Assembly: GCF_025502585.1 (NCBI RefSeq) | Contig: NZ_CP106679.1 | Coordinates: 3,131,501-3,195,500 of the forward strand | Length of the DNA: 64,000 nucleotides | DNA from: Reichenbachiella agarivorans | Lineage (GTDB): Bacteria > Bacteroidota > Bacteroidia > Cytophagales > Cyclobacteriaceae | Direction: 5' to 3' | Part shown: positions 1-64,000 of the stretch, piece by piece | How the letters are laid out: the number at the start of each line of letters is the position of its first letter | Position numbering within the stretch: position 1 is the first letter of the stretch | Made by a program: the position numbers and the translations under genes | Notes under the pieces: generated by a model | Seen by the model: only the letters and a program-made list of their open reading frames with translations | Database searches by the model: none | Told to the model about the DNA's origin: nothing

Positions 1-1
1 T

Positions 2-331
2 TTGGGTTATTCCTACCTTAACTCAAGATATACTACGAGTTATGTGGTAAAAATGAATCAAAGTCAAAAATATTATAGAAATGTAAAGCAAGATTATCAA
101 TCCATTGTCAATACTTATTATCTCATGATAGGTTACAGAGTGACTTTTGCTCAAGAGAAATTATTCTTAGAAGTGGGGGTCAATTTTAGACGGGTTTACA
201 AAGAAGTGAGTCCTGAATTTGATAATCTAATAGGTGAAGTAGTGACGAACGAAGGCTTCGTCAAAGACATTGACAAGTATCCCTTGCCAGTTTCATTGGA
301 TTTGAAAATTGGATTGAAGGTATTTAATTGA
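2..331 (+). CDS. C-terminal part of an outer-membrane beta-barrel-like protein (cut by window start)
   Basis: The reading frame is open from the window edge, so the true start lies upstream and only about 109 residues are seen. The visible part alternates polar and aromatic or hydrophobic residues (for example YYLMIGYRVTF, then KLFLEVGVNFRRVY) and ends in LKIGLKVFN. This is the pattern of the last strands of an outer-membrane barrel, although the final residue is Asn rather than Phe. Its stop codon TGA (329-331) overlaps the ATG of the HAD gene by one base, so the two are probably co-transcribed. No family can be named. Confidence 0.5.
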   Translation: MGYSYLNSRYTTSYVVKMNQSQKYYRNVKQDYQSIVNTYYLMIGYRVTFAQEKLFLEVGVNFRRVYKEVSPEFDNLIGEVVTNEGFVKDIDKYPLPVSLDLKIGLKVFN

Positions 332-993
332 TGAAGCGAAAGCTTTCTGAGCCATTTGAGGCAATACTTTTTGATATGGATGGTGTTATCATTGACAGTG
401 AGCCTATATGTCGTACTGTCATTGCCGCCATGTTGAAGGATCGTGGGCATGTAGTAAGCGTTGAATTACAAAATCAGTATGTAGGTAGGAAGACTTCTGA
501 GATGTGGGCAGATTTTATTACGACATTCGATCTTGCCGAACCTGTATCAGCCCTCACTGCACAATCCGATAATCAATACCTTGAGTTGATCAAACATAGT
601 GAGATGCAGCCAATCTCGGGGCTTATACCTCTACTGGACTATTTTCAATCCCTTAACAAAAAAATGATCGTAGCTTCTTCAGCTACTGCTTACAATATTC
701 ATTTAGTTTTAGATAAATTTGCCCTCTCTCACTATTTTGAAGGGCATGTAAGTAGCGATGAGGTCAAACAGGCAAAACCCAATCCTGATATTTTTTTGCT
801 AGCAGCCAAAAAACTTGGTGTAAACCCAACGGACTGTTTGGTGATTGAAGATTCGAGAAATGGTATTCTCGCAGCTCGTGCTGCAGGTATGTCATCTGTC
901 GGGTATCAAAATCCCCATTCGGGCAATCAGGATTTACAATTAGCAGATGCTGTAGTACATTCATTGAGCGAGATCATTGCTCTCGTCAACTAA
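331..993 (+). CDS. HAD-superfamily hydrolase, beta-phosphoglucomutase-like phosphatase
   Basis: A 220-residue protein with the HAD motifs in order. Motif I is FDMDGVIIDSE near residues 15-25, with the nucleophile Asp and the acid/base Asp two residues on. Motif II is around IVASSA, a Lys lies in DEVKQAKPNPDIF (motif III), and VIEDSRNGILAARAAG is motif IV. The helical cap after motif I makes it subfamily IA, the group of PGMB, phosphoglycolate phosphatase and sugar-phosphate phosphatases; the exact substrate cannot be read. I chose ATG 331 over the TTG three bases earlier. It lies just upstream of pgi, which fits a sugar-phosphate role (inference). Confidence 0.85.
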   Translation: MKRKLSEPFEAILFDMDGVIIDSEPICRTVIAAMLKDRGHVVSVELQNQYVGRKTSEMWADFITTFDLAEPVSALTAQSDNQYLELIKHSEMQPISGLIPLLDYFQSLNKKMIVASSATAYNIHLVLDKFALSHYFEGHVSSDEVKQAKPNPDIFLLAAKKLGVNPTDCLVIEDSRNGILAARAAGMSSVGYQNPHSGNQDLQLADAVVHSLSEIIALVN

Positions 994-1024
994 GATTGAT
1001 TAATAAATAAACTTGAATACGAAT

Positions 1025-2674
1025 ATGTTTCCAAAAGTAAATCCTGCGCTAACCGATTCATGGTCTGAACTAGAAGAGCACTATGAAAAAATATCTGGTG
1101 AACCGATCATCGATATGTTCAAAAATGACCCAGAGCGCTTCTCAAAGTTTTCGATCCAATGGAAGGAGTTTCTGGTGGATTACTCAAAAAATATCATCAA
1201 CGATGAATCCATGTCGCTGCTGATGAAGCTGGCCAAAGAATGCGAACTGAAAGACGCAATCGAGGCGATGTTTACAGGAGAAAAAATCAACGAAACAGAA
1301 GACAGAGCAGTATTGCACACCGCTTTGAGAAGCAACAGTACTGAGCCGTTGAAAGTGGATGGTCAAGACATCAGACCTCTGATCCAAACTGAGTTGAAGA
1401 AAGTAGAATCTTTCGCTAATAAATTTCATGCTGGGGAGCTCAAAGGTTATTCTGGGAAGAAATTAAACACCATCGTCAACATTGGGATTGGTGGTTCTGA
1501 TTTGGGCCCATATATGGTGACAGAGGCATTGAAACCATACAGCGTAGAAGGTATCAAAGCCTATTTCGTATCCAATGTGGATGGATCTCACCTGCATCAA
1601 GTACTCAAGCAAGTAAATCCAGAAGAAACTATCTTTATCGTGGCTTCTAAGACATTTACGACACAAGAAACGATGACCAATGCGCAGTCTGCCAAGGATT
1701 GGTTCTTGGGACATGCTAAAAATGAAGCGGAAATTGCGAAGCATTTTATCGCATTGTCTACTAACAAAGCATCTGTAGAAGCGTTTGGTATTGATTCCAA
1801 AAACATGTTTGAGTTTTGGGATTGGGTAGGAGGTAGATACTCTCTATGGTCATCGATCGGGGCGTCTATTGCTTTGACAGTTGGATTCAAAAACTTCAAA
1901 GAACTTCTAAATGGTGCAGAAGCAATGGATCTTCATTTCAGGGAAACTCCATTTGATAAGAATTTGCCTGTGATCATGGCTTTGTTGGGGATTTGGTACA
2001 ACAATTTCTTTGGTGCGGAATCACATGCGATTCTACCATACGATCAGTATATGCACCGTTTTGCAAGTTACTTGCAGCAAGGAGACATGGAAAGCAACGG
2101 TAAGTTTGTAGATAGAAATGGAGAGCCAATCGCAATCCAAACAGGCCCAGTGATCTGGGGAGAGCCCGGTACCAATGGTCAGCACGCATTTTACCAATTG
2201 ATACACCAAGGTACCAAGTTGATCGCATCGGACTTCATTGCAGCAGCTCAAAGCCAAAACCCAATGGGAGATCATCATCCTAAGTTGTTGGCTAACTTTT
2301 TTGCACAGACGGAGGCTTTGATGAAAGGAAAAATCGAAGACCAAGTCATCAACGAATTGCTCAAAGAGGGCAAAGAAGAAGAGGAAATTGAAGCATTGTT
2401 GCCATTCAAGGTATTTGAAGGCAATCAGCCGACCAACTCTATTTTGATTAAGAAAATCACACCATTCAACTTGGGTGCTTTGATCGCCATGTACGAACAC
2501 AAGATATTCGTCCAAGGAGTGATTTGGAACGTATTCAGTTTTGATCAGTGGGGCGTGGAGTTAGGCAAGCAATTGGCGGGTCAAATTTTGCCAGAGCTCA
2601 AAGGCGATGAGAAAGTCGCGTCACATGATGCCTCTACCAACGGGTTGATCAATCAGTGGAAAGCTTGGAGATAA
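1025..2674 (+). CDS. pgi: glucose-6-phosphate isomerase
   Basis: Interconverts glucose 6-phosphate and fructose 6-phosphate in glycolysis and gluconeogenesis, in the cytoplasm. The 549-residue length is typical of the family. Visible family blocks are [16 protein letters not shown] (sugar-isomerase domain), [16 protein letters not shown] (first PGI signature), ESNGK with the catalytic Glu, HQGTKLI with the catalytic His, and [13 protein letters not shown] (second signature, catalytic Lys). A TTG lies four codons upstream in frame, but ATG 1025 gives the usual short N-terminus. It is followed by an intergenic stem-loop and mgsA. Confidence 0.97.
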
Positions 2675-2694
2675 GTAAGAATATCTATTAATTG

Positions 2695-2730
2695 TCCCTT
2701 GAACCTCATCATGAGTTGATGTTCAAGGGA
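2695..2730 (+). terminator. stem-loop between pgi and mgsA
   Basis: A perfect 10-bp inverted repeat, TCCCTTGAAC (2695-2704) and GTTCAAGGGA (2721-2730), with a further pairable CATCA/TGATG inside. Only AATTTTC follows, so it may be a leaky terminator or an mRNA 3'-stabilising hairpin that separates pgi from mgsA. Confidence 0.55.
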
Positions 2731-2753
2731 AATTTTCAAAATGAAATTGTAAT

Positions 2754-3125
2754 ATGAAGATAGCAGTAATAGCACATGATGGAAAGAAAGCTGAAATGGT
2801 TGGTTTTCTATTGGAGAACAAAGAGAAGCTAGAAGGAGCGGAGATTTGTGCTACAGGGACTACAGGTAGTCATGCCGAAAGAGGTGGATTGGTCGTGACT
2901 AAATATCTATCAGGACCAGTAGGAGGTGATGCACAGATTGCAACTTTGGTCGCAGAGAAGAAGTTGGATGTTGTGCTTTTCTTTCGTGACCCACTGGGCA
3001 AGCACGCCCATGAGCCAGACATCCAGATGCTGATGAGATTGTGTGATGTACACAACATTCCTTTGGCTACCAATCCTGCAGGAGCACAGTTGCTCTTGGA
3101 TGGTTTGTATCAAAAGGGCGTTTGA
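2754..3125 (+). CDS. mgsA: methylglyoxal synthase
   Basis: Converts dihydroxyacetone phosphate to methylglyoxal and phosphate, a bypass of lower glycolysis used when phosphate is short or sugar phosphates accumulate. The 123-residue protein has the family blocks IAVIAHDGKK (catalytic-region Asp), CATGTTGS (phosphate binding), LSGPVGGDAQIA (second conserved Asp), FFRDPLGKHAHEPD, and HNIPLATNPAGA with the conserved His. It is slightly shorter than the E. coli enzyme. Its position 80 bp after pgi is functionally sensible, since both control flux around glucose 6-phosphate and triose phosphate. Confidence 0.95.
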   Translation: MKIAVIAHDGKKAEMVGFLLENKEKLEGAEICATGTTGSHAERGGLVVTKYLSGPVGGDAQIATLVAEKKLDVVLFFRDPLGKHAHEPDIQMLMRLCDVHNIPLATNPAGAQLLLDGLYQKGV

Positions 3126-3146
3126 TCCCTCGCATGTAAAAAACAT

Positions 3147-3186
3147 AAGCGGATGATGTGTTGTGAAGCAGGTCATCCGCTTTTTT
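3147..3186 (+). terminator. intrinsic terminator after mgsA
   Basis: Stem AAGCGGATGA (3147-3156) pairs with TCATCCGCTT (3173-3182) around a 16-base loop and runs into a T tract. This is a standard rho-independent terminator. Confidence 0.85.
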
Positions 3187-3270
3187 GTGCACAAAAGACA
3201 AATGGGTTTTTGCCGTGAAAACGAACTAAAATAAATGCCTTTTGTGCGGTTCATGGATTGGAAACTAGAT

Positions 3271-3278
3271 TACATTTG
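3271..3278 (+). promoter_or_regulatory. possible Bacteroidota -7 element before the ATP-grasp fusion gene
   Basis: TACATTTG matches the TAnnTTTG consensus of Bacteroidota primary-sigma promoters and lies 30 bp before the GTG start. No TTTG is found at the ideal -33 spacing, so support is partial. Confidence 0.35.
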
Positions 3279-3307
3279 CTCCATTATTTTCATTATTAAA
3301 ATCACTC

Positions 3308-5266
3308 GTGTTACATATTCGTAAAGCCACAGAAAAGGATCTTGCATTGATTCAGTCCATTGAGGAATCTTCGTTTCCAGTATTTCAGCGAAGCAATCTC
3401 AGAACCCTCAGATTGAGTCTATCCAGTGCCAATCAAGAGGTTTGGGTGTATGAAGATGAAAACAAAGAGACAGCTGGAGTATTGATTTTGCATTTGCACA
3501 AGCGTACTTTGAGAATTTTTTCTATTGGAGTAAAAGAGACGCACCAAGGTCAGGGCATAGGGACAAGTTTGTTGACACATGCTTGCAACTTGGCATTGAC
3601 CTACGGCAATTACAAAGTGTCACTTGAAGCGAGTGTGACCAACGAAAAATTGATCAAGTGGTATCAAAACGCAGGTTTTGTGATCACCGAAAATCTAGAC
3701 AATTACTACTGCGAAGGAGAAAGTGCCGTTCGCATGGTTTTTGAAATACCAGGAGCCAAAACCAAGACAGAGACAGAAAACATCGTCGTGGTTGACAAGC
3801 CTTCAGATTTCAAGTTTGACATAGATTCAATCAAGATCGTATCTGCTAAAAATTACATTTCCAATCAGGAATTTCACAATATCAAGAATGCGAGGATTTA
3901 TAATCTTTGCAACTCTTATAGTTATCAAAGCATAGGCTACTACGTATCATTATTGGCCTCAGCGAGAGATCATCGAGTGATGCCTAGTGTATCCACCATT
4001 CGAGATTTCAACAGTACACAGATCACCCGATCAGTGACATACGAATTGGGCGAAGTGATCCAAGAAACGCTTTCTAAACACAAAGAGACAGAATATAATC
4101 TGTTGGTGTACTATGGTCAGACCAACAAGACTGGATTCAAGAAACTGGCACATCAGCTGTTTCAAGTTTTTGAATCACCCATCATTAGGATCAAATTCAC
4201 CAAAGCAGATAAATGGTTGATACAAAAAGTATCACCTATGCGGGTGAGTAGTTTGACTGAGGAAGAACTTCAGTTGTTGTATCGATTTTCTAAGGATTAC
4301 TTTTCGCGCAAGCGCTTCCATAAAACCAAGTCCAAGCAGTACAAGTACGACTTGGCGATTTTGGTCAACCCTACGGAGGCCACTCCGCCATCAGGTCCTC
4401 AAGCGCTGAGAGCGTTTAAGAAATCTGCCGAGAAATATGGCTTTTGTGTGGAGTTTATAACCAAGGAGGACATAGATCGTATTTCGGAGTTTGATGCCTT
4501 GTTCATTCGTGAGACAACCAATGCCAAAGATCATACTTATCTCATGTCCAGACTAGCCTATGCGGAGGGTTTGGTTGTGATCGATGATCCATGGTCGATT
4601 TTGCGTTGTTCCAACAAGATTTTTCAAAACGAAAAATTGAAGCAGCACAATGTATTGACACCAGCGACACAGATTTTGGTCAAGGGTGTGTTTAAACCTG
4701 AGCATGCCAATGGAATGAATTTTCCAGTAGTACTCAAGCAGCCAGATAGTGCTTTTTCTTTGGGTGTTTCCAAAGCCAATAACAAGGAAGAGTTGATCAG
4801 CCAAATGGCGTTGTTGTTCAAAAATTCTGATCTCGTAGTAGCGCAGGAATTTTTATACTCGGATTATGATTGGCGTATTGGCGTATTGGATCAGTCACCC
4901 TTATTTGCATGCAAATATTACATGAGCAAAGATCACTGGCAGGTGTATAACTGGGAAGTCAATAAAAACGATACAGGTGGCAATGCGGAGATTTTGGAGC
5001 TCAAAGATGTGCCTCCAAAGGTGATCAAGACCGCCTTGAAGGCTGCTTCGCTTATGGGGGATGGTTTGTACGGTGTGGATCTCAAAATGGTCAACGGCAA
5101 GGTCTACGTCATAGAAGTCAACGACAATCCTAACATCGATGTGGGTTGCGAGGATTTGATCATGGGAGATGAGTTATACGACCGATTGATACACTCTATA
5201 CTTACACGGATCGAAGTATCTCGCAACATCAAAAGCCCTGTTATGTCGCTTTATTCTGATCGCTAA
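3308..5266 (+). CDS. GNAT acetyltransferase / RLAN / RimK-like ATP-grasp fusion
   Basis: A 652-residue three-part protein. Residues 1-150 are a GNAT N-acyltransferase fold with the acetyl-CoA loop HQGQGIGTSLLTHA. Residues about 160-330 match the position and style of the RLAN domain that precedes RimK-like ATP-grasps. Residues about 440-640 are an ATP-grasp: FPVVLKQPDSAFSLGV is the ATP-binding Lys loop, and VIEVNDNPNIDVG supplies the Mg-binding Glu and Asn. ATP-grasp enzymes of this group ligate amino acids to a carboxylate; the substrate here is unknown. Translation starts at GTG 3308, because the GNAT fold begins immediately (LHIRKATEKD). It is monocistronic, with terminator-like hairpins on both sides. 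No companion peptidase is seen nearby. Confidence 0.85.
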   Translation: MLHIRKATEKDLALIQSIEESSFPVFQRSNLRTLRLSLSSANQEVWVYEDENKETAGVLILHLHKRTLRIFSIGVKETHQGQGIGTSLLTHACNLALTYGNYKVSLEASVTNEKLIKWYQNAGFVITENLDNYYCEGESAVRMVFEIPGAKTKTETENIVVVDKPSDFKFDIDSIKIVSAKNYISNQEFHNIKNARIYNLCNSYSYQSIGYYVSLLASARDHRVMPSVSTIRDFNSTQITRSVTYELGEVIQETLSKHKETEYNLLVYYGQTNKTGFKKLAHQLFQVFESPIIRIKFTKADKWLIQKVSPMRVSSLTEEELQLLYRFSKDYFSRKRFHKTKSKQYKYDLAILVNPTEATPPSGPQALRAFKKSAEKYGFCVEFITKEDIDRISEFDALFIRETTNAKDHTYLMSRLAYAEGLVVIDDPWSILRCSNKIFQNEKLKQHNVLTPATQILVKGVFKPEHANGMNFPVVLKQPDSAFSLGVSKANNKEELISQMALLFKNSDLVVAQEFLYSDYDWRIGVLDQSPLFACKYYMSKDHWQVYNWEVNKNDTGGNAEILELKDVPPKVIKTALKAASLMGDGLYGVDLKMVNGKVYVIEVNDNPNIDVGCEDLIMGDELYDRLIHSILTRIEVSRNIKSPVMSLYSDR

Positions 5267-5583
5267 ATGTGATTTCTCTCTTTTTATCTAAGGGAGGATA
5301 TGGGTTTACTTGTAGATAGCCTTATTCCTGATAGGCGTATCTACAGTGGTGGGGCTACTTTTTGAGTAATGCGTTCAGATCAGAAAATCTTGCAATGATT
5401 ATTTAGTGAAGCAAGATAATTCAATATTCCATTTTAGGGCATCTTGAATGTCTACGCATTCGAAGTGATTCGAATCCCTTTTGACCAACCCATTTTGGAA
5501 ATGGACGTATGGATTTTCTGAAAACCAATCGATTGTATAACTTCGGATATTGGACTTTTCGATACTAAACACAAAGATCAAAC
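5267..5583. other. 317-bp intergenic region with a stem-loop and a repeated TTCGAA motif
   Basis: An imperfect hairpin (GTAGATA 5312-5318 with TATCTAC 5338-5344, extended by GCCT/AGGC) follows the ATP-grasp gene and may end its transcript; only a short T run (TACTTTTTG) follows it. Around 5458-5475 the sequence ATTCGAAGTGATTCGAAT holds ATTCGAA twice, a possible operator for the downstream reductase. No convincing gene is seen. Confidence 0.4.
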
Positions 5584-6570
5584 ATGGAATATAGAAAATT
5601 AGGAGAATCCGACTTAGTCGTATCAGCTATTACTTTTGGTGCATGGGCAGCTGGAGGATGGATGTGGGGCAAAACTGAGCGCTCTGAGGCAGTGGAAGCG
5701 ATCAGGGCATCGTATGATCAGGGGGTCACGTCGATAGATACAGCGCCCATCTATGGTCAGGGTACGAGTGAAGAGATTGTAGGAGAAGCAATCAAGGATT
5801 TGCCAAGAGACAAAGTGCAGATTTTGACCAAATTTGGGTTGAGATGGGATCTGGCACAGGGTGAATTTTACTTCAATAGTCAGGATAACCAAGGCAAGGA
5901 TATAGATATCTACCGCTATGCGAGCAAGGATAGTATCATTCAGGAGTGTGAAAACAGTTTGAAGAGGTTGGGTACTGATTACATCGATCTTTATCAGATT
6001 CACTGGTCAGACAAGACTATCCCGATCGAGGAGTCCTTCGAAGCAGTGGCACAATTGATCAAAGAAGGCAAGGTACGCCATGCAGGCGTTTGTAATTATA
6101 CTGTAGCACAAATGCAGGAGGCAGAAAGGGCAGTCAAGCTAGTTTCTAATCAAGTTCCCTTCAGTATGGTCAACAGAGAAATTGAGAATGAAACAGTGCC
6201 TCATTGTATAATGCATCACAAATCAATCTTGGCATATAGTCCTATGGAAAGAGGACTATTGACGGGAAAAATCAAACCTGGATACAAGTTTGAGGAAGGA
6301 GATCACCGTGCAGGACATCCCCATTTTCAAGAGGACTTTATTATCAAAACCAACAAAATGTTGGATCAAATCAAACCAATAGCTGCATCCAAAGGAGTCG
6401 CTTTGTCACAGCTAGTACTGAGATGGACAGTAGAGCGACCAGGAATTACCATTGCCCTAGCAGGTGCGCGAAATGCCCAACAAGCGGTACAAAATGCACG
6501 AGCAATGTCTTTTCATTTGAGTCAGGAAGAGCTGGCTATCATTGATCAAGCAGTCGAGGGCTTGAACTAA
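5584..6570 (+). CDS. aldo/keto reductase
   Basis: A 328-residue NADPH-dependent oxidoreductase of the aldo/keto reductase superfamily, a TIM barrel. The catalytic tetrad is visible: Asp52 and Tyr57 in SIDTAPIYGQG, Lys83 in ILTKFG and His140 in LYQIHWSD. The C-terminal block GITIALAGARNAQQA is the usual cofactor phosphate-binding region. The substrate cannot be predicted from the sequence. It is single, with a short stem-loop downstream. Confidence 0.92.
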   Translation: MEYRKLGESDLVVSAITFGAWAAGGWMWGKTERSEAVEAIRASYDQGVTSIDTAPIYGQGTSEEIVGEAIKDLPRDKVQILTKFGLRWDLAQGEFYFNSQDNQGKDIDIYRYASKDSIIQECENSLKRLGTDYIDLYQIHWSDKTIPIEESFEAVAQLIKEGKVRHAGVCNYTVAQMQEAERAVKLVSNQVPFSMVNREIENETVPHCIMHHKSILAYSPMERGLLTGKIKPGYKFEEGDHRAGHPHFQEDFIIKTNKMLDQIKPIAASKGVALSQLVLRWTVERPGITIALAGARNAQQAVQNARAMSFHLSQEELAIIDQAVEGLN

Positions 6571-6591
6571 AAACGACAACCATACATGGAG

Positions 6592-6615
6592 GCTAACATC
6601 CGAAAGCATGTTAGC
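6592..6615 (+). terminator. short stem-loop after the aldo/keto reductase
   Basis: GCTAACAT (6592-6599) pairs perfectly with ATGTTAGC (6608-6615) around an 8-base loop. Only two further T bases follow, so it is a weak terminator candidate. Confidence 0.4.
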
Positions 6616-6654
6616 TTTGCATAGATATGACAATAGTTGGATAAGTGACTGGAT

Positions 6655-8337
6655 ATGATGGAAGAAAAATGTTTTACCTACTTTCAGGAGTCAATCGATT
6701 CTTATTCATTGCCTGCTCGCTTCACCTACCCATTTTACTACGAGCCTCATCCTTTGTGCTTGTTGGCGGTAAAGGAACTGCAGCAACATCTACAAACCCA
6801 AACTGAGTGGACGCATGAGTTCGGTATAGAAGGTCATGTCGAGGGCATCAATATTGGGAAGATGTTTGGCGTGCTCTTGGTGCAAAACCAAAGAGGTGAG
6901 ATAGGGTATTTGTCTGCCTTTTCTGGGAAGTTGGCTGGGAGTAATCATCATGCTAAGTTTGTGCCACCAGTGGTTGATATTCTGCTCGAAGAGAGTTTTT
7001 TCCGCAAGGAGGAAAAAGTCATCATGGCCATTAATCAGCAAATTGATACCATCCAAAAATCCGAAACCTATCTCGCATGCAGGAAACGATGGGAGGATGA
7101 AAATAAACTGGCAGTTCAAGAGATAGAATCACTGCGAGAAAAAGTCAGGGAAGCCAAGGCTCATCGCAAGATGCGCAGACAGCAAGGTGAACAAGAGCTG
7201 TCTCCTGCTGATTTTGAAGCCCTGCTAGGGCAATTAGGAAGAGAAAGTGTCCAAGGTCATTTTGAACTCAAAGACCTGAATCGAAATTGGAAACTCAGGT
7301 TGTCTGCTCGACAGGAGGAACTAGAAGTGTTTGAATCCCAAATCAAGCAGCTCAAAGAAAAGCGCCGTAGCAAATCTGGTGCGCTGCAGCAAAAGATATT
7401 TGATCAATACCAGTTTTTGAATCGAGAGGGAAAATCCAAAAGCCTCCATTCGATTTTTGAAAACACCACGCTCAAAGTGCCTCCTTCGGGGGCAGGCGAA
7501 TGTGCTGCTCCTAAGATGCTGCAATATGCATTCAAGCACGGCATGAAACCATTGGCTTTGGCGGAGTTCTGGTGGGGACAGTCTCCCAATTCGGAGATCA
7601 GAAAGCACGGTTATTTTTATCCCTGTTGCAAAGGGAAGTGTGAACCTATATTGTCACACATGCTGGCAGGGATGGAGATGGACGAAAGCCCTATTCTATC
7701 TGTTTCTACGACCGAAAAGACCATCGAGACCATTTATGAAGATGAGGAGATGCTCGTCATCAACAAGCCAGCTGATTTTCTTTCTGTGCCAGGTAGGTCC
7801 ACGGCTGATTCGGTGTATGCTCGGATGATGAATCGATATCCACATGCTACAGGGCCAGTGATGGTGCACCGTCTGGATAGAGCGACATCTGGATTGATGC
7901 TGATCGCCAAAACGAAGGATACACACAAGGCACTACAAGATCAATTCTTGACCAATGGGATTAAGAAAAGATATGTGGCATTGCTCAAGGGGTTGGTGAC
8001 TGGAGATGAAGGAACAATTGATTTGCCACTCAGGGTAGATTTGGATGATCGCCCTAGACAGCTGGTGTGCTATGAATATGGCAAACCTGCTTTGACTAAA
8101 TGGAAGGTGATTTCACGTGAGAATAACCAAACGCGGATTCATTTCTATCCTATTACTGGACGTACCCATCAACTCCGGATGCATGCTGCACATGCTGATG
8201 GATTGAATCATCCTATAGTCGGGGATGAACTCTATGGTAAGAAATCAGATAGGCTGTATTTGCATGCAGAGGCTGTGGAGTTTATACATCCCGTTTTGCA
8301 GCAACGGATGAGTTTTGAGGTGCCTGCTGAGTTTTGA
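6655..8337 (+). CDS. RluA-family pseudouridine synthase with long N-terminal extension
   Basis: Isomerises a uridine in rRNA or tRNA to pseudouridine. The C-terminal half (about residues 360-555) carries the RluA core: ETIYEDEEMLVINKPADFL, the catalytic motif HRLDRATSGLML with Asp408, and RTHQLRMHAAHADG near the end. The first 340 residues are unusual. They hold a charged coiled-coil stretch (about 140-250) and a block GECAAPKMLQYAFKHGMKP followed by YPCCKGKC, a Cys cluster. The family is usually near 220-330 residues, so this is a long form also found elsewhere in Bacteroidota and some Gammaproteobacteria. The start may be this ATG or the next codon, also ATG. Confidence 0.88.
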   Translation: MMEEKCFTYFQESIDSYSLPARFTYPFYYEPHPLCLLAVKELQQHLQTQTEWTHEFGIEGHVEGINIGKMFGVLLVQNQRGEIGYLSAFSGKLAGSNHHAKFVPPVVDILLEESFFRKEEKVIMAINQQIDTIQKSETYLACRKRWEDENKLAVQEIESLREKVREAKAHRKMRRQQGEQELSPADFEALLGQLGRESVQGHFELKDLNRNWKLRLSARQEELEVFESQIKQLKEKRRSKSGALQQKIFDQYQFLNREGKSKSLHSIFENTTLKVPPSGAGECAAPKMLQYAFKHGMKPLALAEFWWGQSPNSEIRKHGYFYPCCKGKCEPILSHMLAGMEMDESPILSVSTTEKTIETIYEDEEMLVINKPADFLSVPGRSTADSVYARMMNRYPHATGPVMVHRLDRATSGLMLIAKTKDTHKALQDQFLTNGIKKRYVALLKGLVTGDEGTIDLPLRVDLDDRPRQLVCYEYGKPALTKWKVISRENNQTRIHFYPITGRTHQLRMHAAHADGLNHPIVGDELYGKKSDRLYLHAEAVEFIHPVLQQRMSFEVPAEF

Positions 8338-8628
8338 TCTGTTTTTTTTAGCCAACCACGAAATTAATTAACCAATATTCTTGATGCTTAAGGCAGATTT
8401 AATGCATTGATCTTCTTGTGGTTTGATCCACAGTGTTCAGGTTTTTCCTCACTGTGTAGAACTTGTTACTCATAGGATTGTGTGCCATGACCACTGCAAA
8501 GCTTGATTTGGGCTCTTAGGGCTGTATTAGATGTCTTGGCATGGATATTTCAAGGTATCTATCAACTATCAATCATTACACATTGATTTTGATAGATTAA
8601 AATAAATATTCACCAAAACACAAATGTC
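8338..8628. other. intergenic region before the CsbD gene
   Basis: About 290 bp that are AT-rich near the CsbD start. It holds a short GTGG/CCAC hairpin near 8415-8435. No gene or clear promoter is recognised. Confidence 0.3.
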
Positions 8629-8814
8629 ATGAACGAGCTACAAATCAAAGGAAACTGGAATCAGATTAAAGGAAAGATCAAACAAAAATACGGAGAACTC
8701 ACTGAGAATGATCTGACTTATATCGAAGGACAGGAAGACGAACTGTTAGGAAGAATCCAAGAAAAGACAGGTAAGTCCAAAGAATTCTTGATGAAAGAAA
8801 TCAATAATATGTAA
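8629..8814 (+). CDS. CsbD family protein
   Basis: A 61-residue hydrophilic protein with the CsbD pattern: KGNWNQIKGKIKQKYGELT, then DLTYIEGQEDELLGRIQEKTGKS. CsbD-like proteins are small, abundant, stress-induced cytoplasmic proteins (sigma-B dependent in Bacillus) of unknown biochemical role. It is monocistronic, with a strong terminator immediately after and an AT-rich leader before. Confidence 0.93.
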   Translation: MNELQIKGNWNQIKGKIKQKYGELTENDLTYIEGQEDELLGRIQEKTGKSKEFLMKEINNM

Positions 8815-8830
8815 TACTCCTAATCGAGCC

Positions 8831-8866
8831 AAACCTGAGCATCTGTATGGATGCTCAGGTTTTTTT
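8831..8866 (+). terminator. intrinsic terminator after the CsbD gene
   Basis: AAACCTGAGCAT (8831-8842) pairs with ATGCTCAGGTTT (8851-8862) and continues into seven T bases. A textbook rho-independent terminator. Confidence 0.92.
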
Positions 8867-8942
8867 GTGCCCTTTTTATACTAGATGTTTAATGTCTAGG
8901 ACATATCGTACGATTCTGAAGGTATGATTTCGTTATGCTATT

Positions 8943-8990
8943 TTACCAAAAGAAAAAGGCTTTGTTATCATGGCCTTTTTCTTTTGGTAA
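8943..8990. repeat. 18-bp perfect inverted repeat upstream of surE
   Basis: TTACCAAAAGAAAAAGGC (8943-8960) is repeated exactly as its reverse complement at 8973-8990 around a 12-base loop. The arms contain A and T runs, so the hairpin could end transcription from either side. The upstream gene already has its own terminator, so this may be a second stop, a leader hairpin for surE, or a mobile palindrome. Confidence 0.8.
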
Positions 8991-9048
8991 ATGAGTGTTA
9001 AAATCCGATGCTTACCTTAGTTTTATCCTCGCAAATAAAACACGAGAT

Positions 9049-9822
9049 ATGTCCAAGCCTTTGATCTTAATTTCCAACGATGATGGTATCACTTCTACAG
9101 GAATTCGAAAATTGGTAGAGTTGATGGCTACCTTAGGTGAGGTCGTGGTAGTCGCACCAGACAAGCCTCAGTCAGGCATGGGGCATGCGATTACTGTCGG
9201 AGATACATTGCGATTGGTGAAGTCTGATTTGTTTGGAAAGGACATCTTGGCCTATGAATGCTCTGGGACACCAGCAGATTGTATCAAATTGGCCAAAAGG
9301 GAAGTGCTCAAGGACAGACAAGTGGATTTGGTGGTAAGTGGAATCAATCATGGGTCTAACACCAGTATCAGTGTGCTGTACTCAGGTACTATGTCGGCTG
9401 CCATCGAGGGTGCGATCGAAGGAGGGCCAGCCATTGGTTTTTCACTTTGTGATTTTAGCGCCGATGCAGATTTTTCACACGTGGATAGATTCGTGCTAGA
9501 GATCACCAACAATGTATTGAGCCACGGCCTCCCAAAGGGTATTGCGCTCAATGTGAATATCCCAACCAAGCAAAATGAAGCCATCAAAGGCATCAAGATT
9601 TGTCGCCAGGCAAACGCACGCTGGGAGGAGGAGTTTGACAAGAGAATTGACCCACATGGCAGAAATTACTACTGGATGGTTGGTAATTTTGTTAATCACG
9701 ACAAAGGAGAAGATAATGACGAATGGGCCATATCGGACAATTATGTATCAGTAGTACCTTGTCAGTTTGATCTCACAGGTTATCATGCCATTACCTTGCT
9801 CAATGAGAAGTGGGACATATAA
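9049..9822 (+). CDS. surE: 5'/3'-nucleotidase SurE
   Basis: A metal-dependent nucleoside-monophosphate phosphatase of the SurE family, linked to stationary-phase survival. Visible motifs are ILISNDDGITSTG (metal ligands Asp11 and Asp12), APDKPQSGMGHAIT, VSGINHGSNTS with the metal-binding Asn, and YSGTMSAAIEGA. The length of 257 residues is usual. I start at ATG 9049 because the 18 codons upstream (from GTG 8995) are unlike the family and begin next to the 18-bp hairpin. Confidence 0.95.
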   Translation: MSKPLILISNDDGITSTGIRKLVELMATLGEVVVVAPDKPQSGMGHAITVGDTLRLVKSDLFGKDILAYECSGTPADCIKLAKREVLKDRQVDLVVSGINHGSNTSISVLYSGTMSAAIEGAIEGGPAIGFSLCDFSADADFSHVDRFVLEITNNVLSHGLPKGIALNVNIPTKQNEAIKGIKICRQANARWEEEFDKRIDPHGRNYYWMVGNFVNHDKGEDNDEWAISDNYVSVVPCQFDLTGYHAITLLNEKWDI

Positions 9823-10128
9823 GATGAAGTTGACTGATGTCTGTCTGAGATGATTTTTCTCAATATGAGAATCAAATTCTACACTTCGGTTTACTTTTCT
9901 AATCGCTAAAGAAATATTTCTTTACGGATGTTTGGTATGGGTATGCTGGGAAAGGAGTGACTAATCTGTGTAGCTTATGTTAATGATTTCATTATCAGTC
10001 ATATTTATGTGTTTTTTTCTAATGCTGTGGAATTGCGTGAGAAACTGGTTGAGCATGTGCTGATTTTTGGCATTGTCATTGTAAAAAGCCTTGGCATGAA
10101 TAAGATTGTTAAATCAAAACCAAGTATT
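9823..10128. other. intergenic region before the lipoprotein, with an 18-bp palindrome
   Basis: TAAAGAAATATTTCTTTA (9907-9924) is a perfect 18-bp palindrome and the best operator candidate here. A smaller TTCTCA/TGAGAA hairpin lies near 9850-9872. An in-frame extension of the downstream gene crosses part of this region but lacks any coding signature. Confidence 0.4.
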
Positions 10129-10935
10129 ATGAAAAAGCTAATAGCAATACTGTTTATTCCATTGGTCATGTTTAGTGCATGCACCGAAGATGATTCAACG
10201 AATAATGGTGAGAATACTGAGCCAACGGTACCGCCTTCATCCACGATGGCACCCGATCTCAGTTCTTTTAACGACGACTCTGCAGCAGGAGAGCGAACCG
10301 CGTTGATCGGCAATTGGGGTTATGCAGCATTGAACGTTGGTATTTATACTGGGATCCTATACAAACATTTGGTGGTGCCAGTGACAGCCTACCAAGTGAC
10401 AGTCGGGACCAAAGGATATTACAATGAAGAAACTGATCTTTGGATTTGGGAGAAAAATTTTGACATTCCTACCAAAGGATCGTATAGTGTGAAATTGACG
10501 GCTAGTGTAGAGGGAGATGATGTGGACTGGAAAGGTTATATTTCACAAAGTGGTGAGATTGACGGTTTCGTATGGTTCACTGGCGAATCAAAAGTAGGAG
10601 GTGAGTCAGGAAGTTGGTCGTTGTATGAGAGTCCCGAAGAGCCAACCGTTTGGTTGACTAGTGAATGGACTGCAGAAGATGATTCTGATATGGCTACAGC
10701 CACTTTTACTGTAGAGAAGGAAGGAGACAATATGGGTAGTTCAATCAAGTATGAATCTGATGAAAGCGCAGAGCTGGATCGAATTGTGACTATCTATGAT
10801 GCTAGCCTGGACAATGAAGTAGTGGTCATGTGGAACCAAACTCAAGCTTACGGTAGAGTGATGAGTGAGGCACACTTTGAAGATACTGAGTATCACTGCT
10901 GGAATACTGATCTGATCGATACGGATTGCGAATAG
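10129..10935 (+). CDS. secreted lipoprotein of unknown function
   Basis: A 268-residue protein starting with a lipoprotein signal, MKKLIAILFIPLVMFSAC, where Cys follows the lipobox FSAC. An acidic linker rich in Thr, Asn and Glu follows, then a mature part rich in beta-strand-like segments, Trp and Gly. No family is recognised. The mature portion resembles a single all-beta domain facing the periplasm or cell surface. I start at ATG 10129 because it gives a proper signal peptide; the frame is open 40 codons further upstream. Confidence 0.75.
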   Translation: MKKLIAILFIPLVMFSACTEDDSTNNGENTEPTVPPSSTMAPDLSSFNDDSAAGERTALIGNWGYAALNVGIYTGILYKHLVVPVTAYQVTVGTKGYYNEETDLWIWEKNFDIPTKGSYSVKLTASVEGDDVDWKGYISQSGEIDGFVWFTGESKVGGESGSWSLYESPEEPTVWLTSEWTAEDDSDMATATFTVEKEGDNMGSSIKYESDESAELDRIVTIYDASLDNEVVVMWNQTQAYGRVMSEAHFEDTEYHCWNTDLIDTDCE

Positions 10936-10961
10936 AAGATTGTTTGACAGAGAATCTTGAC

Positions 10962-10996
10962 AAGGCTGGTGCATTGATTTGTACCAGCCTTTTTTT
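10962..10996 (+). terminator. intrinsic terminator after the lipoprotein gene
   Basis: AAGGCTGGT (10962-10970) pairs with ACCAGCCTT (10983-10991) and is followed by a T tract. Confidence 0.88.
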
Positions 10997-11039
10997 ATAG
11001 AAGTATTGTCCTCGTTCATAGTGAGGACAATACTTCTAT
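10997..11039. repeat. 17-bp perfect inverted repeat directly behind a terminator
   Basis: ATAGAAGTATTGTCCTC (10997-11013) is followed after 9 bases by its exact reverse complement (11023-11039). It abuts the T tract of the preceding terminator and has no T tract of its own. It may be a second barrier to transcription, a processed hairpin, or a small palindromic repeat. Confidence 0.75.
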
Positions 11040-11130
11040 GTATTATGAGATCATTTTGGGTTCTATGATACGTGATTGATCTATAATTTACAGCAATTCC
11101 TCCTTTCTCAAAATGTAAGCTTGATTCTGG

Positions 11131-11162
11131 TTTGGAATTAAAGTATGAATTATCTAATTTTG
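11131..11162 (+). promoter_or_regulatory. Bacteroidota-type promoter of the rpsF operon
   Basis: TTTG at 11131-11134, 20 bp, then TAATTTTG at 11155-11162. This matches the known Bacteroidota consensus (TTTG, 19-21 bp, TAnnTTTG) in sequence and spacing and lies 31 bp before the rpsF start, giving a short leader. Confidence 0.75.
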
Positions 11163-11193
11163 CTCCTCAATTTTTAGAACTAAATTTTTTATA

Positions 11194-11550
11194 ATGAAGA
11201 ATTACGAGACGGTATTCATTTTAACTCCCGTTTTGTCTGATGATCAGATGAAGGATGCTGTCGGAAAGTTTAAAAAGGTTCTTGTGGACAATGGCGCGAA
11301 AATCGTCAACGAAGAGAACTGGGGCTTGAAAAAGTTAGCTTATCCGATTCAGCACAAATCAACAGGATTTTATCAATTATTCGAATTCCAAGGTGAGCCT
11401 ACTATCGTAGATGCTTTGGAGATCGAGTACAGACGAGATGAGAAAATCATGAGATTTTTAACTACTGCTTTGGACAAACACGCTGTAGCATACAACGAGA
11501 AGAGAAAAGGCGGAGCATTTAACAAAAAGAAGGAGGAAGCTGCATCATGA
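11194..11550 (+). CDS. rpsF: 30S ribosomal protein bS6
   Basis: Small-subunit protein that forms a heterodimer with bS18 on the platform of the 30S subunit. The 118-residue sequence begins [12 protein letters not shown], the usual bS6 start, and contains [20 protein letters not shown], a conserved block. It is followed with a 4-bp overlap by rpsR and then rplI, the order typical of bacteria; no single-strand-binding protein gene lies between, as is usual in Bacteroidota. Confidence 0.97.
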
Positions 11551-11798
11551 CATTAGTTAACGAACCAATGAACAGAACTGACAGGAAGAAAAAGTACTGC
11601 AGATTCAAGAAAAACGGTATCAAGTATATCGATTACAAAGACGCTAACTTCCTTTTGAAGTTCGTCAACGAGCAAGGAAAAATTTTGCCAAGAAGATTGA
11701 CTGGTACGAGTCAAAAATTCCAAGGTAAAGTTTCTCAAGCGGTTAAAAGAGCAAGACACATTGCGTTGTTGCCATACGTTACTGATTCATTAAAATAA
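11547..11798 (+). CDS. rpsR: 30S ribosomal protein bS18
   Basis: An 83-residue platform protein of the 30S subunit. It has the core block [20 protein letters not shown], then [11 protein letters not shown] and [13 protein letters not shown], which identify bS18. The start ATG at 11547 overlaps the rpsF stop (ATGA), implying translational coupling; an internal ATG at 11568 is an alternative. Only one cysteine is left at the N-terminal site (KKYCRF). Confidence 0.97.
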
Positions 11799-11807
11799 TA
11801 CAAGGAC

Positions 11808-12251
11808 ATGGAAGTAATATTGAAAGAAGATATCAAGGGCCTTGGTTATAAAAACGATATAGTAGCAGTAAAGCCTGGATATGGTAGAAACTACCTAATC
11901 CCTCAAGGATTTGCTATCATCGGTAGCCCTTCAAATAAGAAGATGATCACTGAAAACGTTCGTCAGGCTGCTCACAAAGCAGAAAAAGTGAAGCAAGATG
12001 CTGAAGATTTGGCGAAAGCAATTGGTGATACTATCATAGAAATCAAAACCAAAGCTGGCGAAAGTGGTAAAATATTTGGTGCCATCACTGCACTTCAAGT
12101 ATCGGATGCTTTAGCTGTGAAAGGTTTCGCGGTAGATCGTAAGAAAATTGGATTCGATACTTCTATTAAGAATGTAGGCGAGTACAAACTAGTACTAGAT
12201 TTGCACAAAGAAGTGAAGCATGAAGTTACTGTAAGTGTAGTAGCTGAATAA
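11808..12251 (+). CDS. rplI: 50S ribosomal protein bL9
   Basis: A 147-residue large-subunit protein with the bL9 signature in MEVILKEDIKGLGYKNDI and GYGRNYLIPQGFAI, then the long connecting helix (residues about 42-75) and the C-terminal RNA-binding domain. It is the last gene of the rpsF-rpsR-rplI operon and is followed at once by a strong terminator. Confidence 0.97.
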   Translation: MEVILKEDIKGLGYKNDIVAVKPGYGRNYLIPQGFAIIGSPSNKKMITENVRQAAHKAEKVKQDAEDLAKAIGDTIIEIKTKAGESGKIFGAITALQVSDALAVKGFAVDRKKIGFDTSIKNVGEYKLVLDLHKEVKHEVTVSVVAE

Positions 12252-12275
12252 TCACTCTCAATACTCAAGATAACG

Positions 12276-12306
12276 AAACCTCTGATCCACGATCAGAGGT
12301 TTTTTT
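12276..12306 (+). terminator. intrinsic terminator of the ribosomal operon
   Basis: AAACCTCTGATC (12276-12287), a three-base loop, and GATCAGAGGTTT (12291-12302), followed by T bases. Confidence 0.92.
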
Positions 12307-12327
12307 GTGTCTATATTTGATCACGTT

Positions 12328-13296
12328 ATGCAAGCATATAAAACAGACATAAGACTCAAAACCTTTCCTTCTCAGATAAAGCATGGTCAGAAAATATTGA
12401 CCCTTGGTTCTTGCTTTGCCCAAGAAATGGGAGAAAGATTGACTGTCAATAAATTTGATGTCTTGGTCAATCCCTATGGTGTGATTTTCAATCCACTGTC
12501 TATTTTTCATGCACTAAAGGACTCAATGGTACATCCTGATGGCTATGTTGTACGTGATGGGATGACCTGTCACTTTGATTATCATTTTGATCTTAGAGCG
12601 GAGAGTAGAGATACGTTGCAAACTATGATTCAAAACCGAAATGAGCAGGTTCAAACTAGACTCAAAGAAGCTGACTGGTTGGTGCTGACTTTTGGGAGTG
12701 CACATGTTTATGAACTTAAATCCACAGGACAGGTAGTAGCCAATTGCCACAAAGTTTCACAAGCCAACTTTGACAAGCGTCTGTTGGGACTGCCCGAAAT
12801 GAAAGCTGCATTTGATTCTTTGCTTCAATCATTGAGAGTGATCAATCCAACCTTGAAAATTGTCTTGACAGTAAGTCCAGTACGTCATATCAAGGATGGG
12901 ATGGAAGAAGATCAACTAAGCAAATCATTGCTCAGGGTGTTTTGTGCTACTTTGATTAAAGATTCGTCGATTTATTATTTTCCGTCATATGAAATCATGA
13001 TGGATGATTTGCGTGACTATCGGTTTTATAAAGAGGATTTGATACACCCCAACAAACAGGCAGAAGATTACATTTGGAACTGTTTTCGGCAGGTTGCCTT
13101 CAATGCAGAAACCCAGAATCTGATCCAAAAATGGCAAAATGTATTGATGGCCATGCAGCATAGACCATTTAATCCTAGCTCCACTGAATACCAACTTTTT
13201 TTGCAATCTGCCATGAAAAAACTGGAGGAGTTGTCAGGAGATTTGGATATAGCACAAGAGAAGGTTTGGTTCATGAAACAATTGTCACAGGAATGA
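12328..13296 (+). CDS. GSCFA domain protein
   Basis: A 322-residue protein with the family-naming motif LTLGSCFAQEMGERL near residue 27, then NPYGVIFNP and LTFGSAHVYE. GSCFA proteins are SGNH-hydrolase-like and are predicted to act on acyl or polysaccharide esters; the substrate is not known. The Ser of GSCFA would be the nucleophile, and DLIHPN near residue 245 supplies the Asp/His pair (inference). I start at ATG 12328, since the GTG at 12307 lies in the T tract of the preceding terminator. No separate promoter is obvious. Confidence 0.88.
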   Translation: MQAYKTDIRLKTFPSQIKHGQKILTLGSCFAQEMGERLTVNKFDVLVNPYGVIFNPLSIFHALKDSMVHPDGYVVRDGMTCHFDYHFDLRAESRDTLQTMIQNRNEQVQTRLKEADWLVLTFGSAHVYELKSTGQVVANCHKVSQANFDKRLLGLPEMKAAFDSLLQSLRVINPTLKIVLTVSPVRHIKDGMEEDQLSKSLLRVFCATLIKDSSIYYFPSYEIMMDDLRDYRFYKEDLIHPNKQAEDYIWNCFRQVAFNAETQNLIQKWQNVLMAMQHRPFNPSSTEYQLFLQSAMKKLEELSGDLDIAQEKVWFMKQLSQE

Positions 13297-13648
13297 GATA
13301 TGTTGTGTTTATCACGCCTTTAAATGTGATTTGCGTACTTTGAGTAGAGTAGAAGAATCGTAATTATGAAATTGATAGTATTGCAGTCTGTTTTTTAGCT
13401 TGTATCTAAATATTTAATATTTGATTAAAAAATTAACTGTATTAGTCTGCATTTTCCTGAGAATCTATTTTCTTTGAGCCATCAAATGAAAGCATTCGCT
13501 TCACATATCGATTTCACCATAGTTACTCCTATTTCAAGGAGGAACAGGAGACCCCTTGGGGTCTGCTAAATACTGATTACCTACGTGGTAGTCGCATATC
13601 GTATATATAAAAATCTTAGAATTATTTTTTTACTTAAGTTCATAAAGA
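13297..13648. promoter_or_regulatory. leader region of the arginine operon with two hairpins
   Basis: A 352-bp AT-rich gap holding two adjacent stems: CTCCT/AGGAG (about 13527-13542) and AGACCC-CTTG-GGGTCT (13549-13564), the second tight and GC-rich. No T tract follows, no leader peptide rich in Arg codons was seen, and no classic ARG box was recognised. A promoter must lie here, because the operon starts downstream and the gap is long. Confidence 0.4.
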
Positions 13649-14260
13649 ATGAACGTTGATGTGCAGTATGCAAAGCCTGAGCACGCAAAGTATGCTCTAG
13701 CTATATGTGAGTTAATCGAGTCCGCAGCGAAGGCTAGAGGTACCGGTATTGCCAAAAGAGATCCTCTCTATATAGAAAAGAAGATCAACAATGGTCAAGC
13801 GGTAATCGCCTTGACTGACAAGGGAGACTTGGCCGGTTTTGTCTACATCGAAACTTGGCAAAATAAGGAGTATCTCGCCAACTCTGGGCTGGTAGTTCAT
13901 CCGGACTATCGCAACCTTGGTTTGGCTAAAAAAATCAAATTGAAGGTATTGAAACTCTCGAAAGAGAAATATCCAGATAGCAAAATATTTGGCATTACGA
14001 CGAGTTTGGCAGTACTTAAGATCAATTACGAGTTGGGCTATCGTCCAGTGACGTTTTCTGAACTGACCACTGACGAAGAGTTTTGGAATGGCTGTAGAAG
14101 CTGTCCCAATTACGATATTTTAGAAAGAAATTCTCGTAAGAATTGTCTTTGTACAGGTATGCTCCTTCACGAAGCATCCAATAAATTTGTAATCAAAGAA
14201 AAGGGAATCATCGCCAAGCGTTTTCAGCGTTTGACCAATTTAAAAAAGAAGAAGAAATAA
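13649..14260 (+). CDS. GNAT acyltransferase heading the arginine operon (candidate N-acylglutamate synthase)
   Basis: A 203-residue protein with a GNAT core: AGFVYIETW, the strand NSGLVVHPDYRNLGLAKKIK with the acyl-CoA-binding loop, and FGITTSLAVLKINYELGY. The C-terminal part has four Cys in a CxxC plus CxC arrangement (149, 152, 166, 168) that could bind zinc or an iron-sulfur cluster. It is the first gene of the arginine operon and overlaps argG by one base, so it most likely performs the first step, acylation of glutamate. Whether acetyl or succinyl is transferred cannot be read from this sequence. Confidence 0.78.
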   Translation: MNVDVQYAKPEHAKYALAICELIESAAKARGTGIAKRDPLYIEKKINNGQAVIALTDKGDLAGFVYIETWQNKEYLANSGLVVHPDYRNLGLAKKIKLKVLKLSKEKYPDSKIFGITTSLAVLKINYELGYRPVTFSELTTDEEFWNGCRSCPNYDILERNSRKNCLCTGMLLHEASNKFVIKEKGIIAKRFQRLTNLKKKKK

Positions 14261-15450
14261 TGAGCAAGAAGAAAGTAGTATTGGCTTTTAGTGGCGGATT
14301 GGATACCACCTATTGTGCCTTTTATTTGCAAGAAGAACGAAATTTGGATGTTTATACTGCCTTGGTCAACACAGGGGGATTTACTCCAGATCAGTTGGTA
14401 GAGACAGAAAAGAAGGCCAGATCTTATGGTGTAGTAGATCATGTCAATTTGGAAAAGACGCAGGATTTTTACGATGAGTGTTTGAGATACCTTATCTATG
14501 GAAATGTCCTGAAAAACAATACTTATCCTCTTTCTGTGAGTGCAGAGAGAGCCTTTCAGGCTTTGGCGATTGCCAAATATGCCAAGTCAATCAATGCTGA
14601 CTACATCGCTCATGGTAGTACAGGTGCTGGCAATGACCAGGTGAGATTTGATTTGATCTTTCAGATCATTTGCCCAGATGTGGAAATCATCACGCCGATC
14701 CGAGACAACAAGCTTTCGCGTCAAGCGGAAATAGAATACCTCAAAGGAAAGGGAGTCAATCTGTCATGGGAAAAGGCCAAATATTCTGTGAACAGAGGCC
14801 TGTGGGGTACCTCTGTAGGGGGGGCTGAGACCCTGACTTCACATCTCACTTTGCCAGAGGAGGCATATCCTAGCCAAGTACAAAAAGAAGGAAGCGAAGA
14901 AGTAGAATTGACTTTCGAAAAGGGGCAGTTGACAGCTTTCAACGGAAAGAAAATGGGAGCTGTACAAGTGATCGAGTCACTCAACGCTGTGGCATCTCAG
15001 TATGGTATAGGTCGAGATGTACATGTAGGAGATACGATCATTGGTATCAAGGGACGTGTAGGTTTTGAAGCTGCTGCACCAGTGGTGATCATCAAAGCAC
15101 ATCACTTGCTCGAAAAACACAATTTGACCAAATGGCAGCAGCACTGGAAGGAGCAGTTGGGCAATTGGTATGGAATGCTGTTGCATGAAGGACAGTTCTT
15201 GGATCCAGTGATGAGAGATATTGAGGTTTTTCTAGAAAACACGCAAAGAAACGTGACTGGAACGGTCAAAATCAAATTGGCTCCATATAGATTTGAAGTG
15301 ATTGGGGTGCAGTCAGATAAGGATCTAATGGCTTCTGATTTTGGTCAGTATGGAGAAATGAACAATGGTTGGTCTGGAGAAGACGTGAAAGGATTCACTA
15401 AAATATTGGCCAATCAAACAAAAATCTATAGTTCGATAAATAATGATTAA
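14260..15450 (+). CDS. argG: argininosuccinate synthase
   Basis: Condenses citrulline and aspartate with ATP to argininosuccinate. The 396-residue protein starts with the ATP-pyrophosphatase P-loop motif LAFSGGLDTTYCAFYL and holds HGSTGAGNDQVRFDL, a hallmark of the family. In Bacteroidota this enzyme accepts citrulline released by ArgE acting on an N-acylcitrulline. Starts at ATG 14260, overlapping the preceding stop codon by one base; ends 8 bp inside argC. Confidence 0.95.
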   Translation: MSKKKVVLAFSGGLDTTYCAFYLQEERNLDVYTALVNTGGFTPDQLVETEKKARSYGVVDHVNLEKTQDFYDECLRYLIYGNVLKNNTYPLSVSAERAFQALAIAKYAKSINADYIAHGSTGAGNDQVRFDLIFQIICPDVEIITPIRDNKLSRQAEIEYLKGKGVNLSWEKAKYSVNRGLWGTSVGGAETLTSHLTLPEEAYPSQVQKEGSEEVELTFEKGQLTAFNGKKMGAVQVIESLNAVASQYGIGRDVHVGDTIIGIKGRVGFEAAAPVVIIKAHHLLEKHNLTKWQQHWKEQLGNWYGMLLHEGQFLDPVMRDIEVFLENTQRNVTGTVKIKLAPYRFEVIGVQSDKDLMASDFGQYGEMNNGWSGEDVKGFTKILANQTKIYSSINND

Positions 15451-16408
15451 AGTAGGAATAATAGGTGGAGCTGGTTACACAGCAGGAGAGTTGTTGAGGA
15501 TTTTGGTAGGTCATCCTGAAACTGATATTGCTTTTGTACATAGCACTAGCAATGCAGGTAACCCGATTCATTCTGTTCACAAAGACTTGGTAGGCGATAT
15601 AGAAGGTGATTTTACAGACCAGTTGCAGTTTGACGTGGATGTCATTTTTATCTGTTCTGGGCATGGTCATTCTAGGTCGTTCGTTGAGTCCAATGATATT
15701 CCATCTCATGTCAAAATTATAGATTTGAGCAATGACTACCGTCTAAAGGATCATGCTGATGGTTTTGTGTATGGCTTACCCGAGTTGAATCTGGAGGCCA
15801 TTAAAACGGCTAATAAAATCGCGAATCCAGGATGTTTTGCGACAGCAATCCAATTGGCAATATTGCCCTTGGCTGCAAAGGGTTGGTTGACAGAGGATGT
15901 GCATGTCAATGCCATCACAGGGTCTACTGGTGCTGGACAAAATCCAAGTGCAACGAGCCATTTCAGTTGGAGAAACAACAATATTTCGATCTACAAGGCA
16001 TTTTCTCATCAGCATTTGGGAGAGATCAATCAGTCTATTCAGCAATTGCAGGATGGGTATGCAGGAGATGTGAAATTCATCCCTGTGAGAGGTAACTTTA
16101 CCAAAGGCATTTTCGCGAGTGTGTACACACATTGTACAGTTGACGAGAAGGAAGTGGTGGCAGCCTATAAGGAGTTTTATAAGGATGCTAAATATGTGCA
16201 TGTCTTGGATTATGCACCTGATATGAAACAAGTGGTCAATACCAATAAATGTTTGATTCATGTTGAGAAGCATGGCGATACTGTGTTGGTGACATCATGC
16301 ATAGACAATTTGATCAAAGGAGCGTCAGGTCAAGCGGTTCAGAATATGAACTTGATGTTTGGCTTGGATCAAAAAGTAGGATTGCAATTAAAAAGTTTAG
16401 GGTTCTAA
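15443..16408 (+). CDS. argC: N-acyl-gamma-glutamyl-phosphate reductase
   Basis: Reduces N-acylglutamyl phosphate to the semialdehyde with NADPH. The 321-residue protein starts with the nucleotide-binding motif VGIIGGAGYTAGELLRIL, then has ANPGCFATAIQLA with the catalytic Cys and HQHLGEINQ with the conserved His. The start overlaps the end of argG by 8 bp, so the two genes are translationally coupled. Confidence 0.95.
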   Translation: MIKVGIIGGAGYTAGELLRILVGHPETDIAFVHSTSNAGNPIHSVHKDLVGDIEGDFTDQLQFDVDVIFICSGHGHSRSFVESNDIPSHVKIIDLSNDYRLKDHADGFVYGLPELNLEAIKTANKIANPGCFATAIQLAILPLAAKGWLTEDVHVNAITGSTGAGQNPSATSHFSWRNNNISIYKAFSHQHLGEINQSIQQLQDGYAGDVKFIPVRGNFTKGIFASVYTHCTVDEKEVVAAYKEFYKDAKYVHVLDYAPDMKQVVNTNKCLIHVEKHGDTVLVTSCIDNLIKGASGQAVQNMNLMFGLDQKVGLQLKSLGF

Positions 16409-16451
16409 CTCATTATTACATAACATACCCATCATCTAAATCATTTAACTC

Positions 16452-17258
16452 ATGAAAATAGCACTAATCGGAGTAGGAAACTTAGGGCTTTCGATAGCCA
16501 AAGGACTGGTAGATCAAACCAATTTTGATGTAGAACAATTGGTACTTACCAAGCGAAACGTATCCAATTTGGATGGATGGAAGAAACACCCACATGTATT
16601 GGTGACACCATCTAACATAGACGCTGTGCGTGCTTCGGATATCATCATTCTATGTGTACAGCCGAGCCAGATCAATACAATTTTGAATGAAATCAAGGAT
16701 GAGCTGGATGAAAAGAGACATTTGTTGATCTCAACCATTACTGGACGCAAGATTCAAGATATCGCAGATGTGATAGGTAAAAAGGTGGCGATCATTAGAA
16801 GTATGCCCAATACAGCCATATCAGTCCGTGAATCCATGACTTGCCTCTCTACCAACGCCAATGGCAAAGCGAAGATTGGATTGGCAGAAGAGATATTCAA
16901 TGCGATGGGTGAAACCATGGTGATCGATGAAAACAAAATGCAAGCAGCAACTGTCGTCTGTGCTAGTGGGATTGCCTTTTGGATGAGACTCATCAGGGCG
17001 ACCACACAAGGTGCAATTCAGCTTGGTTTCGATGCGCCTGATGCCAAAGAAATGGCGACTCAGGCCTGTCTGGGTGCAGCGACACTCTTACTAGAGTCAG
17101 GCAATCACCCAGAGGAAGAAATAGACAGGGTGACTACCCCGATGGGCTGTACCATCTCTGGATTGAACGAAATGGAGCACGAAGGGATGAGTTCTGCACT
17201 CATCAAAGGATTGATGAAATCCTATGAAAAAATATCTCAAATAATGATTGAAAAGTAA
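16452..17258 (+). CDS. proC: pyrroline-5-carboxylate reductase family protein
   Basis: A 268-residue member of the ProC family, which reduces pyrroline-5-carboxylate to proline with NAD(P)H. It has the Rossmann start KIALIGVGNLGLSIAKGL, the block VAIIRSMPNTAISVRESMT, and the C-terminal helical dimer region with MGCTISGLNEME near the family signature. Its place inside the arginine operon, between argC and argD, is unusual outside Bacteroidota. It may link arginine and proline synthesis or act on a pathway semialdehyde that has cyclised (inference). Confidence 0.9.
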   Translation: MKIALIGVGNLGLSIAKGLVDQTNFDVEQLVLTKRNVSNLDGWKKHPHVLVTPSNIDAVRASDIIILCVQPSQINTILNEIKDELDEKRHLLISTITGRKIQDIADVIGKKVAIIRSMPNTAISVRESMTCLSTNANGKAKIGLAEEIFNAMGETMVIDENKMQAATVVCASGIAFWMRLIRATTQGAIQLGFDAPDAKEMATQACLGAATLLLESGNHPEEEIDRVTTPMGCTISGLNEMEHEGMSSALIKGLMKSYEKISQIMIEK

Positions 17259-17260
17259 AA

Positions 17261-18385
17261 ATGAAGAATTACAAGGTTTATCCTTTATTTGATATTACAA
17301 TTGAGAAGGGCGAGGGCAATTATGTCTATGACACGGCTGGTGAGAGATACCTCGACTTTTATGGAGGGCATGCTGTCATTTCGATTGGACACTCTCATCC
17401 AACTTATGTAACCTCTATCACTGAGCAAGTCAACAAAATCGGTTTTTATTCCAACTCAGTTCAGATCCCTCAACAAGAAGAACTAGCTGAAAAACTGGGT
17501 GTATTGAGTGGGTATGAAGATTATGATTTGTTTTTGTGTAATTCAGGAGCGGAAGCCAATGAGAATGCACTGAAATTAGCCTCCTTCCAAAATGGAAGAA
17601 ACAAAATAGTGGCTTTCAAAAACGGATTTCACGGGAGAACATCTCTAGCAGTAGCAGCCACTGATAATCCTAAAATCCAAGCAGCTGTCAATGCGACAGA
17701 CAATATTCAGTTGTTTGAATTGGGAGACTTGGAAGGAGTCAAAGCAGCTCTAGCAACCAAAGAGGTGGCTTGTGTGATCATAGAAGGGATACAAGGTGTA
17801 GGAGGAATCAATGATCCAGGAGCAGCCTTTCTTGAAGGCCTACAGAAGGCTTGTAAAGAGACCGGAACGATATTTATCTTGGACGAAGTGCAGTCTGGTT
17901 ATGGCCGTACAGGTAAGTTTTTTGCACATCAGTATGCTGATGTTAAGCCTGATTTGATCACGATTGCCAAAGGTATGGGCAATGGGTTTCCGATAGGAGG
18001 TGTCATTATCTCACCTGATTTCGAAGCGAGTTTTGGACAGTTGGGTACTACCTTTGGAGGCAATCACTTGGCTTGTGCTGCGGGTTTGGCAGTATTAGAC
18101 GTGATGAAGGCTGAAAATCTGATGAATAACTCTCAACAGATCGGTGATTACATCATCTCACAGCTGAAAGATATCAAAAGTATCAAAGAAATAAGAGGCA
18201 AAGGTTTGTTGCTAGGATTGGAGTTTGAAGATTCAGTTAAAGAGTTGCGTGGGGAGTTGTTGAAAAAATATAAGATATTTACAGGTGCAGCTACAAACCC
18301 TAAGGTACTGAGATTGTTGCCGCCCATGACCATCACTAAAACTGAAGCTGATATTTTCATTAACGCATTAACAGATTTGCTATGA
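17261..18385 (+). CDS. argD: N-acylornithine aminotransferase (class III, PLP)
   Basis: Transfers the amino group from glutamate to N-acylglutamate semialdehyde, giving N-acylornithine. The 374-residue protein has the class-III blocks NSGAEANENALKLA, FKNGFHGRTSLAVAAT, ILDEVQSGYGRTGKFFAHQ and TIAKGMGNGFPIGG, the last with the PLP-binding Lys. It is shorter than many ArgD proteins (about 400 residues). Starts two bases after proC stops and overlaps the next gene by 4 bp. A class-III paralogue lies at 34121. Confidence 0.93.
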   Translation: MKNYKVYPLFDITIEKGEGNYVYDTAGERYLDFYGGHAVISIGHSHPTYVTSITEQVNKIGFYSNSVQIPQQEELAEKLGVLSGYEDYDLFLCNSGAEANENALKLASFQNGRNKIVAFKNGFHGRTSLAVAATDNPKIQAAVNATDNIQLFELGDLEGVKAALATKEVACVIIEGIQGVGGINDPGAAFLEGLQKACKETGTIFILDEVQSGYGRTGKFFAHQYADVKPDLITIAKGMGNGFPIGGVIISPDFEASFGQLGTTFGGNHLACAAGLAVLDVMKAENLMNNSQQIGDYIISQLKDIKSIKEIRGKGLLLGLEFEDSVKELRGELLKKYKIFTGAATNPKVLRLLPPMTITKTEADIFINALTDLL

Positions 18386-19338
18386 CCAACTTTTGCTCCA
18401 TCAAAGATGTCGAAGATCCCGCAGGGTGGATCAAAGAAGCTATCGAGCTAAAAGAAAAAATTGAAAAAGATGGACCCTTCGCGAGAAGTGGAAAGTCTAT
18501 TTGTCTCTTGTTTTTCAATCCTAGTCTTAGGACGAGGTTGAGTATGCAGAAGGCTGCATACAACCTAGGGATTGAATCCTTTGTGTTCAACTTGAACTCA
18601 GAGGGATGGCAACTGGAGTTTGGAGATGGAGTGGTGATGAATGGCAATACCAGTGAGCATATCATCGAAGCGGCTGGAGTTATGAGTAGTTATTTTGATG
18701 CGATTGCAGTCAGAGCTTTTGCTACTTTGACACACAAGCAGGATGATTATCAAGAGAAAATTTTGAGTCAGTTTGTGAAGTATTGCTCTGTCCCTGTGAT
18801 CAATATGGAGTCTGCGACTTCACATCCTTTGCAGTCATTTGCCGACATGATTACCATAGAGCAGTTCAAAAAAGTAGCCAAGCCTAAGGTGGTTTTGTCG
18901 TGGGCACCACACCCTAAGGCATTGCCACAGGCGGTAGCTAACTCGTTTCTGCATTGGAGCAATCGAATGGATTATGAGCTGGTTTTGACGCATCCAAAAG
19001 GCTATGAATTAGACCCAGCAATCGTCGGAAATGCAAGGGTAGAATATGATCAAAACAAGGCTTTTTCTGGCGCTGATTTTATCTATGCCAAAAACTGGTC
19101 TGCCTTCAATGATGAGGTCTATGGTCAGGTTGTTTCCAAAGACGAAAGCTGGACTATTACACCCGAAAAAATGGCACTGACCAATCAGGCAAAGTTCATG
19201 CATTGTCTTCCAATCCGAAGAAACGTGATTGCTATGGATGCAGTCTTGGACGGACCAGATTCGATCGTGATTACCCAAGCAGGTCATCGCATCACCTCGG
19301 CACAAATGGTGCTCAAGCAATTGTTGAATATCAAATAA
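18382..19338 (+). CDS. argF': N-acylornithine carbamoyltransferase (SOTCase/AOTCase type)
   Basis: Carbamoylates an N-acylated ornithine, not free ornithine, to N-acylcitrulline. The 318-residue protein has the carbamoyl-phosphate loop FFNPSLRTRLS, HCLPIRRNVIAMDAV near the end, and the long divergent central part typical of the acetyl/succinyl-ornithine enzymes rather than classical ArgF. The residue that separates acetyl from succinyl enzymes (Glu92 in Xanthomonas, Pro90 in Bacteroides fragilis) falls, by my alignment of the MNGNTSEH block, on Ser91. That argues for succinyl use, as Ser at this site is reported to give succinyl specificity. Confidence 0.92.
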   Translation: MTNFCSIKDVEDPAGWIKEAIELKEKIEKDGPFARSGKSICLLFFNPSLRTRLSMQKAAYNLGIESFVFNLNSEGWQLEFGDGVVMNGNTSEHIIEAAGVMSSYFDAIAVRAFATLTHKQDDYQEKILSQFVKYCSVPVINMESATSHPLQSFADMITIEQFKKVAKPKVVLSWAPHPKALPQAVANSFLHWSNRMDYELVLTHPKGYELDPAIVGNARVEYDQNKAFSGADFIYAKNWSAFNDEVYGQVVSKDESWTITPEKMALTNQAKFMHCLPIRRNVIAMDAVLDGPDSIVITQAGHRITSAQMVLKQLLNIK

Positions 19339-19349
19339 TCAAATAGAAA

Positions 19350-20132
19350 ATGGAGTCTTTGACAGTCGTCAAAATAGGAGGGAAAGTCATCAATGAAGAG
19401 GCTGAACTGGAGATCTTTTTGAAGAAATTTGCGGCACTGAAAGGTAACAAAGTATTGGTACATGGAGGTGGTAACATCGCCTCTGTCGTACAAAACAAAA
19501 TGGGCATACCTCCTGTGATGGTAGAGGGTAGAAGGATCACTGATGCAGATACCATTGAGATTGTCTCTATGGTATTTAGTGGCTTAAATAAAAAGATAGT
19601 TGCAAAGCTACAATCTCTTGGGATTCAGTCACTTGGTTTGTCTGGCGCAGATGCAAATCTTATTCAGTCCAAAAAGCGAAGTGTTACTACAATAGATTAT
19701 GGATATGTTGGTGATGTTGAGAAAGTTAATACTTCCTTTTTAAAGTCATTATTCGATCTTGAGGTCGTGCCAGTCGTATGTGCTTTGACACACGACAACC
19801 AAGGGCAGCTATTGAATACCAACGCAGATACCATTGCTTCTGAACTAGCACGAGGGGTGGCGGATCACTATCAGGTGGACTTGGTGTATTGTTTCGAACA
19901 GCCAGGTGTATTGAGTGATTTTGAAAACAAGGTTGTCATCCCTGAGATTACTCCAGAGAGCTATGCCAAGTATAAGGCAGAGGGAGTAATTGTTGACGGC
20001 ATGATCCCGAAATTGGACAATGCATTTGATGCGATCAGTGCTGGTGTGGATACTGTGAAAATCTGCCACTTTGAAGCACTCGACAAGATACAATCAAGCG
20101 ACTATCCAGGAACCAAATTATGCTTGAAATAG
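19350..20132 (+). CDS. argB: acetylglutamate kinase (N-acylglutamate kinase)
   Basis: Phosphorylates N-acylglutamate in the second step of the pathway. The 260-residue protein shows the amino-acid-kinase fold: VVKIGGKVINEE (Lys near the ATP phosphates), VHGGGNIASVVQ, SGADANLI, and VPVVCALTHDNQGQLLNTNADTIAS. Starts 11 bp after the carbamoyltransferase stop and overlaps argE by 13 bp. If the transferase at 18382 is succinyl specific, this enzyme would need to accept N-succinylglutamate. Confidence 0.93.
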   Translation: MESLTVVKIGGKVINEEAELEIFLKKFAALKGNKVLVHGGGNIASVVQNKMGIPPVMVEGRRITDADTIEIVSMVFSGLNKKIVAKLQSLGIQSLGLSGADANLIQSKKRSVTTIDYGYVGDVEKVNTSFLKSLFDLEVVPVVCALTHDNQGQLLNTNADTIASELARGVADHYQVDLVYCFEQPGVLSDFENKVVIPEITPESYAKYKAEGVIVDGMIPKLDNAFDAISAGVDTVKICHFEALDKIQSSDYPGTKLCLK

Positions 20133-21199
20133 ATTCGTCATATCATAACAATACCCGTGAAGCGGTAGCGCTTTTATCGGCGATGATTGAGACAGAATCT
20201 CTGAGTCGAGAAGAAGAAAATGTGGCTAAACTAGTTCGAAAGTTTCTAGAAAATAAGGGTGTAGCGGTGCATCAAAAAAGAAACAATCTTTGGGCAAAAT
20301 CAAAGACGTTTTCCAAGCACAAACCCACCATACTTTTGAACTCCCACATAGACACGGTCAAGCCTGCCAAGTCTTATACTTTGGATCCGTTCAAGGCACA
20401 AATCATTGAGGGTAGATTGCACGGTTTGGGTAGTAATGATGCAGGCGGACCTTTGGTCTCCTTGATCATGACTTTCCTGCATTTTCATGAACTGAGTGAT
20501 CTACCATATAATTTGATTTTGGCAGTCACTGCCGAAGAAGAAATATCAGGGATCAATGGAATCGCTTCGATCATCTCCGAACTGGGAAAGATCGATTTGG
20601 CGATCGTGGGCGAACCGACCCTGATGGATATGGCGATTGCTGAAAAGGGGCTGATCGTGATTGACTGTGAAGCCAAAGGCGTGAGTGGTCATGCTGCCAG
20701 AGAAGAAGGAGTCAATGCGATCTACAAAGCATTGACGGAAATTGAGAAATTGAAAAACTACCAGTTCGAGAAGGAGTCAGCTTACCTAGGACCAATCAAG
20801 AAAACAGTCACTCTGATAGAAGCAGGCACCCAGCACAACGTAGTACCTGACTCCTGCAGGTTTGTCTTGGATGTACGTACCACAGATGCTTACACCAATC
20901 AAGAAGTAGTCGAAATTTTAGAGCGGGAAATTGATGTCATATTCAATCCAAGATCCTTGCGTTTGAATTCTTCGGGTATTTCTCCCGAGCATCCTATCGT
21001 GCTGAGAGGAGAAAGCTTGGGGATGAAAAAATATGGTTCGCCTACTTTGTCAGATCAGGCTTTGATGCCTTTCAAATCGATCAAGATAGGGCCAGGAGAT
21101 TCGGCGCGTTCTCATACTGCTGATGAGTATATCTATGTGGATGAGATCGAAAAGGGAATCCAATTGTATATCCAGTTGTTGGATGGGTTGGTGATATAG
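20120..21199 (+). CDS. argE: M20-family deacylase (ArgE-type)
   Basis: Removes the acyl group late in arginine synthesis, probably from N-acylcitrulline, since free ornithine is not used by the transcarbamylase. The 359-residue M20 metallopeptidase fold is shown by LLNSHIDTVKP (metal-binding His and the Asp two residues on), LGSNDAGGPLVSLI (bridging Asp), VTAEEEISG (catalytic Glu plus metal Glu) and KGVSGHAAREEGV from the lid domain. It overlaps argB and is followed by a 176-bp gap before argH. Confidence 0.9.
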   Translation: MLEIDSSYHNNTREAVALLSAMIETESLSREEENVAKLVRKFLENKGVAVHQKRNNLWAKSKTFSKHKPTILLNSHIDTVKPAKSYTLDPFKAQIIEGRLHGLGSNDAGGPLVSLIMTFLHFHELSDLPYNLILAVTAEEEISGINGIASIISELGKIDLAIVGEPTLMDMAIAEKGLIVIDCEAKGVSGHAAREEGVNAIYKALTEIEKLKNYQFEKESAYLGPIKKTVTLIEAGTQHNVVPDSCRFVLDVRTTDAYTNQEVVEILEREIDVIFNPRSLRLNSSGISPEHPIVLRGESLGMKKYGSPTLSDQALMPFKSIKIGPGDSARSHTADEYIYVDEIEKGIQLYIQLLDGLVI

Positions 21200-21306
21200 T
21201 TTGAAGAGTTTAGACTAATAAAAGTGCTTTGGAAAGTCTCTGTAATTAGTTGAGAGGATGATATTTAAGCATAAAGCTGTCATTTCGACGTAGGAGAAAT
21301 AACAAA

Positions 21307-21331
21307 GAAATACTTTCGATGAAAGTATTTC
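21307..21331. promoter_or_regulatory. 11-bp perfect inverted repeat before argH
   Basis: GAAATACTTTC (21307-21317), GAT, GAAAGTATTTC (21321-21331). It lies 45 bp before the argH ATG in the only long gap of the operon and is a candidate operator or attenuation hairpin. The octamer GACGTAGG occurs on both sides of it. Confidence 0.45.
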
Positions 21332-21375
21332 AATATTTGATAACAGGACGTAGGTCAATAATAAAGCAATACAAC

Positions 21376-22710
21376 ATGAAACTTTGGGACAAAGGCAATA
21401 CAGAAGTATCTAAGGACATAGAAAACTACACCGTCGGACGAGACAGGGAACTGGACTTGCTCTTAGCATCCTTTGATGTCTATGGATCGATGGCGCACAC
21501 CATCATGCTCGAAAGCATTGGATTGCTCACCACACCTGAATTGGCAGAGGTACAAGTTGAACTCAAGGAGATACTAAAAGTGATCGCAGCAGGTGATTTT
21601 GTCATCGAAGAAGGGATCGAAGATGTACACTCACAAGTGGAATTGATGCTGACCCGCAAACTGGGAGATACTGGCAAGAAAATCCATAGCGGACGCTCTC
21701 GCAATGACCAAGTTTTGGTTGATCTGCGTCTATTCATCCGACACGAAATCAAAACGATTGCCGAGCTGGTCACAGAGCTATTCGAAACCCTCAACAACCT
21801 GAGCAAGCAACACAAAGATATTTTGATCCCTGGTTATACACATTTGCAAGTAGCCATGCCATCTTCTTTTGGCTTGTGGTTTGGTGCCTATGCGGAAAGT
21901 TTGACAGATGATTTGCACCTGTTGCAAGCAGCGTACAAAGTGACGAATCAGAACCCCTTAGGTTCTGGTGCAGGCTATGGTTCGTCCTTTCCTTTGGATA
22001 GACAAATGACAACTGACCTGTTGGGCTTTGATGACCTGAGCTACAATGTCGTCTATGCACAGATGAGCAGAGGCAAGGTCGAGAAGACCGTCGCTTTCGC
22101 CATGAACAGCATCGCATCGACGCTTTCTCGTATGAGCATGGATATATGCCTGTACAATTCTCAGAACTTCGGTTTTCTAGAGTTGCCAGCCGAGATGACC
22201 ACAGGATCGAGCATCATGCCGCACAAGAAAAATCCAGACGTGTTTGAGCTAATCCGTGCCAAGATGAACAAGCTGCAGGCACTGAGCACTGAGATCAGTC
22301 TGATCACGACCAATTTGCCGTCTGGTTACCATAGAGACATGCAGACGATCAAGGAGACTTTTCTACCTGCATTTTACGAACTGAAGTCAACCCTAGAGAT
22401 AGCGATCTTTGCGATGAAGAACATCAAGGTGAAAGACGGGATCGTTCAGGATGAGAAGTACAAGGATTTGTTTAGTGTAGAAGAGGTGAACAGATTGGTG
22501 CTGCAAGGCGTGCCATTCAGAGATGCTTACATCCAAGTCGGCAAGGCGATCCAAGAAGGCTCAGACAAGCTCTCCAAGGAAGTGAATCACACCCATCTTG
22601 GCAGCATAGGTAATCCAGCTAATGATCAAGTAGAAGCGAAACTAAAAGCCGTGTTGGCTGGCTTTGGATTTGAGAAGGCAGAAGAGGCTTTGAAGAAGTT
22701 GGTGGGGTAG
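21376..22710 (+). CDS. argH: argininosuccinate lyase
   Basis: Cleaves argininosuccinate to arginine and fumarate. The 444-residue protein has the fumarase/aspartase-superfamily blocks KIHSGRSRNDQVLVDLRLF, IPGYTHLQVAMPSSFGLW and the signature TTGSSIMPHKKNPDVFEL with the flexible loop Ser. The frame is open 19 codons further upstream, but ATG 21376 (MKLWDKGN) is the conserved start, and the upstream part would run across an inverted repeat. Confidence 0.95.
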   Translation: MKLWDKGNTEVSKDIENYTVGRDRELDLLLASFDVYGSMAHTIMLESIGLLTTPELAEVQVELKEILKVIAAGDFVIEEGIEDVHSQVELMLTRKLGDTGKKIHSGRSRNDQVLVDLRLFIRHEIKTIAELVTELFETLNNLSKQHKDILIPGYTHLQVAMPSSFGLWFGAYAESLTDDLHLLQAAYKVTNQNPLGSGAGYGSSFPLDRQMTTDLLGFDDLSYNVVYAQMSRGKVEKTVAFAMNSIASTLSRMSMDICLYNSQNFGFLELPAEMTTGSSIMPHKKNPDVFELIRAKMNKLQALSTEISLITTNLPSGYHRDMQTIKETFLPAFYELKSTLEIAIFAMKNIKVKDGIVQDEKYKDLFSVEEVNRLVLQGVPFRDAYIQVGKAIQEGSDKLSKEVNHTHLGSIGNPANDQVEAKLKAVLAGFGFEKAEEALKKLVG

Positions 22711-22832
22711 AGAATGTTATTTATTGACAAGGTTAATTGTTATTTGTCTTTATTTCAATGACTTATATGTTGTGATTCTAGGATTTTAGGATTCGATTTA
22801 TTATCTTATCTATCCACCTAAAATCCAAAGTT

Positions 22833-23300
22833 ATGGTTAAGAACTATCGAGGTGTACAAGAGGTAAAACCTGTTGTCATCGAAACCCAAGCTATTTCGGT
22901 CAAGGACTATATGTCCACCAGACTGATAACCTTCGATCCCGAGCAATCTATCATGGAGGTAGTAGATCAATTGTTAACTCATCGCATATCGGGAGCACCA
23001 GTGGTCAATCACATGGGCGAACTGGTCGGTGTGATCTCAGAGGGCGATTGCCTCAAAGAAGTCGTCAAAGGCAAATACCACAATCTGCCGATTTTGGGAG
23101 GTAAGGTCAAGGATCACATGGCTAGCAATGTGATCAGGATTCATCCCGATACCAATATACTTGAAGCGGCCAAGATGTTTTTGGAGATGAAGATTCGGAG
23201 ATTCCCTGTGCAAGATGATCATGGCAGGCTGATCGGTCAGATCAGTCAAAAGGACGTCATGCGGGCGGTAAAGAATTTGAAAAGCGAAAATTGGCACTAG
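22833..23300 (+). CDS. tandem CBS-domain protein
   Basis: A 155-residue cytoplasmic protein made of two CBS motifs: about residues 25-80 (VKDYMSTRLITFDPEQSIME ending GVISEGDCLKEV) and about 90-150 (VKDHMASNVIRIHPDTNILE ending GQISQKDVMRAV). CBS pairs bind adenosine nucleotides and report energy state. With no catalytic domain attached, this one must act on a partner that is not obvious here. The stop codon lies inside a terminator stem. Confidence 0.9.
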   Translation: MVKNYRGVQEVKPVVIETQAISVKDYMSTRLITFDPEQSIMEVVDQLLTHRISGAPVVNHMGELVGVISEGDCLKEVVKGKYHNLPILGGKVKDHMASNVIRIHPDTNILEAAKMFLEMKIRRFPVQDDHGRLIGQISQKDVMRAVKNLKSENWH

Positions 23301-23318
23301 GTCTCCTAGTGCTTTTTT
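23294..23318. terminator. terminator at the end of the CBS gene, shared with the opposite strand
   Basis: GCACTAGG (23294-23301), a three-base loop, CCTAGTGC (23305-23312) and seven T bases. The stop codons of the CBS gene and of the small opposite-strand ORF both fall in this stem, so it may serve both directions, though only the plus strand has a T tract. Confidence 0.8.
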
Positions 23319-23437
23319 TCTTGCTTTATATGCCAGTGATCTTCTTTGTTGTCAATATGTATTTGATTGGCCTGGATGCCAAAAAGAATCAAAGCAATTA
23401 CTGACCAACCAATGGCTACTATTTCTATCGTGTCCAT
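23306..23437 (-). CDS. candidate 43-residue single-pass membrane protein
   Basis: An unlisted small ORF reading MDTIEIVAIGWSVIALILFG and continuing IQANQIHIDNKEDHWHIK, then QEKKH. Residues 4-23 form one hydrophobic transmembrane helix, and the rest is a charged, His-containing tail. It lies 120 bp downstream of the histidine kinase in the same direction, and its stop sits in the convergent terminator, which makes it a fitting last gene of the FIST/kinase operon. No homologue is recognised; it could be chance. Confidence 0.45.
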   Translation of the reverse strand: MDTIEIVAIGWSVIALILFGIQANQIHIDNKEDHWHIKQEKKH

Positions 23438-23557
23438 TTTCGGGATGTTTTATTTCCACTGACATAGACAAAACCATACCGAAATGTTATAATCCTAATA
23501 AATAGGTAAAATGCGTAGTGGTTGGTGTAAGCAGTTGACACTTAGTGTCGTGCATAA

Positions 23558-24439
23558 TCAGTGTCTCTCCAAGTTAGGAATGATGATGGTAAACTTGGTT
23601 CCCATGCCAAAAGTGGAGTCTACGGAGATTTGACCTTCCAGCTTCTGGATGGCTTCCTTGACAATGTACAATCCCAAACCCGAGCCTTTGGAGTCTGGAC
23701 TTGCTCTGTAAAACATGTCGAATATTTTTTGCAGGTAGGTTTGTTCGATTCCTATTCCATTGTCTTCTATTTCAACTTTCATTTGCTTTTCATCAATGAC
23801 GGCCTCTATGTTGACAAAACTATCTGAGATGTTGGTGTTTTGGTATTTGATGGCGTTGGAGATGAGGTTGTTGAAAATGATGGTGAGTCTACGCTGGTCG
23901 CAGTAGAACTTTTCCTTGGCATCTATGTTGACCAATTTGAGCAAGGTTGAGCAGCCTGGTAGATAATTGAGGTGCTTAAACGACTCATTGATGATCTCAG
24001 CGATATCTACTTCTTTCTTTTCTACATCCAATCTAGAGTTTCTAGAATAGTCGATGATATCACTGATGAACTTGTCTAGATTGACCGTACTATCTCTGAG
24101 TAGTTTGAGATAGCCTTGTATATCATACTGTTTGTTTTCTTTTTCAATGATGTTGAGCAATCCCAAAATAGAGAGGAGGGGAGCCCGCAGATCGTGAGAG
24201 GTGCTGTATACGAAACGATCCATTTCTTCATTGATTTTTTTTAGTTCTTGGTTGGCATCCAGCAACTCTTCCGAGCTCACATTCATGACGCGCTCGATGA
24301 GTTCTTGGTCTCGCTCAAAGTTGTCGTAGGTTTCGCTGATGTTGTCTAGCAGAGGCATCAATTCAGTAGGTATGGGATACCCCTTGGTGTATTTTTTGAT
24401 TTGCTTCTGTAGTAGGTCGTTATGTTTTACGGAATCCAT
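23558..24439 (-). CDS. soluble sensor histidine kinase
   Basis: A 293-residue kinase with no transmembrane segment. Residues 1-70 are a short coiled-coil-like lead. The dimerisation/phosphoacceptor helix FVYSTSHDLRAPLLSIL carries His82. The ATPase part has the N box NLISNAIKYQN, G1 DNGIGIEQTYLQKIF, F box MFYRASPDSKG and G2 SGLGLYIVKEAI. Since it has no sensor domain, the input probably comes from the FIST protein encoded just upstream, whose stop it overlaps by one base. No response regulator gene is adjacent. Confidence 0.92.
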   Translation of the reverse strand: MDSVKHNDLLQKQIKKYTKGYPIPTELMPLLDNISETYDNFERDQELIERVMNVSSEELLDANQELKKINEEMDRFVYSTSHDLRAPLLSILGLLNIIEKENKQYDIQGYLKLLRDSTVNLDKFISDIIDYSRNSRLDVEKKEVDIAEIINESFKHLNYLPGCSTLLKLVNIDAKEKFYCDQRRLTIIFNNLISNAIKYQNTNISDSFVNIEAVIDEKQMKVEIEDNGIGIEQTYLQKIFDMFYRASPDSKGSGLGLYIVKEAIQKLEGQISVDSTFGMGTKFTIIIPNLERH

Positions 24440-25575
24440 TAGGCTTCTCTAAATGCTGTAATAACTACACTTTGATTGTGTAACTCACTTTTTGTTTGGG
24501 GTGTGCATGGTGATATTTCTCCGTGCGAATAGAATCCTATCATGGGAGTTTTACTCCCAAATTTCGAATTTACACATTCTACTTCATCGAGAGTCCAATC
24601 TTTCAAAACATTTCGTCTACCTACACAATTAAATATCAGTACAAAGTCAGGGTTTTCATAATTCAACTTGTTCAAAACCAATTCAGCTGCTGTTTCTGAA
24701 GATCGAATCAGTGATGATATGTTGGTCTTCATCATGCGGATGCTGTCGCCTTCATTGAAGTTACCAGCATAGCTGATCGATTCATCTTCGTGGAAGGCTA
24801 TTACACCACGGACGATTCGTTTGGATCCACCCTTCTTTTTGATTCCTAATGGATAAAAGATGCTGTCTTGGACTACATCATCAACTAGGCCATTGAGGTA
24901 TTGGGTATAAAAATGACTGGCACTTTTATGGTCTATTTCATAGACACGGTTGTCTGTGGCTTTGGTGATGGTTTTTTCTGCACCAAAAGAAGACCAAGCA
25001 CTATCCAAGCTATGCACGACTTGCAGGTCTTCTCCACTGAATCCTATCCCTATGACTCTGCCTTCTTTGGGAGGACCGTTGAGTCCTATCAGTGATTGGA
25101 CGGAAGAGTTGCGTGTACCTGTCATGCCTCCCGTGATGGGTACATGTTCTGATAGATTGATGTGTATCCCAGTGAGTAGATCGGATCCATTGATTTTTTG
25201 ATAATCTCCGATGATGATTAGGTTGGAAATTAAATCTTTGTCCAAATCAGCTGAGAGGTGTGTGCCTGCATCAAAACTGTCCTTTACATCTTGGATGTCT
25301 ACCTGTAGCGCTTGTACGACTGTCTTTTCAAACAAAATAGCAGAAACAATAATGTAGTTGTCCGAAATGGTATGGTTGAGTATCTCACCATTGGTAGAGC
25401 AAGTGATAATGTCAGCATGTGGGTAACGTGTCTTGAGTTCAGCATATCTTTCTGCATGTCTAATCAAGTCGATTGGACCAAAGGCGAAAACGAGATTGGC
25501 ACGTTCTCCAAGGTTTTTATCTGCTACATACTGCCAGTGATCTTGTTCAGACCACTTGATTTGCTCTACTATCAT
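24439..25575 (-). CDS. FIST-domain sensor protein
   Basis: A 378-residue protein with FIST_N (about residues 30-215; YPHADIITCSTNGEI, then HVPITGGMTGTRNSS) followed by FIST_C (about 225-370; VLIFNCVGRRNVLK, then TPMIGFYSHGEISP). FIST proteins are sensory partners of kinases and cyclases; some (NosP) bind heme and sense nitric oxide next to a kinase. Whether this one binds heme is unknown. Its start is 95 bp from the next gene upstream, so the pair is likely its own transcript. Confidence 0.9.
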   Translation of the reverse strand: MIVEQIKWSEQDHWQYVADKNLGERANLVFAFGPIDLIRHAERYAELKTRYPHADIITCSTNGEILNHTISDNYIIVSAILFEKTVVQALQVDIQDVKDSFDAGTHLSADLDKDLISNLIIIGDYQKINGSDLLTGIHINLSEHVPITGGMTGTRNSSVQSLIGLNGPPKEGRVIGIGFSGEDLQVVHSLDSAWSSFGAEKTITKATDNRVYEIDHKSASHFYTQYLNGLVDDVVQDSIFYPLGIKKKGGSKRIVRGVIAFHEDESISYAGNFNEGDSIRMMKTNISSLIRSSETAAELVLNKLNYENPDFVLIFNCVGRRNVLKDWTLDEVECVNSKFGSKTPMIGFYSHGEISPCTPQTKSELHNQSVVITAFREA

Positions 25576-25669
25576 TGATGAGTTGGTATGGATTTAGGCG
25601 ATGAAGCCCAGGGTTCAATGTATCAAAAGTCAATATAATAATTCTGCTGTTTTGGGACTTCCAAAATCA

Positions 25670-27130
25670 TTAATTTTTCTTTAGAAGCTGCACAATAGCA
25701 TAACAAAATAGATTGAGGTTTTGCGCAATTTCTTGGTTGTTCATGGACGCGAATCCCAGTCTGCACTTGTTTGTTTCATGATAGGTATCAATATCCAGAT
25801 GTAGGTTGACTTTCTTACATTCTTTGATCAGATCATTGATCTGTATGTTTTTGAAGGTAGCCCAAATTGCCATGCCTCCATCAGGGATGTTAAATTGAAT
25901 CTCATCCCCTAGCTTTTGTTTGAGCAGGTGGCAAAAGAGGTCGCGTCTGTGTCGGTAGATGTTCACGGCTTTTTTGATGGATCGATGGATTTCTTTTTCC
26001 TCGATCAGGATTGAAAGCGCTTTTTCGAGCACTGGATCACCTCGTCTGTCTATGAGTTTTCTGATGTCGCGACATTGATCTATGATGTTTGGGTCGGCAT
26101 ACATGTAGCCCATTCGTATGGAGGGAGCAAAAATCTTGCTAAACGACCCAATATAAATGACCCGCTGACCTTGGTCTATACTGGCAATGGGTAAGATGGG
26201 AGAGCCATTGTAGTGGTAGTCAAAGTCATAATCATCCTCCAAAATGTAGAAATCATGCTGTATAGACAACTCCAGCAACCTCAATCGATGCTCGATAGGC
26301 ATGGTGACTGTCGTAGGGTAGTGATGGTGCGGACTGATGTAGATAGCTTTGATTTTATGTAGTTGGACTGCCTGTTCTATTTGTTCAATGTCCAAACCCT
26401 CGGGCGTAAGATCTACTTCAACCAACTTGCCACCCAAGTGCTGGATTGTTCGGTTGGCAGATCCGTAGTTGAGCTTGCCTACGATGACTTGATCTCCCGA
26501 ATGTAGAATCGAAGATAGTGCTAGAAAAATAGACATCTGACTACCTCTGGTGATCATGATCTCATCGATACTTGGATTAAGAGCACGCGTTTCGTGGAGA
26601 TATTTGCACAGCGAGTTGCGTAGATTGATTTCTCCTTCGAAATGATTGCCCGTCAATACAGACTTAGCTAATATTCCCTTAGTGAGTGATTTGGCAGTTT
26701 TGTAAAGCAACTCTATAGGTGCTATGCGGTAATCTGGCGTGCCTTCAGTGATTTGGTAGGTTTTGTTGGCGGTGATAGTAGACTTGTTAGGTTTTGATAC
26801 GGCAGTTTTCCGATTCAGACCTTTGGGCTGGGTGACAGGAAGGTCTTTTTTGACGAATGTGCCTCTCGAAGGATGAACTTCTGTCCAGCCCTGCGCCATC
26901 AGTTCATCATAAGCTAAAAGAATGGTTTTTCGATTGAGCGTCAAGGTTTCTGCAAGAAGTCGACTGCTAGGCAATTTGGAACCAGTAGCAATTCTGCCAT
27001 TCATAATTTCGAGCACGAAGGCATCTGCCAGTTGTAGGTAGATGGCTCTTTTAGAGTTCGGATTGATTGTGATTATGGATTTCCAAGGTAGCATATCTGG
27101 ACCATCTGTTTGTTGCAAACTGGAGTACAA
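25670..27130 (-). CDS. MocR/PdxR-type transcriptional regulator (GntR HTH plus aminotransferase domain)
   Basis: A 486-residue two-domain regulator. Residues about 20-95 form a GntR winged helix (AIYLQLADAFVLEIMNGRIA, then LPSSRLLAETLTLNRKTILL). Residues about 120-480 form a fold-type I aminotransferase domain with ITRGSQMSIFLALSSIL, ILEDDYDFDYHY and the PLP-Lys motif IYIGSFSKIFAPSIRMGY. MocR proteins sense PLP or amino-acid aldimines and regulate nearby genes. It is divergent (49-bp gap) from a pyridoxamine-phosphate-oxidase-like gene, its most likely target. Confidence 0.93.
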   Translation of the reverse strand: MYSSLQQTDGPDMLPWKSIITINPNSKRAIYLQLADAFVLEIMNGRIATGSKLPSSRLLAETLTLNRKTILLAYDELMAQGWTEVHPSRGTFVKKDLPVTQPKGLNRKTAVSKPNKSTITANKTYQITEGTPDYRIAPIELLYKTAKSLTKGILAKSVLTGNHFEGEINLRNSLCKYLHETRALNPSIDEIMITRGSQMSIFLALSSILHSGDQVIVGKLNYGSANRTIQHLGGKLVEVDLTPEGLDIEQIEQAVQLHKIKAIYISPHHHYPTTVTMPIEHRLRLLELSIQHDFYILEDDYDFDYHYNGSPILPIASIDQGQRVIYIGSFSKIFAPSIRMGYMYADPNIIDQCRDIRKLIDRRGDPVLEKALSILIEEKEIHRSIKKAVNIYRHRRDLFCHLLKQKLGDEIQFNIPDGGMAIWATFKNIQINDLIKECKKVNLHLDIDTYHETNKCRLGFASMNNQEIAQNLNLFCYAIVQLLKKN

Positions 27131-27149
27131 TGATAAGCCACTTTGATTT

Positions 27150-27157
27150 TAGATTTG
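27150..27157 (+). promoter_or_regulatory. possible -7 element in the MocR/oxidase divergent gap
   Basis: TAGATTTG matches TAnnTTTG 22 bp before the oxidase-like start; no TTTG is present at the ideal upstream spacing. On the other strand TACTTTTG (27171-27178) could serve the regulator. The whole 49-bp gap is therefore probably shared regulatory DNA. Confidence 0.35.
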
Positions 27158-27179
27158 TGAAAACATAAACAAAAGTACT

Positions 27180-27842
27180 ATGTCAGAGTTTGCCAAAGAA
27201 TCAAGAAATAAAATAGTCAGAGGAGCCAAAAGAGGAACTTATGACAAGAAGGCCATCTATGAGATCCTAGATGCTGGTTTTTTGTGTCATATCAGTTTTG
27301 TGATGAATGACGCACCATTTATGATCCCAACTGCCTATGCCCGCCAAGGGGATAAGTTGTACATCCATGGTTCGGTCAAGAGCCGCACCATACAAGAAAC
27401 CAAGAAAGGAACGCCGATTTGTTTTTGTGTCACGCATTTGGATGGTTTGGTGCTGGCGCGATCTGCTTTTCATCACTCAGTCAATTATAGATCCGCCATC
27501 ATCTATGGTACTGCACACGAAGTAGTCAGTGATGAGGACAAAAACGAAGCATTGAGACTCATTACTGAGAATTTTCTAGAAGGGAGATGGAATGAAGTGA
27601 GACAGCCCAATCAGAAAGAGCTTGATATTACCTCGGTGCTGGAGATAGATATCGAGTCAGCATCCGCCAAAATCAGAACCGGCGACCCAGTAGATGACCA
27701 AGAAGACTATGATTTGGATATTTGGGCTGGACAATTGCCGATCAAGCGAATTTATGACAAGCCAGTAGCTGATCAATTGTTGAAGGAAGGAATTGAAGGA
27801 AGTAAGGCCGCACACCTTGCATGGGAAAAGTCAAAACAATAG
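27180..27842 (+). CDS. pyridoxamine 5'-phosphate oxidase-related flavin-binding protein
   Basis: A 220-residue split-barrel protein of the flavin-nucleotide-binding family, of the type IYEILDAGFLCHISFVMNDA, then MIPTAYARQGDKLYIHGSV and HHSVNYRSAIIYGTA. Such proteins bind FMN, F420 or heme and are often annotated as PNPOx-related; the reaction is not known. Its divergent placement to a MocR regulator (27130) suggests a link to vitamin B6 metabolism. It is followed after 20 bp by the carbonic-anhydrase gene. Confidence 0.88.
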   Translation: MSEFAKESRNKIVRGAKRGTYDKKAIYEILDAGFLCHISFVMNDAPFMIPTAYARQGDKLYIHGSVKSRTIQETKKGTPICFCVTHLDGLVLARSAFHHSVNYRSAIIYGTAHEVVSDEDKNEALRLITENFLEGRWNEVRQPNQKELDITSVLEIDIESASAKIRTGDPVDDQEDYDLDIWAGQLPIKRIYDKPVADQLLKEGIEGSKAAHLAWEKSKQ

Positions 27843-27862
27843 ATTTGTTCTAAACACAATTT

Positions 27863-28375
27863 ATGACTTTGATCAGAGAGCTTTTAGGAAAGACGCCACA
27901 GTATGGCGACAATTGTTGGTTTGCAGAGACTGCTGTCATCATCGGTGACGTCACCATGGGAGACAATTGTAGTATATGGTACAACGCCGTATTGAGAGGA
28001 GATGTAAACTCCATCACGATTGGCAATAACTCCAACATACAGGACAATGCCATGATTCACTGTACTTACCTAAAAGCCCCTACTGTGATAGGCAATCATG
28101 TCTCGATTGGTCACAATGCTATTGTCCATGGTTGTACGCTAGAGGACAATGTGCTGATCGGAATGGGTGCCATCGTGATGGATCATGTCGTGGTAGGGGC
28201 AGGGTCTATCATTGGTGCTGGAGCGGTGGTATTGGAAAACACCATCATCGAGCCAGGATCGGTCTATGTAGGCAACCCAGCTAAGAAGGTCAAAGACATC
28301 GGAGAAAAAGGAACTGCCGAGATTCAAAGAATAGCAGGCAATTATTTGAAATACTCAAGTTGGTACAAACAATAA
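27863..28375 (+). CDS. gamma-carbonic anhydrase family protein
   Basis: A 170-residue left-handed beta-helix protein with hexapeptide repeats (VIIGDVTMGDNCSIWYNAVL, then VLIGMGAIVMDHVVVGAGSI). The metal-binding His residues expected in active gamma-class enzymes are present in MIHCTYL and SIGHNAIVHGCTL. Members hydrate CO2 or act as structural relatives (YrdA/PaaY group). It probably forms an operon with the DinB and thioesterase genes that follow at 3-bp and 1-bp spacing. Confidence 0.92.
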   Translation: MTLIRELLGKTPQYGDNCWFAETAVIIGDVTMGDNCSIWYNAVLRGDVNSITIGNNSNIQDNAMIHCTYLKAPTVIGNHVSIGHNAIVHGCTLEDNVLIGMGAIVMDHVVVGAGSIIGAGAVVLENTIIEPGSVYVGNPAKKVKDIGEKGTAEIQRIAGNYLKYSSWYKQ

Positions 28376-28378
28376 CAT

Positions 28379-28897
28379 ATGAACATAGCAAAACCCAATG
28401 CAGCTGAATACAATGCCTTTTATCAAGGCTATGTGGATGAGGTAATCCAAGAAGGGGACATCATGCAATATCTCAAAACGCAGAGAGATGAAGTAGTGAG
28501 GTTCTATGAGGGTTTGTCTCAGGATAAGATCGAGTATGCGTACGAAGAAGGTAAATGGACGATGAAACAAATGCTCAGACATCTTATAGATGCAGAGAGG
28601 GTATTTGGCTACCGTGCCATGGCCATTGCCAGAGGAGACAAGACGCAATTGCCAGGGTTTAGTGAGGATGATTATGTGGTGTATGCTGATGATACGGCCA
28701 ATACGATTCAGGATTTGATCACCGAGTTTATTCAGGTCAGAAATGCCAACATGAGCATGATTCAGAATCTCAATGCTGCTAGTTTAGCGAGGGTAGGTTC
28801 TGCCAATGGATCAGATACATCAGCACGTGCCATCGTCTACATTGTCGCTGGGCATTTGGCACATCATTTAATGATTTTAAAAGAGAGGTACTTATAG
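28379..28897 (+). CDS. DinB-like metal-dependent protein
   Basis: A 172-residue four-helix protein of the DinB/YfiT superfamily. The His ligands of the predicted divalent-metal site lie in WTMKQMLRHLIDAERVFGYR and near the C-terminus in IVAGHLAHHLMILKERYL. Members act as thiol-dependent transferases or have unknown function; damage induction is not shown here. It starts 3 bp after the carbonic anhydrase stop and ends one base before the thioesterase, so co-transcription is very likely. Confidence 0.88.
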   Translation: MNIAKPNAAEYNAFYQGYVDEVIQEGDIMQYLKTQRDEVVRFYEGLSQDKIEYAYEEGKWTMKQMLRHLIDAERVFGYRAMAIARGDKTQLPGFSEDDYVVYADDTANTIQDLITEFIQVRNANMSMIQNLNAASLARVGSANGSDTSARAIVYIVAGHLAHHLMILKERYL

Positions 28898-28898
28898 C

Positions 28899-29429
28899 AT
28901 GTTTGAATTCGACCCCAACAAAAAGTACGAAAAGACGACCAAAACAAGGTCTGTGATCCGTTTTCAGGACTGTGATCCACTTCGTCATTTAAACAACGCC
29001 AAGTATTTTGATTACTACTTCAACGGCAGAGAAGACCAGGTGCCCAAACTATATGGTCTGCAAAATTCGGAGATTTATCGCGCTTTTGATGCGGTATGGG
29101 TCGTGTACAATCACCAAATATCTTACTTGAGACCTGCTGGCATGGGAGAGTGGGTCAAATTGTTGTCTCGTATCATTTGGTACGATAGCCACTCCGTATT
29201 GGTAGAGTATTTTATGATCAATGATGACGAGACGCAGCTCAAAAATATCCTCTGGAGCAAACTTCGTTTTGTGGATAACCAAGGGAAATCCACGGAGCAT
29301 CCTGCCAAGCTGATGGAGTTTCTCTCTACGGTTTCTTTCAATGACTATGTCGATCATCCGATTGATTTTGATCAACGTCTGCAAGAAGTCAAAGAGGAGG
29401 TAAAAAATAAGCAGATTAGGTACTACTAA
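28899..29429 (+). CDS. hotdog-fold acyl-CoA thioesterase
   Basis: A 176-residue protein with the 4HBT-type motif FQDCDPLRHLNNAKYFDYYF, in which Asp and Asn near the substrate thioester are conserved in acyl-CoA and 4-hydroxybenzoyl-CoA thioesterases. A second segment, VWVVYNHQISYLRPAGMGEW, fits the hotdog sheet. The acyl chain used cannot be predicted. It ends 6 bp from the convergent phosphatase gene, with no terminator visible between them. Confidence 0.88.
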   Translation: MFEFDPNKKYEKTTKTRSVIRFQDCDPLRHLNNAKYFDYYFNGREDQVPKLYGLQNSEIYRAFDAVWVVYNHQISYLRPAGMGEWVKLLSRIIWYDSHSVLVEYFMINDDETQLKNILWSKLRFVDNQGKSTEHPAKLMEFLSTVSFNDYVDHPIDFDQRLQEVKEEVKNKQIRYY

Positions 29430-29435
29430 ACCTGA

Positions 29436-30110
29436 TTAGTCTTCTATACGTCCTACAAACTGCAACACCATGGTGTCTAAATCAAGACAGGTTAAATGTC
29501 CCATTGGTACACCGTCCTTGCTATCAAACACACAGCCCGCATCAATGCAGATGTTGTCTGCGCCCAACCGAATATCATCGATGATCTGCATGACAGCTTT
29601 GGGTGTATGTCCGTGAATTACCTTTTTGCCATGGGTCTGTTGTAGGTCAACTCGCTCATTTCTAGTCCATAGCATCGCTTCTGTATCGTCTCTAAATGGT
29701 ACGTCAAAGTTGAAGCCAGCATGAACCAAAAAAGCGTTTTCTGTTTCATAAAAAAGATCCAAGGTATCGATGAAATCAAAGTAACAGTCTGGGATTTTTT
29801 TGATATCGGTAGTGCCAAAACTATGCAAGGTCTCTTCGCCACCAGCCTTGAACCAATGGTCGTATTTTGGCCCACCCTCAAGGGCATTTTTCATCATCAG
29901 GTCATGATTACCCATCAAAGCTTTGATTGTGTAGTTTCGTCGCAACTCTTCTATGTAGTCGATAGTTCCTTTTGAATCCAACCCTCTGTCTACATAGTCA
30001 CCCAGTAGATACAAGGTGTCATCACTTTGGAGTGCCACTACATCTTCTACCAGATGCTTGAAACTCTGTGTACATCCATGTATATCGGCGATAGCTAGTT
30101 TTCTAGGCAT
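29436..30110 (-). CDS. calcineurin-like metallophosphatase (PPP/ApaH type)
   Basis: A 224-residue phosphoesterase with all dinuclear-metal motifs: LAIADIHGCTQSF, LLGDYVDRGLDSKG, LMGNHDLMM, FLVHAGFNF and KVIHGHTPK. This arrangement is that of bacterial protein serine/threonine phosphatases and diadenosine tetraphosphatases; the substrate is not set by sequence. I start at ATG 30110 (MPRKLAIADIHG). The frame is open 22 codons further upstream, but the extra residues have no family match. Confidence 0.92.
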   Translation of the reverse strand: MPRKLAIADIHGCTQSFKHLVEDVVALQSDDTLYLLGDYVDRGLDSKGTIDYIEELRRNYTIKALMGNHDLMMKNALEGGPKYDHWFKAGGEETLHSFGTTDIKKIPDCYFDFIDTLDLFYETENAFLVHAGFNFDVPFRDDTEAMLWTRNERVDLQQTHGKKVIHGHTPKAVMQIIDDIRLGADNICIDAGCVFDSKDGVPMGHLTCLDLDTMVLQFVGRIED

Positions 30111-30302
30111 TTTTGCTTTTTTGAGTGAATGAAAGGGTAAAATTATGGCTGTGTCTTGATATGAGCGAAGATACAATTGACTTATTTGTGTGCAAGATTG
30201 TTTCTGGACAAATTTCCATCAATAATTCTCTCCAAATACTTTTACATTCTACCTGAGTTCATTGATCTTAGCATCCGTAGTATAATAAACTGTGACAAGA
30301 AG

Positions 30303-30911
30303 ATGAAAATACTGGCAATAGGGAGGAATTATGTAGAACATATCAAGGAACTGGACAATGAAAAGCCAGATGAGCCTGTTGTTTTTTCTAAACCTGATAC
30401 CGCACTTTTGCGCAACAATGATGCATTTTATTATCCTGATTTTACCAAGGATATTCACCACGAAGTAGAAGTGGTAATTCGCATCTCTAGAGTAGGTAAA
30501 AACATTGAACCCAAGTTTGCACACAAATATTATGACCAATTCGGGATAGGGATCGATTTTACAGCACGTGATTTACAAACCAAACTGAAGAACAAAGGAT
30601 TGCCATGGGATATCGCCAAGGGGTTCAATGGATCTGCTCCGATTTCTGAGTTTCGCTCTACGGAGGGCTATGATCTGAGCAATCTCAATTTTAGTCTCAA
30701 CATAGATGGCAAGGAAGTACAAAATGGGAATACCCGTTTGATGATGTTTGATATTGATTTTATAGTGAGTTATGTATCCAAATTTTTCACTTTGAAGAAA
30801 GGGGATTTGATTTTTACAGGGACACCCAAAGGCGTTGGGCCAGTACACATTGGCAATCGCCTAGAAGCATTTCTTGAGGACGAAAAAGTGATGGATTTTG
30901 AGATTAAATAA
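30303..30911 (+). CDS. fumarylacetoacetate hydrolase-fold protein
   Basis: A 202-residue compact FAH-fold enzyme. Blocks are MKILAIGRNYVEHIKELDN, PVVFSKPDTALL, HHEVEVVIRIS with the metal-binding Glu pair, and GDLIFTGTPKGVGPV. The small single-domain form suggests a bacterial acylpyruvase, oxaloacetate decarboxylase or isomerase rather than a true fumarylacetoacetase. ATG 30303 is the conserved start although the frame is open from 30177. Its 3' end overlaps the next gene by 14 bp. Confidence 0.9.
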   Translation: MKILAIGRNYVEHIKELDNEKPDEPVVFSKPDTALLRNNDAFYYPDFTKDIHHEVEVVIRISRVGKNIEPKFAHKYYDQFGIGIDFTARDLQTKLKNKGLPWDIAKGFNGSAPISEFRSTEGYDLSNLNFSLNIDGKEVQNGNTRLMMFDIDFIVSYVSKFFTLKKGDLIFTGTPKGVGPVHIGNRLEAFLEDEKVMDFEIK

Positions 30912-32790
30912 TTTCCTTGTTTTCCTTTTTATTGGTTTTTCTTTTTGGTCGCAGGCACAAGGTCCTAAGCGGGGAGACTTCCTGTTTCCAGTCAGACCGA
31001 ATCAAGTGAATTATTTGGCAGGTACTATGGGAGAGTTGCGATCTACCCACTTTCATGCAGGTATCGACATCAAAACTAGTGGCACAACAGGCTTGCCTAT
31101 CTACGCAGCAGCAGATGGGTATGTACAACGCGTCAGTGTATCTACGACAGGCTATGGCAATGCCATCTACCTGGTTCATCCTCACAACAATTCAGTCACT
31201 GTCTATGCTCATTTGGAGTACTTTAGCCCAGAGATAGCGGCCTATGTCAGAGAGCAGCAATATGAGCAAGAGAGCTTTGAGGTAAATTTATTTCCCAAAT
31301 CGGATCAATTTCGTTTCAAACAAGGAGATGAAATCGCAAAATCAGGCAATACAGGTTCTTCTTCTGGGCCACATTTGCATTTTGAAATTAGAGACAAGTT
31401 GCATAAAATTTTAGATCCCTTGGCCTTCGGTTTTGACGAAATCAAAGACAAAATCCCTCCCACGATCTCGAAAGTTGCCTTCGTGACCATGGATGCCAAG
31501 GCAAGAATCAATGGGATGTTTGGCAGATTCGAATTCAATGTGATCATAGATAAAAGTGGTAATCCTGTCTTGGATGCCCCTGTCTCACTCTATGGTAAGA
31601 TTGGTGTGGAGATCTATGCCTATGACATGTTTAATGGAGCGCACAATCACAACGGTATTCCTCGACAGACACTGAGTTTGGATGGAGATGTGGTTTTTCA
31701 GCAAGACATTTCTTCTATGGAATTCTACCAGCAGCGCAATATTTTGGTACATACCAACTACAAAGCATCGGTGCAAGGCAGCAGAAGATTCAACAAGTTG
31801 TACGTAGATGAAGGGAATGACTTGGATATATACCGTACCAATAACATGAAGGGGATGTTTAGAATCATGGATTTGCAAAAGCATCAACTGGACATCCGAC
31901 TAGAGGATAGTTATGGCAATATCAGCCAATATCGCTTTGTAGTCAATGACACCAATGGAGATATCAGGAAGTACCAGATGGCTCAGAGCAAGAAGAAGCC
32001 TGAGTCTGATTTGTATGATAATCTGTTGGAAGTAAAAGCTGATTTGACAGGACACAGTTATTGTGAAGCTCAGTTGTTTTTGAAATATGGAGGAGGAACC
32101 ACCCAGATGGCTTATGACGTCCTCAATAACGGTTATTATCTATGGGATCTCAGAAAGGGGCTACCAGATTCGGTTCAGGTATGTGATGATACCAAACGGT
32201 TTGATTATGCAACTATGATTCCTAGCGGGCGCACATTCAAATATTCGGGAGAGAACATTGAAATTTTGTTTCCAAGAGAATCATTATTCGATACGACCTA
32301 TTTGCGTTACAAATACACATTGGGTGAAAGTGGCGTATTAGAAGTCTTTGATCTCAATACTGCCGAAGTACCTCTGAGAAAGTACATCGACGTGACACTT
32401 TATCCAGACTTTAGCTATGATCCCGAAAGAGCCAGCGTATATAGCGTCAATTCTCGTGGTGATTTGAGTTATGTAGGAGGAGAGTGGGATCACCACAGTA
32501 TCAATTTCAAGACCCGAGATTTGGTACGCTATACCATCGCCACTGACAATGTGCCTCCAAGAATCTTGGAACTAAAGACAGTACCTCAGCGCGTACAATT
32601 CAAAATAGATGATGATATGTCAGGCATAGGGGAGATTCGCGCCGAGCTCAACGGCCGTTGGTTGTTGATGAATTATGATTATAAACGAAAACTTATCTGG
32701 TCAGATGAGAAATCAGTAATTGCAGGCCAGTTTGTACTCCGTGTCAAAGATTCTGCAGGAAACGAGACTGTTTTTGAACGAAGATACTAA
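30898..32790 (+). CDS. M23-family metallopeptidase (LytM domain), secreted
   Basis: A 630-residue protein with a signal peptide (MRLNNFLVFLFIGFSFWSQA) and an M23 domain at about residues 30-175. The zinc ligands are His53 and Asp57 in HAGID and the HLH pair His159 and His161 in GPHLHFEI. The remaining 450 residues are beta-rich domains of unknown role. M23 enzymes cut peptidoglycan cross-bridges or regulate amidases. The start is TTG 30898, overlapping the previous gene; it is chosen because it alone gives the signal peptide. Confidence 0.9.
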   Translation: MRLNNFLVFLFIGFSFWSQAQGPKRGDFLFPVRPNQVNYLAGTMGELRSTHFHAGIDIKTSGTTGLPIYAAADGYVQRVSVSTTGYGNAIYLVHPHNNSVTVYAHLEYFSPEIAAYVREQQYEQESFEVNLFPKSDQFRFKQGDEIAKSGNTGSSSGPHLHFEIRDKLHKILDPLAFGFDEIKDKIPPTISKVAFVTMDAKARINGMFGRFEFNVIIDKSGNPVLDAPVSLYGKIGVEIYAYDMFNGAHNHNGIPRQTLSLDGDVVFQQDISSMEFYQQRNILVHTNYKASVQGSRRFNKLYVDEGNDLDIYRTNNMKGMFRIMDLQKHQLDIRLEDSYGNISQYRFVVNDTNGDIRKYQMAQSKKKPESDLYDNLLEVKADLTGHSYCEAQLFLKYGGGTTQMAYDVLNNGYYLWDLRKGLPDSVQVCDDTKRFDYATMIPSGRTFKYSGENIEILFPRESLFDTTYLRYKYTLGESGVLEVFDLNTAEVPLRKYIDVTLYPDFSYDPERASVYSVNSRGDLSYVGGEWDHHSINFKTRDLVRYTIATDNVPPRILELKTVPQRVQFKIDDDMSGIGEIRAELNGRWLLMNYDYKRKLIWSDEKSVIAGQFVLRVKDSAGNETVFERRY

Positions 32791-32887
32791 GCGTATTAGG
32801 CTATGTCAGATGCTCTAATTGTATGCTCTGACTTTGAAATCTAACGATTTGAAGCTAATTTCAACCCATCGAAAAACGAACTAACAC

Positions 32888-34057
32888 ATGAAAACAAAAC
32901 TAGGATTTGTAATTGCCGCGTTGTTGTACGCTGGAGCAGCGTTGGGGCAGACGCCAGTTGCAACCATTCCATTCGAACAATATGGTGACCATAGTTTCAT
33001 CAAAGTCAAAATCAATGGTTCAGAAGAATTAGATTTTATATTCGATACAGGAGACGGTCTGACAGTCTTGAACATCGAAAAGGCTAAAGAACTAGGAATG
33101 GAGTCTGGCTCTGATGCAACGACTATGAGTGCTGAAGGTACAATCAGTGGCAAACTTGTCAAACACAATGAACTGACAGTAGGAGGGGCACCTATTCACA
33201 ACATCCAAGTGTATGAGACCTCTTTGCTGCATCTTGAGATCAGCATCGGCAAGGACATAGATGGGATTATAGGGTATGATATTTTGAAAAACTACGTTGT
33301 GTCCATGGATTATGATCAGATGCAAATCAAACTGTACAATGCATCCGGATATACTTACCAAGGCTTAGGCAAATCATTTGATATCAACCTGACTTCTTAC
33401 ATTCCTCACATTCCGGCATCAATTGTTTTGCAAAACGGAGAGACGGTAAAAGGGGAGTTTTTTATTGATACAGGAGCCAAGGCTACAGTGGATTTTAATA
33501 CACCATTTGTAGAAGCCAACAAATTGGCTTCTAAAGTAGGGGATAGTTATATCTATCTAGTAGCTGGATTGGGACAAAAGGAGTATGAGCATCACCGTGG
33601 ATTGGTAAAGAGTTTTTCCTTTGCTGATTTCAGTTTTAGTGATATGCCAGTAGGCTTGAGTCATGCTACAAGTGGGATTCAAAACCACAAGAAGGTGGCA
33701 GGAATCATCGGCAGTGGTATCCTACGTAGGTTCAATATCGTCTACGATTACCATAGCAAAAAAATGTATTGGGAAAAGAACAAGAGCTATGAAGATAATT
33801 TTCGAATCAATAGCTCTGGTTTAGAGTTGCAGTTGAGTGAGGACAAAACAAAAGTTTTGGTTCATAAGGTATTTGACAACAGCCCGGCATCTGAGTTAGG
33901 GGTCAAAGTAGGATCAGAACTAGTGTCTGTCAATGGTGAAAAGGCCACTACAATTGGATTGGCTGAGTTGAGAAAAACCCTGAGACAAACAGGAGAGACT
34001 TTGCAACTGGTCATTGATGGACAGAGCATTGATCTGACATTGAGAGCGATGCTGTAA
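32888..34057 (+). CDS. retropepsin-like aspartic protease with PDZ domain, secreted
   Basis: A 389-residue protein with a signal peptide (MKTKLGFVIAALLYAGAALG). Two retropepsin-like halves follow, each with an Asp-Thr-Gly motif: Asp53 in FIFDTGDGLTVLN and Asp194 in FIDTGAKATVDF. A PDZ domain is C-terminal (about residues 310-385; VFDNSPASELGVKVG). Having two DTG halves in one chain makes it a single-chain, pepsin-like pair. The target proteins are unknown. It is probably periplasmic. Confidence 0.88.
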   Translation: MKTKLGFVIAALLYAGAALGQTPVATIPFEQYGDHSFIKVKINGSEELDFIFDTGDGLTVLNIEKAKELGMESGSDATTMSAEGTISGKLVKHNELTVGGAPIHNIQVYETSLLHLEISIGKDIDGIIGYDILKNYVVSMDYDQMQIKLYNASGYTYQGLGKSFDINLTSYIPHIPASIVLQNGETVKGEFFIDTGAKATVDFNTPFVEANKLASKVGDSYIYLVAGLGQKEYEHHRGLVKSFSFADFSFSDMPVGLSHATSGIQNHKKVAGIIGSGILRRFNIVYDYHSKKMYWEKNKSYEDNFRINSSGLELQLSEDKTKVLVHKVFDNSPASELGVKVGSELVSVNGEKATTIGLAELRKTLRQTGETLQLVIDGQSIDLTLRAML

Positions 34058-34120
34058 ATCTATCGGGAGTCTAGGATGGAGAGAGGCAAAGCAAACTTGC
34101 ATCTCAGTCTGGATTGCCTG

Positions 34121-35305
34121 TTATGAGACATCATGAATGGCTTGTAGGATAGCACTGCAAGCCATTTTTATTTCATCTTCTTCGATGATCAGAGGAGGTG
34201 CTATTCGCATGGAGTTGTCGCAGAATAGAAACCAGTCTGTCAAGTAGCCCATTTCCAGCAACCTATCAATCAGTTCCTTGAGGAAGTCAAAGGACTCAAA
34301 TTCTACGGCTAGCATTAGCCCTACACCTCTCACCTCCTTGATTTTATCGTGGACGAGCAAAGATTTGAAAAGCTCCCCCTTGGATGATGCTTGATCGATG
34401 AGGTTGGTGCGCAGCAGATGAGAGACAGTTGCCAAAGACGCAGCTGCACTCACGGGATGTCCTCCGAAAGTTGTGATGTGACCTAAGATGGGATTGTGTG
34501 TCAAACAATGCATGATTTCTTTGGAAGAAATGAAAGCTCCAATGGGCATGCCACCCCCCATGCCTTTGGCGCAGAGTAGGATGTCTGGTGCTATATCATA
34601 ATGCTCGAATGCCCAGAATTTGCCACTGCGGCCCATTCCGCACTGTACTTCATCAAATATCAGCAAGCATCCCACTTCATCACAGCGAGACCTCAAAGCT
34701 TCAAAATAGAGAGTATCTGTCATTCTCACACCCGCTTCTCCTTGAATAGGCTCTATGATCACTGCTGCCGTTTGTGTGTCAATGAAGTTGAGGTCTTCTT
34801 TCTCTCCAAACCTGATCTGAAAGGTGTTGGGAGCTAGGGGTCTGAATGGATTTTTGAGGTTTTCATTGCCACAGACAGACAATGCTCCAGATGTAGAACC
34901 ATGATAGGCGTCCACATAGGATACAATTTTACTTCTGCCTGTATGTCGTTTTGCAAGTTTCAGTGCTCCCTCAGTAGCTTCACTTCCAGAGTTTACCAAG
35001 AATACATTGTCCAGATGGTCTGGTAGTGTGTCGCTCAGTGCTTTGGCAAGCTGTACTTGGGGTGCTTCGACAAATTCGCCATAGACCATCAAATGTAGGT
35101 ACTTGTCCGTTTGGTCTTTGATGGCTTGGATGACGTCCGGATGACGATGTCCCAGACAACTGACACCTATACCAGAGATCAAATCCAAGTAGGATTTTCC
35201 ATTCTTTTCGTACATATACATGCCTTCTGCCTTCTCGATTTCTATGGCTAGAGGAAATTGCGAAGTTTGACCTAAGTGGTTAGAAAACAGCTGTCTATTG
35301 TTCAT
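34121..35305 (-). CDS. class-III aminotransferase, ArgD-like paralogue
   Basis: A 394-residue PLP enzyme with the same block order as argD: LISGIGVSCLGHRHPDVIQA, VNSGSEATEGALKLAKRHTG, YHGSTSGALSV, LIFDEVQCGMGRSGKFWAFEH and LCAKGMGGGMPIGAFI, with the PLP Lys in AKG. The substrate specificity is not clear; ornithine, acetylornithine, 4-aminobutyrate and beta-alanine are all used by relatives. It stands alone, convergent with the retropepsin gene and divergent from the tail-specific protease. Confidence 0.88.
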   Translation of the reverse strand: MNNRQLFSNHLGQTSQFPLAIEIEKAEGMYMYEKNGKSYLDLISGIGVSCLGHRHPDVIQAIKDQTDKYLHLMVYGEFVEAPQVQLAKALSDTLPDHLDNVFLVNSGSEATEGALKLAKRHTGRSKIVSYVDAYHGSTSGALSVCGNENLKNPFRPLAPNTFQIRFGEKEDLNFIDTQTAAVIIEPIQGEAGVRMTDTLYFEALRSRCDEVGCLLIFDEVQCGMGRSGKFWAFEHYDIAPDILLCAKGMGGGMPIGAFISSKEIMHCLTHNPILGHITTFGGHPVSAAASLATVSHLLRTNLIDQASSKGELFKSLLVHDKIKEVRGVGLMLAVEFESFDFLKELIDRLLEMGYLTDWFLFCDNSMRIAPPLIIEEDEIKMACSAILQAIHDVS

Positions 35306-35405
35306 GATTGCTGGGCGTAAGAAGTGGTTTCAGTAAGAAAATGACACAATTTAAACCTAATTAAGAGTTTTTTACGTTCTAATAATTCATATTTACTGAA
35401 TAGCA

Positions 35406-37487
35406 ATGGTAAAATTACATAGAATGAAATTGAGGATTAATAGAAGAAATTTGGTATTGTGTTTATTGGTATTTCAAGTCTTTGCGTCACAGGCATTTAC
35501 TGCGGGTGATTCAGTCATTACCTTAGAGCCTGCAGCCAAGCATTGGAAGGAGACCTATTTGATCAACAATCTGCTCAACAAAAACCACTACCGCAAACAG
35601 GAACTCAATGACTCACTTTCATCGGTCATTTTTCACAACTATTTGGAGTCACTTGATTTCAACAAATCTTATTTTTTGCAAGCCGACTTAGACTACTTTG
35701 GTAAGTATGAGTTCGAGCTGGATGATCACATCAAAAGAGGCAATGTGGATGTAGCTTTTCAGATTTTTAGAATCTTCAGAGAACGCGCCAATACCCGTAT
35801 CGATTATGTGTCTGATATTTTGGATGAGGGCTTTGATTATACAATAGATGAGGAATTGAATCTCGATGAAAAGGAAGTGAAATGGGCAAGTACCAATGAT
35901 GAAATCAACGATCGTTGGAGAAAAATCATCAAGAGCCAAGCATTGAGCCTCAAGCTGGCGGGTAAAACAGATGATGAGATCAAAGATTCCCTTACCAAAA
36001 GATATTTGCGATACAGAAAGGGCATCAATCAGTACAATTCTGATGATGTGTTTCAATTCTACATGAATGCCTACACCAGCTCGTATGATCCACATACCAA
36101 TTATTTTTCTCCAATTTCTTCCGAAAATTTTAATATCTCGATGAGTTTGTCATTAGAGGGGATCGGTGCGCGGTTGACACAGAGCATGGATTATACAGTG
36201 GTCAATGAGGTCGTAGCTGGCGGTCCAGCATACAAGAGTAAGTTGCTGCACAAGGATGATAAGATCATAGGAGTGGCACAAGGTGACACGGAAGCTTTCG
36301 TAGATGTCATAGGATGGAGACTACAAGATGTTGTACATTTGATTCGTGGCAAGAAAGGTACGGTGGTGAGATTGCAAGTGTTGAAATTCGATGAAGGAAC
36401 GGGTGCCTTGCCCAAAGAGATCCGATTGGTTAGGGACAAAATCAGTTTAGAAGAGGAGTCTGCTAAGTCTGAGATTATTCCGATATACAATGGGAAAGAA
36501 ACTTATAAACTTGGCGTCATTACTCTACCTAGTTTTTATATCAATTTTGAAGAGGCGCGTGAAGGAGTCAAAGATTATAAGAGTACTACACGTGACGTCA
36601 ACAACATCATCAAAGATCTCCAAGCCAATAATGTGGATGGCATCTTGATAGACCTTAGATACAACGGTGGAGGGTCGCTCAAAGAAGCCATAGATATGAC
36701 AGGCTTATTTATTGATGAAGGACCAGTTGTCCAGGTCAGAAACTCTGATGGTAGCATAGAGATCAAACGTGACGAAGATCGTCAGATACAATATACCGGT
36801 CCGCTGGCAGTGATGATCAATAGATTCTCTGCCTCAGCGTCAGAGATTTTTAGTGGAGCGATACAGGATTACAAACGTGGAATCATCGTGGGAGAAGGCT
36901 CTTTTGGCAAAGGGACTGTTCAGAATTTGATTGATTTGAACCGCATGTTTCCCAATGACGAAGATCAAATGGGACAATTGAAATTGACTTTGGCTAAGTT
37001 CTATAGAGTGAGTGGGAGTAGTACGCAAAACATAGGTGTGACACCAGACATTAGTTTCCCATCAGGTTTTGAGGCCTCGGAGTTTGGTGAGAGTTCTAGA
37101 CCCAATGCTTTGCCTTGGGATCGAATCACTTCGTCCTACTACAGACCGACCAACGATATTTCCCCTCAGTTGATTAAAAACTTGGAAATGATTTATCTCA
37201 ACGATCTTAAGACAGACAGGGATTTGCAGTATTTGGTGGAGGATGTAGACTTGTTGAAGTCTCAGCAGGACGAGAACTCACTGTCTCTCAACTATGAAAA
37301 GCGAAAGGCTGAATCCGATGAAGATGAGAAGCGCTTGGACGGAAGAAAGAACATTTCTGAATCTGCTGGAAAAGTAGGTCAAGAAGTAACTACCGAAGAA
37401 TCACAGCAGAAAAAACTCTCTGATGATCCATACCTCAAAGAAGGATTGAAGCTATTGGCTGAGCTGGTCAAACAGGATAGAAAATAA
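35406..37487 (+). CDS. C-terminal (tail-specific) processing peptidase, Prc/CtpA type
   Basis: A 693-residue secreted S41 protease. The N-terminal signal segment VLCLLVFQVFASQAF follows a basic start (MVKLHRMKLRINRRN; ATG 35424 is an alternative). A helical domain (residues about 40-230) precedes a PDZ domain (about 230-330; EGIGARLTQSMDYTVVNEVV). The catalytic part holds DGILIDLRYNGGGSL, RFSASASEIFSGAIQ with the nucleophile Ser, and GSFGKGTVQ with the general-base Lys. The long C-terminal, charged tail is typical of Prc-class proteins, which degrade periplasmic proteins by their C-termini. Confidence 0.93.
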   Translation: MVKLHRMKLRINRRNLVLCLLVFQVFASQAFTAGDSVITLEPAAKHWKETYLINNLLNKNHYRKQELNDSLSSVIFHNYLESLDFNKSYFLQADLDYFGKYEFELDDHIKRGNVDVAFQIFRIFRERANTRIDYVSDILDEGFDYTIDEELNLDEKEVKWASTNDEINDRWRKIIKSQALSLKLAGKTDDEIKDSLTKRYLRYRKGINQYNSDDVFQFYMNAYTSSYDPHTNYFSPISSENFNISMSLSLEGIGARLTQSMDYTVVNEVVAGGPAYKSKLLHKDDKIIGVAQGDTEAFVDVIGWRLQDVVHLIRGKKGTVVRLQVLKFDEGTGALPKEIRLVRDKISLEEESAKSEIIPIYNGKETYKLGVITLPSFYINFEEAREGVKDYKSTTRDVNNIIKDLQANNVDGILIDLRYNGGGSLKEAIDMTGLFIDEGPVVQVRNSDGSIEIKRDEDRQIQYTGPLAVMINRFSASASEIFSGAIQDYKRGIIVGEGSFGKGTVQNLIDLNRMFPNDEDQMGQLKLTLAKFYRVSGSSTQNIGVTPDISFPSGFEASEFGESSRPNALPWDRITSSYYRPTNDISPQLIKNLEMIYLNDLKTDRDLQYLVEDVDLLKSQQDENSLSLNYEKRKAESDEDEKRLDGRKNISESAGKVGQEVTTEESQQKKLSDDPYLKEGLKLLAELVKQDRK

Positions 37488-37496
37488 CAAAAACAT

Positions 37497-38294
37497 ATGA
37501 TTTGGGTACTGTTTGGATTTTTTGTGATTTGGATAGTACTCAATTTTTTTCTTTATGTTTTTCAGGATGATTTGATCTTTAGACCTAGTGGTAGGAAGGG
37601 ATTTGAATCACCCCAACTTTCGCTACCATTTCATGAACTGAGCATCCCAGTTGTCCTAGGCAATCTTCATGCGGTGCTGATCAAGTGCCCTCATGATTCA
37701 CCACAAGGGCTGATTCTTTATTTTCATGGCAACACAGGAGACTTGAACCGATGGGGAGGTATAGCAGCTGATCTATGTCGCTATCACTATGATGTGTTGG
37801 TATTTGATTACCGAGGCTATGGGCAAAGCACAGGAGATAGATCAGAAAACGCGTTGTATGATGATTCGGTAGCTGTCAGAACCTATGTTGACGACCACTA
37901 TGACTACCAAAAAATAGTGTACTATGGTAGATCGATTGGTGCCGCTATGGCTGTAGATTTGGCTGCCAAACATACGCCTGATCAATTGATATTGGAGACT
38001 CCTTTTGCTCAATTATCCGATGCAGTTCCCTTTCTTGGTTTTGTGTCCCTCTACCAATATTTGGTGAAGTACCAATTTAAATCTATTGACAAAATAGGAT
38101 GGGTAAAATGCCCTGTTTTTGTATTGCATGGCACTTCGGATCGAGTGATTCCTTTGAGTTCTGCCAAAAGATTGTTTGAAAAAATTGCTTTGAATTGTAA
38201 AAAATTAATTGTCATTGATAAAGCAGGACATAATAATTTGAATAGTTTTGAGATTTATTACACTTCACTGGAAGAGATACTTAACCGAAATTGA
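37497..38294 (+). CDS. membrane-anchored alpha/beta hydrolase
   Basis: A 265-residue serine hydrolase. An N-terminal transmembrane helix (MIWVLFGFFVIWIVLNFFLY) anchors it. Visible triad elements are Ser in YYGRSIGAAMAV (GxSxG), Asp in HGTSDRVIP and His in DKAGHNNL; the oxyanion motif YFHGNTGD precedes them. It belongs to the group of ABHD13/BEM46-like hydrolases; the substrate is unknown. It starts 9 bp after the tail-specific protease and overlaps the next ORF by 4 bp. Confidence 0.9.
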   Translation: MIWVLFGFFVIWIVLNFFLYVFQDDLIFRPSGRKGFESPQLSLPFHELSIPVVLGNLHAVLIKCPHDSPQGLILYFHGNTGDLNRWGGIAADLCRYHYDVLVFDYRGYGQSTGDRSENALYDDSVAVRTYVDDHYDYQKIVYYGRSIGAAMAVDLAAKHTPDQLILETPFAQLSDAVPFLGFVSLYQYLVKYQFKSIDKIGWVKCPVFVLHGTSDRVIPLSSAKRLFEKIALNCKKLIVIDKAGHNNLNSFEIYYTSLEEILNRN

Positions 38295-38779
38295 AATACC
38301 TTTTGTTTGCTTTGACCCAGGTGAGGAACAGCCTAAGAGTAGGTGTCACCATTTTAACCCTTCTTCTGAGCTGCAGTTTTTCTGCATGGTCTCAAGATCC
38401 TACAATCTATGTAAGCCCTCATTCGGTAGATGAGACCCTCTCTAATGTGTACATTGGGATTGATAACAATGGTCATAAATATTTGAATACTCATTTTTAT
38501 GAGACAGACTCTATTGATCAAGGAGAGTTCAAAGGCAAGGTTTATGTTGTAGATTTCACTTTGCGTAACTTAAACAAGATCATATCCTGTGAGCCAACGA
38601 TTGCCCTAGATATTCCTTTGAAGATCATGGTTTGGGAGGAGGATGGCGATGTGTATTTGGCCTACATCAACCCTTTTGTTTATAAAAAGAGATATTTCAT
38701 CATGGGTTGTGATGATTTGCTGGACGAATACAACAAGTCTATCATCCGCATCGTCAATGATGCCATTCGCACACACTGA
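38291..38779 (+). CDS. secreted protein of unknown function
   Basis: A 162-residue protein with a probable signal peptide (about residues 1-35, hydrophobic core VGVTILTLLLSCSFSA followed by WSQD) and a mature part of about 125 residues with mixed beta strands and two Cys. The only suitable start is TTG at 38291, overlapping the hydrolase stop as TTGA, so translation may be coupled. A Cys inside the hydrophobic stretch is too deep to be a lipobox with certainty. No family is recognised. Confidence 0.6.
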   Translation: MKYLLFALTQVRNSLRVGVTILTLLLSCSFSAWSQDPTIYVSPHSVDETLSNVYIGIDNNGHKYLNTHFYETDSIDQGEFKGKVYVVDFTLRNLNKIISCEPTIALDIPLKIMVWEEDGDVYLAYINPFVYKKRYFIMGCDDLLDEYNKSIIRIVNDAIRTH

Positions 38780-38956
38780 TCTGATCCCTTTCTAGTCTCT
38801 AGGTGTGATTCTAGTCATAGATCGATTAGGTTCAGGTACTCAATACTAACACCTCAATACTCGTGTCTAATTCTATCGCTAAAACTGATGGAGATTTACT
38901 ACTTATAGTACTGCAAAATACATTTATTTGTAGTCTGTAAAATCAACACTATCTGC

Positions 38957-39976
38957 GTGGCGCAATATCAAGAAATACTCAATGATCTGACTAAGGGACA
39001 ATATGCCCCAGTATACTTTTTGCAGGGAGAAGAATCTTATTTCATTGACAAAGTTGTTTCTTACATAGAGACAAATGCGATGGACGAGAGCATGAAGGGA
39101 TTCAACCAGATTGTGATGTATGGCAAGGATGCTGATATCCCGACGATCATCAATCACGCCAAGGGCTATCCAATGATGTCCGACCGAAAAGTCGTGATTA
39201 TCAAGGAAGCACAAGAGTTGGCTGGATTGGACAAGGAAGTAGGAGAGAAGTACTTTGTCAACTACCTAGAAAACCCACAGCCATCCACAATACTGGTACT
39301 GGCATACAAGTACAAGTCTCTCGATAAGAGAAAAAAGCTCTCCAAAGCTTTTGTTAAGCATGCGGTGGTTTTGGATTCGGCAAAAATGTATGACAATCAG
39401 CTACCCACTTGGATAGAGGGATATGTCAAAGACAAGGGCAAAAAAATAGATCAAAAGGCATTGTTTCTGATCACTGAAAACATCGGAAATAACCTCACCA
39501 GGATATCCAATGAGATAGACAAAATGTTGATCAATATACCGAATGAGGCACTGATCACCTCAGATCATGTTTACAAAAACATCGGTATCAGCAAGGAATA
39601 CAATGTGTTTGAACTCCAGAAAGCTCTGTCATATAGAAATGTCATGAAAGCCAATGAAATCATTAACTATTTCAAGTCTGATCCCAAGTCCAATCCGTTG
39701 ATTCCTATTATTGCCAATGTTTTTTCATTTTTCAATAAATTATTGTTGATTCATCACTCTCAGAATAAATCTGACAAACATTTGGCATCTTTATTGGGAG
39801 TTCATCCATTTTTCGTGAAAGAATATATGATGGCTGCTAAGAATTACCCACTATCCAAAGTGATAGACAATATCCGATACATTAAGATTGCTGACATGAA
39901 ATCCAAAGGCATAGATTACCCTTCACAATCTGAGGGAGAAATCATGAAAGAATTGGTTTTTACGCTTCTACATTGA
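38957..39976 (+). CDS. holA: DNA polymerase III subunit delta
   Basis: The delta subunit opens the beta sliding clamp in the clamp loader. The 339-residue protein begins with YAPVYFLQGEESYFIDKVVS, the usual N-terminal block of HolA, and has the AAA-like core without an active P-loop, as is normal for delta. A C-terminal helical domain follows (residues about 205-335). Translation starts at GTG 38957 (MAQYQEILND). It is a single gene in the middle of envelope genes. Confidence 0.9.
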   Translation: MAQYQEILNDLTKGQYAPVYFLQGEESYFIDKVVSYIETNAMDESMKGFNQIVMYGKDADIPTIINHAKGYPMMSDRKVVIIKEAQELAGLDKEVGEKYFVNYLENPQPSTILVLAYKYKSLDKRKKLSKAFVKHAVVLDSAKMYDNQLPTWIEGYVKDKGKKIDQKALFLITENIGNNLTRISNEIDKMLINIPNEALITSDHVYKNIGISKEYNVFELQKALSYRNVMKANEIINYFKSDPKSNPLIPIIANVFSFFNKLLLIHHSQNKSDKHLASLLGVHPFFVKEYMMAAKNYPLSKVIDNIRYIKIADMKSKGIDYPSQSEGEIMKELVFTLLH

Positions 39977-40042
39977 GAGGCTAATAATTAGCATTAAATT
40001 AGAGGTATCATAGATTATTGAATAACTATCCATTTACGCTTG

Positions 40043-43009
40043 ATGAACAAAATACACCTGACGTCACCCCTACAAAGTCTTTTCTTGATTTTAGTGCTTG
40101 TGCTCTTGGCGAATCTTTCGGTTCAGGGACAAGATTTGGATCAAGATGCTCGATTCAGACATGCCAAATTGCTCTACCAAAAGAATGCTTATGTAGCTGC
40201 AAGGCTGGAATTTAGCAAGATCACCGCCAAACAATACGAAGAAGAAGTGGCTTATTTCATTGCTTCGTGTGCCGTACGTGCAGGTCAGGATGATGGAGAA
40301 TACTTGATCCAACAGTTCGTTCAAAAATACCCTTACAACCCACATGCAAAAGGTGCGTTTTTTGACCTAGGTAACTACTATTTTGATCGGGGAGAATATG
40401 CCGAGGCAATCAAAAATTACGACAAGAGCAATGAAGAGTATTCTACAGAAATGTTCTTCAAGAAGGGATATGCTTTATTCAATTTGGGCAAAAAGGAAGA
40501 AGCATTGAAGTCATTTGCCAAACTGGAAGGTAGTTATACAGAGTATGAAAAGGATGGAGCGTATTTTCAAGGATATATTCTATACCACCAGGGCAAAGTC
40601 AAAGAATCATTCAAATACCTCCAAACGGGTTTTGAGTCCAAACAATTTGGAATCCCGTCCTTCGAACTATACGTCAGCGCTTTGTATTCAGACAAAAAGT
40701 ACAAACAGCTAATCACACTAGTGGACTCTCAAGACAAAAGTGTGACAAGTCAGAACATCTTGAACTACTATGCTGATGCGCACTATGCACTCGGCGAGTA
40801 CCGAAAGGCAGCAGATGATTATGCCAAGCTATTTGACAAGTACAGTCGTGCGAGAAATGAGAAGAATTACTTCAAATCAGGATATTCAAACTACAAGTTG
40901 GGCAACAAGGATACTGCAGAGGATCAATTAAAAAGGTCTGCAGTGGCAGATGATACAGTAGGTGCCTATGCTTCGTACTATCTGGGCGTTTTGTATCACA
41001 AAGATCAGAATTATCAGTTCTCGGTCACATCATTCGAAAATACAACCAAGTACGATACGCGCCTCAAAGAAGACGCGACGTTTCAGTTGTCAAAAACTCT
41101 CATGGAGATTCCAAACTATGACCGTGCTGTAAATGTCCTGACTGGCTATCTCAAAGACTATCCCAACAGCAAGTACAAGGAACAGGCAGGTGATATGCTA
41201 GGCATGGCATATGCCCTGACGGACAACTATGACTTGGCGATGAACTACATCGAAAGCCGAAAAGTATTGACTCCTCAAATGAAGACTACCTACCAAAGGG
41301 TTTCGTTTATGAAGGGAATGTCATTGTTCAATGACAAGAAGTTTGGATTGGCTGTCGAGGTATTTCAAAAGTCACTCATTCATGACATGGATCACGAAAT
41401 CACCCAAAACGCTTATTACTGGACGGGAGAGAGTTTGTCTTTGTTAGGAAGAGAGGATGAGTCATTATTTTACTACCGTAGTGTGGTCAAGGACGGGACA
41501 CAATTGTACCCCAAATCTCTATATAGCAAAGCTTACGCGCATTTCAATCTAGGTCAATACCAAGAAGCCAAAGATGCTTTTGTGGATTTTGAATCTAGGT
41601 ACACTCCAGACATCAACAAGAACTACTTGTCGGACACCTACCTTAGATTGGGAGATTGCTACTTTGCACTCAAAAATTACAATCAGGGGATTAATTTCTA
41701 CCAAAAGGCGATTACAGCGGGCAATAAGAAACTGGATGACCTGTATTTTCAGATTGGTTTGCTCAACAGATATTTGGATAAGAATCAAGAGGCCAAAAAT
41801 TACTTCAACAAGTTGATCAAAGAGATTCCTAAATCACCCAAAATCGATCAGGCGCAATATCAAATAGCGAAAATTGAATTTGAAAAAGGTGATGGGAATA
41901 AGGCCATAGATGCTTATAGAAAATTCATCATCAACTACCCTAGTAGTTCATTTGTGCCATTTGCACTGCTAGATCAGGCGGTTGCTTTTGACAACAAAGG
42001 AGAAACCGCATCATCCATCAGAAACTACAAAGAAATATTGGAACGCTTTCCAAGACATGAAGTGGCTAATAGTGCTCTGCTAGGTCTGCAACAAAAGAGC
42101 AATCAAGGTTCTTTTGGTGAGTTTGATCAATATTTGGCGATGTACAAAGCAGCCAACCCTCAAAGTCAGGCATTGGAAAACATCGAATTTGAGACAGCTC
42201 AGGCACAGTATTATAGTCAGAAGTACACTTTGGCGATCTCAGGATTTCTGGAGTTTGTGAAGAGTTATCCGAAAAGTCCTTTGGCGGTGAGCGCCAAATA
42301 TTTCATAGCGGACTCTTATTTTAGATTGGATCAGGATCAAAAATCACTTGATTATTTCTATCAAATAGAGGGAAACAAGGATTTTTCCAAGTATGACAAA
42401 GTTTTGTATAGGATTGCGACCTTGGAGGCGAAAAAGAAGGAATATCCAAAGTCAAACAACTATTACCACAAGCTGAGAGTGGTGTCAGGGACTGCTCGTA
42501 ACATGATTTTTGTGGAGACTGGTTTGATGGAAAACTTCTTTGCGATGAAAAAATATGATTCGGCGGTGTACTATGGCACTTCTTTGTTGAGAAACGCCAA
42601 CGCTGGAGTTTTGGTAGAGTCACAAGCCAATTTGACCATTGGCAAGGCCAAATATCTACAATCAAAATATGAAGATGCATTGGTGTATTTGCTGCCATTG
42701 GTGAGCAATTCTCCAGATGAAAGAGGGGCAGAGGCTTATCTCTACATCAGCAAGATTTATTACGCACAGAAGAAGTACGACACAGCATTGGAGAGTCTCT
42801 TTGTCCTCACCAACAATTTTAAAAATTATGAATATTGGCGAGGAGAGGCATATTTACTGATGTCTGATATCTATTTGGAGACAGATGAAGTCTTCCAAGC
42901 CAAGGCAACTTTGAACTCTTTGCTGGACAATTCAACACAGACAGAGATCAAGGCGAGAGCACAGGAAAAATTGAAAAAGATCAATGAGGTTAACAATGAA
43001 AATAATTGA
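40043..43009 (+). CDS. large tetratricopeptide-repeat protein, secreted
   Basis: A 988-residue protein with a signal peptide (hydrophobic core QSLFLILVLVLLANLSVQG, then QD) followed by repeated TPR or Sel1-like helical pairs along its whole length. Examples are GAFFDLGNYYFDRGEYAEAI, LSDTYLRLGDCYFALKNYNQ and AYLYISKIYYAQKKYDTALE. It probably works as a periplasmic scaffold. Its 3' end overlaps the next ORF, an outer-membrane barrel, by 14 bp, so the pair may form one envelope complex. The start could also be TTG 40040. Confidence 0.88.
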   Translation: MNKIHLTSPLQSLFLILVLVLLANLSVQGQDLDQDARFRHAKLLYQKNAYVAARLEFSKITAKQYEEEVAYFIASCAVRAGQDDGEYLIQQFVQKYPYNPHAKGAFFDLGNYYFDRGEYAEAIKNYDKSNEEYSTEMFFKKGYALFNLGKKEEALKSFAKLEGSYTEYEKDGAYFQGYILYHQGKVKESFKYLQTGFESKQFGIPSFELYVSALYSDKKYKQLITLVDSQDKSVTSQNILNYYADAHYALGEYRKAADDYAKLFDKYSRARNEKNYFKSGYSNYKLGNKDTAEDQLKRSAVADDTVGAYASYYLGVLYHKDQNYQFSVTSFENTTKYDTRLKEDATFQLSKTLMEIPNYDRAVNVLTGYLKDYPNSKYKEQAGDMLGMAYALTDNYDLAMNYIESRKVLTPQMKTTYQRVSFMKGMSLFNDKKFGLAVEVFQKSLIHDMDHEITQNAYYWTGESLSLLGREDESLFYYRSVVKDGTQLYPKSLYSKAYAHFNLGQYQEAKDAFVDFESRYTPDINKNYLSDTYLRLGDCYFALKNYNQGINFYQKAITAGNKKLDDLYFQIGLLNRYLDKNQEAKNYFNKLIKEIPKSPKIDQAQYQIAKIEFEKGDGNKAIDAYRKFIINYPSSSFVPFALLDQAVAFDNKGETASSIRNYKEILERFPRHEVANSALLGLQQKSNQGSFGEFDQYLAMYKAANPQSQALENIEFETAQAQYYSQKYTLAISGFLEFVKSYPKSPLAVSAKYFIADSYFRLDQDQKSLDYFYQIEGNKDFSKYDKVLYRIATLEAKKKEYPKSNNYYHKLRVVSGTARNMIFVETGLMENFFAMKKYDSAVYYGTSLLRNANAGVLVESQANLTIGKAKYLQSKYEDALVYLLPLVSNSPDERGAEAYLYISKIYYAQKKYDTALESLFVLTNNFKNYEYWRGEAYLLMSDIYLETDEVFQAKATLNSLLDNSTQTEIKARAQEKLKKINEVNNENN

Positions 43010-44657
43010 AAAGCACATGAAATCTAATAGGAGAATAATACTAGGAGCTGTGCTTGTTTTTATTGCCCATCAAGGAATGGCTCAAAGACAGCAAAGTGGA
43101 GATATCCAAGATGCCGAAATTGTCATTGAAAAGGATAGACAGATCGAATTGAACAAAGAAGTGAAACTCTATGAGTTTATCAAATGGCAACCTAAGCCAC
43201 AGCAGTATCAAACGGTCGATCCAGGTGAGTTTGAGGTGTTTGAATACGATTTGGCTGATGAACCAGAGGTGATTGCCTCTACTATTACGACTGTTGCCAA
43301 AAAAGAGTCTGAATATCACCAATACTTAAAGGCTGGTTTGGGTAATTATTGGTCACCTTTGATTGATTTGTCATTGGTGAGTCCAGGTGATCCTAATCAG
43401 TCTGTGGGATTGAATTACAAGCATTTGTCATTCAAGACAGGAGAGGTGGATGGAGATAACAGTGCCTCGGCTCTCAATGAAATCAGTGTGTATGGAACCA
43501 AAGTATGGCAGAGAGTCAAAACAACTGGCGTGGTGTCTTACAAATCCGATGAAAACTATTTGTATGGATATACCGACGGCACTGTGGTCAACAGAGAAGA
43601 CATCAGAAAGAGCAACAAATTCGTCAGTGCTAAAGTGGAGATGGAAGACAATAACTTGACTGATGTTTGGAATTACAATTTAAATGCAGGGTATAGAGGC
43701 TTTTTTGACAATTATGACAATGCAGAAAATACATTGGATGTGGATGGATTGATCAGCAATTCCAACAAGATTTTCTTAGAGGCTCAGTTCAACTTGTCGA
43801 ATTATAACCAAGCAACTCCCAGTGCGAGGAGTCATCTCAGAGCCAAACCCTACTATAGCTTTGAATACAGTGGATTCAAAATTGATGCGGGACTTTCTGT
43901 CAACATGCAGAGTGACAAGGTTGCCAATTTGAAACAATTTAAAGTGTTTCCTTATTTAGCCACTACTTATGACCTGACGGATGAATATGAGGTGTTTGCT
44001 AAGTTGGATGCTGGTTATGATTTCAATACTTTGTATGATTTTTCTGACAAAGTACCTTACTTGAACCCAGACAATACAGTGGCTAATACTGAGAAAACAG
44101 TGGATATAACTGCTGGAGTAAGAGGAGATATCACAGAGAATTGGTACTCGTCTGTGCAGGTGGGTTATCAAGGGATTAGAAATTTGCCAATGTATGTCAA
44201 CTCAGCGATAGACCAGAGTTTGATCGACTTGACGTATGACAAAGACGTGACCAACCTATTTACAGTTGGGTTGACGACCGAGTATGAAATCAATAAAAAG
44301 CATCAGGTTGAATTAGGATTTACCTACTACAATTATTCAGGAGGAGATATCAGCCAAGCTTATCACCTGCCAGCTACTGACTTGTCAGTAAGAGGAGAGC
44401 ATTTGTTCGTGGACAAATTGACTTTCCAATGGCAGTACAGCTTGCTCGCTGGGATCACGGCGTATGATGCGATCAATGATAGTGATGTGGATTTGAGTGC
44501 AATTTCGAGACTGGATTTGAGTGTGCACTACCAGATCAAAGAGAGGTTGGGCGCATTCATATCATCAGACAATACCATCGGAAAAGCCTATTCTAGGTAT
44601 CTCTACTATCCACAGCGCGGATTACAGATCAAAGCAGGTGTCACTTTCAGGTTTTAA
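42996..44657 (+). CDS. outer-membrane beta-barrel protein
   Basis: A 553-residue secreted protein. After a signal peptide (core RRIILGAVLVFIAHQGMAQ) and a short acidic part, the sequence is full of amphipathic strands (TWSVQVGYQG style, such as NWYSSVQVGYQGIRN) and ends in QIKAGVTFRF. The terminal Phe and strand pattern are signatures of outer-membrane barrels. No TonB plug domain is seen. The start at ATG 42996 overlaps the TPR gene; ATG 43017 is an alternative that gives a shorter signal peptide. A terminator follows. Confidence 0.8.
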   Translation: MKIIEKHMKSNRRIILGAVLVFIAHQGMAQRQQSGDIQDAEIVIEKDRQIELNKEVKLYEFIKWQPKPQQYQTVDPGEFEVFEYDLADEPEVIASTITTVAKKESEYHQYLKAGLGNYWSPLIDLSLVSPGDPNQSVGLNYKHLSFKTGEVDGDNSASALNEISVYGTKVWQRVKTTGVVSYKSDENYLYGYTDGTVVNREDIRKSNKFVSAKVEMEDNNLTDVWNYNLNAGYRGFFDNYDNAENTLDVDGLISNSNKIFLEAQFNLSNYNQATPSARSHLRAKPYYSFEYSGFKIDAGLSVNMQSDKVANLKQFKVFPYLATTYDLTDEYEVFAKLDAGYDFNTLYDFSDKVPYLNPDNTVANTEKTVDITAGVRGDITENWYSSVQVGYQGIRNLPMYVNSAIDQSLIDLTYDKDVTNLFTVGLTTEYEINKKHQVELGFTYYNYSGGDISQAYHLPATDLSVRGEHLFVDKLTFQWQYSLLAGITAYDAINDSDVDLSAISRLDLSVHYQIKERLGAFISSDNTIGKAYSRYLYYPQRGLQIKAGVTFRF

Positions 44658-44659
44658 GT

Positions 44660-44697
44660 AAAAACCTGTTTTTGACTGATAAAAAGCAGGTTTTTCT
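44660..44697 (+). terminator. intrinsic terminator after the barrel gene
   Basis: AAAAACCTG (44660-44668) pairs with CAGGTTTTT (44687-44695), with a further A/T-rich pairing inside. T and C bases follow. It could also act on the minus strand because of its A/T arms. Confidence 0.75.
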
Positions 44698-44746
44698 TCT
44701 CAGGTAATTTTCTTAGTTTTCTTCATTGATCCAAAATAAGAGAGCT

Positions 44747-45289
44747 ATGAGAAGAATTATCATGACTATTGCCGTATTAGGCATTTTTAGTACTGCATTT
44801 TGTCAGACATCTCGTCAAAACAATGGTTACAACCTTAAAGATTATTGCGATTCGGAGAGTTGTTTGTACTTCAAATTCCAAAATGCGATGATCCACCCCG
44901 CAGAAGGCAAGGCAGATTGGGAAATGTCTAATGTCGAGGTGGCAGTCAAAAAAACAGGCGGCTATATCCTGACGGGTGATTTGGCTATGTCCGAAAAGGA
45001 TAGAGGGGCTAGATTGAATTTTGAAATTCAGTTTTTTGATAAGAATGATCAGCTGATATATAAGGAGCAATCTGGTGTGTTTGAGTTTTTTTCCGAACCT
45101 CATCGCGCAGAACCTATGGTGATCAGCGGCAGCTTGGATGAGCATATTTCACAGCAGATTGATTTTTTAGATTTCTTTCTTGTGTCCAGCGAGGTTGTTC
45201 CTTATTATGAACTTGATTCGGATTGTTATGGGCCATGCAAAAGTCATGAGCTCAATGTAAGTATCAAGGAGTTTAAGAAATTGAAGTAG
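44747..45289 (+). CDS. secreted paralogue A, function unknown
   Basis: A 180-residue protein with a signal peptide (MRRIIMTIAVLGIFSTAFC then Q). The mature part has four Cys, two in NLKDYCDSESCLYFKF and two at the end in SDCYGPCKSHELN, likely two disulfides. It is a clear paralogue of the next gene: shared blocks include YILTGDLA, FEF with an acidic residue, EPMVISG, VPYYE, SDCY.PCK and SIKEFKK. No known family is recognised. The start is ATG 44747, as the seven earlier codons lack signal-peptide shape. Confidence 0.72.
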   Translation: MRRIIMTIAVLGIFSTAFCQTSRQNNGYNLKDYCDSESCLYFKFQNAMIHPAEGKADWEMSNVEVAVKKTGGYILTGDLAMSEKDRGARLNFEIQFFDKNDQLIYKEQSGVFEFFSEPHRAEPMVISGSLDEHISQQIDFLDFFLVSSEVVPYYELDSDCYGPCKSHELNVSIKEFKKLK

Positions 45290-45400
45290 GATATTAATAG
45301 CAGGGGTTCTGTTTTCTGGACTGGAGTAGTTGATGTCTTCTTGTTGTTGCTAGCATTATTTTCACTATTTTTAGTGAATCTTATCAAAGCAGCATGAGAG

Positions 45401-45940
45401 ATGAAAGTAAAAATACTCTGTCTAGCGACATTTCTGTTCGCTGGCATTACCTGTTACGCACAGTACAAGGACAACGGGATCAATTTGGCATCTATTTGTA
45501 CACCTCCCAATTGTATCTACTCAGCACTCAGAAACAGTGTTGAGCATCCTTTTGACTCTACTCCGCAGTGGACAATGAATCATGTAGAGTTTGCATTTAA
45601 GAATACAGGTAACTATTTGGTGACGGGCGATTTGGCCATCATAGGGGAGGAATTGGGTGCTGTTATCAACATAGAGATAGATTTCTTTGATGAGTCTGAT
45701 CAACTGGTGACTTCAGTCAACACAGGCAAGTTTGAGTTTTATGCCGAGCTAGGCAATGCCGAACCGGTGGTTATTTCTGGCGAGATAACCGATGAGTTGG
45801 CGGCAAAAGTGTCTTTTGTCAATATGAAGGTACTCAGCAGTAAATTGGTGCCTTATTATGAAATAACTTCTGACTGTTACAATCCTTGCAAAGAAAATCT
45901 CCTGAATGAAAGTATAAAAGAATTTAAGAAGTCCAAATAG
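45401..45940 (+). CDS. secreted paralogue B, function unknown
   Basis: A 179-residue protein with a signal peptide (MKVKILCLATFLFAGITCYA). It aligns end to end with the gene before it: LASICTPPNCIYSALRNS, YLVTGDLA, FEFYAELGNAEPVVISG, KLVPYYEITSDCYNPCKEN and SIKEFKKSK. The four conserved Cys are at the same places, suggesting two disulfides and a periplasmic or secreted location. This and the upstream gene are a tandem duplication that has diverged to about half identity by eye. The function is not known. Confidence 0.72.
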   Translation: MKVKILCLATFLFAGITCYAQYKDNGINLASICTPPNCIYSALRNSVEHPFDSTPQWTMNHVEFAFKNTGNYLVTGDLAIIGEELGAVINIEIDFFDESDQLVTSVNTGKFEFYAELGNAEPVVISGEITDELAAKVSFVNMKVLSSKLVPYYEITSDCYNPCKENLLNESIKEFKKSK

Positions 45941-45976
45941 GACTTTGCTGCGAGCTGTTTAGTTTAGTGGTCAACT

Positions 45977-48577
45977 ATGGAGTTCATTATGGTAATCAGA
46001 TTTTTTTGTTATGTGATTTTTTCAGTGTGTCTACTATCATGTGGAGACCGAGTCAGTGTACAAGTGGAAGAGGGCGTCTCCAAAATATTGGCAGATGGTC
46101 GTTCACAGCAGCTGCAGTCGATCAGTTATGATCTTTCATTTGACATTCCCAAAATCAGCACGGACTCGATCACAGGTAAATTGAAACTTGCCTTTAAAAC
46201 AAATCAATCCGATAGTGATGTTGTGTTGGATTTTGAATCCCCATCGATTCAGAGACTGATTGCCAATGGAGATGAACTCGTGCCTATTCAGGAAAAGGGT
46301 CATTTGATTTTACCAGCTAGCTACATCAAAAAGGGATACAATGAATTGGAAATTGATTTTGTCTCAGGAGATGAAGCGTTCAATCGCAATCAGGATTATC
46401 TCTATACCTTGTTTGTTCCCAACCATGCCTCTACGGCATTTCCTTGTTTTGACCAACCAGATTTGAAGGCACGTTTTCGCTTGCGGTTAAATATGCCTAG
46501 TGATTGGAAGGCAATTTCTAATACTGCGGTCGTTTCTGAGTCGGTGGAGGGCGACAAGAAAATAATTCAGTTTGACCAGACATTTGATATCAGTACCTAT
46601 CTCTTCTCTTTCGTAGCGGGCGATTTTGATTATGAGCAGCGGTCTACCAAAGGCTTTGACTTGGAGATATTGCATCGTGAGGAGCCGGACGATCGTTTGC
46701 GTCAGAATCTCTATGAAATCACTCAACTGCACAAGCAGTCCGTAGAATGGATGGAGAATTACACAGGGATCGCTTATCCCTTTCAGAAGTTTGGAATCGC
46801 AATATTGCCCAGTTTCCAGTTTGGTGGGATGGAGCACCCTGGAGCGATTGACTACAGGGCTTCTCTGCTGATGCTGGAGGAATCCGCTACGCAGGATGAC
46901 AAACTCAGACGGGCAGGATTGATTGCGCACGAGACTGTCCATATGTGGTTTGGCAACTGTGTCACAATGAAGTGGTTTGACGATGTGTGGATGAAAGAAG
47001 TGTTTGCCAACTACCTCGCAGACAAGATTGTGGCAGAGATGTTTCCAGACATCAATCACGACTTGGTTTTTCTCTATGATCATTACCCAAGTGCCTACGA
47101 AGTAGATCGCTCTAGTGGCGCAACACCGATACGCCAACCGCTTGACAACCTAGATGATGCCGCCAATATGTACGGAAGCATCATCTACCACAAGGCCCCC
47201 ATCATGATGAGGCAGTTGGAGATGCTCGTGGGTGATAAAGTCCTCCAATCATCTCTCAAGGACTATCTCGATAGCTATGAATACAAGAGTGCTGATTGGG
47301 AGGATTTGATTACAATCATCGCACGTGTATCTGGCAAAGATTTGTCAGTATTCAACCAATCATGGGTCTATCAAGAAGGCATGCCCTTTTTTGAGTTGAA
47401 GTTTACAGAAACGGACGCGCTCAGTGAATATGACATCATACAGCACGATCCCAAAGGAAAAGGGAGAATCTGGCCGCAGTATTCGGATATCATATTTAGC
47501 GATGATTTGGGCGTGATGAGTCACAGCCTGATGCTAGATCAGCATCACTATATCTTGCCCAAGGTACGAGGAACGGAAGATCCGAAGTTCATCTTGATGA
47601 ATAGTGAAGGAAAAGGCTATGGCGTATTTTTCCATGGTTTACAATATGTCAAGAACGAGTTTCTATTCAAGCAAGCTCGTGTGGACATCTCTCGCTACAA
47701 GAATGAACTCGTGAGGGGATCAGCATATATCAACTTGCATGAGTATCTGTTGCAAGAGGGTTTTCATCCGCAGCTGTATTTTCAGTTTTTGCAAAATTAT
47801 CTCCGAGAGGAACAAAATGAGGTGATCATAACCTACCTGCTGTCTACCATTCAGCAAGTTTATTTTCAGTTCTTTACGCATGAGATGAGAATCGAAAATG
47901 CGGAGAATATCGAAAACCTCTTGTTGACAAAAATAGAATCGACAGAGAGCGGACAGTTAAAAACCACTTTGTTCAATGCCTATATGGACGTGGCTTTGAG
48001 TACCAAGGCCATAGACAATCTCAAAAAGTACTGGGAAGATGAATTACTGCCAACAGGCATCACAGTATCTAAAAGACAGCGTGAGAGTATCGCGATGAAC
48101 ATAGCTATGAAGGGTAGTTCAGAGGATGAAGTCTATGTGGATTGGCAAATAGAGAAAATGGAAAATAGTGATAGAATCGACAGGATGAAATTTATCCAGC
48201 CTGCCTTGTCTCACGACCAAGTAATCAGAGATCAGTTCTTCGAAAGTTTGAAATATCCTGCCAATAGACTACATGAACCATGGGTGTTGAGTGCATTGGC
48301 GTATCTCCATCATCCGTATAGACAAGAAGCCTCTATTGCCTATCTCAAGCCTTCATTGGAGATGTTGGCAGAGCTACAGCAGACGGGAGATATCTTCTTT
48401 AGCAAAGGGTGGATGAACCAAACTTTGGCGGGTTACAATTCTACACAAGCAGCTGATATAGTCAGAGCGTATTTGTCAGAGAATCAATTGTCCTCTCATT
48501 TGAGAAACAAACTTTTACAGTCTTCGGATATTCTTTTCAGGTCCGAAAAGAACCTGAAAGAATACCAAGGGAATTAA
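45977..48577 (+). CDS. M1-family metallopeptidase lipoprotein
   Basis: An 866-residue zinc aminopeptidase-like enzyme. The lipoprotein signal ends with LLSC (residues 19-22). The catalytic part has the substrate-binding motif GGMEHPGAIDYRA in the place of GAMEN, the zinc site HETVH (His318, His322) and the downstream Glu341 in MKEVFANYLADK, matching HEXXH-x18-E. The C-terminal HEAT-like part is long. GAMEN reads as GGMEH here, so exopeptidase geometry may differ. ATG 45989 is an alternative start. Its TAA overlaps the convergent exporter stop as TTAA. Confidence 0.9.
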   Translation: MEFIMVIRFFCYVIFSVCLLSCGDRVSVQVEEGVSKILADGRSQQLQSISYDLSFDIPKISTDSITGKLKLAFKTNQSDSDVVLDFESPSIQRLIANGDELVPIQEKGHLILPASYIKKGYNELEIDFVSGDEAFNRNQDYLYTLFVPNHASTAFPCFDQPDLKARFRLRLNMPSDWKAISNTAVVSESVEGDKKIIQFDQTFDISTYLFSFVAGDFDYEQRSTKGFDLEILHREEPDDRLRQNLYEITQLHKQSVEWMENYTGIAYPFQKFGIAILPSFQFGGMEHPGAIDYRASLLMLEESATQDDKLRRAGLIAHETVHMWFGNCVTMKWFDDVWMKEVFANYLADKIVAEMFPDINHDLVFLYDHYPSAYEVDRSSGATPIRQPLDNLDDAANMYGSIIYHKAPIMMRQLEMLVGDKVLQSSLKDYLDSYEYKSADWEDLITIIARVSGKDLSVFNQSWVYQEGMPFFELKFTETDALSEYDIIQHDPKGKGRIWPQYSDIIFSDDLGVMSHSLMLDQHHYILPKVRGTEDPKFILMNSEGKGYGVFFHGLQYVKNEFLFKQARVDISRYKNELVRGSAYINLHEYLLQEGFHPQLYFQFLQNYLREEQNEVIITYLLSTIQQVYFQFFTHEMRIENAENIENLLLTKIESTESGQLKTTLFNAYMDVALSTKAIDNLKKYWEDELLPTGITVSKRQRESIAMNIAMKGSSEDEVYVDWQIEKMENSDRIDRMKFIQPALSHDQVIRDQFFESLKYPANRLHEPWVLSALAYLHHPYRQEASIAYLKPSLEMLAELQQTGDIFFSKGWMNQTLAGYNSTQAADIVRAYLSENQLSSHLRNKLLQSSDILFRSEKNLKEYQGN

Positions 48578-50310
48578 ATTCTAGCCTGATAGGTGTAGAG
48601 TTCAAAGTACCTGCCTTCTTTGGCAATCAACTGATCGTGTGTGCCTGATTCCGCTATTTCTCCACCTTCGATGACCAAGATTTGATCTGCCTGTTTGATT
48701 GTACTCAATCTATGGGCGATGACAAAGGTCGTTCGACCGGCCATGAGTGATTTCAAACTTTCTTGGATGTAGGATTCACTTTCCGTATCTAGGTTGGAAG
48801 TGGCCTCATCTAGGATCAAGATTCTCGGATTGGCCAAAATGGCTCTGGCGATAGCTATTCTTTGTCTTTGTCCTCCTGATAGTTTGACGCCCCTTTCTCC
48901 AATGAGAGTATCCAAGCCATCTTCAAATCTGTCTGTGAATTCATTGACATGGGCAGATTTGACGGCTTGTAGTAACTCTTCCTCTGAGGAATCTGGTCTT
49001 GGGAACAAGATGTTTTCACGAATCGTGCCCTCAAACAAAAAGTCATCTTGTAGCACTACACCGAGGTTTTTTCTATAGCTGTTGAGCGTGATGTTGGAGA
49101 GGTCTTTTCCATCCACCAGCACACTGCCCGAAACGGGTGAAATGAAAGAAGCGACCAAGCCAGCAATCGTAGATTTGCCAGACCCTGACGTACCCACTAG
49201 TGCGGTTACACTGCCTTTGGCTGCTTCAAATGAAACTTCTTTGATGACATTTTTACCTTCCTCGTAGGCGAATGACACTTTGTCAAACTGAATGTTGCCT
49301 TCAATGTCGTCAAGCTCGATGGTTCTGTCTTTGATGTCATCTTCGGTATCCATGCCCATGATTTCTTCTGTACGATCCAGACCTGCAAAGGCTTCAGTCA
49401 TTTGGCTACCGATGTTGCTCATCTGCACGATAGGCGCGATCATGAAGCCCAAGTACAGTGTGAACGCTAGGAATTCTCCCAGAGTCAAGTCATTTTCCAT
49501 GATCATATAACCACCAATCCCCATGATGCCCGTAGAGGCAATCCCTAATAGGAGAGTGGCCGAACTGGTCACCAAGGCGGTAGAGGTCAAGCTTTTCTTG
49601 ACATTGTCGTAGAGCTTGAGGGCACCTGTTTCGAAAGTCTTGATTTCTTGTTCTTCAGCGTTGAAGCCTTTGATCACGCGGATGCCATTGAGCGTTTCGG
49701 TCAAGCGACCTGTTACTTCTGCATTGATCTCGCCACGCTTGCGGAAGATCGGTCGGATGTAGGCAAATGCTTTCATCGACACCACTCCAAATATCGCTAC
49801 AGGTACCAACACGTAGAGCGTCATCATCGGACTGATATTGATGAGCAGTACCAGTGAAATGATGGCTGTCAATACCCCTCCAAATAGTTGCACCAAGCCA
49901 GTACCGACTAGGTTTCGTACACCCTCTACATCGCTCATGATCCTAGAGACCAGTGCGCCACTTTTGTTGTTGTCGAAGAAGTTGATGGGCAGCTGAATGA
50001 TTTTCTTCTGGACCTTGACGCGGAGCTGTGCGATGAGGTGTTGTGCTTCTACACTGAGCAGCCGAGTGAGGGCAAAACTCGTGACAGCTTGGATGATGAT
50101 GGCTCCCAGTACAACCAAGATAAGGGTTTTGAGCAATTCGAAATCATTGTTTTTGATGACGTCATCCATCAGGTACTGAGAGGCTTTGGGCAGCACAAGA
50201 CTGGCTAAACGACTGATGATGATGAGGACAAGTCCAAGGATGATTAGTTTTTTTCTAGGGAGAATGATGGTCTTAAAAACGTGACCCAATGAGGCTTTTT
50301 GCTTTGGCAT
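48574..50310 (-). CDS. ABC transporter with fused membrane and ATPase domains (MsbA/LmrA type)
   Basis: A 578-residue exporter half-transporter. Six predicted helices occupy residues about 15-310, then the nucleotide-binding domain with Walker A VGTSGSGKSTIAGL, the signature LSGGQRQRIAIARAIL, Walker B RILILDEATSNLD and the switch His in VIAHRLS. It would act as a homodimer moving lipid or a hydrophobic compound; the substrate is not set by sequence. I start at ATG 50310 (MPKQKASLG), not the first in-frame codon. It ends tail to tail with the M1 gene. Confidence 0.93.
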   Translation of the reverse strand: MPKQKASLGHVFKTIILPRKKLIILGLVLIIISRLASLVLPKASQYLMDDVIKNNDFELLKTLILVVLGAIIIQAVTSFALTRLLSVEAQHLIAQLRVKVQKKIIQLPINFFDNNKSGALVSRIMSDVEGVRNLVGTGLVQLFGGVLTAIISLVLLINISPMMTLYVLVPVAIFGVVSMKAFAYIRPIFRKRGEINAEVTGRLTETLNGIRVIKGFNAEEQEIKTFETGALKLYDNVKKSLTSTALVTSSATLLLGIASTGIMGIGGYMIMENDLTLGEFLAFTLYLGFMIAPIVQMSNIGSQMTEAFAGLDRTEEIMGMDTEDDIKDRTIELDDIEGNIQFDKVSFAYEEGKNVIKEVSFEAAKGSVTALVGTSGSGKSTIAGLVASFISPVSGSVLVDGKDLSNITLNSYRKNLGVVLQDDFLFEGTIRENILFPRPDSSEEELLQAVKSAHVNEFTDRFEDGLDTLIGERGVKLSGGQRQRIAIARAILANPRILILDEATSNLDTESESYIQESLKSLMAGRTTFVIAHRLSTIKQADQILVIEGGEIAESGTHDQLIAKEGRYFELYTYQARI

Positions 50311-50326
50311 GATAGGAGTTAAATAA

Positions 50327-50374
50327 AATAACCTTAATCTATACGGCATTAGTCCCGAATAGATTAAGATTATT
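50327..50374 (-). terminator. terminator of the DUF4136/barrel operon (minus strand)
   Basis: Two 16-bp arms at 50327-50342 and 50359-50374 match with a single mismatch (core CTTAATCTAT / ATAGATTAAG). On the minus strand the stem is followed by a T-rich tail. It lies 20 bp after the barrel gene's stop and before the exporter start. Confidence 0.75.
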
Positions 50375-50394
50375 TAATGATTTATTGAAGCCAC

Positions 50395-50985
50395 TTAGTA
50401 GGTCATGGCAAAGCCAATATTGAATATCAATCCCTGTATATGGAAGTCGTTGGACGATTGGAAAGCCTGATCATATCTCCCACTGAAATTCAATCCCCCA
50501 CCATAGAGTCCAATAGGGATGAATACTCCTACCTCTGGTGCAAGGGTGAAATGCGTAGTAGTTTTGGATACATCCCAAAGACCGATTTGTACTTTTTGAT
50601 TGACAAAGGATACACCGGTGTTGAGTCCTAAATATGGACGGATGTCACCATCTTGACCCGCATAGAGATGTGCATTGGCCATGATAGGATAGATATTGAT
50701 GTATCTTATTTGTGTACCATAGGCATCTAGTCCATCTTCAATGTGTTGTAATCCACGTTGTTTTTGATAATATACTTGCCATCCAGTATATCCCCCTACA
50801 GATAAAAAATCAGAGAAGAATTTTCTACCACCAATATTTAAGCCTTGTGCACTGGTTTCTTCAATAAAATCTTTGAACTCTCCAACTGGAGTGGCGATTT
50901 GCCAGTTGATGTTGAACATGGATTCTTGAGACCATGCCAACTCAAAGCATGAAACAAAGAGCGCTAAGAGAATTAATTTTTTCAT
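50395..50985 (-). CDS. small outer-membrane beta-barrel-like protein
   Basis: A 196-residue protein with a signal peptide (MKKLILLALFVSCFELAWS) and an 8- to 10-strand-like pattern with many Gly and aromatic residues, such as DIRPYLGLNTGVSFV and GGGLNFSGRYDQAF, ending in NIGFAMTY. It resembles the OmpX/OmpW-like small barrels common in Bacteroidota; no specific family is recognised. It starts 10 bp after the DUF4136 lipoprotein, so the two are co-transcribed and may work together at the outer membrane. Confidence 0.72.
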   Translation of the reverse strand: MKKLILLALFVSCFELAWSQESMFNINWQIATPVGEFKDFIEETSAQGLNIGGRKFFSDFLSVGGYTGWQVYYQKQRGLQHIEDGLDAYGTQIRYINIYPIMANAHLYAGQDGDIRPYLGLNTGVSFVNQKVQIGLWDVSKTTTHFTLAPEVGVFIPIGLYGGGLNFSGRYDQAFQSSNDFHIQGLIFNIGFAMTY

Positions 50986-50995
50986 GTCTTAATGA

Positions 50996-51601
50996 TTAGT
51001 TGGTTTGTAAATAGGGTGATTGTAAAAATGCTTGGTCTATCAACTCTTCTACTCTGCTTTGTGATAGACTATTCCTCAACAGACCGTTGACCGCACCAAT
51101 CCATACAGCTTTTGAGTCCTCATTTTGATCGTCGACATCATTTTGGTTGACCATGGCTATCAAGATAGTACCGGTAGAATAGGAGTAAACATAACTAGGA
51201 GGATAATAGCCCCATCCCCATCCAGGATACCATGGATCATACCAAAACCAACAGTCCCAACAACCACCCGCTTGATAATTTTCGGTAGTAATCACTTCGG
51301 GCAAAATAACTACGTCTGGTCTTGTCGTATGAGGGTTAATTCTAGTGTACCCATAGGAAGTCATGTTTTTGATGATTCTGTTCAGTATGGCAGCATCAAA
51401 CTTATGTTCTGAATCATTGTTGCTGTCGTTGTGCAAGACAGAATCAGGCATGGCATAGGTCTTGAAGTTGTGAGCCTCGATTGTGGTCTCATCATATGAA
51501 GTCATTACTAAATCTAGCTCTTCGGTGCTGTTGATTTCGTCAGGATAGCAACCAGATACCAGTAGTAGTATCAGTAGCAAAAGAGGGTATGGTTTGTTCA
51601 T
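50996..51601 (-). CDS. DUF4136 lipoprotein
   Basis: A 201-residue protein with a lipoprotein signal (PLLLLILLLVSGCYPDE, Cys as the lipidated residue). The mature part has the DUF4136 pattern: FKTYAMPDS near the start and ILNRIIKNMTSYGYTRI leading to PDVVI, then a Trp/Tyr/Gly-rich loop CWDCWFWYDPWYPGWGWGYY. The function is unknown; these proteins sit on the inner face of the outer membrane. ATG 51601 is chosen because it gives the lipoprotein signal; the frame is open 24 codons further upstream. Confidence 0.85.
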   Translation of the reverse strand: MNKPYPLLLLILLLVSGCYPDEINSTEELDLVMTSYDETTIEAHNFKTYAMPDSVLHNDSNNDSEHKFDAAILNRIIKNMTSYGYTRINPHTTRPDVVILPEVITTENYQAGGCWDCWFWYDPWYPGWGWGYYPPSYVYSYSTGTILIAMVNQNDVDDQNEDSKAVWIGAVNGLLRNSLSQSRVEELIDQAFLQSPYLQTN

Positions 51602-51888
51602 GTAATTACGTTTAGTTTTATAATGTGCTAAAGTATTAAAAATATCCCGACTCAAGTCACCCTTGTAGCCCATTATACTAACCTGTTGTCCAACCCCTGT
51701 CTACCTTATCCAGAGGAGAATCATTTATCGTCAGTTTGTCGCTGGCAACTGATCTGGTCTTAGTGGACGTACGACCAGTGAGGGGGTAAATCCTAAGGAA
51801 GATGTACAGCTCCTCCAAATAAGCATCTCAAACGACAAGATATAATTATCAATCTCATTAACTTTCACTTTTGTCAAAATCAGTAGTG
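51602..51888. other. intergenic region between DUF4136 operon and restriction locus
   Basis: About 290 bp that must hold two divergent promoters. A TGGTC/GACCA stem lies near 51749-51773. No clear TAnnTTTG element or attachment-like repeat is seen. Confidence 0.3.
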
Positions 51889-52083
51889 ATGAACCGGATC
51901 AAAGCAGTACTAGAAGAAAAAGGAATCATACAAACTGGGCTAGCCGAAAAGCTGGGTAAAAGCTACAATATGACCAATTCGCATGTTCAAAATAGAAGTC
52001 AACCGAGTTTGGAGGATTTCTATAAGGTAGCAAAGATTCTAGATGTATATGTAAAGGATTTGTTGGTGTCTAACCAAAAGTAA
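51889..52083 (+). CDS. XRE-family helix-turn-helix regulator
   Basis: A 64-residue HTH protein, the size of a single Cro/CI domain: AVLEEKGIIQTGLAEKLGKS is helices 1-2, NMTNSHVQNRSQPSLEDFYK the recognition helix region, and IAKILDVYVKDLL-like helices 4-5 close it. Its stop codon is directly followed by the hsdR ATG with no gap. It is therefore almost certainly a controller of the restriction genes, comparable in place to C proteins of other restriction systems (inference). TTG 51871 or GTG 51886 are other starts. Confidence 0.85.
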   Translation: MNRIKAVLEEKGIIQTGLAEKLGKSYNMTNSHVQNRSQPSLEDFYKVAKILDVYVKDLLVSNQK

Positions 52084-55000
52084 ATGACTAAAGAATATCA
52101 AATAGAAGAAAATCTGATTGAGCAACTTAAAGAGCTCAAATACACCTACCGTTCTGATATTATGGACAGGAAGGCGCTTGAACAAAATTTCAAAACGAAA
52201 TTTGAAGCATTGAACCGTGTGCGCTTATCGGAAAGTGAGTTTTTGCGCTTACGAGAAGAAATCATAGAACCTGATGTTTTTGCTGCTTCAAAAAAACTTA
52301 GAGAAAGACAATATTTTCAAAGAGAAGATGGAACGCCTTTGCATTACACTTTGGTCAACATCAAAGATTGGTGTAAAAATGAGTTTGAAGTAATTAGTCA
52401 ATTACGCATCAATACAGAAAACAGCCATCAACGATACGACATCATTTTGCTGATTAATGGCTTGCCTGTTGTCCAAATTGAATTGAAGAAGCTAGATGTT
52501 ACTCACCGCAAGGCCATGCAACAAATTGTGGATTACAAAAATGATCCTGGCAATGGCTATACCAATACGTTGATGTGTTACATGCAGTTGTTCATTGTAA
52601 GTAATGGGTCAAGAACCATTTACTTCTCCAACAATAAGAATCAACACTTTCAATTTAATGCAGACGAACAATTCTTGCCTGTGTATGAATTGGCAGATGT
52701 AAATAACAAAAAGATTAATCGACTGGATTTATTTGCCGAGAAATTCTTGTCTAAGTGCACACTTGGCGAAATGATTAGCAAGTACATGGTATTAGTAGAA
52801 AGCGAACAGAAATTGCTCGTAATGCGACCTTACCAAGTATATGCAGTAAAGGCGATTGTTGATTGTATTAAGGATAACCGTGGAAATGGTTATATCTGGC
52901 ACACCACAGGTAGTGGTAAAACACTGACTTCATTTAAAGCCTCTACGCTTCTAAAAGACAATGCAGACATTGAAAAGTGTTTGTTTGTAGTGGATCGAAA
53001 AGACCTTGATCGTCAAACCCGTGAGGAGTTCAATAAATTTCAGGAAGGCAGTGTAGAAGAAAACACGAACACCGAAACTTTGGTCAGGCGACTACTATCT
53101 ACCGACTATGCAGACAAGGTGATCGTAACCACCATTCAAAAATTAGGCATTGCATTAGATAGCACCAACAAGAAAAACTACAAAGAACGTTTGGAACCAT
53201 TGAGCGACAAACGTATCGTTTTCATTTTTGACGAATGTCACCGTTCGCAGTTTGGAGAAAATCATAAAGCGATTAAAGAGTTCTTCCCCAATGCACAATT
53301 GTTTGGATTTACCGGGACGCCCATTTTTGAGCAAAATGCCACTTATAGACAAATAACAGGTGAAGAAGAAACATTAAAAACCACAGACGCCATTTTTGAA
53401 AAGCAGTTGCACGCTTATACCATTACGCATGCCATAGATGATCAAAACGTACTGAAATTTCATATCGACTACTTTAAGGGAGAAGGCACTGTCACTGCAA
53501 AGCCGGGAGAAACCCTGCCCGTCCGACAGGCGGGGATTGCCCAACAAGCCGTGGCAGAAGCGATTATCGACAAACATAATGCAGCCACCAATCAACGCAA
53601 ATTCAATGCGGTGCTGGCAACTGCCTCTATCAATAATGCCATTGAATATTACCGCATATTAAAGTCGGTTCAAATACAAAAACTAGCAGAAGACCCTGAT
53701 TTTGTTCCGCTCAATATTGCCTGTGTATTTTCTCCTCCAGCTCAGTTGATTGCCCAAGAAGGCGACCAACAAAGCCAAAAGAATGCGGCAGACATTAAGC
53801 AACTTCAGGAAGACTTAGCACAGGAGAAGGAAGACAACAAGCATAACCCTGAAGAGAAGAAACAAGCCCTGATAGAAATCATAGCCGATTATAACCAACA
53901 GTTTGGCACCAATCACGACATCAACAATTTTGATATCTACTATCAGGACATACAAAGACGAATCAAAGACCAAAAATATAGCAACAAAGATTATCCGCAC
54001 AAAAACAAGATTGATCTGACCATAGTGGTGGACATGCTGCTCACAGGGTTTGATTCTAAATACCTGAATACACTGTATGTGGACAAGAACCTGAAATACC
54101 ACGGACTGATTCAAGCGTTTTCACGAACCAATCGGGTGTTGAACGACACCAAGCCTTATGGGAATGTACTCGATTTCCGTTCGCAACAAGAAGCAGTAAA
54201 TCAGGCGATAACCCTCTTCTCTGGTGAAGAAGGAAGTAAAGCCAAAGAAATTTGGATGGTGGATCCTGCTCCAGTGGTGATTGACCAATACCAAAAGGCA
54301 GTGGAAGCCTTGGGCGATTTTATGAAAGAACACAACTTGGTAAACGAACCACAGGAAGTGTACAACCTGCGTGGAGATGCTGCTAAGATTGCATTCGTAA
54401 AAAACTTTAAGGAAGTGCAACGCCTAAAGACCCAACTCGACCAATACACCGATTTGGATAAAGAACAGCAAGAAACCATTGAAGGCATTCTGCCAAAAAA
54501 CAACTATCAAGAATTCAAAAGTTCCTATTTAGAAACAGCAAAAGCATTCAAAAAAAGGCAAGAGAAAGAAGGGGAAGATGCACCCGAAGACATTCAACAA
54601 TTAGATTTTGAGTTTGTCCTCTTCGCCTCCGCGGTGATTGATTACGATTACATCATACGCTTGATTGCCGATAGCACTCAGCAAAAGCCCTCTAAGCAGA
54701 AAATGACTGATTCACAACTCATCAGTTTGTTGAAATCCAATGCTAACCTGATGGACGAAGAGGAAGACTTAACCGATTTTATAAAACAGCTAGACAGGTC
54801 TAGAGGGTATAGCGTTGAAGATGTTTACAACATGGTCGAAACCTTTAAAGTAGAGAAATACGACAAAGAACTGGCTGCCATTGCCAATGCAAATGGTTTG
54901 AAAACAGCAGACCTAAAAGCATTTGTAGAACAGATTATGAGCCGAATGATTTTTGACGGGGAAAAACTCACTGACCTGATGGAGCCTTTGGAACTCGGCT

Positions 55001-55107
55001 GGAAACAGCGCAGCAAAGCTGAAACCGCCTTGATGAACGACTTAGTACCTCAACTCAAGAAATTGGCAGGCGATAGAGAGATTAGCGGATTGGTCGCTTA
55101 TGAATAA
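52084..55107 (+). CDS. hsdR: type I restriction enzyme, R (endonuclease/translocase) subunit
   Basis: A 1007-residue motor-nuclease subunit that translocates and cuts unmodified DNA. The PD-(D/E)xK nuclease is Asp119, Glu133 and Lys135 (RYDIILL, QIELKK). The SF2 helicase part has Walker A HTTGSGKTLTSF (from residue 273), DECHR (383) and GFTGTP (about 408), then FSRTNRV near residue 680. A C-terminal helical region binds the methylase core. All key residues look intact. Residues 478-484 (LPVRQAG), between helicase motifs, come from a GC-rich palindrome and look like a small in-frame insertion. Confidence 0.96.
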   Translation: MTKEYQIEENLIEQLKELKYTYRSDIMDRKALEQNFKTKFEALNRVRLSESEFLRLREEIIEPDVFAASKKLRERQYFQREDGTPLHYTLVNIKDWCKNEFEVISQLRINTENSHQRYDIILLINGLPVVQIELKKLDVTHRKAMQQIVDYKNDPGNGYTNTLMCYMQLFIVSNGSRTIYFSNNKNQHFQFNADEQFLPVYELADVNNKKINRLDLFAEKFLSKCTLGEMISKYMVLVESEQKLLVMRPYQVYAVKAIVDCIKDNRGNGYIWHTTGSGKTLTSFKASTLLKDNADIEKCLFVVDRKDLDRQTREEFNKFQEGSVEENTNTETLVRRLLSTDYADKVIVTTIQKLGIALDSTNKKNYKERLEPLSDKRIVFIFDECHRSQFGENHKAIKEFFPNAQLFGFTGTPIFEQNATYRQITGEEETLKTTDAIFEKQLHAYTITHAIDDQNVLKFHIDYFKGEGTVTAKPGETLPVRQAGIAQQAVAEAIIDKHNAATNQRKFNAVLATASINNAIEYYRILKSVQIQKLAEDPDFVPLNIACVFSPPAQLIAQEGDQQSQKNAADIKQLQEDLAQEKEDNKHNPEEKKQALIEIIADYNQQFGTNHDINNFDIYYQDIQRRIKDQKYSNKDYPHKNKIDLTIVVDMLLTGFDSKYLNTLYVDKNLKYHGLIQAFSRTNRVLNDTKPYGNVLDFRSQQEAVNQAITLFSGEEGSKAKEIWMVDPAPVVIDQYQKAVEALGDFMKEHNLVNEPQEVYNLRGDAAKIAFVKNFKEVQRLKTQLDQYTDLDKEQQETIEGILPKNNYQEFKSSYLETAKAFKKRQEKEGEDAPEDIQQLDFEFVLFASAVIDYDYIIRLIADSTQQKPSKQKMTDSQLISLLKSNANLMDEEEDLTDFIKQLDRSRGYSVEDVYNMVETFKVEKYDKELAAIANANGLKTADLKAFVEQIMSRMIFDGEKLTDLMEPLELGWKQRSKAETALMNDLVPQLKKLAGDREISGLVAYE
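53513..53535. repeat. GC-rich palindrome inside hsdR encoding LPVRQAG
   Basis: CCCTGCCCGTC (53513-53523) and GACAGGCGGGG (53525-53535) are 11-base arms matching at 9 of 11 positions, in an otherwise AT-rich gene. The encoded residues lie in a linker between helicase motifs. It looks like one of the short palindromic repeats seen in genomes of Bacteroidota. Confidence 0.6.
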
Positions 55108-55109
55108 TT

Positions 55110-55598
55110 GTCTGAATTAGGATTGATATGATTAAAGGATAATAAGGTTATAAAGGAAGGATTTTGAAACACGAAGAATTAACGCATAAGATAATAGGCT
55201 GTGCAATGAAGGTGCATAGCACATTGGGTAATGGGTTTCAGGAGGTCATTTATCAGCGTGCTTTGGCTATTGAAATGGAGAATCAGGGTTTGGGTTATCA
55301 GCGGGAAATGCAAATGACCATTTTCTACGAAGGCATTGAGATTGGTACGCGTAGAGTCGATTTTTTCGTGGAAGACAACATCATGGTGGAGTTAAAAGCA
55401 TTGATAAAATTGGAGGAGGTGCACTTAGCACAAGCCATGAATTACTGTCATGCCTACAACCTGCCCATCGGACTCCTAATAAATTTTGGAGCAAAAAGCC
55501 TGGAGTTCAAGCGAGTTTATAATGTAAATCACCAGGAAAACGAAGCTTACAAGAAAGAAATCCTAAAATCATCCCATCCTAAAAATCCTAATTCAGAC
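55110..55598. mobile_element. GxxExxY element bounded by 15-bp terminal inverted repeats
   Basis: GTCTGAATTAGGATT at 55110-55124 is the exact reverse complement of AATCCTAATTCAGAC at 55584-55598. The arms continue as an imperfect inverted repeat for about 15 more bases (ATTAAAGGAT on the left against ATCCTAAAAT on the right). The 489-bp unit holds only the GxxExxY gene and sits exactly between hsdR and hsdS. No transposase is encoded, so any movement would need help from elsewhere. No clear target-site duplication is seen. Confidence 0.7.
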
Positions 55599-55604
55599 CA
55601 ATGA
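55164..55604 (+). CDS. GxxExxY protein (PDDEXK-like)
   Basis: A 146-residue protein with the naming motif GFQEVIY in LGNGFQEVIYQRAL and a nuclease-like core with RVDFFVEDNIMVELKA (Asp, then Glu-x-Lys). The family is predicted to share the PD-(D/E)xK fold but has no known function. The start is TTG 55164, supported by AAGGAAGG (55153-55160) as a ribosome-binding site; ATG 55205 would remove part of the fold. The last codons are formed by the right inverted repeat of the element, and the stop overlaps hsdS ATG by 4 bp. Confidence 0.85.
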   Translation: MKHEELTHKIIGCAMKVHSTLGNGFQEVIYQRALAIEMENQGLGYQREMQMTIFYEGIEIGTRRVDFFVEDNIMVELKALIKLEEVHLAQAMNYCHAYNLPIGLLINFGAKSLEFKRVYNVNHQENEAYKKEILKSSHPKNPNSDQ

Positions 55605-56974
55605 GTAAGGAGAAAAAATTAATACCAGCGTTGCGGTTTCCTGAGTTTGTGAAGGATGGGGAGTGGGGGGAGAATACTTTGGAGGAAGTTGCAACATTCA
55701 CAAAGGGTAAGGGCGTATCAAAAGCCGATATCGTTGTAAATGGAAAATTGCCTTGTATTAGATATGGTGAACTTTATACCCATTATAATGAAACAATAAG
55801 AGATATTAAGTCATATACCAATTTAGACGCCAAAGATTTAGTTTTAAGTGAAGGTAACGATGTGATTATTCCTGCATCTGGTGAAACTCAAATTGATATT
55901 GCAACTGCTTCTTGTGTTCTGGAAGCAGGAATTGCGCTCGGTGGTGATTTGAATATCATCAGAACAAAGATAAATGGGGTTTTTCTTGCCTACTATTTAA
56001 GTAATGCTAAGAAAAAAGATATTGCAACAATGGCTCAGGGGATTGCAGTTGTCCATCTATACCCGAATCAGCTAAAGACATTATTGATAAATATTCCCAA
56101 ACCCCAAGAACAACAAAAAATCGCCTCCTGTCTTTCTTCTTTAGATGAGCTGCTAGCTGCCCACAACGATAAGCTGGACGCCCTCAAAGACCACAAAAAA
56201 GGACTACTGCAAAACCTATTCCCGCAAATGTCTGAATTAGGATTTGCAAGATTAAAGGATGAAAGGATTTATGAAAATGAGGATCATACAATCTTAAAAT
56301 CTACAAATCCTAAAAATCATAATTCAGACAATATTCCCAACTATCGTTTTCCTGAGTTTGAGAAGGATGGGGATTGGGTGGAGACAAGACTTGATCAACA
56401 CATTGAAGTGGTCTCAGGGTATGCATTTAAAAGTGAATTTTTTTCAGAGAAAGGAAGAAAACTAGTAACTCCAAAAAACTTTACAAAGGAAGGGAAAGCA
56501 AGCTTTGATGAAAGAAATACGAAATACACAACTGAAGAGTTTGATTCCAAATACTTATGTGTGGCCGATGATCTTCTACTATTATTAACGGACTTAACTC
56601 CATCATGTGAGCTTCTTGGTAAACCTATTCTTTTGAAACAAGAAGATGGAGAGGTATTACTAAACCAGCGGATAGTAAAGGTAGGAATTAAGTCAAATCT
56701 TAATAAGAGATTTCTGTTACAATTTTTCCTAACTAATCACTTTCACAGGAGAGTAAAAAGCACCGCTTCGGGTACTACAGTTCGTCATAGTTCTAATAAA
56801 ATAATACTAGAAACAGATCTATTATTACCTGACAACCCTGCGGAACAGCAAAAGATAGCTTCCTGTCTTTCAGCAGTAGATGAACTTATCACTGCCCAAG
56901 CGGAGAAAATAGCGCAATTGCAATTGCATAAAAAGGGATTGATGCAGGGATTGTTTCCTAAGCTTAACAAGTAA
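55601..56974 (+). CDS. hsdS: type I restriction enzyme, S (specificity) subunit
   Basis: A 457-residue DNA-recognition subunit with two target-recognition halves. Both halves start alike (RFPEFVKDGEWGENTLEEV and RFPEFEKDGDWVETRLDQH) and end alike in a conserved helix (QQKIASCLSSLDELLAAH / QQKIASCLSAVDELITAQ, then HKKGLLQNLFP / HKKGLMQGLFP). Between them, residues about 210-243 are encoded by a 100-bp repeat element with its own inverted termini. This lies where spacer length sets the gap in the recognised site, so the insertion may have changed specificity (inference). The frame is intact. Confidence 0.95.
   Translation: MSKEKKLIPALRFPEFVKDGEWGENTLEEVATFTKGKGVSKADIVVNGKLPCIRYGELYTHYNETIRDIKSYTNLDAKDLVLSEGNDVIIPASGETQIDIATASCVLEAGIALGGDLNIIRTKINGVFLAYYLSNAKKKDIATMAQGIAVVHLYPNQLKTLLINIPKPQEQQKIASCLSSLDELLAAHNDKLDALKDHKKGLLQNLFPQMSELGFARLKDERIYENEDHTILKSTNPKNHNSDNIPNYRFPEFEKDGDWVETRLDQHIEVVSGYAFKSEFFSEKGRKLVTPKNFTKEGKASFDERNTKYTTEEFDSKYLCVADDLLLLLTDLTPSCELLGKPILLKQEDGEVLLNQRIVKVGIKSNLNKRFLLQFFLTNHFHRRVKSTASGTTVRHSSNKIILETDLLLPDNPAEQQKIASCLSAVDELITAQAEKIAQLQLHKKGLMQGLFPKLNK
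56230..56329. repeat. 100-bp MITE-like relative of the GxxExxY element, inside hsdS
   Basis: The left end GTCTGAATTAGGATT (56230-56244) is identical to that of the GxxExxY element, followed by a shared GATTAAAGGAT. The right end AATCATAATTCAGAC (56315-56329) matches the inverse at 14 of 15 positions, and the last 39 bases resemble the right end at 55560-55598. The interior gene is missing, so it is an internally deleted or minimal form. It is fully translated within hsdS. AAT lies on both sides, a possible 3-bp target duplication. Confidence 0.72.
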
Positions 56975-56977
56975 AAA

Positions 56978-57967
56978 ATGAGTGATTTAGTACCAAGTAG
57001 CCATTTTATACTCTACACTACCCCCAAAGGAGAAGTGCGGTTGAGCGTGCTTTTGGAAAATGAAACCATTTGGCTTACCCAGGAGCAAATGAGTACTTTG
57101 TTTGAGCGAGAGCGCAGTGTCATTACCAAGCACATCGGCAATGTGTTCAGTGAGGGTGAGCTCGAAGAAAAAAGCAATGTGCAAATTTTGCACATTAGTG
57201 GTTCTGATCGTCCCGTCAAGTGCTACAACCTGGATGTAATCATTTCGGTAGGCTACCGTGTGAAGTCGCAGAGAGGCACCCAATTCAGGATTTGGGCTAC
57301 TCAAAAATTAAAAGAGTATATCATCAAGGGATTCGTCATGGATGATGAACGCCTGAAACAAGGAGAAACTGTTTTTGGCAAAGATTATTTTAAAGAGTTA
57401 TTAGAGCGTGTTCGTTCCATTCGTGCTAGTGAGCGCAGGATTTACCAGCAGATTACGGACATTTTTGCAGAATGCAGCATCGATTACGACCCACAATCTG
57501 AGATCACCCACGGTTTTTATGCCATGGTGCAAAACAAATTTCATTTTGCCATCACAGGGCAGACCGCAGCAGAAATTGTTTGCAAAAATGCTGACGCTAC
57601 GAAGCAAAATATGGGCCTCACCACATGGAAAAATGCTCCAGTTGGCCGAATCCTAAAATCTGATGCCTCCATAGCCAAAAACTATTTGCAAGAAAAAGAA
57701 ATAAAACAACTGGAAAGAACGGTTTCGGGCTATTTCGACTATATCGAGAATTTGATAGAACGAGAAAACACGTTTACGATGACTGGTTTGGCAAACAGCG
57801 TAGATAAATTTTTGAATTTCAATGAATTCAAGGTTTTGGAAGGAAAAGGATCTATGTCCCATCAACAGGCTGTTGAAAAAGCAGGAAAGGAATATGAGCA
57901 ATTCAATAAGTCTCAAAAAATCATCTCTGATTTTGATAAAGAAATCAAGAAACTCAAAGGGAAATAA
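56978..57967 (+). CDS. RhuM family protein
   Basis: A 329-residue member of the virulence RhuM family. An N-terminal HTH-like part (ETIWLTQEQMSTLFERERSV, about residues 28-47) is followed by the family core: NLDVIISVGYRVKSQRGTQF, FRIWATQKLKEYIIKGF and FAITGQTAAEIVCKNAD. RhuM was named from a Salmonella pathogenicity island; the molecular role is unknown, but the genes often lie inside type I restriction loci. It starts 3 bp after hsdS stops and its stop is directly followed by hsdM ATG. Confidence 0.93.
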   Translation: MSDLVPSSHFILYTTPKGEVRLSVLLENETIWLTQEQMSTLFERERSVITKHIGNVFSEGELEEKSNVQILHISGSDRPVKCYNLDVIISVGYRVKSQRGTQFRIWATQKLKEYIIKGFVMDDERLKQGETVFGKDYFKELLERVRSIRASERRIYQQITDIFAECSIDYDPQSEITHGFYAMVQNKFHFAITGQTAAEIVCKNADATKQNMGLTTWKNAPVGRILKSDASIAKNYLQEKEIKQLERTVSGYFDYIENLIERENTFTMTGLANSVDKFLNFNEFKVLEGKGSMSHQQAVEKAGKEYEQFNKSQKIISDFDKEIKKLKGK

Positions 57968-59623
57968 ATGGCACAAAAAGAACAACACAAAAAACTAGGC
58001 GATACACTTTGGCGAATTGCAAATGATCTAAGAGGTGCCATGAATGCGGATGATTTCCGTGATTACATGCTTTCATTTTTATTTTTACGCTACCTATCGC
58101 ACAATTACGAAGAGTCCGCCAAAAAGGAGCTTGGGAAAGACTATCCCGAAAATACTCCAGAGGAGAAAAGAACGGACGGGTTTGTGCCACCACCACTTGA
58201 GAAATGGTATGAAACCAATGAGGGAGATGTTCCTGAATTTGAAAAGCAAATGCGCAGGAAAGTGCATTATGTGATCAAACCTACATATCTATGGAGTAAC
58301 ATCACAGAATTAGCACGTACTCATAACGCAGAACTGTTAGAAACGCTCGGAGAGGGCTTTCGACATATCGAAAACGAATCTTTTGAAAGCAGCTTTCAGG
58401 GCCTGTTCTCAGAGATCAACCTGAACTCTGAAAAACTCGGAAGAACACCTCAGGACAGAAACAAAAAGCTCTGTACCATCATCCAGAAAATCGCAGAAGG
58501 CATTGCTGATTTCTCTGCCGATACCGACACCCTGGGCGATGCGTATGAGTATTTAATCGGTCAGTTTGCAGCGGGTTCGGGCAAAAAGGCAGGGGAGTTT
58601 TATACGCCTCAACAAATCTCAACGATCCTTTCAGAGATTGTGACCTTAGACAGTCAAGACCCAGCCAACCCTACTGGGCCTAAAAAGAAATTCGACAAAA
58701 TATTGGATTTTGCCTGTGGTTCGGGTTCGTTGCTACTGAATGTCAGAAAGCGGATCAAAGACAATGACGGTACTGTAGGCAAAATTTATGGACAGGAAAA
58801 TAATATAACTACCTACAACCTGGCTCGAATGAACATGCTCTTGCATGGCATGAAAGACACAGAGTTTGAAATCTATCACGGCGACACTTTAAAAAACCAA
58901 TGGGGTATTCTAAACGAAATGAATCCCTCCAAGAAAACAGAATTTGATGCCATTGTAGCCAATCCACCTTTTAGTTTGCGATGGGAACCCAACGATACCA
59001 TGGCGGAAGATTTCCGATTCAAAAGCTATGGTTTAGCACCCAAGTCAGCGGCCGATTTTTCTTTCTTGTTACACGGTTTTCATTTCCTAAGTCAAGCAGG
59101 CACAATGGCCATCATTTTGCCACACGGAGTTTTATTCCGTGGAGGAGCAGAGGAGCGCATCCGCACCAAACTTCTGAAAGACAAAAACATTGATACCGTC
59201 ATTGGTTTGCCTGCTAATTTGTTTTACTCCACAGGCATTCCGGTTTGTATTCTCGTACTGAAGAAATGTAAAAAGCAAGATGATGTATTGTTCATCAATG
59301 CCAGTGAGCATTTTGAAAAGGATGGACGTTTGAATCGCTTGCGTGAAGGAGAAGATGATGAACCGAATGACATTCAAAGCATTGTAGAAACCTACAAATA
59401 CAGAAGGGAGGCAGAACGCTATTCTCGTCGAGTGTCCATGGAAGAAATCGAATCCAATGGCTACAACCTGAATATCTCAAGGTATGTGAGTACATCAGAA
59501 GACGAAATACAAATTGACTTAAAAGAGGTCAATGATAAATTGATAGACATAGAAAAGAAAATCAACAAAGCAAGAGACGAGCACAATGCATTTTTGAAGG
59601 AGTTGGGGTTGCCGAAGATATGA
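57968..59623 (+). CDS. hsdM: type I restriction enzyme, M (adenine methylase) subunit
   Basis: A 551-residue N6-adenine DNA methylase. The N-terminal HsdM helical domain spans residues about 5-150. The catalytic part has the S-adenosylmethionine motif DFACGSGSLLLN (Asp247 onward) and the active-site motif NPPF at 332-335. The C-terminal coiled coil (KEVNDKLIDIEKKINKARDE) contacts HsdS. With HsdS it protects the host DNA. Placed last in the locus, an unusual order, since hsdM more often precedes hsdS. No terminator is seen after it; the 22-bp repeat array begins 110 bp downstream. Confidence 0.96.
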   Translation: MAQKEQHKKLGDTLWRIANDLRGAMNADDFRDYMLSFLFLRYLSHNYEESAKKELGKDYPENTPEEKRTDGFVPPPLEKWYETNEGDVPEFEKQMRRKVHYVIKPTYLWSNITELARTHNAELLETLGEGFRHIENESFESSFQGLFSEINLNSEKLGRTPQDRNKKLCTIIQKIAEGIADFSADTDTLGDAYEYLIGQFAAGSGKKAGEFYTPQQISTILSEIVTLDSQDPANPTGPKKKFDKILDFACGSGSLLLNVRKRIKDNDGTVGKIYGQENNITTYNLARMNMLLHGMKDTEFEIYHGDTLKNQWGILNEMNPSKKTEFDAIVANPPFSLRWEPNDTMAEDFRFKSYGLAPKSAADFSFLLHGFHFLSQAGTMAIILPHGVLFRGGAEERIRTKLLKDKNIDTVIGLPANLFYSTGIPVCILVLKKCKKQDDVLFINASEHFEKDGRLNRLREGEDDEPNDIQSIVETYKYRREAERYSRRVSMEEIESNGYNLNISRYVSTSEDEIQIDLKEVNDKLIDIEKKINKARDEHNAFLKELGLPKI

Positions 59624-60450
59624 GATTCGGACAAACTAGAAGTCTGTATTCTAAAGATAAAACAGGTATTAAAGACTCACTGACATAGTACTGGCTAGTT
59701 GAGTATGAACCCCAAATTACCCTCTTCCAAAAACCCGCGCAGGTTTACTCCAAAACATAGTGTGGTTTGTGTGAAAGTCTGCTGTGGTTTGTGCGAAAGT
59801 CTGCCTAGGTTTGGGAGAAAACCTGCCTAGGTTTGTGAGAAAGTCTGCGCGGATTGAGAAAAAGTCTGCACGGGTTTGGGACAAAATCTGCGCGGATTTG
59901 AGAGAAAGTCTGCGCAGATTTGAAGCAAAGTCTGCACGGATTTGAGGCTAAGTCTGCGCAGACTTTGAGGGGTATGTAACTAGGCCCTTTTTGATGACTA
60001 ACCTACTTACTTAACTAATTGAATTACAGTTAGTTAAAGTCTTGAAGTGGAAATTTTACTAAGCACTTGATTTTTAACATATTTTGGCATTTTTTAGTGC
60101 GTTTTTGGAACGGAAATTGTTCTCCACAAAATGTCTTCAGACACATCGAAAAGGCCACTCGATAACCCCGTTTGTCTTCACTCAATTTGGTTAACAGTTC
60201 TGCTGTTTTCATCTCAAGTGTGGACAAGCACCCCGCTTTCGCAAGCACACGCACCGCACAGTCTCACTACGCATAGTTACGACCTAGCAAAGCACCCATT
60301 TGATGCAAGTATCAGTTATTACTTCGCAAAACTCCGACAGGCTTTGTCAGTTTTTGCAAGGTTGACCCTACGCAGAGTAGGAGTGTCCGTGGTACGTCTT
60401 GCCTGCGAAGCAAAGTTGAACTCATTTTTCACATTTTAAATTTTAAAATC
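59624..60450. other. 827-bp non-coding region between hsdM and the HU gene
   Basis: Left part: a 22-bp tandem array (59732-59969). Middle: a TTAACTAA/TTAGTTAA stem (60011-60037, 10 of 11 paired). Right part (about 60150-60430): GC-richer, structured sequence with a GCAAAACT/AGTTTTTGC hairpin (about 60327-60358) and a CCTAC/GTAGG hairpin (about 60367-60381). Two open frames cross it but read as low-quality protein. It may hold a non-coding RNA or a repeat unit; neither can be proved. Confidence 0.5.
59732..59969. repeat. array of about eleven 22-bp degenerate tandem repeats
   Basis: The CTG of the repeated core GTCTGCGCGGATTTGAGAGA recurs at 59779, 59801, 59823, 59845, 59866, 59888, 59910, 59932 and 59954: steps of 22 with one of 21. 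Two weaker copies precede them (about 59735 and 59757). Many units are near-palindromic; the last contains AAGTCTGCGCAGACTT, a perfect 16-bp palindrome. Variation is mostly in the four central bases and the 6-bp spacer. Confidence 0.85.
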
Positions 60451-60852
60451 ATGTCTATCATGTATAAAGCTGTACCTAAAGCACAACCGGGAGTGGTTGG
60501 CGGAGGTCAAATCAAGTATTACGCGAGCATCGTTCGTGAGCGCCCCGTGAGCATCCGAAAGATCGCTACGGAAATCTCCAAAATGACAAGTTTGCATACC
60601 ACCGATATATTTGGGGTGCTAGAGTCATTCTTGGATCGTTTGCACACCTATCTCGAAGAAGGCCGCATTGTGAAGCTTGGAGATGTGGGTAGTTTTTCAC
60701 CCGCTATTGCTAGCTATGCAGAGGATCTACTAGAGGATGTAGACAAAAGAACGATCAAAAGGCTCAAGGTCAATTTTCGACCAAGCATGGAGCTAAACGA
60801 GAGATTGTCAACTATAAAGTTTGTAAAACAGCAAGATGATCCGATTGAATAA
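60451..60852 (+). CDS. HU-family DNA-binding protein
   Basis: A 133-residue protein of the Bacteroidota HU-like group, larger than classical HU (90 residues). It has VSIRKIATEISKMTSLHTTD, VLESFLDRLHTYLEEGRIVK and GDVGSFSPAI, matching the HU dimer core, while the DNA-binding arm ends in VNFRPSMELNERL. Such proteins bend DNA and shape the nucleoid. The start may be ATG 60451 or 60460. It follows the long non-coding region with the 22-bp array, so binding to that array is possible but unproven. Confidence 0.88.
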   Translation: MSIMYKAVPKAQPGVVGGGQIKYYASIVRERPVSIRKIATEISKMTSLHTTDIFGVLESFLDRLHTYLEEGRIVKLGDVGSFSPAIASYAEDLLEDVDKRTIKRLKVNFRPSMELNERLSTIKFVKQQDDPIE

Positions 60853-61303
60853 GTGTTTGCAGCCTATGACCAGCGCGAGAGGCCTCATGGGGAAACAACG
60901 ATACCGTTTTGTAGAATGGTAATGGGTTGTTTTTCCGTGACGGTCTCTTTTTTTGGACAGTGGGTAGGCAATGAAACTGGTTTCGATTAATTCAACAGCG
61001 TATCTAGGTGTCTGGGGTCATTTTCGAGGCTCAACAATAGGGAAGAATCACATGATGGTAGGTGATGAAAAACGTTTCTATTTGACAGTATTCCCATATT
61101 TGATGATCACTTTCATCTCTACAGCAGTCGTCTAGCATAGCACCGTCAGTAGTGTAGCTTGTTCACTTACTATCCTCGGATATAGGGCATTATATTTTGA
61201 ATTTTATGTATTCTACTCAGTGTCAATGTGAATTGAGGCAAATCATAATTTTGAGATGCTAAATTTTTAGTTACTTTTGAAGAATTGAAATAACCAACTA
61301 ACA
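60853..61303. other. 451-bp intergenic region after the HU gene
   Basis: Contains a possible terminator for the HU gene: AAACAAC (60893-60899) pairs with GTTGTTT (60926-60932), with an inner TACC/GGTA pairing and T bases after. The rest (about 60960-61240) shows no gene, repeat or strong structure that I can identify. Confidence 0.4.
61250..61279 (+). promoter_or_regulatory. Bacteroidota-type promoter of the rhodanese gene
   Basis: TTTG at 61250-61253, 18 bp, TACTTTTG at 61272-61279. Both elements fit the consensus; spacing is one or two bases short. The gene starts 25 bp downstream. Confidence 0.55.
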
Positions 61304-61708
61304 ATGAAAACCATCTATACTATTTTTATAGCACTTCTATTTATGCTGTCCTGTGCTGGACACAAAGTAGAAACCATCTCAGCCAAAGAATTTCAGGAAA
61401 AATACAAAACTCAATCAGAAGCAGTACTCTTGGATCTTCGGACCAGCGAAGAAATCAGCGAAGGAATGATCGAAGGGGCAACTCAACTTGATTTTCACAA
61501 TCCCGAATTCAATGATGAGTTGCTTGAATTGGATAGGTCGAAGACCTATTTTGTGTATTGTGCTGCTGGTGGCAGAAGTGGTCGTACAGCCCAAATCATG
61601 AGAGAAAATGGCTTTACCTCTGTTTATGATCTGGATGGAGGCATCTCCAACTGGAAAGAATCGGGACTACCGGTGGTCATGAACATCAAGGATACAACAG
61701 GTAATTGA
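61304..61708 (+). CDS. rhodanese-domain lipoprotein
   Basis: A 134-residue secreted protein: lipoprotein signal MKTIYTIFIALLFMLSC (Cys lipidated), then a single rhodanese domain with VLLDLRTSEEISEGMIEGA and the active-site loop YCAAGGRSGRT, whose Cys accepts sulfur or redox equivalents. The family transfers sulfane sulfur or acts in sulfide and stress response. As a periplasmic lipoprotein it may work on cell-envelope sulfur or thiols (inference). Its last 23 bp overlap the convergent NamZ gene. Confidence 0.9.
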   Translation: MKTIYTIFIALLFMLSCAGHKVETISAKEFQEKYKTQSEAVLLDLRTSEEISEGMIEGATQLDFHNPEFNDELLELDRSKTYFVYCAAGGRSGRTAQIMRENGFTSVYDLDGGISNWKESGLPVVMNIKDTTGN

Positions 61709-62852
61709 GCCTTTTCGTCTTAAAGTCATCTAATTCTTTTGCCCAACTTTGCTTGATTTCAGACTCCGTTTGACCAGCTTTGATCTGTTCTTCTAGTTGA
61801 TTATTACCAGCAAGTTTGCTAAAAAATGAATTAAAAAAGCCTTCTGGGGTTTTTTGATACATGTCAATAAGGTAGCTCAGGTTGATGCTTGTTAATCTTG
61901 GGGCAGATCGTAAGTCTGTGCCGTAGCATATTGAATTTTCGTGGGGAGGATGCAAAGAATAGCCCGGCATGCTGACTGGTTGGAAACTAAAAGTCCCCAA
62001 ACTGCTGTCTCCAGGATATCCATATACCTGAAAGGGGTCAGGAGTTCCTCTGCCGAGACTGATTTTGGTACCTTCAAAAAGACAAAGACTAGGGTAGAGG
62101 TTGATTGCCTGGTCATTGGGTAGATTAGGAGAGGGAGCAATCGGTAGGCTGTATCCTAGGTCATGCGTCCAGTTTTGGAGAGGGATAATCTCGATATTGA
62201 GCGTTTTTTTCGTACTCAGCCATTGTTCCCCAAGGATCATTTGGGCAAGTTCTCCAGCTGTCATCCCATATACTATAGGAATCGGATGCATGCCCACGAA
62301 GGATTCAAATCCTGGTTGAAGCACTGGACCATCCACATAGTGCCCGTTGGGGTTGGGTCTGTCCAAGATGATGAATTGCACATCATTCTCAGCGCAGGCT
62401 TCCATCATATAGTGCATGCTACTGATGTAGGTGTAGAACCGAGCACCCACATCCTGTATGTCATAGATTACAGCGTCGAGTCCAGCGAGCTGTTCAGGAC
62501 TCGCTTTTTTGTTTTTGCCATAGAGAGAAATCACACGCAAACCTGTTTTTTCATCTCGGTCATCTTTGACCAGCTCGCCATTGCCTTGGTTGCCTCTGAA
62601 CCCATGCTCTGGAGCAAATATCTTTTCTACCCGAATGCCTAATGATAGGAGAGTATCCACAAGGTGAGTCTGGTTGACATAGGAGGTATGATTGACGAGC
62701 AATCCAACCTTCTTGTTCTGCAATAGGGGCAGGTACTTGTCAATTTGCTCAGCACCCAACACTATTTTGTCAGTCGATTTTTGCTGAGCGCTGCATGAGT
62801 TGAGAGGAAAGCACAGCAGAAAGAGCCCAATCATCAAATAGTATTTCTTCAT
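61686..62852 (-). CDS. NamZ-type exo-beta-N-acetylmuramidase lipoprotein (DUF1343)
   Basis: A 388-residue secreted protein. The lipoprotein signal MIGLFLLCFPLNSCSAQQ ends at Cys. The DUF1343/GH171 body has VGLLVNHTSYVNQTHLVDTL, FAPEHGFRGNQGNGE, VIYDIQDVGARFYTYISSMH and ILDRPNPNGHYVDGP, typical of NamZ, which removes terminal N-acetylmuramic acid from peptidoglycan fragments for recycling. I start at ATG 62852, as the 17 codons before it lack signal character. It is divergent from the permease at 62924. Confidence 0.92.
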   Translation of the reverse strand: MKKYYLMIGLFLLCFPLNSCSAQQKSTDKIVLGAEQIDKYLPLLQNKKVGLLVNHTSYVNQTHLVDTLLSLGIRVEKIFAPEHGFRGNQGNGELVKDDRDEKTGLRVISLYGKNKKASPEQLAGLDAVIYDIQDVGARFYTYISSMHYMMEACAENDVQFIILDRPNPNGHYVDGPVLQPGFESFVGMHPIPIVYGMTAGELAQMILGEQWLSTKKTLNIEIIPLQNWTHDLGYSLPIAPSPNLPNDQAINLYPSLCLFEGTKISLGRGTPDPFQVYGYPGDSSLGTFSFQPVSMPGYSLHPPHENSICYGTDLRSAPRLTSINLSYLIDMYQKTPEGFFNSFFSKLAGNNQLEEQIKAGQTESEIKQSWAKELDDFKTKRLNYLLYP

Positions 62853-62923
62853 ATTGTCATGTGCGTTCATACAAAATTGGCTTAATTTACGTCCCAACAT
62901 CAAAGTAGCAAGATTCTATCACA

Positions 62924-64000
62924 TTGAACTTTCCCTATTTCATATCTGGAAGATTATCTAAGGATGTCAATTCATCGTTTACCAGTATTATTTCAAAATT
63001 AGCAGTAGTTAGCATCACTTTGAGTCTTTCTGCTATGATTTTGGCTTATTTTATACTTGGAGGTTTTCAAAAGACGGTCAGAGATAAAATATACAATTTC
63101 AAAGGTCATCTTGAAATCACCAAATATACTTTGGGTTCTTCATTTGATGATAATTTTATCAGAGTAGACACGGATTTTATAGAGGGGCTGCATCACTACG
63201 AATTTGTGGATCACACCCAGTCCTTTGCCTACAAAGCAGGGATGCTCAAGACCCAAGAGGAAGTAGAAGGAGTGGGACTCAAGGGAGTGAGTCATGACTT
63301 TGATACATTGAGATTCAAAGAGAATATGGTAGAAGGCAGATTTATAGCTTTTACCGATTCTGCATATTCCAAAGAAGTAGTACTGAGTAGACGCATCGCT
63401 AACAAACTCAGGCTGCACGTAGGAGACAAGGTGACGGTTTATTTCGTCCAAAATCCTCCTAAATTTAGAAGGTTGGAAATCGTAGGTTTGTATGAGACGG
63501 GGTTGGAAGAAATAGACAAATCCATGGTGCTGGCTGATATTGATTTGATCAGAAGGTTGAACAATTGGGATGATACCCAAGTCGGAGGTGTGGAGATATT
63601 TGTCAAGGATGGGTATGATATGGATCAAGCAGAGGAGACCATGTATGCTGATCTAGATTCATACTTATATGTAGACAAGGTAAAAGAAAAGTACATGCAG
63701 ATATTTGATTGGTTGGATTTGCTTAGTCAAAATGTATCTGTTTTTCTCATTTTGATACTCGTCGTGGCGTGTTTCAACATGGTGTCTATCTTACTGATTC
63801 TCATTATGGAGCGAACCTATATGATAGGTGTATTCCAGGCGATAGGAGCGACACGTCAACAGATCAAAAGGGTATTCTTATACAATGGAATGCGTTTGGT
63901 TTTGCAGGGTTTGTTGTTTGGCAATGGTGCAGCACTTTTGTTTGCTTTTGTCCAAGATCGCTTTCATTTGATTCCGTTGGATCCGGTCAATTATTACATG
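62924..64000 (+). CDS. ABC transporter permease, LolCE/FtsX type (cut by window end)
   Basis: The frame runs open from TTG 62924 to the window end (359 codons) and is not closed. Read by eye it starts MNFPYFISGRLSKDVNSSFT, then a first membrane helix (LAVVSITLSLSAMILAYFIL), a large periplasmic MacB-like core, and two membrane helices near the end (VFLILILVVACFNMVSILL then MIGVFQAIGATRQQIK). This is the fold of LolC/LolE, which release lipoproteins from the inner membrane. TTG is chosen because N-terminal residues and helix fit; no ATG is possible before the first helix. Confidence 0.85.
   Translation, partial: MNFPYFISGRLSKDVNSSFTSIISKLAVVSITLSLSAMILAYFILGGFQKTVRDKIYNFKGHLEITKYTLGSSFDDNFIRVDTDFIEGLHHYEFVDHTQSFAYKAGMLKTQEEVEGVGLKGVSHDFDTLRFKENMVEGRFIAFTDSAYSKEVVLSRRIANKLRLHVGDKVTVYFVQNPPKFRRLEIVGLYETGLEEIDKSMVLADIDLIRRLNNWDDTQVGGVEIFVKDGYDMDQAEETMYADLDSYLYVDKVKEKYMQIFDWLDLLSQNVSVFLILILVVACFNMVSILLILIMERTYMIGVFQAIGATRQQIKRVFLYNGMRLVLQGLLFGNGAALLFAFVQDRFHLIPLDPVNYYM

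Follow-up and report, generated by a model that had tools for sequence, protein, structure and literature searches.

The hsdS gene of the window (the whole 64,000-nucleotide stretch of Reichenbachiella agarivorans DNA that was analysed) contains a 100-bp imperfect palindrome at 56230-56329. This palindrome is a member of a dispersed family, is an insertion relative to homologous genes, and leaves the reading frame open, as do its counterparts in several lineages. We consider it probable that the palindrome inserted in frame and is tolerated in a flexible linker of HsdS, with the gap between the two half-sites left unchanged. The window carries a type I restriction-modification locus comprising hsdR, a GxxExxY gene, hsdS, a RhuM-family gene and hsdM, with the following features:

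52084-55107, plus strand: hsdR (TIGR00348 above cut-off)
55100-55107, plus strand: ATGAATAA, left of the GxxExxY element; 7 of its 8 bases match 55601-55608 (possible target duplication)
55110-55598, plus strand: GxxExxY element with the same ends as the palindrome (15-bp end match)
55164-55604, plus strand: GxxExxY gene, PD-(D/E)XK superfamily (PF13366 1.3e-39, TIGR04256 1.5e-40)
55601-55608, plus strand: ATGAGTAA, right of the GxxExxY element (hsdS start)
55601-56974, plus strand: hsdS, type I specificity subunit, 457 aa (PF01420 [Methylase_S] twice; Foldseek matches to solved S subunits)
56102-56218, plus strand: helix D1 (residues 168-206), before the insert (model, pLDDT approximately 75-80; gap-free in alignment)
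56228-56332, plus strand: 35 codons (HsdS residues 210-244) replacing 4 codons of insert-free relatives (linker counts, joints)
56230-56329, plus strand: 100-bp imperfect palindrome (inverted ends; hairpin z -5.4; covariance-model score 98.1 bits, this sequence itself being among the four used to build the model)
56837-56953, plus strand: helix D2 (residues 413-451; model)
56978-57967: RhuM-family gene, between hsdS and hsdM
57968-59623, plus strand: hsdM (TIGR00497 above cut-off)

Two further repeats were observed in this locus. An array of approximately 22-bp units (AGTCTGCGCGGATTTGAG-like) lies directly after hsdM (window 59742-59959). A second small palindrome, CCTGCCCGTCCGACAGGCGGGG (window 53514-53535), is unrelated to that in hsdS and adds seven residues in frame to HsdR: the protein reads GETLPVRQAGIAQQ at this site, compared to GEAIAQQ in genome G472, GEPIAQQ in UBA9002 and GEAIAEQ in Tangfeifania. 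The HsdR of Mongoliitalea lutea has a different 7-residue addition at the same position, and one further copy of CCTGCCCGTCCGACAGGCGGGG, with two mismatches, is present in the R. agarivorans genome.

The hsdS palindrome has GTCTGAATTAGGATT at its start and, with one mismatch, the inverse of this sequence at its end; it lies in frame within the 457-codon open reading frame 55601-56974. It is predicted to form a single long hairpin of -26.7 kcal/mol (z -5.4), a stability that no shuffled sequence out of 200 reached. The 15-bp ends are common to the GxxExxY element at 55110-55598, where they have no mismatches. With up to one mismatch allowed, the 15-bp end occurs at five places in the R. agarivorans genome (4.47 Mb, one contig): the two palindrome ends, the two GxxExxY element ends and one lone site. 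An in-frame 100-bp element whose ends match those of the GxxExxY element had been described in an earlier note on this DNA, and both the inverted ends and the hairpin bear out that description. The note further regarded the palindrome as this element with its interior deleted, which is only one possible view. A complete palindrome of 94-100 bp is found at the hsdS side of the GxxExxY element in both M. lutea and UBA9002, and the short palindrome is thus a separate unit.

The family to which this unit belongs (GTCTGAA...TTCAGAC) consists of approximately 80-130-bp imperfect palindromes of Bacteroidota. Because a search of 395 phylum genomes with the exact two-ended pattern found it only in the R. 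agarivorans genome, a covariance model was used. This model, built from four copies located at hsdS, has matches at E≤0.01 in 31 of 295 sampled class genomes (carrier genomes). The ends are alike in sixteen copies fetched from G669 and G615, which are 68-94% identical within a genome. Agreement between the two arms of one copy (0.779) is higher than agreement with the arms of other copies (0.639; p 5e-5, 20 copies, these being the 20 of 29 class loci that remain when nine without clean ends are excluded). In 14 of the 16 G669 and G615 copies, which are close to each other, this difference was not significant (0.921 vs 0.907, p 0.06).

In 14 of 49 rows, some open frame runs through the element, and in five of these it has at least 50 residues on each side (the 49 rows represent 47 sites, as L081 = L158 and L091 = L167 were counted twice). 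These five hosts comprise an HsdM, an HsdS of a different kind, an EttA-like ABC-F protein, a PF01555 DNA methylase, and a protein that combines N6_Mtase and Methylase_S domains. In the other-kind HsdS, the copy again follows the first recognition domain and helix (read by eye). The copy in the EttA-like protein (L083:1501-1592) follows the second ATPase domain and precedes the C-terminal domain. A single obligatory reading phase was considered and dropped, as two phases are in use at the 5' end among these and the other in-frame copies (letters read by eye). Restriction-modification proteins carry or adjoin a copy at seven of 29 loci (L080, L085, L086, L087, L093, L104 and L106), and Methylase_S and N6_Mtase account for five and four, respectively, of the 81 ORFs neighbouring model matches. 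Neither family is among the 25 listed of 99 families from 60 ORFs of 20 control regions, nor among the 25 listed of 112 families from 114 ORFs at 30 GxxExxY loci, although single matches are possible in both sets. This excess may be partly built in, since the model derives from hsdS copies. RhuM-family proteins were also observed among these neighbours (4 of 81 ORFs).

That the hsdS copy is an insertion is evident from linker lengths. The linker was measured from LFP (the end of helix D1) to [VIL]P before the second recognition domain; 23 of the 28 loci given were read (some are one gene entered twice; L072, L237, L242, L243 and L249 were unreadable), and the counts exclude the other-type HsdS of L055, L057 and L060. 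It is 35-36 residues long in the window, M. lutea and UBA9002/UBA2365, compared to five in 15 of 16 readable insert-free relatives and 10 in the remaining one (L240). Homologues sharing the linker with unrelated DNA were sought, and these insert-free linkers were found instead. The position between the two recognition halves of HsdS given in the earlier note is thus that of an in-frame insertion of a dispersed repeat, for which relatives without the insert exist. Its estimate of approximately 34 added residues requires correction: 35 codons stand for four in the relatives, a net gain of 31 residues.

A query of 66 residues spanning the insert-free joint has matches in 14 of 395 class genomes: the alignment reaches residue 61-65 in 13 other genomes and stops at residue 45 in that of R. 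agarivorans. G472 has an hsdS whose first half is like that of the window (0.83-0.94 per 100 bp), with neither the insert nor the GxxExxY element, and its hsdR and hsdS overlap. M. lutea KCTC 23224 belongs to the same family, Cyclobacteriaceae, as R. agarivorans; the HsdS proteins of M. lutea and UBA9002 have only 38-39% identity to the window HsdS. The right joint (GACAAT, then an IP or VP pair) is common to the window, M. lutea, UBA9002 and Ekhidna. Judging from this joint, the four linker copies probably represent one event, and they are therefore not independent proof of tolerance. Comparison of the window and UBA9002 inserts gives a dN of 0.22 and a dS of 0.28, which is near neutral. A scan of GTDB r220 contigs for LFP[QKR]-like codons directly before the element end identified 12 stretches, six of which (five distinct sequences) are hsdS (L068, L072, L073, L074, L076 and L078); the other six have a short, unrelated frame. 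Most HsdS of this type lack a copy: over 18 sources, the covariance model produced two weak matches only, one of which (L240) sits just upstream of hsdS. An element-like end was also seen by eye just upstream of hsdS in L244.

The earlier note proposed that the insert, by lengthening the spacer between the recognition halves, alters the half-site gap and reshapes specificity. The insert does sit between these halves, and EcoR124I/II offers a case of length variation in the middle of HsdS: in the accessible part of PMC3874165, half-site spacing is set within D1, the dimerisation helix, and a 4-residue (TAEL) repeat there alters the gap. These repeats are inside D1, however, whereas the window insert follows it. 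In the window model, D1 (168-206) and D2 (413-451) are 39 residues each, as they are in the model of the insert-free Tangfeifania protein (165-203 and 357-395), and the insert appears as coil plus one short low-confidence helix (pLDDT approximately 35-45) after D1. Both models are weak (mean pLDDT 52.6 and 60.4, from 5-row alignments), with the helices among their best parts, and no change in D1 or D2 length due to the insert was found in them. D1 also aligns without gaps across five insert-bearing and insert-free proteins, and the window model has nine Foldseek matches at E≤0.001, each of them to a type I S subunit or to a complex containing one. Because the gap is set by the helices and the insert lies past D1, these models suggest that the insert probably leaves the gap unchanged. 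A gap change was dropped as the leading idea on the basis of the gap-free alignment and the equal modelled helices, and we regard it as quite improbable.

Other explanations for the palindrome are that it is a chance match or an ordinary linker, or that its hairpin acts in the mRNA. The sequence is AT-rich, and a pattern search at up to three mismatches gives 206 genome sites compared to 131 for a reversed control pattern, as might be expected for a chance match; against this, the paired ends, the hairpin (z -5.4), the linker lengths and the existence of a dispersed family leave a chance match or an ordinary linker next to no likelihood, and both were ruled out by the hairpin statistics and the linker lengths of relatives. 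The strong hairpin would be suited to cleavage of the transcript in the manner of 23S rRNA intervening sequences, giving two half subunits or lower expression; RNase III excises intervening sequences shaped as inverted repeats in Coxiella, according to the available text of PMC4990558. This seems very unlikely here, as the frame is retained in the window (100 bp), M. lutea (97 bp) and UBA9002 (100 bp), which fits translation through the element.

In several lineages, copies are found repeatedly at three positions of hsdS (5' end, linker and 3' end), and they might serve as recombination handles by which recognition-domain modules are exchanged or duplicated. In the domain movement (DOMO) of H. 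pylori, repeats flanking recognition domains drive such moves and duplications have been seen, as described in the accessible part of PMC3077401; those repeats are parts of hsdS, whereas the repeat here is a dispersed palindrome. The Ekhidna linker and 3' copies share 98% identity over 83 bp (linker copies of different loci share 72-88%), and Cyclobacteriaceae bacterium KatS3mg032 (L068:3612-3974) has three identical 132-bp tandem units, each consisting of a 99-bp element and the last hsdS codons. These two sets of copies show local duplication or conversion, not recognition-domain exchange. The similarity between the window and G472 falls after the element, to 0.31-0.64 in the next seven bins, but S-gene similarity often breaks between recognition domains anyway. 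Moreover, no strain pair with a swap was seen, and the HsdS proteins of this type that lack a copy are in the majority. We therefore consider a handle function unlikely; it is compatible with an insertion tolerated in the linker and does not exclude it.

The manner in which the palindrome spreads was examined through target duplication and through candidate partner genes. General target duplication was not found: direct repeats scoring at least 5 are present at three of 38 copies (flanks with clean ends) vs 6.1% of cross pairs, and duplication was rejected as a general mark. In the hsdR/hsdS region of UBA9002, an exact 8-bp repeat of ATGAGTAA flanks the GxxExxY element (7 of 8 bases in the window), although a repeat at the hsdR-hsdS overlap could also be explained by the need to keep both genes intact. 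The palindrome is like a MITE, as the earlier note labelled it, in that it is short, dispersed and has inverted ends and a longer gene-bearing relative. This likeness does not extend to target duplication, and GxxExxY is no known transposase; because the duplication is lacking, we have not classified the palindrome as a MITE. The 4-codon replacement and the lack of target duplication at the linker do not look like simple transposition.

At E≤1e-10, 102 of 149 class genomes have TIGR04256, compared to 0 of 14 controls (at 1e-5, one control has a match, which is below the cut-off). Inverted arms that exceed the 99th percentile of shuffles are present at 18 of 30 GxxExxY loci in the class sample (cross pairs 16.7%) and 22 of 26 in carrier genomes (cross pairs 10.5%), but at none of 20 control regions (cross pairs 1.3%); these counts exclude L202 (a fragment) and L203 (a short flank). 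An arm run in which 27 of the 30 loci were readable placed 17 above this percentile. A similar arrangement was observed for PF05635 (23S-IVP) genes: away from any rRNA context, they are enclosed by inverted arms built of iterated short motifs at 18 of 30 loci (L206-L235; above the 99th percentile, cross pairs 4.7%). PF05635 matches occur in 26 of 31 carrier genomes, with seven in that of R. agarivorans. We know of no role for either the GxxExxY or the 23S-IVP family. The counts of 18/30, 22/26 and 18/30 vs 0/20 suggest that inverted-arm elements carry many of these genes as cargo.

The left arm of the only GxxExxY gene in G669 can be aligned over 33-40 bases to nine short copies dispersed in that genome, with 32-39 bases in agreement (best 39/39); this is the one genome in which the arms match. 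Mobilisation of the short copies by GxxExxY may be suggested by this match as a lead only. GxxExxY was not kept as a proven mobiliser, as TIGR04256 was not found in four of 31 carrier genomes (G615, G695, G261 and G756). In a fifth, G708, it is present as a sub-threshold fragment. G615 and G756 are also without PF05635, and G615 nonetheless has 10 model rows.

Rickettsia provides the best-known examples of in-frame palindromic insertions, and to our knowledge no enzyme has been assigned to the Rickettsia palindromic elements (RPEs). RPEs are short palindromic repeats of approximately 150 bp that are partly in frame in protein genes (available text of PMC10969869). The palindrome described here is likewise found in frame in unrelated proteins (hsdS, HsdM, DNA methylase, HsdM-S protein and ABC-F protein); it differs in its phylum and in having a longer, GxxExxY-bearing relative with matching ends. 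The best reading is that it works like an RPE tolerated in a linker; this likeness is one of features, and we have not classified the palindrome as an RPE. The 23S rRNA intervening sequence with its IVP/S23 gene is also a small element, with one small gene enclosed by inverted arms, but the protein family is different, and 56230-56329 lies in the protein gene hsdS and not in 23S rRNA, the location of intervening sequences. We recognised no published account of this palindrome in hsdS or of GxxExxY elements, a weak negative given that subscription literature was scarcely covered.

For the insertion tolerated in the linker, we propose the following course. The 100-bp unit is one copy of the family and is related through its ends to the longer GxxExxY-bearing elements. 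Such a copy would have entered this hsdS lineage where helix D1 joins the second recognition domain, displacing four codons. In-frame open forms would have been kept because this joint is a flexible linker, and the peptide (net +31 residues) would be translated as an unstructured extension. The half-site gap, being set by the helices, should stay as before, and specificity with it. More speculatively, and in our opinion doubtfully, GxxExxY genes (encoding a PD-(D/E)XK protein, no known transposase) might mark a class of small mobile elements of Bacteroidota that spread in palindromic form; their short copies would lodge at the hsdS joints, persist there through being readable in frame, and act as recombination handles in the shuffling of recognition domains.

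The inference that length added between the HsdS recognition halves must alter the gap in the DNA site is a tempting one, but such an addition need not do so. The same kind of in-frame insertion as in Rickettsia is now seen in Bacteroidota, where a nuclease-superfamily gene in the longer element of matching ends provides a direct candidate for the enzyme.
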